DNA from: Candidatus Saccharimonadota bacterium | GTDB taxonomy: Bacteria > Patescibacteriota > Saccharimonadia > Saccharimonadales > UBA4665 | Direction: 5' to 3' | Assembly: GCA_020427985.1 (NCBI GenBank) | Contig: JAGQNR010000004.1 | Coordinates: forward strand, 8,342 to 52,692 | DNA: 44,351 nt | Shown: positions 1 to 44,351 of the stretch, one piece after another | Position numbering within the stretch: the first letter of the stretch is position 1 | Layout of the letters: every line of letters begins with the position of its first letter | Notes under the pieces: generated by a model | Seen by the model: the letters and a program-made list of their open reading frames with translations, nothing else | What the model was told of the DNA's origin: nothing | Database searches by the model: none | Made by a program: the position numbers and the translations under genes

Positions 1-375
1 TTGCTCCATAAACTTACTTCTCATCTCGACGCTGATAGTGCTCGGGGATTTACCACTTTTGGCCCGCACCGCGAAGATTTTGAAGTGTATTTTAACGACA
101 GCCCAGCCGAACTGGTTGCTTCGCGCGGCGAAACCAGAACAGTGATACTAGGACTTAAAATTGCAGAGCTGCAACTCCTGACTGCGCTACGAGACACACC
201 ACCATTACTTCTGCTTGACGATGTGTTTAGTGAGCTAGATGGGGCTCGGCGACAAGCCCTTACCAAATATCTTAAAAACTATCAGACGTTTTTAACTACT
301 ACCGACGCAGATGTAGTAATTCAGCATTTTATGAGCCACGCCACCATTATTCCCATCCAAGACCAAGAAGATTAA
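1..375 (+). CDS. recF: RecF, C-terminal part (cut by window edge)
   Basis: DNA replication and repair protein RecF, an SMC-like ABC-type ATPase that helps load RecA at single-strand gaps. Only the last 124 residues are inside the window. They hold the ABC signature region (ASRGETRTVILGLKIAE), the Walker B segment (PLLLLDDVFSELD) and the D-loop/H-loop region (QTFLTTTD), in the order and spacing of RecF C-termini. The gene runs in from the left; the TTG at position 1 is unlikely to be the true start. It ends 37 bp before the convergent PEGA gene, with no obvious terminator between them. Confidence 0.93.
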   Translation: MLHKLTSHLDADSARGFTTFGPHREDFEVYFNDSPAELVASRGETRTVILGLKIAELQLLTALRDTPPLLLLDDVFSELDGARRQALTKYLKNYQTFLTTTDADVVIQHFMSHATIIPIQDQED

Positions 376-412
376 AAGTACGTACTCCTGTGTCTACCAA
401 ACAACCTACTAC

Positions 413-1024
413 CTAATCAAGGTTCTGCATGTCTAGATATATAACCTCTGTCCTGTCTAAAGACACACCCTTAAATACCAGCCATTCATCTGCCTGGGCT
501 CTCCCATCGGGAGTATAGTAGCGAACATAGAGCGCAATTTTATTTTTGTCGTTAGGGTACTTCTTAGACGCGCCATAGTCGACGCGGTAGAAGTTATCAA
601 TGTGTGGTAGTTCAGTTACAATGGGCATGGATTTCGTAAGTTTGTTTGCCTGTTCGGAAACGATTGGACTCATTACCTTTTCGCGCAAACTCGCTTCGTT
701 AGGATGGTCAAGCAGCCACTGTTCACCCTTTATTCCATCTGGGTCAAGTGCAACAGCCAGCTTGGTAAGCTGGCCCTGCTTTACAACCACTTCTTGGGTG
801 GTAGTAAGAAACGAGTCATGCTTTACGACAAGTGCATACTTGCCGGGGGCAACAGATTTTTTGCCCGCCGCAAAAGACTTGCCATCAAGCGTAATGCTAC
901 TGTCGGTGGGCGAAACAAACAAATCAATCCCAGTGCTTGGTGAGCGACTCAGCAGCCAAAAAACAACAATCCCCACAAGGGTTAGCAGAACTAGTAGCAG
1001 AACAATTCTATTTGCTTTCACCAT
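413..1024 (-). CDS. Membrane-anchored PEGA-domain-like protein
   Basis: Small envelope protein of 203 residues. Residues 7-25 form one hydrophobic segment, a signal anchor. Residues about 33-95 look like a PEGA-type beta domain (SITLDGKSF, APGKYALVVKHDSF, VVKQGQLTKLAVAL), a fold common in surface proteins. The rest is soluble and unrecognised. The start is supported by an AGGAG three bases before the ATG. It lies 6 bp behind the SLT/NlpC hydrolase gene, so it is probably the last gene of the secretion operon. The family call rests on pattern only; the extracytoplasmic location is inferred from the anchor. Confidence 0.6.
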   Translation of the reverse strand: MVKANRIVLLLVLLTLVGIVVFWLLSRSPSTGIDLFVSPTDSSITLDGKSFAAGKKSVAPGKYALVVKHDSFLTTTQEVVVKQGQLTKLAVALDPDGIKGEQWLLDHPNEASLREKVMSPIVSEQANKLTKSMPIVTELPHIDNFYRVDYGASKKYPNDKNKIALYVRYYTPDGRAQADEWLVFKGVSLDRTEVIYLDMQNLD

Positions 1025-1030
1025 ACACTC

Positions 1031-2287
1031 CTATTTTTTAATTCGTACTACCGAGAACCCAGGGTAAAAATTACCTGCTTCGGGCACATGCCCACCTAAA
1101 GAGGCATGCGCAGCATTAAAGCTGGTGCCCGACTCGTTACCAACGTAAATCATCGTATGCTTGGAATTTACCAATATATCGCCCGGTTGTAGTAAGCTGG
1201 TGTCGCTTATGCCGTCGATTACCAGGTATTTCCCAGGGTTATTACGGGCATAACTCAGCTGAGCGATTGTACCCCGAATATAATAGTCTGGGTCGGCGCC
1301 AGAACTACGCATAACTGCATTAACAAATGAGCCGCAGTCACTCCAAATATCATTTATTAAGTCTGGGTTGGTGGTAGGAAGAGTGGTTTGGTAGGCTTGG
1401 GTAGCATCTTCTTTATTTTTACCATGTCCCCGGTCCGGCCAAGCCAAATTAAGAGCCGTCTTAACAATATCGCCCGAAACAACCCCATTACCCTGGCACG
1501 AACTCGCCGTTCCTACTTGTGAAGTACTATTGTTGCCGGCAGTGCCATTCCGTACAGTACCGTCTGGGCTACCATATCCAGGTACGCCATGGGCAAATCC
1601 CGAAGAAATGAGGTTAAAAACATTCTTCACGTACGTAACCGTCTCCTTATAAAGCCTACCATCTTTCCCGTCAACTCCTGAGGTTGGAGTTGTTAGTCTA
1701 TCCATGTTGCCCCCACCAGCATTATACGAACCGGCCATATAGAGCATGGTCATTGGGTCTCTTACATAGGGTTGCTCAAGAGTGCCAAGTGGTGAGTCGG
1801 GGTTTAGTCCCATAGCCTTTAAATAACGGGCGGCAGCATTAGTACTATCTTCTAGGCTTTGCACATTGCCCCTTTGGCCATACTGACTCCAAGTGCCAGG
1901 CATAAACTGAAACGGGCCACTCGCACCAACCGGAGATGACGCCCACGGCCCAGCAGGGTCTGGCCAGTTGTTGCCATGTTCCGTTACAAATATAGCCGCC
2001 AATAAGTTTGGATTAATTCCGGCGCTTGCCGAAGCAGTTTCGATAAGTTGTTTGTATGGCTGGGGTATAGAATCGGGTAGTGTTTGCGAAACCGACACAT
2101 TTTCTGCCTGACAAGTAGCTACTTCAAGATCAAAATAAGGTATACCTCGTTGTAGTATCACGCGCTGGCGACCGCTAATTGCAAATACACCCTGTGGGAC
2201 AAGCAATATACTAATCATAAGGAGTATTAACAACCGTAAAACAATTTTTTTATTCTTAAACTGCGTCATACTACATAAGTTAGTCAT
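1031..2287 (-). CDS. Bifunctional wall hydrolase: SLT transglycosylase + NlpC/P60-type peptidase (VirB1/CwlT-like)
   Basis: Secreted or anchored 418-aa peptidoglycan hydrolase. A hydrophobic stretch near residues 14-37 should export it. Residues about 80-230 are a soluble lytic transglycosylase domain: INPNLLAAIFVTEHG carries the likely catalytic Glu, followed by GASGPFQFMPGTW and MAGSYNAGGG. Residues about 270-418 look like an NlpC/P60 or CHAP-type cysteine peptidase, with Cys near 318 in SDCGSFVNAV and His near 376 in KHTMIYVG. The same domain pair occurs in CwlT-type hydrolases of Gram-positive conjugation systems. It starts 3 bp after the M23 gene with no Shine-Dalgarno, so coupling is likely; an alternative ATG lies at 2269. 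Confidence 0.85.
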   Translation of the reverse strand: MTNLCSMTQFKNKKIVLRLLILLMISILLVPQGVFAISGRQRVILQRGIPYFDLEVATCQAENVSVSQTLPDSIPQPYKQLIETASASAGINPNLLAAIFVTEHGNNWPDPAGPWASSPVGASGPFQFMPGTWSQYGQRGNVQSLEDSTNAAARYLKAMGLNPDSPLGTLEQPYVRDPMTMLYMAGSYNAGGGNMDRLTTPTSGVDGKDGRLYKETVTYVKNVFNLISSGFAHGVPGYGSPDGTVRNGTAGNNSTSQVGTASSCQGNGVVSGDIVKTALNLAWPDRGHGKNKEDATQAYQTTLPTTNPDLINDIWSDCGSFVNAVMRSSGADPDYYIRGTIAQLSYARNNPGKYLVIDGISDTSLLQPGDILVNSKHTMIYVGNESGTSFNAAHASLGGHVPEAGNFYPGFSVVRIKK

Positions 2288-2290
2288 GGA

Positions 2291-5074
2291 TTAATTTGTA
2301 CAGCCTGACGTTGGTAGCGTTTTTGGGTCTGGCAAGCTCGACTGCTTCTTGCCAAGTGCATCAAGTAGGTTTTGAGGACACCGATTGCCCTGATATTTTA
2401 TTTGCACGTGCAAATGAGGTCCCGAAGACACTCCGGTTGAGGCGGAGTGCATGATGAGTTGACCTGCTGTAACTTTGTCTCCGGGCCGGGCGCCAGATAC
2501 AGAACTTCCGTCTACACCATGACAGTAAGTGTATCGAACACCATCATCTCCATCAACGATAACCCCCGTACCACACGCACCACCAGCGCCTCCCGCTATC
2601 ACGGTTCCGCTTGTCATTGAATAAACCTCTGTTCCAGTAGGAACAGGTATATCAGCCGCAGGATAGTCGTGGTGTGGCTTTGTAAACCAAGTTGGATTGC
2701 TATCGTACCAACTTTGTGGAGTTGGGAGACTATAGTTACCATACACAACCCCACCTCCCGAGGCTGGCCCTGCTTGGCTGGTAGCAGCGGCGACACCAAT
2801 CCCCATCTTACTGCACTCTGCCTGATCGCCACCAGCGCAAACCATAGCCCGTGCAATACCCATAAAGTCGATAAAGGTTGCAATAACCTTAAACTCCCTA
2901 GAGTCATCAGAGCAGTTTGCCTCTACATAGCTCGCTGCGGCAGGATTAACATCTGTGGTTTTAATAGCATCCCACAAGCCATCAGTTTTTGTTATTTCGA
3001 CCCCAAAACAGGCAAGAGATCGTTTGGTCATTTCAGCACCTCTACCCCCAGACAATATACCGGCGGCTTCGTTACTGATTTCTCCGGGATTTGAGAGCGA
3101 ATCATCCTCTAGTTGAGCAACCGGTACCCCATAGCGTGGAATATTCGCACTAGCGGCGCCAACCAGCTGGGGGGTAGTAAAGAGCCCACCGATACGCTTT
3201 GGAAGCGTAAAAAGCGCGGTGGCAACAGTAGTCACATTTCTTTTTACATCTGGCACATAGTTGTCGATAGCCTGGCCAGCAACCGATCGGTAATCATAGA
3301 TATCAAAAATACGGGCAACCATGCTCTTACTGGATTGTTCTTCGGCTTCTTCCTCGCGAAGCATAGTATCGTAGTATGCGGTGTCGGCAGCGCTCAGGCG
3401 CACATGGCCCTGTGCACGGGATGAAATATTTGCAGCTTCAATCGCCCCCACTCCATCAATATTCCCTCCCAAGGCACCCTGATGAGCAATGGTATCAATC
3501 GGCTGCTCCACAAAGTAATAATTTACTAATTTCATTATGCCCTGTAGAGCCACGTAGGTTGCGGCGGCCGAGCCCAACACCATACCTGATTTTATCGCCC
3601 ATCCCCCAGGACCTGCCACAATCAAACCTACACCCACCACCCCTTGAATAATCTGTCCGGTGGTACTACAAACCGAATTTGTTTGAAGAGTCTCGTCGAG
3701 TGTTTTAACAAGGTTTGATGCAGAATTATCGGGATTTAATGACTCAACAAGCGCTGGGTCAGGTGGCACGCCCCCCGGTTGGTTTTGAAGCTGTTTTATC
3801 GCAGCTGCATCAAATGGTGTTGTGCCATCAGCGGCGGTTTGAAGCTTTGCGTAAGCACTCACCGTTTTTTCTACAAAGTCTTGTTCGGAGGCGGTTTGCG
3901 AGCCAACAGCCATGGCATCGGTCGCAGAAGTAACAGCAGGTAGAATGATTGCCGCCCTGTTAAGTTCAGGTATGGTTTTAGCGGTATCGTAAACAATACA
4001 CAAGCCAGCTGCAGCCGTCAGTGCAACCCCTGTCGGCTTAGCAAGGGCATTTATTTTTTCTCGTACTGCCGCTGTTCGTAACTTTACCGATTCTGGTACC
4101 CGAGCTACTTTTTTTAGTCTTTCCTGCTCGGCCTTAAGCTTATCCGACACACCTAATCGTCCGAGTATACCTTTTTGGGCTTCGGCACTGGTTCTGGACC
4201 AAGGGTGAAATAACGAAGGTAGCTTTAAATACTTGGTCAACACTCGAAAATTTATCGCTCGTGCAACAAAACCAGCATTTGTCGCACGCACTTGCGCACG
4301 CATAATTCGCCTCTGTTGATAAATACTTGAATCAGCAACATTAACAGATATTCTTCCGTTGCTAATAGAGATTTTATCAGTTGGAATGCCGTATTCGGCC
4401 GCTAAGTTAGACCGAAGAACCCTGTCACTTTGCCCAGAGTATTTAGGGTGTTGGGATTTCTCGATGTCTAATGTACTGATCCTACCTGTCTTGTCAAAGG
4501 TGTAGGTTACGCCAACCTTTTTAAGCTGAGCATTAATATCTTTAATCATTTTTACGCCCAGCGGGCCAAGCCGCGTTGCGGCGGTGGCACTCACGCCATC
4601 ACCCGCTGCACCCAAATGCTGCTGATAGAGTACTAGCTGACCAAGACGAAAGTTGGCGAGATTCTGATTATATTCATCTGGTTTTGCTAATATGTTAGCA
4701 TAGTGTATTGCCTGAAGTGCACCGGCTCCGAGCCCAAACATAAACAAAAGAATACCAATAAACCCGCCAATGGTAGAGTAGGCGACAAGAAGCTGCTTCT
4801 TGGCGTATTTCTTGGCGTAGCTCTTTGCATATCCCTTGAGCTCATCACTATTAATATACTTGCCAGTATAGCCCCGGCCAACCGTATCGGGAACGGCCGT
4901 TTCTTGGTCCTCTATTGAGGCGGTGTCTTGCGGGCTAGAGTCCGAAAACTGGTCATAATAATACGACTGATCGCCATTATACGGTAAGTATGTATCTGTG
5001 GATTGTAGAGTCTTTTCGTGGAGTGTCTCCAGCCTCTTGATTTCTTCTACCTCACTATCGTAGGGAGACTTCAT
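2291..5074 (-). CDS. Large membrane protein with C-terminal M23 (lysostaphin-type) endopeptidase domain
   Basis: 927-aa protein. A basic cytoplasmic N-terminus precedes a membrane segment at about residues 95-120; further hydrophobic stretches lie near 345-365 and 470-510. The C-terminal ~130 residues are an M23 zinc peptidase: the first metal ligands are in HHDYPAADIPV (near 800), the beta core has GTGVIVDGDDG, and GPHLHVQI (near 885) supplies the last His motif. M23 enzymes cut peptide cross-bridges of peptidoglycan. The start overlaps the virB4 stop (ATGA), a sign of translational coupling. In context it is probably the wall-piercing and scaffold part of the secretion apparatus. The long middle region matches nothing I recognise. 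Confidence 0.85.
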   Translation of the reverse strand: MKSPYDSEVEEIKRLETLHEKTLQSTDTYLPYNGDQSYYYDQFSDSSPQDTASIEDQETAVPDTVGRGYTGKYINSDELKGYAKSYAKKYAKKQLLVAYSTIGGFIGILLFMFGLGAGALQAIHYANILAKPDEYNQNLANFRLGQLVLYQQHLGAAGDGVSATAATRLGPLGVKMIKDINAQLKKVGVTYTFDKTGRISTLDIEKSQHPKYSGQSDRVLRSNLAAEYGIPTDKISISNGRISVNVADSSIYQQRRIMRAQVRATNAGFVARAINFRVLTKYLKLPSLFHPWSRTSAEAQKGILGRLGVSDKLKAEQERLKKVARVPESVKLRTAAVREKINALAKPTGVALTAAAGLCIVYDTAKTIPELNRAAIILPAVTSATDAMAVGSQTASEQDFVEKTVSAYAKLQTAADGTTPFDAAAIKQLQNQPGGVPPDPALVESLNPDNSASNLVKTLDETLQTNSVCSTTGQIIQGVVGVGLIVAGPGGWAIKSGMVLGSAAATYVALQGIMKLVNYYFVEQPIDTIAHQGALGGNIDGVGAIEAANISSRAQGHVRLSAADTAYYDTMLREEEAEEQSSKSMVARIFDIYDYRSVAGQAIDNYVPDVKRNVTTVATALFTLPKRIGGLFTTPQLVGAASANIPRYGVPVAQLEDDSLSNPGEISNEAAGILSGGRGAEMTKRSLACFGVEITKTDGLWDAIKTTDVNPAAASYVEANCSDDSREFKVIATFIDFMGIARAMVCAGGDQAECSKMGIGVAAATSQAGPASGGGVVYGNYSLPTPQSWYDSNPTWFTKPHHDYPAADIPVPTGTEVYSMTSGTVIAGGAGGACGTGVIVDGDDGVRYTYCHGVDGSSVSGARPGDKVTAGQLIMHSASTGVSSGPHLHVQIKYQGNRCPQNLLDALGKKQSSLPDPKTLPTSGCTN

Positions 5075-6993
5075 GATAGATTATTCATGCTCCCAGGCAT
5101 TAACTGGTTGCTCAGATCAATCGTACCCTGTGGCTGCGACATCTCGCCCTGCTGCATGGCTTGCACCTGTTGCGGATTAGTAGTAATAAGACTTGTTTCG
5201 GTCGGGCTTGCTACTACCTGCAGATGCACATGGTTTTGACCGGCAAAAAACAACCCCTGCCCGACCGGGAATGAACCAAGCCGCTTTTTTTCCTCGCTGG
5301 TAAGTTTAAACACATCACTTAGCACATCAACCGCACTCGGCGACTGCTTAAGGAGTATTTGCATGCTGGCGTTGGCAACAATTGCTCGGCCCATGCGCGA
5401 CCCCATAAAGTCCTCAACATCTTGAGTAATGGTGGTAATGCCAAGATTGTATTTCCGTGCCCGTTTGGCTAAGCTAAACAAAAAGTTGGCGCTATCTTCG
5501 TACTTCATCAGCTGCCAAGCCTCATCAACCACCAAAATACGGCGTTTTTGGTCAGACTTGGTTTTGTTCCATATGTAATTAAGCACAATATACATGGCTA
5601 CGGGGCGCAGTTCGTCCTCTAGGTCACGAATGTTAAACACCACCAAAGGATTATTTATGTCTATATTGCTCTGCTGGCTAAATATGCCTGCAAACGTTCC
5701 GCTCGTGTATTTGCGCAACCGCTGTGCAAGCTGAGGGCCAGAACCACCCATATGCAGCAGCGTATCATACAGATCTGCTATGGTTGGTGGTGTAGCGGTG
5801 TGGGTGAGTGGGTCATTGGTAATGCCAGCCTTGGCATAAGTATCGATGAGTGCGGCATCAAGGTCGGCCTCTTCGGTCGGATTAAGTGCCGGTACTACCG
5901 CAGCGGCGTTACCAAGCATCTGCGATTGTGCCCCACCCATCATCAGACGAAGCAGCCCATGCAAGGTAATAAGGTTGCTACGCAGGGCGTTATCGGCCTC
6001 TTCGGTATCGACTACTTTCGGCAGGTCAAATGGGTTAATACGAGTGGCTGAGTTAAGGCTTAGGCGCACATAAGCTCCCGCTACGGCGTCACACATACGC
6101 TCGTACTCATTCTCTGGGTCGATAATAAATATTTCGGTGCCAAACATGAGACTGCGTAGAGCCTCAAGTTTAACAGTAAATGATTTACCGGCACCCGACT
6201 TTGCAAAAACAACTGAGTTGCCGTTTTCTAGGCTAAATCGGTCAAATATTACCAAGCCCGAATTGTGCATATTAATGCCATACAAAATACCATTATCTTG
6301 GGTTAAATCGGCACTAGTAAAAGGAAAGCTAGTACTAATGGCTCCAGTGCTCATGTTGCGGCGTATCTGTAGTTGGTCGACCAGCTGCGGTACGACGCTG
6401 TTCAGCCCCTGCTCTTGCTGGCTGGTGGCAGGTTTACTATACACCAGTTGTTGGCCAAGCATAGACTCTACTTTGTGGCTTACAAACTCAAGCTCTTCCA
6501 TGCTACCGCCATAAATCGTAAAGTATAAGCCAAAGCGGAAGAACCGTTCCTCGCCCACTTGCAGTTTGTCGCGCATTTCCTCGGCGTCGAGTATGGCCGC
6601 TTGCTTGGCGGGGTCACGTACCCTCCCCTTTTCGGCATCAATTTGCAGTCCAGCTTCAAGCTGGGTTACTTTTTTGCGTAGGTTCTCAAGCACCGCTTGA
6701 CTTTCAACCGGGTAAATATATATAGACAAATCCATCACCTCATCGAGGTTAATTAATCCGCTCAGCCAACCAGTATAAATCTGCCGCGGGTAGCCAAACA
6801 CATAGTAAGTACGAGCATAGCGTGTCCCTAGTTGAAAATGTGTGCCAGAAAACTCAATACTACTTGGAGCAATAAAGTCGCGTAGCGCCGTAATACCCTT
6901 GCGGAAGGCATCTGCTACCTCGGCTTGTTCGCGGGCTTGTTGTGCCTGTGCGAGCGCGACGGGGTCAATCTTGGCCTGTTTACCAAACGCCAT
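5071..6993 (-). CDS. virB4: VirB4/TraC-family type IV secretion ATPase
   Basis: 640-aa cytoplasmic ATPase that would power assembly or transport in a type IV secretion-like system. The N-terminal ~230 residues have the VirB4/TraC N-domain look (YARTYYVFGYPRQIYTGWL). Walker A is FAKSGAGKS near residue 262; Walker B is ILVVDEAWQLM near 485, followed by TRARKYNLG-like and TQDVEDF segments. I chose the ATG at 6993 because GGGAGG lies 6 nt upstream; the longer reading adds only a TTG. It overlaps the M23 gene by 4 nt and follows the TraC-N-like gene by 48 nt. The VirB4 call is strong; whether the machine conjugates, secretes or imports is not shown. Confidence 0.93.
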   Translation of the reverse strand: MAFGKQAKIDPVALAQAQQAREQAEVADAFRKGITALRDFIAPSSIEFSGTHFQLGTRYARTYYVFGYPRQIYTGWLSGLINLDEVMDLSIYIYPVESQAVLENLRKKVTQLEAGLQIDAEKGRVRDPAKQAAILDAEEMRDKLQVGEERFFRFGLYFTIYGGSMEELEFVSHKVESMLGQQLVYSKPATSQQEQGLNSVVPQLVDQLQIRRNMSTGAISTSFPFTSADLTQDNGILYGINMHNSGLVIFDRFSLENGNSVVFAKSGAGKSFTVKLEALRSLMFGTEIFIIDPENEYERMCDAVAGAYVRLSLNSATRINPFDLPKVVDTEEADNALRSNLITLHGLLRLMMGGAQSQMLGNAAAVVPALNPTEEADLDAALIDTYAKAGITNDPLTHTATPPTIADLYDTLLHMGGSGPQLAQRLRKYTSGTFAGIFSQQSNIDINNPLVVFNIRDLEDELRPVAMYIVLNYIWNKTKSDQKRRILVVDEAWQLMKYEDSANFLFSLAKRARKYNLGITTITQDVEDFMGSRMGRAIVANASMQILLKQSPSAVDVLSDVFKLTSEEKKRLGSFPVGQGLFFAGQNHVHLQVVASPTETSLITTNPQQVQAMQQGEMSQPQGTIDLSNQLMPGSMNNLS

Positions 6994-7041
6994 CAACTAC
7001 CTCCCGGCTGCAATAACAATTCTGCCCTCTATTCTCTGTCC

Positions 7042-7893
7042 TCATCCCTGTAGCTCCTTCTGCAAATGTGGTTGTGCTGCCATGCCGTCACCCTTGGTAA
7101 TAACATCGGCAGTTAGGTCATTAAAGCTTTTAAGCTGTTGCCGGGTGGCAGTGTCGGGGTTGTAAGTGTCATAATAGAGTTCGATAAGCTCTTGGGTATC
7201 AAGCGGCAGTCCCTGCACGCCACACTGTTGCAGTCCACCCAGCACAGCCTGAACGCGGTTACGCAACTCGGTTTTGGCGTTCTCTAGGTCTATCTCGTTT
7301 ATTACGACATGGTCCTCTTTCTTCTTAAACATGTCAACCAGCCCGCTTACAAACCCTTTGTCGCGGGCCAGCAGCTTCTTGGGGTCAAGCGCATTGGGGC
7401 TAAATGGTATTACCACATAAAACTTCTTGTCCATTATGTTGGTTTGCATCGACAATTGGTCGATGTAGGTCACGTAGTCATCCATAAGAAGGGCGAGCAA
7501 CATATTGTCGTGTTCAGTACGAATTTTGTCGAGCTTGGCAATGTAGGGCTGCAAATCGACTCGTTGCGACCGCAAAAATATTTGAACATCAAAATAAAGC
7601 GAGTTCAAAAACCCCTGGTAAGCGTATTCAACCGCCTCTTGCTCTTGCGGGCTCATCAAATCAAAGTTAATGCTCTTAAGCATAATAACGGCGCGAAAAG
7701 TCCCGTCGTTCATAATCACAATACCATCGCGGATTTCAGCAATCTGCAAGGTGTTTTGGGTGCTATTAGGGTTAGAACTTCGCACAGCTGGGCCAGACGG
7801 AGCAACACCAGGGTGCGGCGTTGCAGCTGCCCCATACCCCGCTACGGGAGGCTGGCCAGATGGTTGCGAATATGTTTGTTGGTTTGGATTCAT
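7042..7893 (-). CDS. TraC-like N-domain protein (VirB4 companion without ATPase motor)
   Basis: 283-aa soluble protein. The first ~45 residues are Pro/Gln/Ser-rich and low-complexity. The rest resembles the N-terminal domain of VirB4/TraC (GIVIMNDGTFRAVIMLKSINFDLMSPQEQ, then KKFYVVIPFSP), but there is no Walker A or B. The ATG at 7893 is preferred over the upstream GTG because AGGGGG sits 4-9 nt before it. It lies between PrgI and VirB4. PrgI plus a TraC-like protein plus VirB4 is a known arrangement in Gram-positive-type secretion clusters. It probably acts as a docking subunit for the ATPase; that role is inference. Confidence 0.72.
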   Translation of the reverse strand: MNPNQQTYSQPSGQPPVAGYGAAATPHPGVAPSGPAVRSSNPNSTQNTLQIAEIRDGIVIMNDGTFRAVIMLKSINFDLMSPQEQEAVEYAYQGFLNSLYFDVQIFLRSQRVDLQPYIAKLDKIRTEHDNMLLALLMDDYVTYIDQLSMQTNIMDKKFYVVIPFSPNALDPKKLLARDKGFVSGLVDMFKKKEDHVVINEIDLENAKTELRNRVQAVLGGLQQCGVQGLPLDTQELIELYYDTYNPDTATRQQLKSFNDLTADVITKGDGMAAQPHLQKELQG

Positions 7894-7936
7894 ACACCCC
7901 CTACTACCCACCTAGTGAAACTGCTTTAGTGAAGCG

Positions 7937-9061
7937 CTAGCGAAGCGAAATAACCACTTCCCCATCGTCTTCGTCCTTAGCTTTTTGTGCTTGTCGCGCT
8001 ATAGTTGCGACATTTAAATCGTCATTGTTTGCCAGGTTTATTATAGCAGCCCGCTTCTCTGATGTCACTTGTGCTTTTTGAGCTGTGAGTGTGGCGGCTT
8101 CGGCAGCCTGACGCGCTTTTTCACGCTGTTCGGCAGCCTGTCTGGTGGCGATTTGTTCGGGTGTTTCGATAGTCTTTAGGTGAGTCGTAACAGTACTGAC
8201 CGCTTCGTTTGCGGCCTTGAGTTTTGCCGCCAGGGCTTCTTCTGCCGCGGTTGGCGTGGCGGCACTCGGCACTCCCGCAGGCACGTCGTTTGTAGCCGGT
8301 GCTACTACCGTAGAACTAGCAAACATCGCCTGGCCATCGGGTACGGCAGAGGCACTCGGTTGGTTTAAAAACCAATAATCAGCGGGGGTTACGGCCGATT
8401 GCGGGGCGGCTGTATGTGGTTGTTGTAGCTGTGTCATAAGCTGCTGTCGATGATTGGCAGCCGCTTGAGTAATCATGGCATCAAACTGGTGAGCCACTGG
8501 ATTGGCCTTTTCGTCGAGCATATCGTCGCTGGCGGTCACGTCAACATTGGCTACTTCTTGGGGAATCGTCGAAGCGTCGACCAGTCGGTCAGAGGCTGCA
8601 TAGCTGGGTGTCATTGTGGCCATGTTTACGTTTACGTTCTTTACTGCCCAGCCGCGGCTGTCGATGGTGTTGGCCAACACATTTAACCGGCTTCGCACTT
8701 CAGACTGGCTGAGTCCATCGGTCAAAAAACGCTCAACGCGCTTAGGCACGGTAATAGTCACCAGGTCTTTTACGCCGGTTTGGTCCCAGATGCGCTTGTG
8801 TGGTTTCAGAAAAAACCGCAGCTTAGCGAGTGCCCACAACTCGGTTGGTTGGTCGCGGCCCCAGGGAAATGCCAAAAAGCCGGTAAAAAGTCCTATTGGC
8901 AAAAACAGCGCTATCAAAAACGTAGCGTGCTTGGTAAAAGCAAAAAACGACAACCACCCCATAAACGCCGCCAAACAGGCATATATAAACTGGCGCAAGC
9001 TAAGCGGTCCGACAAGTTTGTCGTCGGCCTCAATGTCTTGAATAACCTTATACGTCCCCAT
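7937..9061 (-). CDS. prgI: PrgI-family membrane protein of the secretion cluster
   Basis: 374-aa protein. The N-terminal ~100 residues are PrgI-like: a short cytoplasmic lead (YKVIQDIEADDKLVGPLSLRQF), two close transmembrane helices (about 27-44 and 47-66), then PTELWALAKLRFFLKPHKRIW, the characteristic PrgI end. The remaining ~270 residues are Ala/Gln-rich with probable coiled coil near 265-350 and are not part of the core family. PrgI is a small inner-membrane subunit standing in for VirB3 in Gram-positive-type systems. A TATACT hexamer ends 10 nt before the ATG (9072-9077), so this gene can start its own transcript, which would run through VirB4 to the PEGA gene. Confidence 0.85.
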   Translation of the reverse strand: MGTYKVIQDIEADDKLVGPLSLRQFIYACLAAFMGWLSFFAFTKHATFLIALFLPIGLFTGFLAFPWGRDQPTELWALAKLRFFLKPHKRIWDQTGVKDLVTITVPKRVERFLTDGLSQSEVRSRLNVLANTIDSRGWAVKNVNVNMATMTPSYAASDRLVDASTIPQEVANVDVTASDDMLDEKANPVAHQFDAMITQAAANHRQQLMTQLQQPHTAAPQSAVTPADYWFLNQPSASAVPDGQAMFASSTVVAPATNDVPAGVPSAATPTAAEEALAAKLKAANEAVSTVTTHLKTIETPEQIATRQAAEQREKARQAAEAATLTAQKAQVTSEKRAAIINLANNDDLNVATIARQAQKAKDEDDGEVVISLR

Positions 9062-9134
9062 ACTACCTAACAGTATACTAGCTTAAGGGTTAAGAGTCAC
9101 TCTCTGAGCTTATGCCACGCAAGAAAATACTATG

Positions 9135-10058
9135 CTAAGGGCGATGGGTAATTTTACGGACCTGACGACCAATAGCACGATCTGCCTTAAGCCCCTGCTT
9201 GTTTACGGCATCTACCGCTGTTAATGCGCTGCGCCCAATAGCTCGAGAGGCTTTAGTGCGCGACTTTTCAACGTATCCAGCCTGTTTCTCAAGTCGTTTG
9301 GTTATACGGGCAATAGAACGCTCATTGCTCCGCACACCCATACTTGCGAGTGTCATTCGTATTTTTTGGGGGAGAGTAAAGTCGGCGCTGTCAAGAATGT
9401 CGCTAAGAGTATCATGGTCACCTATTCCAGTACCATACAGCATTTCGGTCTCAGCAATTTTTGAGGCGCGCTTATTTATAGCATCGCGGCGAAGGCTTGC
9501 TCGCATACCTGCATGCTTAGACAGGAAGCCCGTAGGTCGATTCTTGGGTGGATTTGGCTTCTTGCGCACGCCGTCAAGTAGCTCAGTTCTAACGTCAAGC
9601 GGCATAGGTGGAGGAGTTTCAAAGCTCACATAGCGTTTGCCGGTAAACTGACCAGCGTCAGACCGCTTCTCGACATCTTTTGGCGCATGAAGGGGTGTCT
9701 GACGTACAAAACGGGGGTCACGATTGGCGGCACGGAATCCACCAGCATGATTAAACTTTGGAAGCGCAGGTGTTGGCTTGACCGAGGCTGACCCAGAATC
9801 AGTTAGTCCGCTCTCTGGAGTTTGACGAGGCACTCCCATAAGAGACTCACGAGCGGCACGTTCTGAGTAAGTCTTTGGCCCTGTTTCTGGCGACGAGGGA
9901 GCGGCAGGAGCGGTTCCATCGATGCGAGGAGCGAGTAAGCGACCAAGTAAACTGGCAACTCCATTAATGAGGGTATCTCGAGTTTCTGGCTTCAAACTAC
10001 GTGAGCGTGGGGTGCGCTCTGGGCCACTTGATGATGGAGGAGGAAGTAATTCACTCAT
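9135..10058 (-). CDS. Basic protein of unknown function in the secretion cluster
   Basis: 307-aa protein, rich in Arg, Lys, Pro and Ser, without membrane segments or a signal. The first ~190 residues look disordered. The last ~110 appear helical and very basic (RSIARITKRLEKQAGYVEK and repeated RAIGR motifs). I do not recognise a family. The start at 10058 is fixed by a near-consensus promoter whose -10 ends 6 nt before this ATG; an upstream TTG would lie inside the promoter. It sits between the VirB6-like gene and prgI, so an accessory cytoplasmic role or nucleic-acid binding through the basic tail is possible, but that is a guess. Confidence 0.7.
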   Translation of the reverse strand: MSELLPPPSSSGPERTPRSRSLKPETRDTLINGVASLLGRLLAPRIDGTAPAAPSSPETGPKTYSERAARESLMGVPRQTPESGLTDSGSASVKPTPALPKFNHAGGFRAANRDPRFVRQTPLHAPKDVEKRSDAGQFTGKRYVSFETPPPMPLDVRTELLDGVRKKPNPPKNRPTGFLSKHAGMRASLRRDAINKRASKIAETEMLYGTGIGDHDTLSDILDSADFTLPQKIRMTLASMGVRSNERSIARITKRLEKQAGYVEKSRTKASRAIGRSALTAVDAVNKQGLKADRAIGRQVRKITHRP

Positions 10059-10064
10059 GTCTAC

Positions 10065-10093
10065 ATAATAGCACAAGCTTTACAAAATGTCAA
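10065..10093 (-). promoter_or_regulatory. Near-consensus sigma70 promoter, leaderless
   Basis: On the minus strand TTGACA (10088-10093), 17-bp spacer, TATTAT (10065-10070). The ATG of the 307-aa gene begins 6 nt after the -10, so the expected +1 is the A of the start codon and the mRNA has no 5' leader. Confidence 0.8.
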
Positions 10094-10117
10094 TAAATAA
10101 ACCCCCCTATCTTTAAC

Positions 10118-13100
10118 TTACCCCCCAAGACCCAATGGTCTGCCTGGTTGTGAGGGCGGTTGACCAGGATTGGCATTGCCTTGCCGGCGTCGTTCTTCAG
10201 CATCTGCGAGTGCGTTGGAACCCCAGTCGCGGCGACGGTTGCGATACTCTTCATTATTCATCCGGTCATTTATCATATCTCGTACGGTCATATCTGGAGC
10301 TTGCTCAGGTGTTGTTTGCCCTAATTCTATAGTTTGTCCACCAGTAGTCATAGTAACTGCTTCAGAACGCATTTGACCACTTCCAGCAATTGTAACCCCC
10401 ATCAACTCATTAGCAAATGCCGAAGCGTTTTGTGGCGAGGCTTGTCCCATTGCGTCGAGGAGACCAGCGGCAGCGGCTGTAGCAGCATCGAGCTCTGCCT
10501 GACGTTGTTCCATAGTGTACGTTTCCGTGAGAGGTGTATTAGCAATTGCCTGAATGCGTTGAACATGAGCACGTCCCATTGCTGCTGCGCTACTGGGCTT
10601 GCCGTAAATGGCATGACCTGGTTGTGCAGAGTTAATCGCATCATTCATAATCGCATCGTTAAACGATTGGGTGTTAGCCCAGCCTTCGGCTGTGTCGCGA
10701 TCGCGCTGAGCAGCCGTTAACCCATTGCGTTGTTCCATTACACTTGCCCAGGTACCAAACCCTGCTTGCCCCGCAATATGGCCAGAATTGGTCAGTGCTC
10801 CACGCATTTCAGCCAATGCTCGTCCGGCGCCGTTGCGGTCATTGCCATAGGCATCATTAATATCGTCGACCATACGCGTGTAATCAACCTGAGTGTTGCC
10901 ATCCTTATCGATGTATTGATAACCAGTACCTGTACCTGCCATAGCCCGTGCTCGAGCCTTTTGGAAGGTGTCTGGTGCGGCCTCTCGCTGAGCTTGCAAA
11001 ATCTGAGTAGCAGCGTCGGCTCGTGCTCGAGCGTTGCCTGCTCCATGGAACCGGCCTGGGTCAAAGCGTGCTAACTCTTCCTCTATAGCAGAACGGTTAG
11101 TATAGCGGCCAGCTGCCAGTTTAGCATCGTCTCCCTTCATCGAGCCAAAGGTTTGGTTCTCGTTCATAAACTTTGTAGCTTCGTCATGAGAGGTTGTACC
11201 TAGAGCAGTCCGCACCTTTGACCGCATTTGCATGGGGTTAAATCCAGCCTTATCAATATTGGTAGCGCCTTCAAGCATCCGATTTGCGCGGTTGGAAACC
11301 ATATTCTTGCCCTTGAACCGGTTGCCTGCTCGCATATCTTGCCAGTTCTTAGACATTCTGCCTTGGCGGAATTTTTTGGCACGGTCAAAGAGGCCGCGTT
11401 CTTTGTCGTTGGCGATGCTAAATATGGTGCTCATTAGCCCGCCCGCCATTTTAAACGCAAATGGCAGCATAAAGTACGGTGCAAAATACAGCAGCACCGC
11501 CATAATGTTCATAAGGCCACTGGTGTTGTTAGAACCGATAATGTTTGCCGCACCCCGCCCTGCTGCCAAAAACATCATAATAATCGGGTACATCATAAGC
11601 GTGGTAAGAAAGGTGTTCTTCCAGAAGCCCCAAATTTTTTGAGTGCCAGGTAATACGTAAGAAGCAATAGCAAATGGCGCCAGCACAATACACAAAATAA
11701 TCACCACTTGGCGTACGCTTAACACAATTAGTCCCAAGAAGAGTGCCAATGCAACTGTCCACAACAGAGAAAGTATGCCCATAACGCCGAGCGAGGTTAC
11801 AATTGCCACTCCGGCGACTGCTTCCAAAATGTTTTTGGTAATGGCGCTTCCCATACCTATATCTCCGCCCTGGCCCGTGTCGCTTAGTGCTCCAATGGTG
11901 CTGTCTAGCCCGAGGCCCAGGTCGTTAAAGAGTGTAACTGCAAACTTCATGAGTGGCCACGCCAGCGCCATGCCTATCATTGCTACGAGTAATCTGGGCA
12001 GTACCTTCCGGATGGTGTAAGCGTCTACAAAGTCTAGGCTGAGCGCCTGCGCTACGACCATGACTAGGCCTGCAATGAGGATGAGCCCAATACCTATGTT
12101 GCGGAATCTGCCAGAAACTTCTTGAATATTAGAGCTAAAGGCCGTGTTAATGCTTACGTAGAGCAGTTGCTGAATCATCTCATGGAGCTTTGCCACAGCA
12201 TCGTTTCCAATATCAAACAGCGCACAACCTGCCCAACGCAACGAAGCGCTCTCTGGCAAGGGACAGGTGTCTTCCTCGGGCACACTTGTTGTCGAGCTGG
12301 GTGGAATAAAGTTTCCGGCATTACTGGCAATAGTGTTTTGGGCAGCCTGCAAAGCTGTTAATACCTTTGCCTGGTCACTACCGGTTTTAGAGGCAACACA
12401 ACTGGCTAGCTGGGCAACATCGCCGCTTGAACTACCGCCACCACCGGCCGTATTGCCGCCAGAGGTGCTGGTACCACCGTTTAAAAAGCTTGGGTAGCAC
12501 GAATTAAAAGCGTTAATAGCACGCGTTTTGCAGGCTTGCCATTCCTGGCGCAGCATTGGGTCGGTTGGTTGGGTGGCCGTACCGCACACCCCTGTAATAA
12601 CCCCGTTTTGATACGTGTCTTTTGAATAATCACCAAATTGCTGCACAGCAGTACCAACGTAAGACTTCGACAAGTCACGGTACGCACGGGCAACCTGGGT
12701 ACACGGTGCGCTCGTTGACGACAGAGCATTATTCCCATCGCTCATAAGCGATCTAGCGGGGTCATACGCGCCATCGCTAGCAGGACTCTTTGATGAATCA
12801 AAGCGGTAAATGACTTCTCTATTAGTAACAGTGCCCCCGGCTCCCGCAACCGCTTCATATATTGCAATCAGGTCATCTTGTCCCTTTGCGGCTGCAGCGG
12901 TTTGAGCAGCGGTAGGCGGGTTGGCGTTGAGTGGCTGCGGTGCGCAGGCTTTTTGAAATGTAGCCCTGTTCTCAAAATAGCTCATGGCGCTCGTTCTCGA
13001 AGTGGGCAGTTTTTTAATTTGGCGTATGTTGTCGAGGGTAGCCGTTCGATTTTTGCTGCAGGTGGTTACGGTACAGGTATAGCCAAGGTCCTTAAAGAAT

Positions 13101-13450
13101 GCTGGGTCGCTCACCGAACTATACCCAAATGCCGGTACTGCTTTAGTAAATAAATTTTGGCATTCTAGGTTCCCGTCGCTATTTTCGCTAAACAAGCCCA
13201 CCGTGACAACACTGTCATTGCCAATAGAGCCAAGCCACTGACCAGGTGAATCGTTTAGGTTTATATTATTCTCTAGTTTTTGAACACAAAAACCCATTGC
13301 TCTCTGATAGGCATAGAGGGTAGTCTGTTTTTTTATTTCATCTTCTGTGAGGGCAGATGCCTTTGGTGCAGGAGCAAAGAGCAGCAGCGGTTGTACTACC
13401 AGGGTAAGTAGCGTTAATGCAGAGACAAAAATAACTCGGGAGCGTTTCAT
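10118..13450 (-). CDS. VirB6/TrbL-like polytopic membrane channel protein
   Basis: 1110-aa protein. It has a signal peptide (residues 1-34, ending at KASA), then a ~370-residue extracytoplasmic domain with many Cys residues in CxxxxC-like spacings, suggesting disulfides. Residues about 415-665 contain six or more membrane helices with conserved-looking cytoplasmic or periplasmic links (FVDAYTIRKVLPRLLVAM, SVRQVVIILCIVLAPFAIA). This is the general plan of VirB6/TrbL channel components. A long Ala/Arg-rich tail of ~440 residues follows, probably cytoplasmic. A TGT-TACCAT element ends 7 nt before the ATG (13458-13463), so the transcript should be leaderless. It is divergent from the pilin operon with 166 bp between. 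VirB6 identity rests on topology and neighbours. Confidence 0.75.
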   Translation of the reverse strand: MKRSRVIFVSALTLLTLVVQPLLLFAPAPKASALTEDEIKKQTTLYAYQRAMGFCVQKLENNINLNDSPGQWLGSIGNDSVVTVGLFSENSDGNLECQNLFTKAVPAFGYSSVSDPAFFKDLGYTCTVTTCSKNRTATLDNIRQIKKLPTSRTSAMSYFENRATFQKACAPQPLNANPPTAAQTAAAAKGQDDLIAIYEAVAGAGGTVTNREVIYRFDSSKSPASDGAYDPARSLMSDGNNALSSTSAPCTQVARAYRDLSKSYVGTAVQQFGDYSKDTYQNGVITGVCGTATQPTDPMLRQEWQACKTRAINAFNSCYPSFLNGGTSTSGGNTAGGGGSSSGDVAQLASCVASKTGSDQAKVLTALQAAQNTIASNAGNFIPPSSTTSVPEEDTCPLPESASLRWAGCALFDIGNDAVAKLHEMIQQLLYVSINTAFSSNIQEVSGRFRNIGIGLILIAGLVMVVAQALSLDFVDAYTIRKVLPRLLVAMIGMALAWPLMKFAVTLFNDLGLGLDSTIGALSDTGQGGDIGMGSAITKNILEAVAGVAIVTSLGVMGILSLLWTVALALFLGLIVLSVRQVVIILCIVLAPFAIASYVLPGTQKIWGFWKNTFLTTLMMYPIIMMFLAAGRGAANIIGSNNTSGLMNIMAVLLYFAPYFMLPFAFKMAGGLMSTIFSIANDKERGLFDRAKKFRQGRMSKNWQDMRAGNRFKGKNMVSNRANRMLEGATNIDKAGFNPMQMRSKVRTALGTTSHDEATKFMNENQTFGSMKGDDAKLAAGRYTNRSAIEEELARFDPGRFHGAGNARARADAATQILQAQREAAPDTFQKARARAMAGTGTGYQYIDKDGNTQVDYTRMVDDINDAYGNDRNGAGRALAEMRGALTNSGHIAGQAGFGTWASVMEQRNGLTAAQRDRDTAEGWANTQSFNDAIMNDAINSAQPGHAIYGKPSSAAAMGRAHVQRIQAIANTPLTETYTMEQRQAELDAATAAAAGLLDAMGQASPQNASAFANELMGVTIAGSGQMRSEAVTMTTGGQTIELGQTTPEQAPDMTVRDMINDRMNNEEYRNRRRDWGSNALADAEERRRQGNANPGQPPSQPGRPLGLGG

Positions 13451-13604
13451 AATATTTATGGTAACAATTAAACACCAAACAGCGACAATTTACTACTGCA
13501 AAATGTTGTACGCGTCCCACTAATCTTGCAAAACAAACCGTGAAAGGACAGTCCTCGCGCAACTTGATATACCACGACACTACCCTATTTGGTAAAACTC
13601 CTGG

Positions 13605-13610
13605 TATAGT
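13605..13610 (+). promoter_or_regulatory. Extended -10 promoter of the pilin operon
   Basis: TATAGT preceded by TGG (extended -10 type), no good -35. The ATG at 13617 follows after 6 nt, predicting a leaderless transcript. It lies back to back with the VirB6-like gene promoter (13458-13463), giving a divergent control region for the two halves of the secretion cluster. Confidence 0.65.
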
Positions 13611-13616
13611 ACTTTT

Positions 13617-14447
13617 ATGACTATAATAAAGCGTCTCATTGCTCCGATGATTGTATTTTTGTCGCTCATGGCTCCCCTGGCCGTGGCTATGCCAGCCTAT
13701 GCCGATACCGCAGCCGATTGCAGCCAACAGGGTATGGATGCAATTACTATCGACGGAGTTGACGGTGCAGTAATGTGCTGTCCTAAAGGCGCAAACAACG
13801 ACCGCACTAAGTGTTTGGTTCTAAAATACGTTAACCCAGCCATTCGGCTTCTTTCGGCCGCCGCCGGCGTAGCTGTAGTTATGGGAATAATGATTGGTGG
13901 TATTCAATACGCTAGCTCTGGTGGTGACCCCCAAAAAGCCGCCGCCGGCAAGGGAAAAATCGTCAAGTCGCTGGTTGGCCTAGTGGCTTTCTTTTTCTTG
14001 TTTTCGTTTCTGCAGTTTGTTTCGCCCGGAGGCATTTCGAGCAATCCAGCGCCGTCTGGCAGCGGTGGTTCATTGGCCAGCCGCTGTTCTAAGAGCTTCT
14101 TTGGGCTTAAGCCATGGTTTGCCTATTTGCCCGACAGCATGTTTGACGGGTCGACTTGTCAGATTAAAGACTTCCAGCTCTTGGGTGGCAACGACACTGC
14201 CGGCAAACCAACGCCAAGTAACTTACCAGCAGTTATCTTAGCAATAGTCGACAACTTGTCGCGAGTCGCGGCCTTGGTAGCGGTCGCCTATGTCATTATG
14301 GGGGGTATCAAGTACACTGCCAGCAATGGCGAACCAGAATCGACCAAGAACGCCAAAGACACTATCATCAACGCACTGATTGGGTTGGTTATAGCGATTA
14401 TTGCAGCCAGTGTTGTAAGCTTTATTGGTAATAGGATAGTAGGATAA
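13617..14447 (+). CDS. Double-module VirB2-like pilin protein
   Basis: 276-aa exported protein: signal peptide at residues 1-30 (ending in MPAYA), then two VirB2-type modules in tandem. Module 1 (about 70-140) has a hydrophobic helix, the turn GGIQYASSGGDPQKAA, and a second helix. Module 2 (about 205-276) repeats this with GGIKYTASNGEPESTKNAK. Between them is a Cys-containing linker. Single-module relatives follow directly downstream, so this looks like an internal duplication of a pilin unit. It heads a five-gene pilin run. It could be a minor or capping subunit; that role is inference. Confidence 0.78.
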   Translation: MTIIKRLIAPMIVFLSLMAPLAVAMPAYADTAADCSQQGMDAITIDGVDGAVMCCPKGANNDRTKCLVLKYVNPAIRLLSAAAGVAVVMGIMIGGIQYASSGGDPQKAAAGKGKIVKSLVGLVAFFFLFSFLQFVSPGGISSNPAPSGSGGSLASRCSKSFFGLKPWFAYLPDSMFDGSTCQIKDFQLLGGNDTAGKPTPSNLPAVILAIVDNLSRVAALVAVAYVIMGGIKYTASNGEPESTKNAKDTIINALIGLVIAIIAASVVSFIGNRIVG

Positions 14448-14449
14448 CC

Positions 14450-14755
14450 ATGCACTACATACATATACTACAAAAATTCGCGGCAGACTCACCAAACGTA
14501 GATATTGATGTCACCCCTCTGCCACAGCCGGCTCCAAACGACGCCAGCATTAGTGTTATATTGAGCATACTTTTTGGAGTAATGGCATCGGTGGCACTGC
14601 TTATTATTGTAATAGCCGGCCTACGCTATATTTTATCGAATGGTGACCCCGGGGCGATGGCCAAGGCCAAAGGCGCTATTATTTATGCAGTAGTTGGACT
14701 ACTTATTTCGATGTCTGGATTTGGTATTGTAACGTTTGTTTTAAAAGGACTCTAA
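14450..14755 (+). CDS. VirB2-like pilin, short
   Basis: 101-aa membrane protein with two helices (about 35-58 and 78-98) joined by the turn GLRYILSNGDPGAMAKAKGA, the hallmark seen in all five genes of this run. Unlike its neighbours it lacks a cleavable signal and instead has a ~30-residue hydrophilic N-terminus rich in Pro and Asp. It begins 2 bp after the preceding gene, with AGGA upstream, so it is co-translated. Confidence 0.75.
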   Translation: MHYIHILQKFAADSPNVDIDVTPLPQPAPNDASISVILSILFGVMASVALLIIVIAGLRYILSNGDPGAMAKAKGAIIYAVVGLLISMSGFGIVTFVLKGL

Positions 14756-14759
14756 ATAA

Positions 14760-15176
14760 ATGACATTAACAAAGCTCAAGAACATCCTCACGGTGCCTCT
14801 CCTGCTCATAAGTCTGGTAGGCGGCTCTGTGGTTATGACAGTGCCTGCGCAGGCCGCTTACGACCCTATCAATCCAGCCTGTGACCAACTAAGTGATACC
14901 GAAAAGGCACAGTCGCCAACCTGTAACGCTCGTACCACCGAAAATCCGCTCACCGGCCCCAACGGTACGCTGCAAAAAATAGCCACCATCATTGCTATTA
15001 TTGCCGGCATTGCAGCTGTGATTATGATAATGGTCGGCGGCTTTAAAATGATTACCTCAAGTGGCGACGCACAAGCGGTTGCAGGTGCTCGCAAGACGGT
15101 CATCGGTGCGCTTATTGGGCTTGTGGTTATTGTCTTGGCTCGTTCAATAATAGTATTTGTATTAGGAAGGATGTAG
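14760..15176 (+). CDS. VirB2-like pilin
   Basis: 138-aa exported protein with a signal peptide (about 1-32, ending VPAQA), a short Cys-bearing extracellular segment, then two membrane helices with the turn GGFKMITSSGDAQAVAGARK. It is 4 bp behind the previous gene and its TAG stop is followed directly by the next ATG. The two-helix hairpin is the fold of VirB2/TrbC pilins, which are extracted from the membrane to build a filament. Confidence 0.78.
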   Translation: MTLTKLKNILTVPLLLISLVGGSVVMTVPAQAAYDPINPACDQLSDTEKAQSPTCNARTTENPLTGPNGTLQKIATIIAIIAGIAAVIMIMVGGFKMITSSGDAQAVAGARKTVIGALIGLVVIVLARSIIVFVLGRM

Positions 15177-15605
15177 ATGAAGCGAAGTATCATGGCGGTG
15201 GTAACAGGCGTGTTGTTTTCTTTGTCGGTCATTACAGGATACACCAGCGTAGCCTACGCTGCAGTTGACCCCAAGTCAGAAGCTTGCCAAGCGCTTGGCG
15301 CTGGCGCCGACTGTGGCACCGACCCCAGTGCCAATGGTGTCAACAAAACCATTACACTCTTCATTAATATATTTACTGGTATCATCGGCATCACCGCAGT
15401 CATTATGATTCTTGTGGCCGGGTTTAAATATATTACTTCAGGCGGTGAAAGTGCTAAAATGGCGAGTGCCAAAAACACCCTTATTTACGCCCTTATCGGG
15501 CTAGTTATTGTTGCGTTTTCACAAATAATCGTTAAATTTGTGCTCGCCAAATCTTCTGGTACGCCCACTAGCAGCCAAACTACCACCAAACAACAAACGC
15601 CATAA
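15177..15605 (+). CDS. VirB2-like pilin
   Basis: 142-aa exported protein: signal peptide (about 1-30, ending VAYA), a Cys-containing loop, and two helices flanking GFKYITSGGESAKMASAK. A Ser/Thr/Gln-rich tail (residues 128-142) is extra compared with its paralogues. It abuts the previous gene without a gap. A new promoter lies just after it, so transcription levels probably change at this point. Confidence 0.78.
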   Translation: MKRSIMAVVTGVLFSLSVITGYTSVAYAAVDPKSEACQALGAGADCGTDPSANGVNKTITLFINIFTGIIGITAVIMILVAGFKYITSGGESAKMASAKNTLIYALIGLVIVAFSQIIVKFVLAKSSGTPTSSQTTTKQQTP

Positions 15606-15621
15606 GGCTTGCGGTTACTTC

Positions 15622-15651
15622 TTGAAAAAACCTACCTAAAGATGCTATAAC
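15622..15651 (+). promoter_or_regulatory. Promoter of the last pilin gene, with a true leader
   Basis: TTGAAA (15622-15627), 18-bp spacer, TGC plus TATAAC (15646-15651). Unlike most promoters here it leaves a leader of about 25 nt containing an AAGGA Shine-Dalgarno before the ATG at 15683. Confidence 0.6.
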
Positions 15652-15682
15652 TAAAGGTAATCATAAGAAAGGATTACAAGAA

Positions 15683-16105
15683 ATGATTAGTAAAATTCGA
15701 AATATAATTGTTGGGGCGCTTAGCCTGGCGGTACTGGCGGCGGTACCGGCTGTAGTGAGCTCACCCGCCTATGCTCAAAACACCGATATTCAAAACAAGA
15801 TTTGTGACGGGGCCAGTACCCTGCAAATCGGTGGCAATGGTACTTGTCAGTCAAACACGGGTGACGCTACCGGCAAAGTGAACAGCATGATTACGACTAT
15901 CGTAAACATCTTTTCAGCCATCGTTGGTATTATTGCGGTTATTATGATTGTGTATGGTGGCCTACGCTACATCACCTCTGGCGGTGAAAGTGGTAAGGTT
16001 ACGGCAGCTAAAAACACCATCATCTACGCTATTATTGGTCTTATCGTGGTGGCATTGGCGCAGTTCATCGTTAAATTTGTCCTCGACAAAGCAACCCAAC
16101 CATAA
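15683..16105 (+). CDS. VirB2-like pilin with its own promoter (candidate major pilin)
   Basis: 140-aa exported protein: signal peptide (about 1-30, ending SPAYA), a ~35-residue mature N-terminus with two Cys, then two helices around GGLRYITSGGESGKVTAAK. It differs from the other four pilin genes by a 77-bp upstream gap holding a promoter, a Shine-Dalgarno leader and, downstream, a strong terminator. A separately transcribed and well-terminated copy is what one would expect of the major filament subunit; that is inference. Confidence 0.8.
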   Translation: MISKIRNIIVGALSLAVLAAVPAVVSSPAYAQNTDIQNKICDGASTLQIGGNGTCQSNTGDATGKVNSMITTIVNIFSAIVGIIAVIMIVYGGLRYITSGGESGKVTAAKNTIIYAIIGLIVVALAQFIVKFVLDKATQP

Positions 16106-16126
16106 CCTAAACTAAGTAGTACAACT

Positions 16127-16154
16127 AACCGCCTCTACCTAGGAGGCGGTTTTT
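16127..16154 (+). terminator. Rho-independent terminator of the pilin operon
   Basis: Nine-base stem (AACCGCCTC / GAGGCGGTT) with a 7-nt loop, running into a five-T stretch at 16150-16154, 21 bp after the last pilin stop. Confidence 0.88.
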
Positions 16155-16352
16155 CTAGGCTGCCCCCTTCGCTCCTTTGGTCGCAGTCGCCGGCACGCCG
16201 TAGTTGTGCTTCCGGCGCCCGATGCCCTAAGCTTGCTGCCCTTACCTCACGCCTCTGCCCGGATACCTCTTCTAAGCTCCTTGTCCTCTGTAGCGTTGGC
16301 AAAGGAAGGTGCTCTGATGGCTCCTTTCAAACTTCCATGTCTTGCCCTGTGG
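16155..16352. other. Pyrimidine-rich spacer without a gene
   Basis: About 200 bp between the pilin terminator and the orn promoter. It is C/T-rich on the plus strand and has no credible ORF; a short self-complementary patch lies around 16188-16218. I see nothing else in it. Confidence 0.5.
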
Positions 16353-16368
16353 TAGACTATTGATACCA

Positions 16369-16929
16369 ATGAAAAACACCATACCAACCAAACTATTTTG
16401 GGTTGACCTAGAAATGACTGGACTCGATGCCAGTCAAGACGTAATTCTAGAAGTGGCCGCTGAAGTCACAGACTTTTCCTTCAACACCCTCGAAACCTAC
16501 GAGGCAATCGTACAGCATCCAGCCGAACTAGTGCTCGACCGCATGCAAAAAAACACCTGGTGGCAGAACTATCCCGCCAACCGCGACGAGTTTGTGCGTA
16601 AAACGGTCGATGGCAAACCCAGCCATGTTATAGAGTCAGAACTCGTTGCGCTCATCGAAAAGCATTTTGGCGATGAGCCAGCGGTGCTTGCCGGCAATAG
16701 CATTCATAGTGACCGGGCATTTATACGGCAATGGTGGCGCGCGCTTGATTTGAAACTGCACTATCGTATGCTCGATGTGAGTGCCTGGAAAGTGTTCATG
16801 CAAGGCGCTTACGGCGTAGAGTATGAAAAAAAAGATGTTCACCGTGCGTTTGACGATATTCAGGCCAGTATTGCCGAACTCAACTACTATCTTGAATGGT
16901 TCAAAACAAATGGTGTCGTGCATGAATAA
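16369..16929 (+). CDS. orn: Oligoribonuclease
   Basis: 186-aa 3'-5' exoribonuclease of the DEDDh family that degrades 2-5 nt RNAs and c-di-nucleotide breakdown products to mononucleotides. The exonuclease motifs are visible: WVDLEMTGLD near the N-terminus, GNSIHSDRAFI in the middle, YRMLDVSAWK, and HRAFDDIQASI with the catalytic His and Asp. Length matches the family. I chose ATG 16369 because the family starts just before LFWVDLE and because a TGG-TAGACT element (16353-16358) ends 10 nt upstream. The HAD gene start overlaps its end by 8 nt. Confidence 0.94.
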   Translation: MKNTIPTKLFWVDLEMTGLDASQDVILEVAAEVTDFSFNTLETYEAIVQHPAELVLDRMQKNTWWQNYPANRDEFVRKTVDGKPSHVIESELVALIEKHFGDEPAVLAGNSIHSDRAFIRQWWRALDLKLHYRMLDVSAWKVFMQGAYGVEYEKKDVHRAFDDIQASIAELNYYLEWFKTNGVVHE

Positions 16930-17575
16930 AGAAACAGCCGTCCGAGCAGTACTGTTTGACTACGATGGCACACTACGCGACACGAAACACGTTATACTTG
17001 GTGCCCTAAAGGCGGCTCTTGAGCATCATGGGGCGACAATGCCCTCGACAGAAGAATTGACACCCCATTTACATCATTCCAGCTTTGTCAGGCAGGCGTT
17101 TTTGCCAGACGTGTCTGCCGAAGAATTTGAAAAGGTGTACTACCAAACAAAAGACATACTTTCTGAAGATGTCACTCTGTTTGAGGGGACTGCTGAAATG
17201 CTCAAAAATGTAAGAGCGAACGGCTATGCGGTGGGGTTGGTGACCGCAGCCAAAAAGTCAATGCTACAGTTTGAGCAACTCGGGCTACAAGACAGTGTGT
17301 TTGATGTAATCATCGGCGCCGAGGATTTGACAGAACACAAACCACACCCACAGGGCATACTAATGGCAGTAAAAACTCTCGGAGTTTCCCTTCGCGAAAC
17401 AGTCTATGTAGGTGATATGCCGACTGATTATGCGGCTGCAGTTGCTGCCGGTGTAGAATTCGTGGGAGCGGCGTATGGATTTTTCGACGAAAAAACGTTG
17501 CGTGCTGAGGGTGCCGAGCATATCATTCACACCCCACGAGAGCTCCCCGCCCTCCTCGCCAACATCCGTTCGTAG
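16922..17575 (+). CDS. HAD-superfamily phosphatase (phosphoglycolate phosphatase-like)
   Basis: 217-aa cytoplasmic hydrolase. Motif I is FDYDGTLRD near residue 12, with both catalytic Asp present. Motif II is LVTAAKKS, the motif III Lys is in EHKPHPQG, and motif IV is VGDMPTDYAAA. A helical cap lies between motifs I and II, as in the Gph/beta-phosphoglucomutase subgroup. The ATG at 16922 overlaps the orn stop by 8 nt, suggesting coupled translation. The substrate is unknown; pairing with orn may hint at nucleotide salvage but does not prove it. Confidence 0.85.
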   Translation: MNKETAVRAVLFDYDGTLRDTKHVILGALKAALEHHGATMPSTEELTPHLHHSSFVRQAFLPDVSAEEFEKVYYQTKDILSEDVTLFEGTAEMLKNVRANGYAVGLVTAAKKSMLQFEQLGLQDSVFDVIIGAEDLTEHKPHPQGILMAVKTLGVSLRETVYVGDMPTDYAAAVAAGVEFVGAAYGFFDEKTLRAEGAEHIIHTPRELPALLANIRS

Positions 17576-17763
17576 CCCACACTTTTTATCAGTTGTATCT
17601 TATCGAAACTTCTCTGGTGACACCTAGCACCCTCAATCAGCCGTTATGCATCCCCGGTATTTCAGCCACCATACCTTCTACTGCTTCGAAGGGGAACGGG
17701 GTATGGCTATGGAACAGGGTCTTGGCTATAAGCCCTGATGTCCAGCACCTAGGGTCTATTCCC
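17576..17763. other. Convergent intergenic region with a hairpin
   Basis: Lies between the ends of the HAD gene and mscL. A perfect 7-bp pair CCATACC (17669-17675) / GGTATGG (17700-17706) encloses 24 nt. No T-run follows and no ORF is credible. It could be a weak bidirectional stop or a small RNA. Confidence 0.35.
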
Positions 17764-18204
17764 TTATTTGTTCTTTTCCTTGGGCAAATCGAGCTTATCG
17801 AGCTTAAAAAGTTTCATAATAATGTAAATTGCCAAGATAACGAATACAAAATTGATAAACACATATATAAACTTGCCCCAGGCAAAAACCTCACCCCCCA
17901 CCCTGCCAACCCTGTCTTGCAAGCGCGAGCCAATGAGTAGATTCATCCAGGGGTTAATAAAACTATCGACGAGCTGCTTGATAACTCCTTGGGCCTGCTG
18001 ACCAATAATAAATCCGACCGCTAGCCCAACTACTGCCTTTTCCCGTAAAAAGTGAACAAACCCGCCCACCTGTTTTTTAAATAATTCGTCTGGGTCTTCT
18101 AGTACTACTCGCAGGTTAGGATATTTGGCCTGAGTCTTTTTATCGATTTTCAGAGTAACGGTTGCATCGGTATCGTTCGCTGGAGTTGATTGAGATATTT
18201 TCAT
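17764..18204 (-). CDS. mscL: Large-conductance mechanosensitive channel MscL
   Basis: 146-aa membrane channel that opens under turgor stress. A ~40-residue polar N-terminal extension precedes the MscL core: FVHFLREKAVVGLAVGFIIG is the S1/TM1 region and INPWMN follows it. TM2 is FIYVFINFVFVILAIYIIMKLF, then a Lys-rich cytoplasmic tail. The extension and the loss of the usual RGN turn make it a divergent member. A TATAGT element (18211-18216) ends 6 nt before the ATG, predicting a leaderless mRNA. Confidence 0.85.
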   Translation of the reverse strand: MKISQSTPANDTDATVTLKIDKKTQAKYPNLRVVLEDPDELFKKQVGGFVHFLREKAVVGLAVGFIIGQQAQGVIKQLVDSFINPWMNLLIGSRLQDRVGRVGGEVFAWGKFIYVFINFVFVILAIYIIMKLFKLDKLDLPKEKNK

Positions 18205-18231
18205 ACTATTACTATACCGGTTTTACAAAGG

Positions 18232-19350
18232 TTATGTCGGGCATTTATTGTTGTTGCGAATAAGGTACTGAGCTAGTCCGGGCTTTTCTTGATACATACG
18301 GGCTGCCTCTAGGAGTAGTTTGTTCGACAAAACAGCACTTTCCCCAAGACGATTAACATACGCAATTTGTAGCTGACAGCGTTGAAGTAATCTTGACGAG
18401 ACAGTGGCGATGTCTTCTGCGGGGTTAGTCGAGCCATATGGTGAGGCAAACTCATTTTTGGCATTCTGCGCTATATTTATCCAGCTTCGTGGGTCTGATG
18501 TATCGTTTTGCTTTTCGGGGCTTTGTGCCAACGCCGAATGATATGCTTCAAGCCCGATATAATGTTCACGCGGTGTATCCTTAACAAACAAACTGTCAGC
18601 CCCCATTTTTCCTTCGCAGCGTCTAAAATCTTTAGCATGGGCAAGCTCATGAATAATTGTGTCATTCCAGGAGTACGGCCCTAAATAGACTGCTTGTGGG
18701 GTTTCTGGCGTAAAATACGCTGCCGCGTTATCAACAGTGGGCATAACCAGCTTTACATCAGTCACGCCATAATACTGCACAAGCTCTACGGGCTTGTGAG
18801 CGAGAGTCGTAATAAACCCCCCCAATGTAACACGAAGTGCCTTCTTGGTCTCGGCGTTAAGTGACTCAATATGAAGCGCCTTATAGCCAAGCTCTGCGTT
18901 ATCTTCCTCTGGTACTGAAACAATCAGCCCATGGGCGGCACCCATATCCTGGCTAAGTAAAATTTCCTCCTCAAGCGTGAGGCTTTCTGTAGCGGTAAGC
19001 TCGTCAATGTGAAGACTATTAGCACGTTCACGCAAATCTTGAGACACCAAATGTAGTCCATATTCTGCTGCCACCGTCTCTTCTCTTTCTAGGGGATCGA
19101 TTAAAACATCCTCAATTGTAAAGAGGCGCGGCGGCTCCTCCAGTAGCTGCGAGACGTCCTTAACTGATTGACTAGAGGGTATGGGGCAATTTCCTGCCTG
19201 GTCAGAATTATATGCTGCGAGTTCAGTATGTTCAGATCGGTACTCTTGTACGCCTAACATCAGATTTACAGCAAACAGTGCAGAAGTGCCAATCACTACC
19301 GCTTCTCGAAAGCGTTCACTCTGGGATAAAGGATGTTCAAAAGAATACAT
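18232..19350 (-). CDS. Membrane-anchored HExxH metallopeptidase, unknown family
   Basis: 372-aa protein with one hydrophobic segment at residues 17-33. The likely zinc motif is DTIIHELAHAKDF near residues 229-241 (H-E-x-x-H), with downstream acidic candidates for a third ligand. The rest is outside the membrane and I do not recognise it. It ends 27 bp before the mscL start codon, where the mscL promoter lies, so the two genes form separate transcripts. A consensus-like promoter stands right at its start. A role in wall or surface protein processing is possible but not shown. Confidence 0.7.
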   Translation of the reverse strand: MYSFEHPLSQSERFREAVVIGTSALFAVNLMLGVQEYRSEHTELAAYNSDQAGNCPIPSSQSVKDVSQLLEEPPRLFTIEDVLIDPLEREETVAAEYGLHLVSQDLRERANSLHIDELTATESLTLEEEILLSQDMGAAHGLIVSVPEEDNAELGYKALHIESLNAETKKALRVTLGGFITTLAHKPVELVQYYGVTDVKLVMPTVDNAAAYFTPETPQAVYLGPYSWNDTIIHELAHAKDFRRCEGKMGADSLFVKDTPREHYIGLEAYHSALAQSPEKQNDTSDPRSWINIAQNAKNEFASPYGSTNPAEDIATVSSRLLQRCQLQIAYVNRLGESAVLSNKLLLEAARMYQEKPGLAQYLIRNNNKCPT

Positions 19351-19355
19351 ATATT

Positions 19356-19384
19356 ATAATATTATAAAATAGCTAAAATGTCAA
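19356..19384 (-). promoter_or_regulatory. Consensus-like promoter of the metallopeptidase gene, leaderless
   Basis: Minus strand TTGACA (19379-19384), 17-bp spacer, TATTAT (19356-19361), then 5 nt to the ATG at 19350. Both hexamers and the spacing equal those of the promoter at 10065-10093. Confidence 0.8.
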
Positions 19385-19398
19385 TATAGTGTGTTAGT

Positions 19399-19883
19399 TT
19401 AAGATATCTCTTGGCGAACTTTCTCTAGCAACTTTCCCATCATATTCTGCCCATCACCTCTAGGGCCACAGCCCCAGAAGTCATCAAAGGGAGAGATCTC
19501 AATAATCTGTTTGCTGCCGGTTTTGAGTAAGCAATCTCGGACATCTTGGTTTTGGACAACTTTGGCACGCAACAGCCCTTCCATGACGCTGACTTTGCAG
19601 TCGTCCCAGCTCTGCAAGCTAAGTGTACGGTCAGTCTGGCGGTCGACCATCATGGCTGTGTAGGGGCATGGTGCCTGCAGAATCTGCTCGGCTAGCGATA
19701 GCTCTGTTTGACTATACTTGCGCCAATGGTAGGCATGCTCAGGGGTAGGAAACTTGGTCTCCCATATTTCCACTGCGTGTGCTGCTGACCAGTTGTTGGG
19801 TGGATCGAGTGCGCTGGTAAATAAAAAGAGACAGCATCGTCAGTTTCGTAGGTAAAGGGTTGGTAGGTGGTATCTGAGTACAT
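19399..19883 (-). pseudogene. NADAR (YbiA-like) family gene with a frameshift
   Basis: NADAR proteins are N-glycosidases acting on ADP-ribosylated or ribose-linked substrates. The C-terminal frame (19399-19773) carries FPTPEHAYHWRKYS, VMEGLLRAKVVQNQDVRDCL and FDDFWGCGPRGDGQNMMGKL, the family core. The N-terminal part (from ATG 19883) is in another frame and joins it by a -1 shift at a five-T run (19823-19827 as AAAAA on plus). Read across, the join gives VSFLFTSALDPPNNW, which fits the family. The start is 10 bp after the argS stop. It may be a recent indel, an assembly error or slippage; I annotate it as disrupted. Confidence 0.72.
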
Positions 19884-19893
19884 TCTGTTACGC

Positions 19894-21606
19894 TTACATT
19901 TTATTAGGGGCGGTAATGCCAAGTAGGTTCAGGCCGTCACGAAGGGTGTCGGCATAGGTCTTGACTATGTGCAGGCGCAGGGCTTCCCTGTCGTTGTCAA
20001 TGACACGGTTTTTTTCGTAGAATCGGTTAAATTCCTGAGACAGCTCGTATAGATAAGTGCAAATAGAACTTGGCAGCAATTCGACTGCCGCACGGTTGAC
20101 TACCTCTGTGTATTCGGCCAGCTTGCGGACCAGAAGTCTTTCGCCGGTCTCTAAATCGTGACTCTTGATTCGCTTGTCCTCCAAGGCCGTGGCAGCGAAG
20201 GATGACTCTTGGTTCATTGAGGTAGCCTTGCCAAGTATGCTCCTGGCTCGAGCGTGGGCATACTGCAGGTAGGGGCCACTGTTGCCTTCGAGGGCGATTG
20301 ATTCGTTGGGGTTGTATACAATATCACCGCCAATCCGAGCCTTTGCAAATGCATATTTTACCGCGGCTAAGACATTTTCATCTGTCACATTCACCTGGGA
20401 TTCACGAGCGGCGTTACGAGCTGACTCTAAAATGTCGAGTGCAGAGATAATGTTGCCTTTACGGCTGCTCATCTTGGCACCACCCTCAAGTTTGACCATA
20501 CCGTGGGTGATGTGGGTGGTGCGTGCCGCTGCCTCTGGCTCAAACTGGCTGATTGCCGCTAGCACAACCTGCATGTACTGAGACTGTTCGTTGGCGGTAA
20601 TAATAATGCTTTGGTCAAATTCATAGTCGCGCCATTTTGTGAGGCTTAGGCCAACATCCTTCGCCTCATAGGTGGGGATACCCTCAGAGTTTATAAACAC
20701 TCGGGTGTGAAGGCCCTTAGCCTCATCGCCGCGGTAAATAATAGCTCCATCGCTCTCGGCGAATACCCCTTTGGACAGCTCATCTCGAACAGTGGTAAGG
20801 CCGAGGGGTGTTACCTCGCTCTCGGGGATAAATCGGGCAAATGGCACCACCTGAAGCTGCTGGTACAGCGTTTTAAAGTAGTTATAACTCCAGTCGCGGC
20901 AGGTCCAGTATATTTGGGCAAAGGCTGATTCGTGGTCATTAGTATTGTGCAACTCGTACACCTGTTTGTTGGCGGCTATAATCTGGGATTTGGCTGTCTC
21001 GTTTTCTTCGTAGGCGGCTGTTCCTTCGACATAACGGTCTCCCAGCCATCTGGCTCGCTCGGCTTCGGGTATGATTGCTAGCTTTTCGGGGTGTTCTCCG
21101 CCCAGTCTCTGTATAATGGCCCACATGCTTTTGCCAACGTGCAGTCCTACATCTCCGCCAAAGTTGAGTCGGATGGTCTGGGCGCCGGCGCGCTCCACTA
21201 AACGGGCTATAGTATCTCCCACCAGCGTGGTATAAAGGTGCCCGGCATGTAGTGGCTTAAAAGGGTTAGGATCGCTATATTCAACTAGTACTATCTGGTC
21301 GGTACGAGTTTTGTCAGGCTGGACTGCAAGACTTTCGAGCAGTGCGGTGTCGGTAAGGGTAAGGTTAAGAAAGCCTGGCCCGGCAATGTCTATGTTTTTT
21401 ACGCTAGAACTGCTACCCTGGACCTCTTTGGCTAGTTCGGCGGCGATTTCACGGGGATTTTTGTCTAGTTTTTTGCTAAGTTGCAGGGCGATATTGGTCG
21501 CAAAATCACCAAATTGTGAGTCTGGACGGGTTAACTCAACGTCAACTGCCTGGTTGTATAGTTGGGCGACAGCTTCGCCGATGGCTTGCTCTAACTCCTG
21601 TTTCAT
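19894..21606 (-). CDS. argS: Arginyl-tRNA synthetase
   Basis: 570-aa class I aminoacyl-tRNA synthetase charging tRNA-Arg. An N-terminal Add-1-like domain carries DFATNIALQLSKKLDKNP; the HIGH motif is PLHAGHLYTTLVGD, the KMSKS-like loop is GGAKMSSRKGN, and the C-terminal anticodon-binding domain ends SQEFNRFYEKNRV...DTLRDGLNLLGI. Length and order match the family. The start is ATG 21606, where the family begins and where TATACT (21614-21619) ends 7 nt upstream; the reading frame runs further upstream without homology. The NADAR gene follows 10 bp later. Confidence 0.96.
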   Translation of the reverse strand: MKQELEQAIGEAVAQLYNQAVDVELTRPDSQFGDFATNIALQLSKKLDKNPREIAAELAKEVQGSSSSVKNIDIAGPGFLNLTLTDTALLESLAVQPDKTRTDQIVLVEYSDPNPFKPLHAGHLYTTLVGDTIARLVERAGAQTIRLNFGGDVGLHVGKSMWAIIQRLGGEHPEKLAIIPEAERARWLGDRYVEGTAAYEENETAKSQIIAANKQVYELHNTNDHESAFAQIYWTCRDWSYNYFKTLYQQLQVVPFARFIPESEVTPLGLTTVRDELSKGVFAESDGAIIYRGDEAKGLHTRVFINSEGIPTYEAKDVGLSLTKWRDYEFDQSIIITANEQSQYMQVVLAAISQFEPEAAARTTHITHGMVKLEGGAKMSSRKGNIISALDILESARNAARESQVNVTDENVLAAVKYAFAKARIGGDIVYNPNESIALEGNSGPYLQYAHARARSILGKATSMNQESSFAATALEDKRIKSHDLETGERLLVRKLAEYTEVVNRAAVELLPSSICTYLYELSQEFNRFYEKNRVIDNDREALRLHIVKTYADTLRDGLNLLGITAPNKM

Positions 21607-21844
21607 GAGTAGTAGTATACAACGGATAAGGGGTAGAGGACTAGGGCGTGTGCCTTCGTATTCCCGACACCCGAAGCCCGAAACCCTATCCCCAACTCTA
21701 AGCTCCGTGTGCTTCACTCACATCTCTGCTCTCTGCCCTCATAGCTTTTCGTCGCTGCCGGGTAGTCTCTGGTACATTGCACACTGTTCTGCTACTATAA
21801 ACACAAGCAAGATAACGACGCTATACGTCAAATGGGGGGCGCCA
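21607..21844. other. Divergent promoter region argS / acidic protein gene
   Basis: 238 bp with the argS -10 at 21614-21619 on minus and a TGC-TACTAT element near 21794 on plus. An inverted pair GGGGTAG / CTATCCCC flanks G/C-rich sequence at about 21630-21692. No ORF is credible. Confidence 0.45.
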
Positions 21845-22339
21845 ATGCTTTTTGGACATCAGGATACAACAAATCAAACACCAGCAATCGAAGAAGCTAC
21901 AGAGCCTGTTGTTACTCCAGCAGCCCAAGACGACCCTCTTAGAATTGATCCAGTGGCCGACATGCAAATGCCGAGCGACCTAGAAGAACTCCAAACACCT
22001 ACACCTTCTAGCTCGGCCCTACAGCAACCAGGCACCTCAACTGCCGCATCAGACGATGGGACACAGGCCAGCACGGCAGATGCACCAGTCGACGGAGACC
22101 TATTGTCTTTAAAACAGCAGGCGCTGACCGAGCTTACCCCGCTTGTTGGCCAGCTTGACCAAAGCCCAGAAGAAAAGTTCCGCACTACCATGATGATGAT
22201 TCAAAGTTCCGATAACTCGGCACTTATCAAAGAAGCTTACGCTGCTGCCCAACAGATTAGTGACGAAAAGGCTCGGGCCCAAGCACTCCTAGATGTCGTG
22301 AATGAAATTAACTACTTTACTCACAAAAACGACAAATAA
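21845..22339 (+). CDS. Acidic protein of unknown function
   Basis: 164-aa soluble, acidic protein. Residues 1-85 are low-complexity (Pro, Thr, Ser, Ala, Asp). Residues 85-164 are helical and well ordered: LSLKQQALTELTPLVGQLDQ, EEKFRTTMMMIQSSDN and KARAQALLDVVNEINYF. The ordered half has the look of a conserved domain, but I do not recognise it. The ATG at 21845 is preceded by a G-rich stretch that could pair with 16S rRNA. The sortase gene begins 24 bp downstream. Confidence 0.7.
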   Translation: MLFGHQDTTNQTPAIEEATEPVVTPAAQDDPLRIDPVADMQMPSDLEELQTPTPSSSALQQPGTSTAASDDGTQASTADAPVDGDLLSLKQQALTELTPLVGQLDQSPEEKFRTTMMMIQSSDNSALIKEAYAAAQQISDEKARAQALLDVVNEINYFTHKNDK

Positions 22340-22363
22340 TCTCCTAAGCCCGTATAGCGTACA

Positions 22364-23011
22364 ATGAGTGCTATGAAGATTGTTCCAAAAGACAATGCTT
22401 GGCGACGAGCCAACTGGGCACTGCTCATCGCAATCATCGGGGTAAACATGTATGTCATTGCCCTGCCCTTTTTGCCGACTGTTTCTTATCGCTGGCAGAC
22501 TACTCACAAGACACCGCTTATCCAAAATAACAAACCAGTCAGCGTGGCTAAGGCTAGTGCCATTTTGGCAAAAGAAAACCCACGCGCCTTTCATGCCGAT
22601 GCTGAGCATGACGGTCTGGTTATACCGCGCATGCTTCTTGACACTCGGCTCATCGAAGGACCCGAAAAAAACAGCTTCGCGCTTCTTAACATGGGTGCTT
22701 GGCGCATACCCTTTGCGAGTAGTCCCGACAAAGGAGGTAACACCGTAATCGCCGGACATCGGTTTAGCTACACGGGGCCGCGCGGGGTTTTTTATTACCT
22801 CGATAAGCTGCGTGTGGGTGATGAAATTGGGCTGTGGTATCAAGGCAAACTATACACGTATCAGGTAGCTACAAGCAGAACGGTGCCAGCTACAGAAGTG
22901 AGTGTGCAGCAGCCTACCGATGACACCCGGCTTACTCTTTACACCTGTACGCCGCTTTGGAACCCTAAAGAAAGGCTTGTTGTTGTAGCGGTACCCAAGG
23001 AGGCTTCATGA
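22364..23011 (+). CDS. Sortase (class D/E-like)
   Basis: 215-aa membrane-anchored transpeptidase that links surface proteins to the wall or to each other. TM at about 18-38, then the sortase barrel: the catalytic His is in NTVIAGHRFSYTG, Cys in TLYTCTPLWN, and Arg in PKERLVVVAV. The TxTC signature followed by TP is typical of classes D and E. Start: ATG 22364 or ATG 22373; a TACAAT at 22360-22365 would favour the second, because the first ATG would lie inside the -10. The stop overlaps the start of a 34-aa membrane protein gene. Confidence 0.9.
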   Translation: MSAMKIVPKDNAWRRANWALLIAIIGVNMYVIALPFLPTVSYRWQTTHKTPLIQNNKPVSVAKASAILAKENPRAFHADAEHDGLVIPRMLLDTRLIEGPEKNSFALLNMGAWRIPFASSPDKGGNTVIAGHRFSYTGPRGVFYYLDKLRVGDEIGLWYQGKLYTYQVATSRTVPATEVSVQQPTDDTRLTLYTCTPLWNPKERLVVVAVPKEAS

Positions 23012-23112
23012 GCGAAAAGACCAAGTTCTTTATACTGCTCTTCCTGCTGTTACTTAGCATTTGGCTGCTTTGGTACCTGCAAAAAAATGCTCAAAGCATC
23101 CTTCTCGGCTAG
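23008..23112 (+). CDS. 34-aa single-pass membrane protein coupled to sortase
   Basis: Short gene with strong start signals: AAGGAGG ends 4 nt before the ATG, and the ATG overlaps the sortase stop (ATGA). The product is a Lys-containing N-terminus (MSEKTK), one ~20-residue hydrophobic helix, and a short polar end. I know no family. Translational coupling suggests an equimolar partner of the sortase. Confidence 0.7.
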   Translation: MSEKTKFFILLFLLLLSIWLLWYLQKNAQSILLG

Positions 23113-23165
23113 CACTCTGCACCCCGTAGCTTCATGTGAACAAGCGAGAGTCTTTCCAGCAAAAG

Positions 23166-23194
23166 TTGCAATTTTAAAATAGTTATGCTATAAT
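23166..23194 (+). promoter_or_regulatory. Near-consensus promoter of the 148-aa gene
   Basis: TTGCAA (23166-23171), 17-bp spacer ending in TGC, TATAAT (23189-23194). The expected +1 is about 23201, leaving only about 3 nt before the GTG start at 23204. Apart from groES, this is one of the best-matching promoters in the window. Confidence 0.8.
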
Positions 23195-23203
23195 GTAGAA
23201 GTA

Positions 23204-23650
23204 GTGTTCGACCAAAATACATATATACCTCAGCCATCATCAAACCCACTTGGGAACAGCGCAGATGCCATACGTCCAAGCTTTTTGCCTCGTTCTGCGG
23301 CTACAGTTACGAGTCAGCCGAACTCGTTTGCCCAAATGAGCCCGATGAGTCAGCGCGCTGCGCTCTACGATCAGGCTCGCCATCAGGCCGTGCAACAGGC
23401 CCGATTTAGCGATCCGCGTGCCAATCTCAGTAGCATGTTGCCAGGTGGCCTTACCGAGAGACAGCGGATGGATTTTGAGTCACTGCGTCGTACTAATCCA
23501 ATCGCCGCTCAGAAGCAGCTAGATTTGTACCAACGCAATGCAGATATTCGCTATAATCGTCCCGCCTCTGGTGTGCAATCTTCTGTGGGGCGATCGATAA
23601 TGCCTTCAACCAACCACTTTAATGGCCCACGCCGCAGTTTTGGTCTCTAA
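23204..23650 (+). CDS. 148-aa Gln/Ser/Arg-rich protein, unknown
   Basis: Soluble protein with no signal or membrane helix. The N-terminal 55 residues are disordered (Pro, Ser, Gln). The middle is helical (ALYDQARHQAVQQARF, QRMDFESLRRTNPIAAQKQ) and the C-terminus is basic and Ser-rich. The GTG start is accepted because the promoter places the transcript start 3 nt before it. I do not recognise a family. The strong promoter suggests an abundant small protein. Confidence 0.65.
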   Translation: MFDQNTYIPQPSSNPLGNSADAIRPSFLPRSAATVTSQPNSFAQMSPMSQRAALYDQARHQAVQQARFSDPRANLSSMLPGGLTERQRMDFESLRRTNPIAAQKQLDLYQRNADIRYNRPASGVQSSVGRSIMPSTNHFNGPRRSFGL

Positions 23651-23659
23651 CCTCTAGCC

Positions 23660-23697
23660 TCTAAAAAGCAAAGTGCCTCGAGAGGTATCGAGGCACT
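23660..23697 (-). terminator. Terminator of the groESL operon (probably bidirectional)
   Basis: Ten-base stem AGTGCCTCGA (23672-23681) / TCGAGGCACT (23688-23697), loop 6 nt. Read on minus it is followed by TTTGCTTTTT (23662-23671). It lies between the convergent ends of groEL and the 148-aa gene and may serve both. Confidence 0.85.
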
Positions 23698-23719
23698 CTT
23701 AGTACTCGTGGTGCGTAGA

Positions 23720-25366
23720 TTACATCATGCCCATGCCGCCCCCCATAGCTGGCATAGCGCCGCCTTCGGGCTTGGCTTCGGGCACCTCTACTACAAGTGC
23801 GCCCATGGTCATGGCGGTACCAGCAATAGAAACAGCGTTTTGCAAGGCCTCTTTGGTAACTCGGGCAGGGTCTACCACGCCAGCTGTTTTAAGGTCGACT
23901 AGCTTTTCTGGATGATTCACATCGACACCGTGGCCTGGTTTAGCCTTTTTAACCTGAGGCAGCCATTCATCGGCGTTCAGTCCAGAGTTGGTCATAAGAA
24001 TACGGAATGGTTGTTCAAGCGCGCGAACCAACAGTTGGTAGCCAGCACCCTGTTCGCTGTTGCCTTTGGTCCCCAGCCCCTCGGCGAGGTTAACAAGAGT
24101 CACGCCCCCACCGGGAACAATGCCCTCGGCCAATGCAGCCTTGACAGCAGCAACGGCATCATCAACTCGGTATTTTTTCTCTTCGATTTCGGTTTCGGTG
24201 GCGCCTCCAACTTTTATAACAGCGACCTTGCCACCAAGAGCGGCCCGGCGCTTGTCATAAAAGTCGCGGTCGTAGGTACTTGTAGCATTGGTACCCTGCT
24301 CGGCAACCTGCTTAACACGGGCTGCAATCTCGGTAGACGAACCGGCTCCCTCGATAATGGTAGTTTCATCTTTAGTAACAATGACTTTGCGGGCGGTGCC
24401 CACAACCTCGAGCCCAACATTCTCAAATGTCATGCCGCGGTCGTCAGTAATAACTTCGGCACCAGTTAGAATAGCAATGTCTTGCAGCATGTCTGCGCGC
24501 TTGTCGCCAAAGCTTGGTGCTTTGACAGCGACCGAATTAAACACACCCTTAAGACGGTTGAGTACCAGTGTACCAAGGGCTTCGCCCTCGACATCGTCGG
24601 CAATCAGCACGAGATCTTTTTTGCCGGCTTGCGCTAACTTTTCGAGCAATGGAACAAACTCTTGTACCGACGATACTTTTTTGTCGGTGATGACAATGGC
24701 GGGTTTGTTATAAACAGCTTCCATACGGGTGGTGTCGGTCACCATGTAGGGGCTAACAAATCCCTTGTCAAAGGTAAAGCCTTCGACCACTTCGCTTTCG
24801 AGCGCGAGCCCCTGCCCTTCTTCGACGGTTACTACCCCGTCACGGCCCACCTTTTCCATAACGTCGGCAATCAAATCGCCAATAGCCTTATCGCCAGCCG
24901 AAATAGTGGCAACTTCGGCAACACGGCCGCGGTTTTCCTTGATGTCTTCGGCAAGTTTGTCGAGCGCCTTGAGCGCATCGCTGGCGGCTGCCTCTAGTCC
25001 TTTACGGAGCAACATAGGGTTGTGTCCAGCGGCAATCAGGCGGTTCGCTTCGCTCAAAATGTGATAGGTCAGGACGGTGACGGTCGTAGTGCCATCGCCA
25101 GCAACATCGTTCATTTTGTTAGCAGCTTGCTTAATAAGCTCGGCGCCAACTTTGTAGCCAAGAGTTTCGTCGTCGACATCGGCAATTTCGACTCCTTTAG
25201 CAACGGTTACACCGTCGTGTGTCACGCTGGGTGCCCCATAGCTTTTACTAATAACCACATTGCGGCCTTTTGGCCCCATAGTTGTTTTGACGGCGTTGTA
25301 CAAAATTTCGGCACCGGCTAGAACGCGCCGACGAGCGTCATCATCATAAAAAACCTTTTTAGTCAT
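23720..25366 (-). CDS. groEL: 60-kDa chaperonin GroEL
   Basis: 548-aa subunit of the ATP-driven folding chamber. The N-terminal equatorial domain has TMGPKGRNVV and VAGDGTTTVTVL, the nucleotide-binding loop; the apical domain follows, then DDAVAAVKAALAEGIVPGGG, and the tail is Gly/Met-rich (MGGGMGMM). Length is standard. AAGGAG stands 6 nt before the ATG, inside the end of a 45-aa gene whose TAA stop directly precedes this start. It is in the groES operon under CIRCE control. Confidence 0.98.
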   Translation of the reverse strand: MTKKVFYDDDARRRVLAGAEILYNAVKTTMGPKGRNVVISKSYGAPSVTHDGVTVAKGVEIADVDDETLGYKVGAELIKQAANKMNDVAGDGTTTVTVLTYHILSEANRLIAAGHNPMLLRKGLEAAASDALKALDKLAEDIKENRGRVAEVATISAGDKAIGDLIADVMEKVGRDGVVTVEEGQGLALESEVVEGFTFDKGFVSPYMVTDTTRMEAVYNKPAIVITDKKVSSVQEFVPLLEKLAQAGKKDLVLIADDVEGEALGTLVLNRLKGVFNSVAVKAPSFGDKRADMLQDIAILTGAEVITDDRGMTFENVGLEVVGTARKVIVTKDETTIIEGAGSSTEIAARVKQVAEQGTNATSTYDRDFYDKRRAALGGKVAVIKVGGATETEIEEKKYRVDDAVAAVKAALAEGIVPGGGVTLVNLAEGLGTKGNSEQGAGYQLLVRALEQPFRILMTNSGLNADEWLPQVKKAKPGHGVDVNHPEKLVDLKTAGVVDPARVTKEALQNAVSIAGTAMTMGALVVEVPEAKPEGGAMPAMGGGMGMM

Positions 25367-25504
25367 TTACTTCTCCTTACTGGTGTTCTTCTCTAGTAAT
25401 TTTTCTATACGCGCGAGTGTTTCGCTGGTTTTGGCAGTATTTGCCTCGATGCGAAACATCCAAATCAGTCCAAAAATAAACAGTAGTACGCTCGTAATAC
25501 CCAT
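25367..25504 (-). CDS. 45-aa membrane protein between groES and groEL
   Basis: Small gene wedged between groES (3-bp gap) and groEL (stop directly followed by the groEL ATG). The product starts MGITSVLLFIFGLIWMFRIE, one membrane helix, followed by a charged, helical tail with a heptad-like pattern (TSETLARIEKLLEKN). The reading frame exactly fills the gap. Its last codons supply the groEL Shine-Dalgarno. No family is recognised. Its own ribosome site is weak, so coupling to groES is likely. It might tether or sense the chaperonin at the membrane; that is speculation. Confidence 0.68.
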   Translation of the reverse strand: MGITSVLLFIFGLIWMFRIEANTAKTSETLARIEKLLEKNTSKEK

Positions 25505-25507
25505 AAC

Positions 25508-25777
25508 TTATGCATCTACCGTGGCTAATACATCTTGCTCCTGGACAAGCAGGTACTCTTTGCCATCGACTTTTATGTCGGTTTGACTATAGCTTTTATA
25601 AACAATTTTATCGCCCTTTTTTACACCCTGTACTGCTGGTCCAACAGCTAAAACATTGGCGACCTTGGGCTTTTCTTGCGATGCCGACGGTAAGTATAGG
25701 CCGCTGGCAGTCTTGGTTGCTGCTTCTTCTACCGCTGCAACAATATAGTCGGCAACGGGCTTGAGTGGTACTGACAT
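25508..25777 (-). CDS. groES: 10-kDa co-chaperonin GroES
   Basis: 89-aa lid subunit of the GroEL chamber. Family segments are visible: LKPVADYIVAAVEEAATKTASGLYLP (mobile loop region), KVANVLAVGPAVQ, KKGDKIVYKSYSQTDIKVDGKEYLLVQEQDVLA. Length is slightly below the usual ~95. AGGAGG lies 4 nt before the ATG. The leader carries a CIRCE operator, making it one of the few first genes here with a genuine 5' UTR. Confidence 0.96.
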   Translation of the reverse strand: MSVPLKPVADYIVAAVEEAATKTASGLYLPSASQEKPKVANVLAVGPAVQGVKKGDKIVYKSYSQTDIKVDGKEYLLVQEQDVLATVDA

Positions 25778-25808
25778 ACATCCTCCTAAGGTAATTAACA
25801 GATATGAG

Positions 25809-25835
25809 TTAGCACTGTAGTGCTTAGAGTGCTAA
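25809..25835 (-). promoter_or_regulatory. CIRCE operator (HrcA site)
   Basis: Inverted repeat TTAGCACTG (25809-25817), 9-nt spacer, GAGTGCTAA (25827-25835). It differs from the CIRCE consensus at one base. It lies just downstream of the predicted +1, so HrcA binding would block the start of transcription and the RNA carries the repeat. No hrcA gene is in the window. Confidence 0.93.
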
Positions 25836-25847
25836 CTTTGCCTTACT

Positions 25848-25876
25848 ATAGTACCCTAGCATGACACAACAATCAA
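25848..25876 (-). promoter_or_regulatory. groESL promoter
   Basis: Minus strand TTGATT (25871-25876), 17-bp spacer, TACTAT (25848-25853). Expected +1 is near 25841, giving a ~65-nt leader with CIRCE and a Shine-Dalgarno. Confidence 0.7.
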
Positions 25877-26022
25877 GTAAGTGATACGCATCAAGATATC
25901 TTACTGATTCTATACCTCACTTACCCTACACTACGTACTATGATAGTGCCTAAAACCAATGACTCGCATAACATGCATCGTCTAGAGCTAGGAGCCGTCT
26001 CGACGACGCCTGAGGGGGTTGT
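25877..26022. other. Spacer upstream of groESL
   Basis: 146 bp between the groES promoter and the NADAR fragment. It may contain the decayed rest of that gene. No other ORF or structure is convincing. Confidence 0.4.
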
Positions 26023-26190
26023 CTACGAGGTAACAGCTGCCTCACCTGAACTTGCCTCAAACTTTGCTGCTTGATAAGCATGTTCGGCGGTAGGAACAAC
26101 AATGCCCTCAGGCGCAACAACCAAGCCTTTCTCTAGGCGGTACATATTGCTTAGATAGTGATTATTGCCCTCAAACGCCTCTATATTCAT
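26023..26190 (-). pseudogene. NADAR (YbiA-like) N-terminal fragment, 55 aa
   Basis: The frame encodes FEGNNHYLSNMYRLEKGL and PTAEHAYQAAKFE, which match the first quarter of NADAR domains (the LSN-Y and EHAYQ-AK motifs). It then ends at a TAG (26023-26025) about 100 residues too early. The front end is intact: TGC-TATAGA (26197-26202) ends 6 nt before the ATG. So this is a truncated copy that may still be expressed. It is distinct from the other NADAR gene at 19399-19883. Confidence 0.65.
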
Positions 26191-26266
26191 AAACTATCTA
26201 TAGCATTTATAATATTTTTTCAAATCTAGCTGGAAGAAAAAAACATCTACGTGTTGGGTATAGTGG

Positions 26267-27025
26267 CTAACTATTTCGATAGTTAACATCGGAATGCTTG
26301 TCGAGAAATGTTGTCAGTGCTGTCTCGCCGATTTGGTGTGGGTCAAATCCTGAGGTTCCCACCCTCTCCGCGCCTAAAACGTATGGAGTAATAACATCTT
26401 CAATAATTTTATCACCAGCTTGATTTGGATTTTTGCCCCCATAACCCTTATATGCTAACGATTGTACTAATGAGTCTAAGTCATGCTGGAAAGGGTCATT
26501 TTTGATGTGGCCAAATTCTTGTGAGCCACCCTTTTCTGGATCAATGACCATTATATGTCTTTTCGCTCTCGGGTCGATCACAAAATTCTTAATTTGTGCG
26601 TCTCCGTGGCTGAGTCCTAAGCCGTTGTACCCTCCAAGAGTTGCTGCGGTTCGGCGAACTTGTTGTGCGACGTCATGACTTCTGTTTTGTACAACAGACG
26701 ACATGCTAGACAGGTCCGGTACATACTGTGTCAATAAAAACGCTGCGCTGCCATCACGATTTTCCTGTACTCCTGTGGGAGTGAGCGTCAAAAATCCTGC
26801 TTCTCTAATAAGATTTAGCATATTCTTTTCGTGGGTGGCTCGAGCCCGAGCTTTCTCCCCAACATACGCTTTTACAGCAAGTGGTCCATTTCCATTGGAT
26901 ACAAAAAAAACTTTGTGTGCCGAATCTGTTGCGCCGAGAGTTAGCCAAGGTAGTTCTCTGTAGTTTGGGCGTTCGGGGAAAAACAGTTCAGGGGGACTAT
27001 ATGCAGTTTGTTTTACTTTTGACAT
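26267..27025 (-). CDS. Phosphotransferase/kinase-fold protein
   Basis: 252-aa cytoplasmic protein with the protein-kinase-like fold of small-molecule kinases (APH, Kdo kinase). GPLAVKAYV holds the likely ATP-binding Lys (near 52), GLSHGDAQIKNFVID is the catalytic loop with HGD and a downstream Asn, and HIMVIDPEKG replaces the usual DFG or DFE. TEYVPDLS-like hinge residues lie between. AGAGGA lies 8-13 nt before the ATG, and the upstream gene ends 5 bp away, so the pair forms an operon. The substrate is unknown; antibiotic, lipid and protein targets all remain possible. Confidence 0.75.
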   Translation of the reverse strand: MSKVKQTAYSPPELFFPERPNYRELPWLTLGATDSAHKVFFVSNGNGPLAVKAYVGEKARARATHEKNMLNLIREAGFLTLTPTGVQENRDGSAAFLLTQYVPDLSSMSSVVQNRSHDVAQQVRRTAATLGGYNGLGLSHGDAQIKNFVIDPRAKRHIMVIDPEKGGSQEFGHIKNDPFQHDLDSLVQSLAYKGYGGKNPNQAGDKIIEDVITPYVLGAERVGTSGFDPHQIGETALTTFLDKHSDVNYRNS

Positions 27026-27030
27026 GGCAG

Positions 27031-27687
27031 CTATCCTCTGTTGACAAATTCCTTACCAATCGGTTGAATGAGGGAGCTCACTAAATTTCGCTGGCTGTCG
27101 TTATCACACCCATCGACCATTGACTTTACGAGAAGCCTCCCTGCTCGCATCCATGATGTATGAAGATTATTGGTTTCTGGCTGTTGGAGCGTTAGGGGTG
27201 GTAAAAGTTTAAACCCGATTGCCTTAGGGTCGCTATTTTTTTCTACCAAGAACTGACCATAGGACAATCCATCAGGTATAAGACCTTCTCGGTCTTTGAG
27301 TTCTGCTAGGTTTGCAATAATGGAAGAGAACATTGTTCTCAGAATGTCCACGGTACGACTTTCATCAGGGGCGCATTCGAAGGAATCAGTCGCACCTGCG
27401 GCTTCATTAAGTATAGAAGCTAAGCTGGCAGAATTAGACGGAAGTGGGTACACCCGATTCTTATTTAAATCAGTCGCACCTGACAGTAATATATCGCTTA
27501 ATGGTCTCTCTTGCCGAGGGTCTGTCAGATGGTCAGGATACGGCACGGATGGATCTACGATAATAACTCCCCGTCCCCCTATTCTTTGAAAAGCGACTCC
27601 TTCGGGGAGGTCCAACCCCATTGAGAGCTTCCAAAGCTGATTTGAGGCGTGATTGCTTGGATGCATAGCGAAAGATTCATGTGACAT
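27031..27687 (-). CDS. Unknown 218-aa protein, partner of the kinase-fold gene
   Basis: Soluble protein with no membrane segment. Segments such as LWKLSMGLDLPEGVAFQRIGG, GVIIVDPSVPYPDHLT and FSSIIANLAELKDREGLIPDGLSYGQFLVEK look folded, and GLIPDGLSYGQF could be the remnant of a kinase-like loop, but I recognise no family. The start at 27687 is set by a TTGCAA-17-TATAAT promoter 9 nt upstream; the frame extends further without support. It is the first gene of a two-gene operon, divergent from the amidinotransferase gene with 69 bp between starts. Confidence 0.65.
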   Translation of the reverse strand: MSHESFAMHPSNHASNQLWKLSMGLDLPEGVAFQRIGGRGVIIVDPSVPYPDHLTDPRQERPLSDILLSGATDLNKNRVYPLPSNSASLASILNEAAGATDSFECAPDESRTVDILRTMFSSIIANLAELKDREGLIPDGLSYGQFLVEKNSDPKAIGFKLLPPLTLQQPETNNLHTSWMRAGRLLVKSMVDGCDNDSQRNLVSSLIQPIGKEFVNRG

Positions 27688-27696
27688 GTGAATAAA

Positions 27697-27725
27697 ATTA
27701 TAGCACGAATAGTTAAAATTTGCAA
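27697..27725 (-). promoter_or_regulatory. Near-consensus promoter of the 218-aa gene
   Basis: Minus strand TTGCAA (27720-27725), 17-bp spacer ending in TGC, TATAAT (27697-27702), then 9 nt to the ATG. It matches the hexamers of the promoter at 23166-23194. Confidence 0.78.
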
Positions 27726-27741
27726 GGGTGTGGCGATTTGC

Positions 27742-27747
27742 TATACT
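27742..27747 (+). promoter_or_regulatory. Extended -10 of the amidinotransferase-fold gene
   Basis: TATACT preceded by TGC, 9 nt before the ATG at 27757. It forms a tight divergent pair with the promoter at 27697-27725. Confidence 0.6.
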
Positions 27748-27756
27748 ACTTTGTGA

Positions 27757-28653
27757 ATGGCAAAACAACCACTAGATATAAATAGTACTGTGCTGATGAG
27801 CGGAGTTGACTATTTTGACGATACGGCGGCAATTAACCCTTTTATGGACAGTTCACTGGCAGTCAATCGGGAGCTGGCTGGGGCAGAACATAGCGAAATA
27901 CAGCGTGCACTTGAATCGGCTGGGGTAAAAGTGGTTAAAGTTACTCCTCCCGTCGACTGCCAAGACGGTGTCTACACTGCCAACTGGGCGCTGGTGCGCG
28001 GCAACAAAGCCGTCATGAGCCTGCTACCCAATGCACGCAGCAACGAGGAAGCGTATGCCGAACAGGTGCTTCGCGATTTAGGCAAAGAAATAGTGCATGT
28101 GCCAGACGGGCTGCGGTTTAGCGGTCAGGGCGATGCTCTGCCGTGTGGTAATCTGTTGTTTTGCGGACAAGGCTACCGGAGTGACGAGGCGGCGCAAGCG
28201 TTTGCCGCCGAGACCCTGGGTTACGAGCGAGTTCAACTGCAAACAGTGCCGAAAACCAATTGGCGAGGTAAGGCAGTCATTAACAAAGCGTCTGGCTGGC
28301 CTGATAGCTTTTTTTATGACATTGACCTAGCGCTATCGGTGCTCCGAGCACCCCGAGATGGTGAACGAGGCCTTATTGCCTGGTGTCCAGAGGCATTTAC
28401 ACCAGAGAGCCAGCAGATACTTCGAAGTCTCAATACGGTCGAAAAGATCGAAGTATCTCTAGAGGAGGCCAAAATCGCCTTTGCCTGCAACCTTGTGAGT
28501 ACGGGGAGTGTTGTTATTATGAGTGCCAAAGCGCCAAGACTGCAGGCGGAGCTAAAAAAACGTGGATTTAGTATCAGTACACCAGAGATTGACGAGCTGC
28601 TTAAGGGTGGTGGCTACATCCGCTGCACTACCCTGACGCTTGACAATGACTAG
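27757..28653 (+). CDS. Amidinotransferase / DDAH-fold guanidino enzyme
   Basis: 298-aa protein of the penta-helix beta/alpha-propeller family that acts on guanidino groups (arginine, dimethylarginine). Visible motifs are an N-terminal MSGVDYFD and INPFMD, QDGVYTANWALV (substrate-binding Asp/Asn region), FSGQGDAL in place of the usual EGGD, and a C-terminal GGGYIRCTTLTL with the likely catalytic Cys near 290. At the place where a catalytic His is expected the sequence reads YDIDLALSVL, so that His seems missing or moved. It may be a hydrolase with altered chemistry. The substrate is not known. Confidence 0.8.
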   Translation: MAKQPLDINSTVLMSGVDYFDDTAAINPFMDSSLAVNRELAGAEHSEIQRALESAGVKVVKVTPPVDCQDGVYTANWALVRGNKAVMSLLPNARSNEEAYAEQVLRDLGKEIVHVPDGLRFSGQGDALPCGNLLFCGQGYRSDEAAQAFAAETLGYERVQLQTVPKTNWRGKAVINKASGWPDSFFYDIDLALSVLRAPRDGERGLIAWCPEAFTPESQQILRSLNTVEKIEVSLEEAKIAFACNLVSTGSVVIMSAKAPRLQAELKKRGFSISTPEIDELLKGGGYIRCTTLTLDND

Positions 28654-28663
28654 ATGACACCAA

Positions 28664-30301
28664 CTACTCTTTGGTGTTCCCCCGGGGAATTGATTCTTCA
28701 GGGCTGATGGTTTCTTGAGTTTCTGTCGCAAAAGGGACGTAAAACAGCGGGTCGGCGATGGCTACTGTGCCGCTCGTATAGAAGTTGTACGACTGCAGCA
28801 TGTGTAGCTGCATGACACCAGCGCTATCGGCCATGAACCCCGCGACCAAGATATTGGCATCTACTGACAATGGACCCCATGATATGGCATCTTCGGCGCC
28901 ACCCGTCGTTCCCATGGTGATACGTACGCTGGGGCGACCATTTGAGGTAGTGATGGTCTCGGGCTTGGTGGCTGAGTGGTAGTGCCCAGAGACACTCAGT
29001 TTGGCGCAGCCGGATCGCATAGCTGGTTCGGCAAGCTTGTAGTCGTGAACTACGAGCAAATCGACCGGTTGTTTGCGGCTACAGGCTGCCTGCTTGAGCT
29101 CGGCTGCTACCTGGCTCATAGACTTTTCGCCGTTTTGCATGCGCATGCCCAGAGAGCTGTGCCTGGGGTCGGCCGTTCCCATGATTGTAAGGCCGGCTAG
29201 TGAGATGGCTTTTTGGGTGTTGGCATTTACAAACCCAGATTTCTCAAACAGCTGCCGCGTCACCAATGAGTCGTGGTTACCGTCAACCTGGAATCTGTAG
29301 GGCGCATTTTTGGTCTTGGTAGCGAGAGAGTTAATGCTAAATGCTTCATTTTCGTTCCCAGAGGAGGTGTCGTCACCAAGACTACCAACTATCTCCGCTT
29401 GGTTTAAGCCAATAATCTGAGCAATGCTGGCATCCATAGCGATGTTGTCATGGCGGTCACTGGCAAAAACGACGCGTACTTCCCCGTCTTGTCTGGGTGC
29501 AACCCTATAGGCTTGTGACTGCAGTCCTGTCTCAAGACCACGGTAAAACTCTTTAGCAACAATGAACTTCTCTTTGTACAGCGGCCAGGCTTGAGCAATC
29601 GCCACCCGTAAAAGTGTGCCTTTAATCTCGACAGGTTGCAGTTGAGAGGGAATGTAGTCCATGCCCTCGTCTCCAATCATGCTGCTCAGCGGCTCCCAGC
29701 CAGAGTAGGCCTCTGGAGTTTGGGATGTGTTGAGCGGGGGCATGCCTCCGAGAGCGGTCGCACAGGCCAGTGCTCCGGTGGCCAGAGCGGCCCTGGGACG
29801 GCTAGTGAGCTTTTGCACGCCCGCCGCAACTGTAAATGCTAGTAGCTCGCCTCCGATAAATGCAACCAATACGCTCTGGCGAAGTTGCCGAGCTACTACC
29901 TCTTTGGCGTGTGTAATCTCTCCGTCGCTATGCAGGAACAATTGTAGGTATTCATCGGGTAGCTGGCCGGGGGGAAGCGAAGTTGGGCCAAGTCGGATGT
30001 GAGCACCTAGGCCGAGCGGGGTATCAATCTCAAGTCGACCTTCCCCCAAAGCACCTTCGGCGATGGTCAAATGACCGTCAATAGTCGGTGAAATCACCGA
30101 TGTGTGACCACCAAATTGTTCGATTGATTCCTGCTGGGTAGCAACCGCGGGTGCCAGAACCATGCCCAGGAGTGCTCCGGCAGCCAGGCGACGACGTTGC
30201 TCCCAGAGCAGTTGTCCGCTGCGCTGAGCGTATTCAATGCCGATTCCAAGAAGCGTCTCAGGCTTCACCTTATTTTCCACAGTGAGCCAAGTATGACGCA
30301 T
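28664..30301 (-). CDS. Membrane-anchored calcineurin-like phosphoesterase
   Basis: 545-aa protein. Three hydrophobic segments (about 38-56, 143-162, 170-187) precede a metallophosphoesterase domain: VFASDRHDN (near 280), IVGSLGDD, VDGNHDSLV (near 342), LLVVHDY and VSGHYHSAT (near 440). These supply the usual two-metal ligands, with SDRHD instead of the common D-x-H form. The catalytic part is probably outside the membrane, though topology is uncertain. A short stem ACACCAA / TTGGTGT overlaps its stop codon (28657-28677) and may end transcription from both sides. The L,D-transpeptidase gene starts divergently 76 bp away. Confidence 0.82.
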   Translation of the reverse strand: MRHTWLTVENKVKPETLLGIGIEYAQRSGQLLWEQRRRLAAGALLGMVLAPAVATQQESIEQFGGHTSVISPTIDGHLTIAEGALGEGRLEIDTPLGLGAHIRLGPTSLPPGQLPDEYLQLFLHSDGEITHAKEVVARQLRQSVLVAFIGGELLAFTVAAGVQKLTSRPRAALATGALACATALGGMPPLNTSQTPEAYSGWEPLSSMIGDEGMDYIPSQLQPVEIKGTLLRVAIAQAWPLYKEKFIVAKEFYRGLETGLQSQAYRVAPRQDGEVRVVFASDRHDNIAMDASIAQIIGLNQAEIVGSLGDDTSSGNENEAFSINSLATKTKNAPYRFQVDGNHDSLVTRQLFEKSGFVNANTQKAISLAGLTIMGTADPRHSSLGMRMQNGEKSMSQVAAELKQAACSRKQPVDLLVVHDYKLAEPAMRSGCAKLSVSGHYHSATKPETITTSNGRPSVRITMGTTGGAEDAISWGPLSVDANILVAGFMADSAGVMQLHMLQSYNFYTSGTVAIADPLFYVPFATETQETISPEESIPRGNTKE

Positions 30302-30345
30302 CTTACGGCAAAGATAAATAGATAGACGTTGTTTGTTTCTCAGCG

Positions 30346-30351
30346 TATACT
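30346..30351 (+). promoter_or_regulatory. -10 element of the L,D-transpeptidase gene
   Basis: TATACT, no clear -35. It leaves ~20 nt before the ATG at 30378, longer than most leaders here. Confidence 0.4.
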
Positions 30352-30377
30352 ACGAAATAAGCATAAGAAAAAGCCAT

Positions 30378-30530
30378 ATGAATTCGACAGAAACACCTTC
30401 AGATGAGACTCAGGCAGACGATGGGCTGCAGTCGACATCACCTATCGCCCAAGAGCAGATAGTCCCTGCCGACGCTAAAAAGGCACGGGCGGATTGGGGT
30501 CTGGCCAGCCGTCCCCACTCAAGACCATGA
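30378..30530 (+). pseudogene. N-terminal piece of the L,D-transpeptidase, cut by in-frame TGA
   Basis: Fifty codons of a hydrophilic, acidic then basic leader (starts MNSTETPSDETQ, ends ASRPHSRP) followed by TGA at 30528-30530. The same frame continues directly into LYTTLVIGSCLLVLGGVGAFY, a membrane helix, and then the enzyme. So a single stop separates the cytoplasmic tail from the anchor. TGG or CGA would restore a normal membrane protein of 502 residues. Confidence 0.65.
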
Positions 30531-30563
30531 CTCTACACTACACTTGTAATCGGCAGCTGCCTG

Positions 30564-31886
30564 TTGGTATTGGGAGGGGTGGGTGCCTTTTATCACACTC
30601 GGGCGCTGCCAGGGGTACAACTGGCCGGTGTACCGGTGGCAAATTCGTCGATGTCGACCCTAGAGCGGGTTGCCAAGCAACGGGCCGAGGCGGTGACACT
30701 GGCTTTTACTGCTAAAGATGGTCACAGTACCGCAAAGCCTTCGACGGCGGGCATTACGATTGATGTCCATAAGACTGCCCAACTGGCCGCGGCTGCAAAA
30801 CGAGAAACCCTGCTCGATAGAGTGGCCTTTTGGCGCATCGAAAACATCCCTTTACAGTACAAGATGAACAAAATCGCCCTACAGGCATACCTAGAGAAAA
30901 ATGTTATCAAGGGGTGGAAGTTGCCAAAAGATGCTGATATAAAGTTTAACCCTCAAACAAAACAATATGAAGTGATCGCACCAGTGGCGGGCGAAGGTGT
31001 GCATATGTTCCAGGTAACCTCTGCGCTCGACAAGGGTATGGAGCGTCCGGGAACAATCACTATCTCTATACAGCCAACCCCAACTAACGCGATCATTGGA
31101 AAAGCGGCTGCCGAAAAAGCCCAGGCCACGGCTAACATGCTTCTAAAAAGTGACATCAAGATGATGCAAAATGGTCGCCGAGTGTTTTACCTCGAGCCGC
31201 AAGAAATCGATACGCTCATCGATATCATTCCGCTGCCCGAAAAGTCAGCCATTGAAGTCCGTATCAACCCCGAGCGGGTGCAGGCCTTTGTAGACACCGA
31301 CATTACCAACACTATTGCGCGTGCCTCGCGGGATGGTGTTGCGCTTGTCAACCCAACTACAGGTGAAAAACTGGTGCTACAACAAGGGCAGCCTGGTCAA
31401 AAACTGACCGCTAGTAAACAGTTGGCTGCGCAAATTACCGAGGCGCTTAAGACGGGTAAACCCATCGCTCCCGAGATAACAGTCGAAGAGGGTGGTTATA
31501 GTGAAAAGGTTTTTACTGGGGTAAACCGTTGGGCTGAGGTCAATCTTACGCAGCAAATGGCCTACATGCACCTTGATGACCAGGTCATACAATCGTTTCA
31601 AATTTCGTCTGGCCGAGCGGCGACCCCTAGCGATCCCGGTGAATGGAAGGTGTACCTTAAGCGGGCGCTGCATACGATGAGGGGTACCATTAATGGTGAG
31701 AGCTATGTGGTGCCTAATGTGCCGTGGATAACCTACTTTAACGATGGTGAGGCGTTCCATGGTGCCTATTGGCATAATAACTTTGGTACGCCAATGAGCC
31801 ATGGGTGCATAAACATGACCCTACCAGACGCACAGATGATGTATAACTTTTCGTACATTGGTATGCGGGTGAGTGTGCATTACTAG
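30564..31886 (+). CDS. L,D-transpeptidase (YkuD) with peptidoglycan-binding-4-like repeats
   Basis: 440 intact residues after the in-frame TGA, counted from a TTG in the middle of the membrane segment. Residues about 40-340 hold two copies of a module like those preceding YkuD domains in Gram-positive enzymes. The C-terminal ~125 residues are the YkuD domain: YMHLDDQVIQSFQISSG, GEWKVYLKR, FHGAYWHNNFG and SHGCINM with the catalytic His and Cys. These enzymes form 3-3 cross-links in peptidoglycan. If translation starts here the anchor is shortened to about ten hydrophobic residues, so membrane placement is doubtful. The intact catalytic core suggests recent damage or read-through. Confidence 0.82.
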   Translation: MVLGGVGAFYHTRALPGVQLAGVPVANSSMSTLERVAKQRAEAVTLAFTAKDGHSTAKPSTAGITIDVHKTAQLAAAAKRETLLDRVAFWRIENIPLQYKMNKIALQAYLEKNVIKGWKLPKDADIKFNPQTKQYEVIAPVAGEGVHMFQVTSALDKGMERPGTITISIQPTPTNAIIGKAAAEKAQATANMLLKSDIKMMQNGRRVFYLEPQEIDTLIDIIPLPEKSAIEVRINPERVQAFVDTDITNTIARASRDGVALVNPTTGEKLVLQQGQPGQKLTASKQLAAQITEALKTGKPIAPEITVEEGGYSEKVFTGVNRWAEVNLTQQMAYMHLDDQVIQSFQISSGRAATPSDPGEWKVYLKRALHTMRGTINGESYVVPNVPWITYFNDGEAFHGAYWHNNFGTPMSHGCINMTLPDAQMMYNFSYIGMRVSVHY

Positions 31887-31996
31887 TCTTATTTTTAATC
31901 CTCAAGTAGCAATTTTCAAAACCTGTCCCCTGCACCATTTTCCATACACCATTTTCCGCTTTCCATGAACGCTCCACTTATCATTTATTGGTTATT

Positions 31997-32034
31997 GTCA
32001 TTTCGACCGAAGCGAAGTGTAGTGGAGAAATCTC
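31997..32034. repeat. REP-like interspersed sequence (half-element)
   Basis: Reads GTCATTTCGACCGAAGCGAA and continues to GGAGAAATCTC. This resembles a short dispersed repeat family seen in intergenic regions of many bacteria, usually as a palindrome. Only one half is present here; a second copy is not found in the window. Confidence 0.45.
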
Positions 32035-32115
32035 TCCCATGTTTTGTTTCATTGTAGAGAGCTCCATCTGTCGTAATCGGTTTCTTTTTACTTCATTAAC
32101 TTGATTTGTTTCGAC

Positions 32116-32130
32116 GGCCGCGGAGCGGCC
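32116..32130. repeat. GC-rich hairpin
   Basis: Perfect GGCCGC / GCGGCC stem with a 3-nt loop GGA. No T-run follows on either strand. Confidence 0.45.
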
Positions 32131-32163
32131 CTCGCCCTCTTATGCAGCCAAAAGCGGCAAAAC

Positions 32164-32308
32164 CTCTCGGGGAGTATGCAAACGAGCGGCTTACTTCAAA
32201 TTTTGGGTAATATTGCTGGAGCGATGAGAATGTCTGAGTGATAACGAGTTTCGCAGGAGCCAAACAATCTTACCTAAGATTTGAAGTAAGCCGTTATGCG
32301 CCCCGGAG
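32164..32308 (+). ncRNA. Candidate structured RNA: long imperfect hairpin
   Basis: Arms 32187-32214 and 32266-32293 pair over 28 bp with a single true mismatch (T32211 opposite C). Two further non-Watson-Crick positions are G-U pairs if the plus strand is transcribed and would be A-C mismatches on the minus strand. An outer stem (32164-32172 with 32301-32308) closes the element. The 51-nt loop has its own GCGA/TCGC pairing. No known RNA family is recognised, no promoter is obvious, and it may instead be a MITE-like relic. Confidence 0.4.
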
Positions 32309-32411
32309 ACGAGACTATAACGTTGAGCTGCTACGGTATGGGGGCTGGGCGTGTATCATTTGGATGCAGAATTGACACAACAAACAACCCACACCCTACA
32401 ATGCAAAAGGC

Positions 32412-33716
32412 TCAAGGTTCAAGGTTTCGGAGGGCGTCGCGGGCGACCCCGACTTCATCCCAGGGATGCTCCCCATCGGCGCGTTCTATCGTTTTTTCGT
32501 GACCTTTACCAAGGAGGAGTACAGTGTCCTCGCCACTTTTAGCGCGCTTTACTGCAAAAGCTATGGCCTCAGCGCGGTTATGTACTAGGAATAAGTTTTT
32601 ATCTTTTGCCTTGCCGCTAGCAATAGCACCAGATGCGATCTGTTCCATAATTGCGACACCGTCGCAATCTCTATCATCTTCTTCGGTTACCACTACTTCA
32701 TCGGCATATTTGCCAGCAATTCTTCCCTGTATGGCGCGCTTGGCTTCGTCTCGACGCCCTGCTGAGCCAAAGAGAACTACCAGCTTACCCTTCACAATTG
32801 GCCGTAGGTCGCTTAGAAGCTTTTCAAAGCTATCGGGGGTATGCGCAAAATCTACGAGTACCGTAAAATCTTGCCCTTCATCAACTGTTGTCATACGGCC
32901 TTCGACAGTTTTTAAAGCAGCAATACCTTGCTCGATTTGCTGGCTGGTGAGGCCCAAAGCACGACCAACGCACGCAGCTGCTAAGGTGTTATAAACATTA
33001 AAACTGCCTGCAAGCGAACTGACAATATGATATTCTGCATCGCCTGCTTGGGCAATGTAGCTGAGGCCCGCAGCACTTAGTTGAATGTTGGTCGCACGGA
33101 CATCTCCCGCCTCGATACCATAGCTGATACTGTTCTCTGTTTCGGTAGCAAAGCCCATGCTGTATTGATCGTCGGCATTAACAATACCAAGTTGTCTCCC
33201 GGTAGTGTTTTGCTGCGCCAGTGTGAATAACTGACGTTTGGCGGCCGTATAGCGATCGAAGGTTTTGTGGTAATCTAGATGCTCATGCGTAATATTGGTA
33301 ATAACGGCAATACTATACGGCACACCCCAAACACGGTGCTGCGCCAGGGCGTGAGAGGTAGTTTCTAGAACGAGCCAATCCATTTTCTTGGCGTTCATGG
33401 CTTTAAGCCGTTTCATGAGTTCACGTGAGGTAACATTGGTCATGTGGTGCACTTGTGGGATGATATGCGGACCGACTCCGTACCCTACTGTTGTCATCAG
33501 GCCAGCATTGTGCCCTGCCTCGATAAGCATTTTATGAATAAGAAAACTGGTGGTTGTCTTGCCGTTGGTACCCGTCACACCTATAACCTTGAGACCTCGC
33601 CCCGGGAACCCATAGGCTGCATTCCAAAATATTGCCTCAGCTAAGTGGCCGGCTGGTTCGATACGTTCAAACAGTCCATGGGGAATTATTCGTTTCACCA
33701 CACTGCGTATGTTCAT
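32412..33716 (-). CDS. MurE-like Mur ligase (UDP-MurNAc-tripeptide synthetase type)
   Basis: 434-aa ATP-dependent amide ligase of peptidoglycan precursor synthesis. The P-loop is IGVTGTNGKTTTS (residues 45-57); NVTSRELMKRL and LVLETTSHAL resemble MurE sequences, THEHLDYHKTF is the second metal/ATP motif, and the C-terminal domain has VLVDFAHTPDSFEKLL and VLFGSAGRRDEAKR. It is ~50 residues shorter than typical MurE at the N-terminus, where the UDP-binding domain would be; the first domain seems reduced. The added amino acid cannot be read safely. The start at 33716 is set by TATACT (33723-33728), 6 nt upstream; the frame extends further without homology. Confidence 0.86.
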   Translation of the reverse strand: MNIRSVVKRIIPHGLFERIEPAGHLAEAIFWNAAYGFPGRGLKVIGVTGTNGKTTTSFLIHKMLIEAGHNAGLMTTVGYGVGPHIIPQVHHMTNVTSRELMKRLKAMNAKKMDWLVLETTSHALAQHRVWGVPYSIAVITNITHEHLDYHKTFDRYTAAKRQLFTLAQQNTTGRQLGIVNADDQYSMGFATETENSISYGIEAGDVRATNIQLSAAGLSYIAQAGDAEYHIVSSLAGSFNVYNTLAAACVGRALGLTSQQIEQGIAALKTVEGRMTTVDEGQDFTVLVDFAHTPDSFEKLLSDLRPIVKGKLVVLFGSAGRRDEAKRAIQGRIAGKYADEVVVTEEDDRDCDGVAIMEQIASGAIASGKAKDKNLFLVHNRAEAIAFAVKRAKSGEDTVLLLGKGHEKTIERADGEHPWDEVGVARDALRNLEP

Positions 33717-33722
33717 GCTTCT

Positions 33723-33728
33723 AGTATA
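33723..33728 (-). promoter_or_regulatory. -10 of the MurE-like gene, leaderless
   Basis: TATACT ends 6 nt before the ATG at 33716; -35 is not recognisable. Confidence 0.55.
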
Positions 33729-33806
33729 GCGGATAACCGCCACGCCTACACCTACTACAAACACTTACAATGACAATGTGTATTGTAAATGAAGTATGCT
33801 TTCTAT

Positions 33807-35130
33807 ATGTCCCGTCATGAAGTCGTAACCATACGCAAACCTAATCTTAGTAAAATAGATTCCAAAACGCTGTTTGAGCGGTATAACCATAACCGCAAAG
33901 ACCTAGAGCGTTACCGACAAGCTATTAACTATCCTCAGTACCTTCCCTGGGAGAAGGCCCGCTTTGTTGCGCCCCCGCCCGGGATGACGAGTGAGGAAGT
34001 ATGGTTTCTTATTAGGGGAAATTGATCGCTCTTATCGTCAGTAAACTCCCATCAGAACCCCAAACGGTACGTGTCTTCAGTGGTTGAGGCTTGACTATAC
34101 CGATGAGTACCTTAATCAATTTGATTTGTACACAGGCGGGCAGTTTATGACCAGCCAAGTGCGTATGACTGCAAGTGAACAGCAAACATTTCTCACGCGG
34201 GGCATTATCGAAGAGTCAATCGCTTCGAGTCAGCTTGAGGGAGCAAATGTTACCCGCAAGCGCGCAAAGGAGATAATTGCCGAAAAACGCACTCCTCGTG
34301 ACAAGAATGAATGGATGGCGATTAACAACTAGCGGATGATGAGTAAGCTCACAGAAGTGTACAAAGATGTTCTACTGAGCACACCACTCTTGCTAGAGAT
34401 GCACGAAATTTTGGCCGAAAATACGATGCCAAAAGACGAGATTTGCAGGCTACGTACAAATGCCGACGACATCACGGTAGGCAATCTGACAGAAACCGTC
34501 TATGTTACACCGGATGATAGTTTTATGCGGCTGGAACTACAGCGACTGATTGATTATGCAAACGATACCGATTCTCAACAGTTTGTTCATCCCATCGTCA
34601 AAGCAATTATCCTTCATTTTTGGATAGGGTATCTTCACCCCTTCACCAATGGCAATGGGCGGGTGGCGAGAGCGCTGTTTTACTGGTATCTTCTCAGGAA
34701 GAACTACTGGCTCGCTATGTATATTCCAATCTCGACAGTTATCAAAAAAGCGCCGACTCAGTATGGTGACGCATACATTTACACCGAGCAAGACAATGAT
34801 GATTTTACCTATTTTTATGATTATCACATGCGAAAAATTAGACAAGCTTTAGAAGAGTTCATCGCTTACGTTAAGAGACAACAAAATGAGAATAAGCAGA
34901 TTGATCGTTTGCTTGATGTTCACGGGAGACTCAACGAGCGGCAAAAGCAAGTGACGTATTACCTGCTCGCAAACTCACACTATCGAGTGAGTATGACCTC
35001 GCATAGCGCGCTTAATAATATCAGTTTGGGTACGGCGCTCAGTGATCTTCAGCAGCTGCAAAAACTACAGCTCATATTTGCTGTCCGCAGCGGGAAATAT
35101 GTTTACTATTATGCAAAACCCCTGAGGTAA
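33807..35130 (+). pseudogene. Fic-family AMP-transferase gene, multiply broken
   Basis: Fic proteins transfer AMP to hydroxyl side chains. Three blocks lie in order. The first (33807-34025) ends PPPGMTSEEVWFLIRG in one frame. The second, in another frame, has TPIRTPNGT, then LDYTDEYLNQFDLYTGG and the inhibitory motif SSQLEG (34225-34242). The third (34336-35130) has the active site HPFTNGNGRVAR and a winged-helix-like end. Lesions are a frameshift near 34015, TAA at 34042-34044 and TAG at 34330-34332, where the family usually has a Tyr after Asn-Asn. The first block keeps a promoter: TATGCT (33795-33800) with ATG 6 nt later. The 264-aa third block alone might still be made, without its inhibitory helix. 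Confidence 0.82.
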
Positions 35131-35216
35131 CATTTACAACTACAAGCGATATTGTAGAAGTATTATAACTGTTGGTGGCTAGTATTGAGTGGTCAAACAC
35201 GGTCTTTTTTGTCTGG

Positions 35217-35222
35217 TACACT
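35217..35222 (+). promoter_or_regulatory. Extended -10 of tsaD
   Basis: TACACT preceded by TGG, 7 nt before the ATG at 35230. Confidence 0.55.
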
Positions 35223-35229
35223 AGAAACA

Positions 35230-36360
35230 ATGAAAGTGTTAGGTATAGAGTCGAGCTGCGACGAAACCGCCGCTGCAGTGGTAGAGGACGGGAGTCGTTT
35301 GTTGTCTAACGTAGTGGCAAGTAGTATGGAACTACATGCTAAGTACGGTGGAGTGGTACCAGAAATTGCTGCTCGCAGCCATATCGAGGCAATTACGGAG
35401 GTGATAGACCAAGCCCTGTCGGCAGCAATGTGTACTTGGAAAGATGTCGACGCCATTGCTGTGACCTATGGAGCGGGTCTAGGCGGTAGCTTGCTTATTG
35501 GGGTGCTAACAGCGCGAACTCTGGCTATCATTCATCAAAAACCCCTCTATGCTATCAACCACGTTGAAGGCCATGTCTATGCCAATTTCTTGACGAGCAA
35601 GAACGAGGCAAACATTGCCACTAGTGATTACAAGCTTCCCAGTACTCAGCCGCAGTTTCCCCTGCTCGCCCTTATAGTCAGTGGCGGGCACAGTCAGATG
35701 GTGTTTTTTCGGGACCACTTTGACTACACACTGCTGGGACAAACGCACGACGATGCTATTGGCGAGGCTTTTGACAAAGTTGCCAAAATTGTTGGCCTTC
35801 CCTACCCTGGCGGCCCTAGTGTGGGGCGTAAGGCACGTGAGGGCAATGCTACGGCGATTGATTTGCCGAAAGCGAAGCTAACGAATATAAGCCCAGAACT
35901 TCAAGCACTGCGCACACAGGTACAGTCAACTGCCACCCATTCCTACGATTTTAGCTTTTCTGGGCTCAAAACAGCCGTTTTACGGGCTTGCCAGCAGCTG
36001 ATAGGTGAAGACCACACCTTTGCAAGCAAAAACGTCCCAGAACGCCTCACAGAGGTTCAAAAAGCCAATGTTGCAGCCAGTTTTCAACGTGTCGCAGTCG
36101 AAACAGTTGTTGATAAGGTGCTCTTGGCGTATCAAGAGTTTTCACCGCATTCAGTGGTCATCGCTGGTGGAGTCGCTGCGAGTCCTGAATTACGGCGCCA
36201 ACTTGCCGACCGACTCCCCTGCCCGATTGACTACACTGATCCGAGGCTCTGTACTGATAACGGTGCGATGATAGCTACGCTCGGCTGTTTTCATATGAAA
36301 TTTGGCCGACCGACTGCCGACCCCTACAGGCTCGATATAAGGCCAGGCCTGAGCATGTAG
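35230..36360 (+). CDS. tsaD: tRNA threonylcarbamoyladenosine synthase subunit TsaD
   Basis: 376-aa metalloenzyme (Kae1/YgjD) that transfers threonylcarbamoyl to A37 of ANN-decoding tRNAs. Motifs are VLGIESSCDETAAAVV, EIAARSHIEAI, YAINHVEGHVYANF with the metal-binding His pair, LALIVSGGHSQMV, DDAIGEAFDKVAK, and VIAGGVAASPELR. An insert of about 15 residues follows HVYANF (FLTSKNEANIATSD). The ATG at 35230 is where the family begins; the frame runs further upstream. Its last 171 bp are overlapped by an antisense gene. Confidence 0.96.
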   Translation: MKVLGIESSCDETAAAVVEDGSRLLSNVVASSMELHAKYGGVVPEIAARSHIEAITEVIDQALSAAMCTWKDVDAIAVTYGAGLGGSLLIGVLTARTLAIIHQKPLYAINHVEGHVYANFLTSKNEANIATSDYKLPSTQPQFPLLALIVSGGHSQMVFFRDHFDYTLLGQTHDDAIGEAFDKVAKIVGLPYPGGPSVGRKAREGNATAIDLPKAKLTNISPELQALRTQVQSTATHSYDFSFSGLKTAVLRACQQLIGEDHTFASKNVPERLTEVQKANVAASFQRVAVETVVDKVLLAYQEFSPHSVVIAGGVAASPELRRQLADRLPCPIDYTDPRLCTDNGAMIATLGCFHMKFGRPTADPYRLDIRPGLSM

Positions 36361-36846
36361 TGTCGTAGCGCTGGTCGCCAACCCGTCATACATTGCAAAT
36401 TGGTTTTTTTGGAATGGTGCTATCACCTTCATAGCGCCTGCGCCAACGAGTGTTGCAAGCATACCGCGACCACCTACCGATAGCTCGTTTAAGTACAGTG
36501 GTGCAAGCGTATCATGGCTTAATTGCACGCAGGCTGTTAAGGCTGCCAAACCAGTGCCTTTATATCTTTTGTCCCAGTTCTCGCGACAGATGTAGTGCAC
36601 AGTGAAACCAGGGTCAAGGGTCGCATCTGGGGCGCTAAAATCGGTTACTGTTAGGCTACCAATGGAGGTATGCTCTCCCTTTAGCCGGAAGTCATACTGG
36701 TAATAATCAATGCCGTTATTATGCTCTAGCTCAGAAAGCTGTACAGTCACGGATGGCAGTCTAAAATCAGGCCTTGTGCGCGCAGCGACACGAGCAACTT
36801 TTTCTGCGAGCGGCGAACCAGCAGCAAACACATAGGGAAATTGCAT
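36190..36846 (-). CDS. GNAT-like or unknown 218-aa protein, antisense to tsaD end
   Basis: Soluble protein. Residues 25-105 form alternating strands (VTVQLSELEHNN, YYQYDFRLKG, TSIGSLTVTDF, FTVHYICRENWDKRYKG), then YKGTGLAALTACVQLSH recalls the acetyl-CoA loop of GNAT acetyltransferases, and GAMKVIAPFQKNQFAMYDGL resembles the last GNAT strand-helix pair. The last ~57 residues lie inside tsaD on the other strand, so this tail may be run-on sequence without function. TTGCAT-17-TATAAT (36855-36883) stands 8 nt before the ATG, strong support for a real gene. Confidence 0.6.
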   Translation of the reverse strand: MQFPYVFAAGSPLAEKVARVAARTRPDFRLPSVTVQLSELEHNNGIDYYQYDFRLKGEHTSIGSLTVTDFSAPDATLDPGFTVHYICRENWDKRYKGTGLAALTACVQLSHDTLAPLYLNELSVGGRGMLATLVGAGAMKVIAPFQKNQFAMYDGLATSATTLHAQAWPYIEPVGVGSRSAKFHMKTAERSYHRTVISTEPRISVVNRAGESVGKLAP

Positions 36847-36854
36847 AATCTATA

Positions 36855-36883
36855 ATTATAGCATATGTTAAACAATTATGCAA
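36855..36883 (-). promoter_or_regulatory. Promoter of the GNAT-like gene
   Basis: Minus strand TTGCAT (36878-36883), 17-bp spacer ending in TGC, TATAAT (36855-36860). It is divergent from the valS promoter whose -10 is at 36900-36905; the two control regions share about 20 bp. Confidence 0.7.
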
Positions 36884-36899
36884 TATTTAACAGAGGTGG

Positions 36900-36905
36900 T
36901 ATAAT
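36900..36905 (+). promoter_or_regulatory. Extended -10 of valS
   Basis: TATAAT preceded by TGG, 10 nt before the valS ATG at 36916, leaving a ~4-nt leader. Confidence 0.6.
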
Positions 36906-36915
36906 CAAATATATT

Positions 36916-39474
36916 ATGGAATTACCCAAGACATACCTTCCGAGCAAACATGAAGCGACCATTTATAACCTGTGGGAACAAAACAATGTTTTTGCTCCGA
37001 GCGGGCAAGGGGAACCATACGCTATTGTTATGCCGCCGCCCAATGCCAACGCTCATTTGCACATCGGCTATGCCCTAACGGCAGCGCTCGAAGACATCTC
37101 AGTGCGATATCACCGTATGAAGGGCCGAAATACCTTGCTTTTACCAGGAGCTGACCACGCCGGGTTTGAGACCCAGTCAGTCTACGAAAAACACCTAGCC
37201 AAAGAGGGGAAGAGTCGGTTTGATTTTTCACGTGAAGACCTCTATCGCCAGATGTATGACTTTGTGGCACTCAACCGACAAAACTTTGAAAAACAGTTCC
37301 GCCAGCTAGGAATTAGCTGCGATTGGTCAAGATTTACCTTTACGCTCGACGACAAAATCGTTAAACAAGCCTACGCGACCTTCAAGAAAATGTGGGATGA
37401 CGGACTCATCTACAGAGGTGAACGTCTGGTAAATTACTGTACTCAGCACCGGACAGGATTTGCCGACATAGAGGTCGAATTTCGTGAGGCCGAGACGAAC
37501 CTATGGTATATTCGCTACCCATTGGTCGATGGCAGTGGGGAAGTAGTAGTGGCGACCACTCGTCCAGAGACCATGCTTGGCGACACAGGTGTAGCCGTGC
37601 ACCCCGACGATGAACGCTATACGCACTATGTCGGTAAGACCGCACGAGTACCCCTGACTGATCGCGAAGTACCGATACTGGCCGATAGTTTTGTGGAATT
37701 AGGCTTTGGGACGGGTGCAGTCAAGCTTACTCCAGCGCATGACCAAAACGACTTTGATGCCGCCGAACGTCATGACTTGCCAAAGATGACGGTTGTGGGC
37801 CACGATGGCAAAATGACGAGCGAAGTGCCAGAGAAGTACCGGGGATTAACGGTTGCGGAAGCTCGTGCCACCGTAGTAGCCGATCTAGAGGCCGGGCAGT
37901 GGTTGGTCAAGACCGAGCAACTGACACATAATGTCGGCCACTGTTACAAATGTGGCACCGTTATTGAGCCTCTGCTCATGGAACAGTGGTTTGTAAACAT
38001 GCAACCGCTCGCTAAGCCTGCAATAGAGGCACTTAAAGCGAACCAAATTGTGTTTTACCCCGAGACCAAACAAGCGCAGCTGGTGAATTATCTCGAGAAC
38101 CTACGTGATTGGAATATTAGCCGTCAGATAGCCTGGGGCATACCAATACCAGCGTTTCGTAGTGTCGACGATGCCCAGGACTGGCTATACGATGAACGTG
38201 TTGATCAGGAAACCATTGAGGTAAATGGCAAGACCTATAGTCGTGATCCAGATGTCTTCGACACCTGGTTTAGTAGTAGCTCATGGCCTTATGCTACGCT
38301 TGGGCTTGGGAGCCAAGACTTCGACGCATTTTATCCGCTTAGCCTTATGGAAACAGGTGGTGAGATTTTGTACCCATGGGTAAGCCGTATGTTAATGCTT
38401 GGCCTATATAACACCGGTCAAGTACCGTTTAAGGCAGTATACATCCATGGCTATGTCATGGCTGAAGACGGCAGCAAAATGAGCAAAAGCATTGGAAACG
38501 TAATTGACCCGTCAGAGGTGATAGACGAATTTGGTTCCGATGCGCTGCGTATGGGTATTATTTCGGGTCGGGCACCAGCCGTCAACCGTGGATACGACCG
38601 TCGTCGCGTAGAAGAAGCGCGTAATTTCTGCAATAAGCTATGGAACATGGCTCGGTTCATGCAGCATCAGGGCGAAGGAAAGGCAGTACGTACTCAATCA
38701 CCGGTTGCACAAACTAGTGTGGACCACTGGGCTTTGGGGCAGCTTAATCATGCAGTAGCAGATATAGGCAAGGCCCTCGATGAATACCGTTTTGCCGAGG
38801 CATACGATACGCTCTATCATTTTGTTTGGGATGATATTGCCGCCTGGTACGTAGAGGCTAGCAAAGTTGAAGGGCAGGGCACCCTACTTAGTTACCTACT
38901 TGAACGTATTCTGATTGTTGCTCATCCGTTTGCACCATTTGTAACAGAGGCAATCTGGCAGACACTTGGCTGGGGTAACGATGGCTTTTTGGCGGCACAG
39001 CGATGGCCTGAAACTATAGAGTATAATGCTCGTAAAGCCGACGAGTTTGTAGCGGCCCAGACCATAATAACAGAGGTGAGGGCAATACTTAAGGCAATGG
39101 GAACGGCGGCGAATCGGCTTTATCATCGTGACGACGCACTGCTTAATTCACAGGGTGATATTATTAAAAAACTCGCCGGCCTCAACGATGTTAAGTCAGT
39201 CGAGTCAGGGCAGGGGATATACCTTACTACGACAGCCCATGTCTGCTGGCTTGATATCGATAGACAAGCAGCTGATAGTTATCTGAGTAAGCTAGAAGCC
39301 GAAAAGCAGCAGACCGAAAAAAGAGTTGCTAACTACACCGCTCGACTAAATAATGATTCATACGTGAAGAGTGCACCCGAGCATATTGTTGCTCAAACGC
39401 GCCAGGCCCTTGCCGACACTCAGGCAGACTTACAACGCATTACAGATGAACAAAAGCGCTTTTCGCAGTTATAA
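36916..39474 (+). CDS. valS: Valyl-tRNA synthetase
   Basis: 852-aa class I synthetase. The HIGH-type motif is PPPNANAHLHIGYAL near residue 40, the CP1 editing domain has TTRPETMLGDTGVAVHP, KMSKS is DGSKMSKSIGNVIDP near 520, then comes the helical anticodon-binding domain and a C-terminal coiled coil (LEAEKQQTEKRVANYTARL) that contacts the tRNA. The start at 36916 fits the family and the promoter; the frame begins earlier without support. A 16-bp palindrome (39492-39507) sits just after the stop, at the end of the convergent HTH-HAD gene. Confidence 0.97.
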   Translation: MELPKTYLPSKHEATIYNLWEQNNVFAPSGQGEPYAIVMPPPNANAHLHIGYALTAALEDISVRYHRMKGRNTLLLPGADHAGFETQSVYEKHLAKEGKSRFDFSREDLYRQMYDFVALNRQNFEKQFRQLGISCDWSRFTFTLDDKIVKQAYATFKKMWDDGLIYRGERLVNYCTQHRTGFADIEVEFREAETNLWYIRYPLVDGSGEVVVATTRPETMLGDTGVAVHPDDERYTHYVGKTARVPLTDREVPILADSFVELGFGTGAVKLTPAHDQNDFDAAERHDLPKMTVVGHDGKMTSEVPEKYRGLTVAEARATVVADLEAGQWLVKTEQLTHNVGHCYKCGTVIEPLLMEQWFVNMQPLAKPAIEALKANQIVFYPETKQAQLVNYLENLRDWNISRQIAWGIPIPAFRSVDDAQDWLYDERVDQETIEVNGKTYSRDPDVFDTWFSSSSWPYATLGLGSQDFDAFYPLSLMETGGEILYPWVSRMLMLGLYNTGQVPFKAVYIHGYVMAEDGSKMSKSIGNVIDPSEVIDEFGSDALRMGIISGRAPAVNRGYDRRRVEEARNFCNKLWNMARFMQHQGEGKAVRTQSPVAQTSVDHWALGQLNHAVADIGKALDEYRFAEAYDTLYHFVWDDIAAWYVEASKVEGQGTLLSYLLERILIVAHPFAPFVTEAIWQTLGWGNDGFLAAQRWPETIEYNARKADEFVAAQTIITEVRAILKAMGTAANRLYHRDDALLNSQGDIIKKLAGLNDVKSVESGQGIYLTTTAHVCWLDIDRQAADSYLSKLEAEKQQTEKRVANYTARLNNDSYVKSAPEHIVAQTRQALADTQADLQRITDEQKRFSQL

Positions 39475-39499
39475 CGAGCATTTCGGAGGCCCGAATTAA

Positions 39500-40363
39500 T
39501 TAATTCGCAACTGATTCGAGGGCTGAGGCCACGCCCATAATCGACTCCTCTGGGTAAAAGGCATCAAAGCTCATGGTGTGCCAGCCGAGCTTGCCGGCCG
39601 CTACCAGATTGGGTCGATCGTCGTCAATAAGCAAGATTTCGCTTGGGGCGACACCGGCTTTATCGGCAGCGATGCGAAATATTTCGGGGTCGGGCTTACT
39701 GTGTTTGACCTCTGATGAGTCGATAATAACGTCAAAATCTACAGGGGGGAGGGTGCCATTGGCCCGCATTGGCGCCAACAGGCCAGGCATGGTATTGGTA
39801 AGAATGCCAACCCGGTAATTTGCGGCTACCCAGCGTACAAATTCGTTCATGCCAGGGGTGGACTCGACCGACTGTAAGTAGTAGCGCAACCAGTCTACCT
39901 CGACGCCAAGTTTCGTTGAGAGTGCAGCGTTCAGCTCGTCAACACTGGCTTCGCCTCGACAAACCTCGCTGTCATACTGCCAAAAGGTTGTTTCGATAAT
40001 GTCGGCCGATACGCCGGTTTCTTGGGCAAGCACACCAATGGCGCGGTTACCTGAGCGTACCAGACAGCCATTCATGTCAAAATAAACAAATTTAACGCCG
40101 TTCTTAGAGGTCTTTTTGCTGCGGATGTTGCGTTTAAGAGGGACATCGAGCATGAGCTCATCGAGTGTCGTACCAAGGGTGGAGGCAATAATTTGGATAG
40201 TAAAGATAGACGGGGACTTGATAGCACCGCGCTCAATCTTGGCGAGCGTAGAATAGCTGAGACCAGACTTTTGGCAGAGTGACTGCTGGGTTAGACCACG
40301 CGCACGACGAGCTTGCTGCACCACCATGCCGAGTTTTTTCTCATCCATATTCGCCCCACTCAT
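39500..40363 (-). CDS. XRE-type HTH domain fused to a HAD hydrolase
   Basis: 287-aa fusion. Residues 10-68 are an XRE/Cro helix-turn-helix (LTQQSLCQKSGLSYSTLAKIERG, then IIASTLGTTLDELM). After a Lys-rich linker, residues 90-287 are a HAD domain: FDMNGCLVR (motif I), GILTNTMPG (motif II), VKHSKPDPEIF (motif III) and LLIDDDRPNLVAA (motif IV). Motif I has Asn where the general acid Asp normally stands, while the nucleophile Asp is present, so phosphatase activity may be weak and the domain may sense a ligand. TGG-TACAAT (40371-40376) ends 7 nt before the first ATG. Confidence 0.85.
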   Translation of the reverse strand: MSGANMDEKKLGMVVQQARRARGLTQQSLCQKSGLSYSTLAKIERGAIKSPSIFTIQIIASTLGTTLDELMLDVPLKRNIRSKKTSKNGVKFVYFDMNGCLVRSGNRAIGVLAQETGVSADIIETTFWQYDSEVCRGEASVDELNAALSTKLGVEVDWLRYYLQSVESTPGMNEFVRWVAANYRVGILTNTMPGLLAPMRANGTLPPVDFDVIIDSSEVKHSKPDPEIFRIAADKAGVAPSEILLIDDDRPNLVAAGKLGWHTMSFDAFYPEESIMGVASALESVAN

Positions 40364-40390
40364 TGGCCGTATTGTACCACCGAAAAATGA

Positions 40391-40420
40391 TAAAATCTAG
40401 CCTTATTTGGCTAGATTTTA
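40391..40420. terminator. Stem-loop after the HIT operon
   Basis: Twelve-base perfect stem (40391-40402 / 40409-40420) with a 6-nt loop. It includes the TAA of the 58-aa gene and lies upstream of the HTH-HAD promoter. Read on minus it is followed by TCATTTTTC, a modest T-run. Confidence 0.6.
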
Positions 40421-40594
40421 GAGCCCAATCATCTTGGCAGTCGCAAACATAGCGATAAATAGAACAACGCCGACGACACCGGCGCCAATCAGGGCATTTT
40501 GTGAGTTACCGTAGCCAGTCTGTTGTTGCAGTTTGGTGTACACCCAAGTGGCGGCGCCGATAGCAAACAGCGCAGCAACAAATAGTGGTCCCAT
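40418..40594 (-). CDS. 58-aa two-helix membrane protein
   Basis: Begins MGPLFVAALFAIGAATWVYT, a first membrane helix, then a polar loop KLQQQTGYGNSQ, then a second helix ALIGAGVVGVVLFIAMFATA. GGAGGAG lies 5 nt before the ATG, and the ATG overlaps the HIT gene stop (TAATG). No family is recognised. The coupling suggests it is made with the HIT hydrolase. Confidence 0.75.
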   Translation of the reverse strand: MGPLFVAALFAIGAATWVYTKLQQQTGYGNSQNALIGAGVVGVVLFIAMFATAKMIGL

Positions 40595-40998
40595 TAGATC
40601 TCCTCCTTGATTGATAATCTTTGTGCCATGGCGGCTAGGGCGGTGTGGTTCGGCTCGGTTGTGGTGTCCTGAGGCTGCTTGAGCTCATTTTCATCGGCAA
40701 TCGGAATCAGATGGATATGGGCATGCGGGACGCCGTACCCGGCGACAACGGCGCTGGTACGAGCACGTAGTCCCTGAGCACGCATGTTGAGGGCAAGGTG
40801 TTTTGCGACACGCCACAGATGCGCGTAGGTGGTATCATCGAGATCCCACAGGTGATCAACCTGCACTTTCGGAACTACGAGGGTGTGGCCCTCAACTTGG
40901 GGGTGGATGTCTAAAAACGCAATGACAACATCATCTTCGTACACCTTGTGGCAAGGGATATCACCCCGAATAATCTTAGTAAAAAACGAATCTTCCAT
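40594..40998 (-). CDS. HIT-family nucleotide hydrolase
   Basis: 134-aa histidine-triad protein, probably cleaving dinucleoside polyphosphates or adenosine phosphoramidates. The N-terminus DSFFTKIIRGDIPCHKVYED and FLDIHPQVEGHTLVVPK are typical of HIT proteins; the triad is VPHAHIHLIP near residues 93-102. TATACT (41006-41011) ends 7 nt before the ATG, overlapping nothing but the last bases upstream of the Nudix stop (41014). So transcription can restart here. Confidence 0.93.
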   Translation of the reverse strand: MEDSFFTKIIRGDIPCHKVYEDDVVIAFLDIHPQVEGHTLVVPKVQVDHLWDLDDTTYAHLWRVAKHLALNMRAQGLRARTSAVVAGYGVPHAHIHLIPIADENELKQPQDTTTEPNHTALAAMAQRLSIKEEI

Positions 40999-41013
40999 AG
41001 TGACTAGTATACG

Positions 41014-41544
41014 CTACGACTTCGAAGTTCTTGGTATCCCAGCAAGGAGTAAGGCCGTGTGGGTACCGGCTCGAAAAGCATCGCTGGACCAGATTTCATC
41101 AGGGTGTTTCCACTCAACCGACTTATGTTCATCGCTAACAGCGGCCGCGCCGGCGAGATGATGGGCGCTGACACAGTGCTGGACGATGAGGGCACCAGCA
41201 TACTTGCCTTCGCGGTATGTGTTGGGTATGGTGTGCATGCCGATTAGTCCTCTGTAAGCTACCTCAAACACTTCAATACCAGCCTCTTCGCTGACTTCCC
41301 GTTGCGCCGCACATACGTACGAGTCGCCATCTGGTTTGCCACCCAAAAATTCGAGTTGTTTTTGTCCACGTTGACTAGGGCGTGTCTGGCTGGGCTTACG
41401 GACACCTGTAAGAATCTGGCCTAAGTTGTTCTGGACGACGACACGGACGGCCTCTACCTGGACTCGGTCATATAAACGATGTGTCAGAGGTTGTCGTATG
41501 CCGAATAGCTCTGGGTTGGGGAGGGGAATTTGAGGGTTTGTCAT
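41014..41544 (-). CDS. Nudix hydrolase
   Basis: 176-aa pyrophosphohydrolase. The Nudix box spans about residues 72-94: GGKPDGDSYVCAAQREV then SEEAGI, with Asp replacing the first Glu but REV-x-EE intact. The fold follows with IVQHCVSAH and VEWKHPDEI. The substrate is not predictable. There is no clear Shine-Dalgarno and the nearest TACACT lies ~26 nt upstream, so the start is less certain than for its neighbours. The HIT gene follows 15 bp later. Confidence 0.88.
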   Translation of the reverse strand: MTNPQIPLPNPELFGIRQPLTHRLYDRVQVEAVRVVVQNNLGQILTGVRKPSQTRPSQRGQKQLEFLGGKPDGDSYVCAAQREVSEEAGIEVFEVAYRGLIGMHTIPNTYREGKYAGALIVQHCVSAHHLAGAAAVSDEHKSVEWKHPDEIWSSDAFRAGTHTALLLAGIPRTSKS

Positions 41545-41579
41545 AGTGTTTATTTGTTAACTTACCGATTAGTGTACCC

Positions 41580-42521
41580 TTATGTTGTTTCTGTCGCAAT
41601 GGCACTGGTCCATAGACCTGGGTCGATGTTTTTGAGCGAGGCGTGGCCAATTGGACTTTCTATGTATTGAAACTGTGCGTTGTAGGGCTCTACGAGCGCG
41701 CTTCTGATGCTTTTGACGGCTGAGGGCACATTTACTACTCGGTCGTTTGCAGAGTCGCCCACGTAGACGATATGCGTGTCATGGTCAATTACACCGTGAA
41801 GTTCGCCGTCCTGGAGTGGCTTAGCATCTACCAGCATGCCAAGTTGTTCATACCAAAGCTTGTTGGACTGAGTGGTACGTAGTCCTTGTAGGGTCAGTTT
41901 GGCCGCGTTATAGGCACGGCGGGCGCTAAACTCGCCATCCTCTATTACATGGCTTACTGTTTCACCAACAAACTTGGCTGCTGGCCCGAGACGTATGGGA
42001 TTACGGGCAAGCATAGCAATGGCTCGATTGTTATGGACATCTTGTATGTCCCAAGGGCTACTAAGCAGTACTAATCGACCGATGTGGGGCACAACGACCG
42101 AATGCTTGCGTGCCTCACGGACGGCTTCAATAAAGGTACGCGCTCCTGCGCTGTGGCCAATAACTGTTAGGCTGTCTTGGGCGGCCCAAGATGTCGCACG
42201 TTTGGTAAGATAGTTACCAATACCTTCTTGGTGAGTGGCGGGGGTAATACCGTCATGGGTCGAATAGCGCAAATAGTCGCAACCAGTTTTGTCGGCGATA
42301 GGTTTGGCATCTATACAGTTCAGACCGGCAACCGCCAATGCCCTGTAGTTTTTCCCAATTACCTCGGTTTTGTCTGATTTTGCCCATACCAGTCCATTTG
42401 CTAATGTGTCGGCCAGGAGCAGACTGGTGGCGCCAACAGCAACCCCCATAAAAAGGCTCCGAGGAGCAAGGGCTCTTTCAGGGTGAGCAGGGCTGAATCC
42501 AACTGATGCAATAGTAGACAT
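41580..42521 (-). CDS. Alpha/beta hydrolase, membrane-anchored
   Basis: 313-aa protein. A hydrophobic segment at about residues 24-44 may anchor it. The nucleophile elbow is VIGHSAGARTF near residue 122; LVLLSSPWDI follows the next strand; DTHIVYVGDSANDRVVN offers the acid and GHASLKN the catalytic His near the end. This order fits an alpha/beta hydrolase (lipase or esterase-like). ATG 42521 is preferred; an upstream ATG at 42578 adds 19 residues that look non-coding. A TATAAT lies ~27 nt and a TATAAA 9 nt upstream. Confidence 0.72.
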   Translation of the reverse strand: MSTIASVGFSPAHPERALAPRSLFMGVAVGATSLLLADTLANGLVWAKSDKTEVIGKNYRALAVAGLNCIDAKPIADKTGCDYLRYSTHDGITPATHQEGIGNYLTKRATSWAAQDSLTVIGHSAGARTFIEAVREARKHSVVVPHIGRLVLLSSPWDIQDVHNNRAIAMLARNPIRLGPAAKFVGETVSHVIEDGEFSARRAYNAAKLTLQGLRTTQSNKLWYEQLGMLVDAKPLQDGELHGVIDHDTHIVYVGDSANDRVVNVPSAVKSIRSALVEPYNAQFQYIESPIGHASLKNIDPGLWTSAIATETT

Positions 42522-42651
42522 AGCCAGGAATTTATAGGTTAATTGTATTATTATACTACTTTTTGTGTTTGTTTGCAAGTAGTTACATTTATTTTACGCC
42601 TTGTAGCGGCAAGATGATGTGATTTTGCGCACAGCCGACACAACAGCGTGT

Positions 42652-42657
42652 TACGAT
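42652..42657 (+). promoter_or_regulatory. Extended -10 of the EamA-type transporter gene
   Basis: TACGAT preceded by TGT, 7 nt before ATG 42665. The earlier in-frame ATG at 42656 lies inside this element, which argues against it as the start. Confidence 0.5.
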
Positions 42658-42664
42658 GAAAACT

Positions 42665-43534
42665 ATGCAGTGGCAAACAGCAATGGCGATACAAATCATC
42701 GCTAGTTCTATCTTGGCGCTTGTGACACGATGGTTTGCGCTCACGGAACGCAAGCTATTTTTTACCGTTGGGCTTGTTTCATACGCAGTAATTGCTGCTA
42801 TGGGTTGCATATACTTGCTGCTGTTTGGCAATGGAATATCTGTACCGCATGCTCGTACCTGGCTGTACTTGGTCGGAGAAGGGGTATTGATACCCATCTC
42901 ATGGCTACTCAACTACCGAGCGGTAGGGCTCTTTGGTGCCAGTAATGCACAACAGATTAGTGTAGTCACCTATATATCGACCGCGCTGCTGGGGTTCTGG
43001 CTGCTGCACGAACCATTTACGTGGACGTTTTTGACTGGGAGTCTATTGATATTTGTCAGCATTATCACTGCACTGCGAATACAGCCAGATGCCACGCACC
43101 ACCAACAAGTGAGCTGGCGGTACAAGGCAATACTGGTTGGAGGGATGGCGGTGAGTTTTGCGGTTGGTATCTACTGCGAGAAGCAAGCACTGATTGCAAT
43201 CGGACCGTGGGACTATGCGCTATTCGGCTGGAGTATGCAGTGTCTTGGAGCGGTGATGCTTTGGTTACTTTTGGGTCGCGGCGAGCGGGTTCATGTCACG
43301 CCGAGGGGTCTGCAAAAGGCAGCAATCCTCGGAGTGCTGATGAGTCTGGCTGGCCTCTTGTTTATCTATGCGCTCAGCAAAGGAACGCTCAGTTCAACAG
43401 TGGTGGCGGCAAGTGCCAAGATTGGTCTAGTGACTGTTCTAGCCGCACTATTCTTGCGTGAAGATAACAATCTATATCTAAGAATATTCGCCACTGCCTG
43501 CTCGGTGACTGGATTGTGGATGCTACTTGGTTGA
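42665..43534 (+). CDS. EamA/DMT-family transporter
   Basis: 289-aa polytopic membrane protein with about ten helices in two similar halves, the layout of drug/metabolite transporters. The first half has LLNYRAVGLFGASNAQQISVV and LLGFWLLHEPFTW; the second repeats the pattern with LFIYALSKGTLSSTVVAASAK and LAALFLREDNN, the conserved end of EamA repeats. Direction and substrate are unknown. No neighbour shares its operon. Confidence 0.85.
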   Translation: MQWQTAMAIQIIASSILALVTRWFALTERKLFFTVGLVSYAVIAAMGCIYLLLFGNGISVPHARTWLYLVGEGVLIPISWLLNYRAVGLFGASNAQQISVVTYISTALLGFWLLHEPFTWTFLTGSLLIFVSIITALRIQPDATHHQQVSWRYKAILVGGMAVSFAVGIYCEKQALIAIGPWDYALFGWSMQCLGAVMLWLLLGRGERVHVTPRGLQKAAILGVLMSLAGLLFIYALSKGTLSSTVVAASAKIGLVTVLAALFLREDNNLYLRIFATACSVTGLWMLLG

Positions 43535-43579
43535 CCCCAAGATTTCTGGCTAGACGGTCAGCTGTAGAGGGTTGTTGTA

Positions 43580-43670
<91 letters not shown>

Positions 43671-43701
43671 AACGAGCTCTATTGTATACCACCTCTGTTA
43701 A

Positions 43702-43968
43702 TTACCAAAATTTATGCCAAATAGCCAAAAGGGCTATTACAGCCCCAAGTACGCGGCGGAATGGACTATCGCCCCAAAATACTTCAAAAAGTGCCCATAC
43801 GAGGAGTGCTACAAACGATAGATATGAAAAAACAGAGTGTAAGGTATCGCTGGTAAGACGAGCCATTACAGATAGGCCCAGCCACAGCCACAGTTGAAAA
43901 TTGGGCCATTGCCACATCACCACATTGCCTTTTTTGTCGTGTACGAACCACTTGAACAAGTTCTTCAT
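43702..43968 (-). CDS. 88-aa membrane protein, unknown
   Basis: Trp-rich small protein with a basic N-terminus (MKNLFKWFVHDKKGN) and two or three hydrophobic segments (about 21-40, 45-65, 70-86). No family is recognised. A TGC-CATATT element ends 6 nt before the ATG, in line with the leaderless pattern. It is flanked by two tRNA genes and stands alone. Confidence 0.6.
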   Translation of the reverse strand: MKNLFKWFVHDKKGNVVMWQWPNFQLWLWLGLSVMARLTSDTLHSVFSYLSFVALLVWALFEVFWGDSPFRRVLGAVIALLAIWHKFW

Positions 43969-44028
43969 AGCTTTAATATGGCATTATTCTCAAAAACATG
44001 CTACACTGACCTCTGTTAGTTTTTCTGA

Positions 44029-44105
44029 GCACCCGTAGCTCAGCTGGATAGAGCGTTGGCTTGCGGAGCCAAAGGTCGTAGGTTCGAATCCTGTCGGGTG
44101 TACCA
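44029..44105 (+). tRNA. tRNA-Arg (GCG)
   Basis: 77-nt tRNA with encoded CCA. The acceptor GCACCCG pairs with CGGGTGT; the anticodon arm TTGGC-TTGCGGA-GCCAA gives anticodon GCG; the T-arm has GGTTCGAATCC. The body is typical bacterial tRNA-Arg, but position 34 is G, not the usual A that TadA converts to inosine. A TGC-TACACT element lies near 44000. Confidence 0.95.
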
Positions 44106-44108
44106 TTC

Positions 44109-44125
44109 TAGACGTGAAGCGTCTA
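44109..44125 (+). terminator. Short hairpin after tRNA-Arg
   Basis: TAGACG / CGTCTA stem, 5-nt loop, just after the CCA. No T-run, so at best a processing or weak stop signal. Confidence 0.3.
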
Positions 44126-44213
44126 AAAGGTCAGTTTTCATCTGTTGAGACATTGTTCTAACCTCGTTTAATTGTGCTACAAAATGTTTTGTATTATCAC
44201 GCAAGGGTACGAG

Positions 44214-44351
44214 CTACTCATTAGGTGTTATTTGCAGTTTTCCGTCTAATAGCACTGGGTTCTGACCGATTGCTAACAGTATTTCCTTTTTATCAGCAAT
44301 ATCGCCGTTTACGAACTTAGCGTTAGCGTTCATGAACTTACTAATCAGACT
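44214..44351 (-). CDS. Serine-recombinase-like C-terminal fragment (cut by window edge)
   Basis: 45 codons run in from the right edge: FVNGDIADKKEILLAIGQNP, then VLLDGKLQIT, which resembles the C-terminal region of large serine recombinases (the K-R/K-E-I-L-x-x-L/I-G motif and the D-x-K-L strand). The frame hits TAG at 44214-44216, then stays open for over 30 more codons (LVPLRDNTKHFVAQLNEVR) toward tRNA-Arg. The stop sits where NEWL would read well, so it may be a nonsense change from Trp. Placement beside a tRNA gene fits an integrated element. Only an edge fragment is visible. Confidence 0.6.
   Translation of the reverse strand, partial: SLISKFMNANAKFVNGDIADKKEILLAIGQNPVLLDGKLQITPNE

Follow-up and report, generated by a model that had tools for sequence, protein, structure and literature searches.

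Few two-gene operons of bacteria are as strongly conserved as the groES–groEL pair, and its co-factors are regarded as known. In the window, the whole stretch of 44,351 nucleotides analysed here, which comes from a member of the Saccharibacteria (very small bacteria, mostly host-dependent), this pair is encoded on the minus strand with an additional frame between the two genes. The order on this strand is groES, 3 nt, a 45-codon frame, 0 nt and groEL, with exact gap lengths, and the coordinates agree exactly with an earlier note on this DNA, according to which the frame fills the groES–groEL gap with 3 bp before and 0 bp after it. The identities of groES and groEL are backed by Pfam and NCBIfam profile matches. 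The features of the locus are the following.

25367..25504, minus strand: gene of a predicted 45-aa single-pass membrane microprotein, stop codon included (read from the sequence, homologs, shuffles and AlphaFold2).
25454..25504, minus strand: predicted transmembrane helix, residues 1–17 (mean hydropathy 2.24; hydropathy and AlphaFold2).
25370..25453, minus strand: charged helical tail, residues 18–45, with coiled-coil-like spacing (IE.NTAKT.ETLARIEKLLEK), the best-conserved part within the genus (also AlphaFold2).
25373..25378, minus strand: AAGGAG, Shine–Dalgarno site of groEL in the last codons of the microprotein gene (read from the sequence).
25508..25777, minus strand: groES (Cpn10 match, E 2.5e-22).
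23720..25366, minus strand: groEL, Cpn60 (TIGR02348 match, E 7.4e-182).
25809..25835, minus strand: CIRCE operator upstream of groES, with one mismatch to TTAGCACTC-N9-GAGTGCTAA.

The protein translated from 25504 to 25367 is MGITSVLLFIFGLIWMFRIEANTAKTSETLARIEKLLEKNTSKEK (45 aa). Its residues 1–17 are strongly hydrophobic on the Kyte–Doolittle scale (mean 2.24), the remainder is charged, and the AlphaFold2 model is a single continuous helix of residues 3–44 (mean pLDDT 84.5), in agreement with the earlier proposal of one membrane helix and a charged helical tail. The groEL ribosome site is also found where it had been proposed, at the end of the frame (AAGGAG at 25378–25373). Part of the Lys/Glu-rich C-terminus is explained by this site, because the Shine–Dalgarno sequence encodes Lys-Glu or Lys-Lys there; the middle of the tail, which is conserved within the genus (IE.NTA.T.E.L.RIE..L), is not dictated by this signal. 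When 15 gap proteins are compared, the N-terminal flank is neutral or acidic and never positive in all 15, and the membrane-proximal part of the tail is mostly net positive. These charges suggest that the topology is most likely N-out/C-in, the indication being weak for the window protein itself, whose net charge is 0 on either side of the membrane. With such a topology the tail would be in the same compartment as GroEL, the cytoplasm. The tail probably self-associates as a coiled coil; a profile search of the PDB gives weak matches throughout, the best being mainly to coiled coils of the GCN4-zipper sort, which fits a zipper-like tail and assigns no family.

The CIRCE operator is also readable in four other carriers of the gap gene, with one or two mismatches (five of five where readable), and the window genome encodes HrcA (PF01628, 63.3 bits compared with a cut-off of 22.2). 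The order of groES and groEL, the CIRCE element upstream and the HrcA gene in the genome are those of a HrcA/CIRCE groESL operon; unlike in that system, a third gene, for a membrane microprotein, is present here between groES and groEL. The part of the earlier note that described a membrane protein co-expressed with the chaperonin under CIRCE is thus borne out to the extent that a selected gene is located in a CIRCE operon of a genome with HrcA, and from this arrangement we infer heat induction of the microprotein along with GroES and GroEL. A promoter scan with a consensus gave nothing meeting its criteria. Coupled translation is suggested by the few nucleotides between stops and starts, or by their overlap: the groES stop and the microprotein start are 3 nt apart here, and TAATG or ATGA overlaps are found in other species. 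Upstream of groES, a phosphotransferase/kinase-like gene with an HGDA..N motif is seen both in the window (26267–27025, minus strand) and in a distant carrier, G121 (L046, 2089–3078, minus strand); the two genes are weakly related (28% identity, E 1e-6).

The survey of groES–groEL gaps took in 30 families and 102 genera of the order, with 210 genomes, and a further 75 genomes from other orders and classes of the phylum, the latter number being obtained from a tally of 77 that included two records without kinship, taken as duplicate contigs of the own genus (L047 and L048). In the order, 158 of the 210 gaps are shorter than 90 nt, and most genomes manage with about 10–25 nt. A gap gene is carried by 23 of the 210 genomes, which span 10 genera and 5 families; contamination is 9% in the assembly of carrier G065 and 6% in that of carrier G134. 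The carrier frames have 40–67 codons and a single strong N-terminal membrane helix, they start between −4 and +5 nt from the groES stop, and they mostly end at most 8 nt before groEL, three species of genus g126 leaving 24, 45 and 115 nt. No carrier is found among the 75 genomes outside the order, though 24 of the gaps there measure 90–300 nt (Fisher p 3e-5 for the difference from the long gaps of the order). The distribution is patchy: in sister species the gap contains nothing but a ribosome site or a hairpin in the RNA, and in genus g91 none of the 29 sampled gaps has the gene. A gene found in no more than 23 of the 210 genomes, and in none of the sampled g91 gaps, is dispensable to the chaperonin. 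Copies outside the groES–groEL gap are not found in 392 genomes of the order, the weak matches inspected being unrelated proteins (an RmuC-like protein, one with a SHOCT-like tail, and others).

Within the genus of the window, homologs in the same gap are found in two of the six other genomes: a 41-aa protein in G003 (gap of 130 nt, 41% identity to the window protein, MAG contig JAGXIT010000005.1) and a 49-aa protein in G006 (gap of 154 nt, 49% identity, MAG contig PDRS01000001.1). In this trio the nonsynonymous divergence is 0.33–0.36 of sites and the synonymous divergence 0.76–0.96 (Fisher p 4e-4, 5e-6 and 7e-10), which is a synonymous excess for which no ratio can be given, as the synonymous sites are saturated. 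In the four remaining members of the genus, groES and groEL are separated by 135, 10, 102 and 95 nt, with no frame in between. Because these gaps contain a bare ribosome site or unrelated sequence, the difference is one of presence and absence and not of neutral decay of the frame.

The strongest selection test is provided by genus g126, which belongs to another family. The gene is present there in 11 of 14 species, it encodes 44–67 aa with the conserved core QSxxLL...ILLxILVxVHxQxxRVKELExRMKAME, and the three close pairs have dN/dS values of 0.04, 0.06 and 0.10 (Fisher p 5e-4 to 3e-7). The other three species have a common hairpin-containing sequence in place of the gene. The comparison of spacers among relatives, in which a frame kept with synonymous bias was expected to speak for the gene and spacers without a frame, or a dN/dS near 1, against it, gives a divided answer: four of the seven genomes of the genus are without the frame, and there is synonymous excess in the trio and a dN/dS of 0.04–0.10, far from 1, where it is measurable, in g126.

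It is next to impossible that the frame is a chance open frame without a product. The absence of the frame from four of the seven genus genomes would be compatible with this explanation, but it is contradicted, and ruled out, by the shuffles and by the selection seen in the genus trio and in g126. Among the 39 distinct long gaps of the order that were read first, 15 have a membrane frame, compared with 0.013 expected from dinucleotide shuffles of these gaps, at a hydropathy threshold that was chosen after the sequences were seen; for any gap-filling frame in the same gaps, with no hydropathy condition, the numbers are 18 and 0.44. None of 300 dinucleotide shuffles of the window gap yields a comparable membrane frame. 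The reality of the gene, its selection, its operon position, its membrane helix and its recurrence across families are computational results, and as a real, selected and recurrent gene the gap frame is well supported by the sequences compared.

The gap genes may not all belong to one family. The proteins of the own genus match those of G121 (family f30), G134 (family f16) and G107 (genus g26 of the own family) more closely than expected from shuffles in which helix and tail retain their composition, so that this similarity covers four genera in three families (L001/L008/L024, L046, L078 and L153), and a search of the 392 whole genomes with the own-genus profile recovers the gap gene of G121. 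In an HMM–HMM comparison the own-genus type and the g126 type have a probability below 17%, which is not significant. On a GroES plus GroEL tree, 15 trait changes are needed for 16 carriers (15 with a single-helix frame and one with a two-helix frame), which means frequent gain and/or loss of the gene. It may be an old gene that evolves fast and has disappeared from many lineages, or it may have arisen repeatedly. It is quite possible, if short of probable, that on several occasions the gap gave rise to or took up different small membrane proteins, a convergence that is compatible with the mechanism proposed below. The number of changes on the tree, the lack of a significant match between the two profiles, the two-helix frame of L129 and the different tail of L016 and L085 point in this direction; the significant similarity of the proteins of the own genus, G121, G107 and G134, although from different families, points away from it, and very short fast-evolving proteins lose detectable homology. 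The L129 frame (G137; 53 codons with two membrane helices in a 183-nt gap) is a different type of protein. A 142-codon frame is present in the 633-nt gap of L292 (G613), which belongs to the phylum but not to the order, and in G232 (L212, G232:C2) the groES match crosses one TAA, possibly a natural stop before the end of the match, a broken groES or an assembly error.

It is proposed that the frame is the third gene of the groES–groEL operon and that its product is a single-pass membrane microprotein, with the N-terminal helix in the cytoplasmic membrane and the short, charged helical tail in the cytoplasm as a self-associating coiled coil. Its translation would be coupled to that of groES, and its final codons contain the ribosome site of groEL; it would thus be made together with GroES and GroEL once HrcA releases CIRCE. 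The microprotein would then hold the chaperonin or its clients at the membrane, or modulate a membrane quality-control machine. Action at the membrane in protein quality control is the most likely reading, and a moderately probable one; its mechanism of action we infer, and its partner is guessed. Direct tethering of the chaperonin or of its clients at the membrane is suggested only tentatively, and it is similarly tentative to regard the microprotein as a membrane-anchored chaperonin co-factor of the Saccharibacteria, with a coiled coil that would anchor the folding chamber, or else its clients, to the cytoplasmic membrane. The earlier note is right that the gene exists and that its location is meaningful, and the tethering that it proposed stays a hypothesis.

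It is possible, though on balance unlikely, that the microprotein is a stand-alone membrane-stress protein co-induced with the chaperonin, acting as a sensor or stabiliser of the membrane, or tuning a membrane protease or the translocon as PspB or other small regulators do, without touching GroEL. Like PspB of the envelope-stress response, to which the likeness is one of working only, it is small and stress-linked, with a membrane helix at the N-terminus and a short zipper-like helix or coiled coil after it, and the gene is freely lost while the chaperonin remains. Unlike PspB, it is encoded in the chaperonin operon rather than in a psp operon, it has 40–67 aa, and there is no significant sequence match: one gap-gene member matches PspB (TIGR02976) very weakly, below threshold (E 0.048), and the window protein does not match it. 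That homologs are detected nowhere but in the groES–groEL gap speaks for a connection with the chaperonin operon. An even less likely explanation is that the frame only couples translation and sets the GroES:GroEL ratio, the amino acids being irrelevant and the hairpins of the sister species being equivalent to it. Stop/start overlaps at both ends indicate coupling, and strong hairpins are often found in the long gaps of non-carriers (z down to −5.7), but the gaps of carriers are without structured RNA (z about −1.5 to +1), the 10–25 nt of most genomes suffice, and the membrane helix is recurrent. A purely cis translational role is very improbable because of the amino-acid selection (dN/dS 0.04–0.10), which rules it out as the sole role. 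Still less probable is a divisome-type protein moved into the chaperonin operon. FtsL and DivIC, of septum formation, also have a single membrane helix and a coiled coil, with weak profile matches: five of eight members match FtsL (NF049847) below threshold (best E 1e-4), and one member, but not the window protein, matches DivIC (PF04977, E 0.0016). In contrast to these proteins, the gap gene is in a heat-shock operon, its tail is much shorter (about 25 residues), the window protein scores 14.9 bits compared with the FtsL cut-off of 50, and the charge pattern suggests C-in, opposite to the C-out topology of FtsL and DivIC.

Searches of Pfam, NCBIfam and PHROGs for known families bring up no more than weak similarities of a generic membrane or coiled-coil kind, the window protein being below the curated cut-off of each family listed. 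A phage or plasmid origin was considered and rejected, as there are no relatives in viral contigs or plasmids and the PHROG matches are weak and mixed. The papers searched, mainly open-access ones, do not describe any gene lying between groES and groEL in Saccharibacteria. Random de novo proteins that act through chaperones (PMC10697842) are a loose analogy only.

With a selected membrane protein inside groES–groEL in several families of one order, the heat-shock response would be extended to a membrane component. The evidence points to this unannotated microprotein as a hitherto unstudied membrane partner of the heat-shock folding machinery, and it is a direct candidate for a link between chaperonin and membrane in organisms with strongly reduced genomes. 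It also exemplifies a class of genes missed by annotation owing to their size. The sister species with and without the gene form a natural experiment.

In long gaps without the gene, strong hairpins (z −2.8 to −5.7) are frequent, as in L159/L332, L333, L164/L335 (g126), L141, L145, L148 and L007. The hairpin of the g126 non-carriers has TGTAATTTAACAAACC...GCACTACGCTTTTAC in common across species and no match above an Rfam gathering score. The gaps of L003, L027, L116 and L125, which are from different families, contain repeated TTTACCATTT/GGTAAACGG-like palindromes that resemble small repeat insertions. The gaps of L338, L159 and L160, from different genera, have in common a motif like GAGCAGCCCG...GAGAAAAACCGTAGGTTTTGTCTC, perhaps a small mobile or RNA element.
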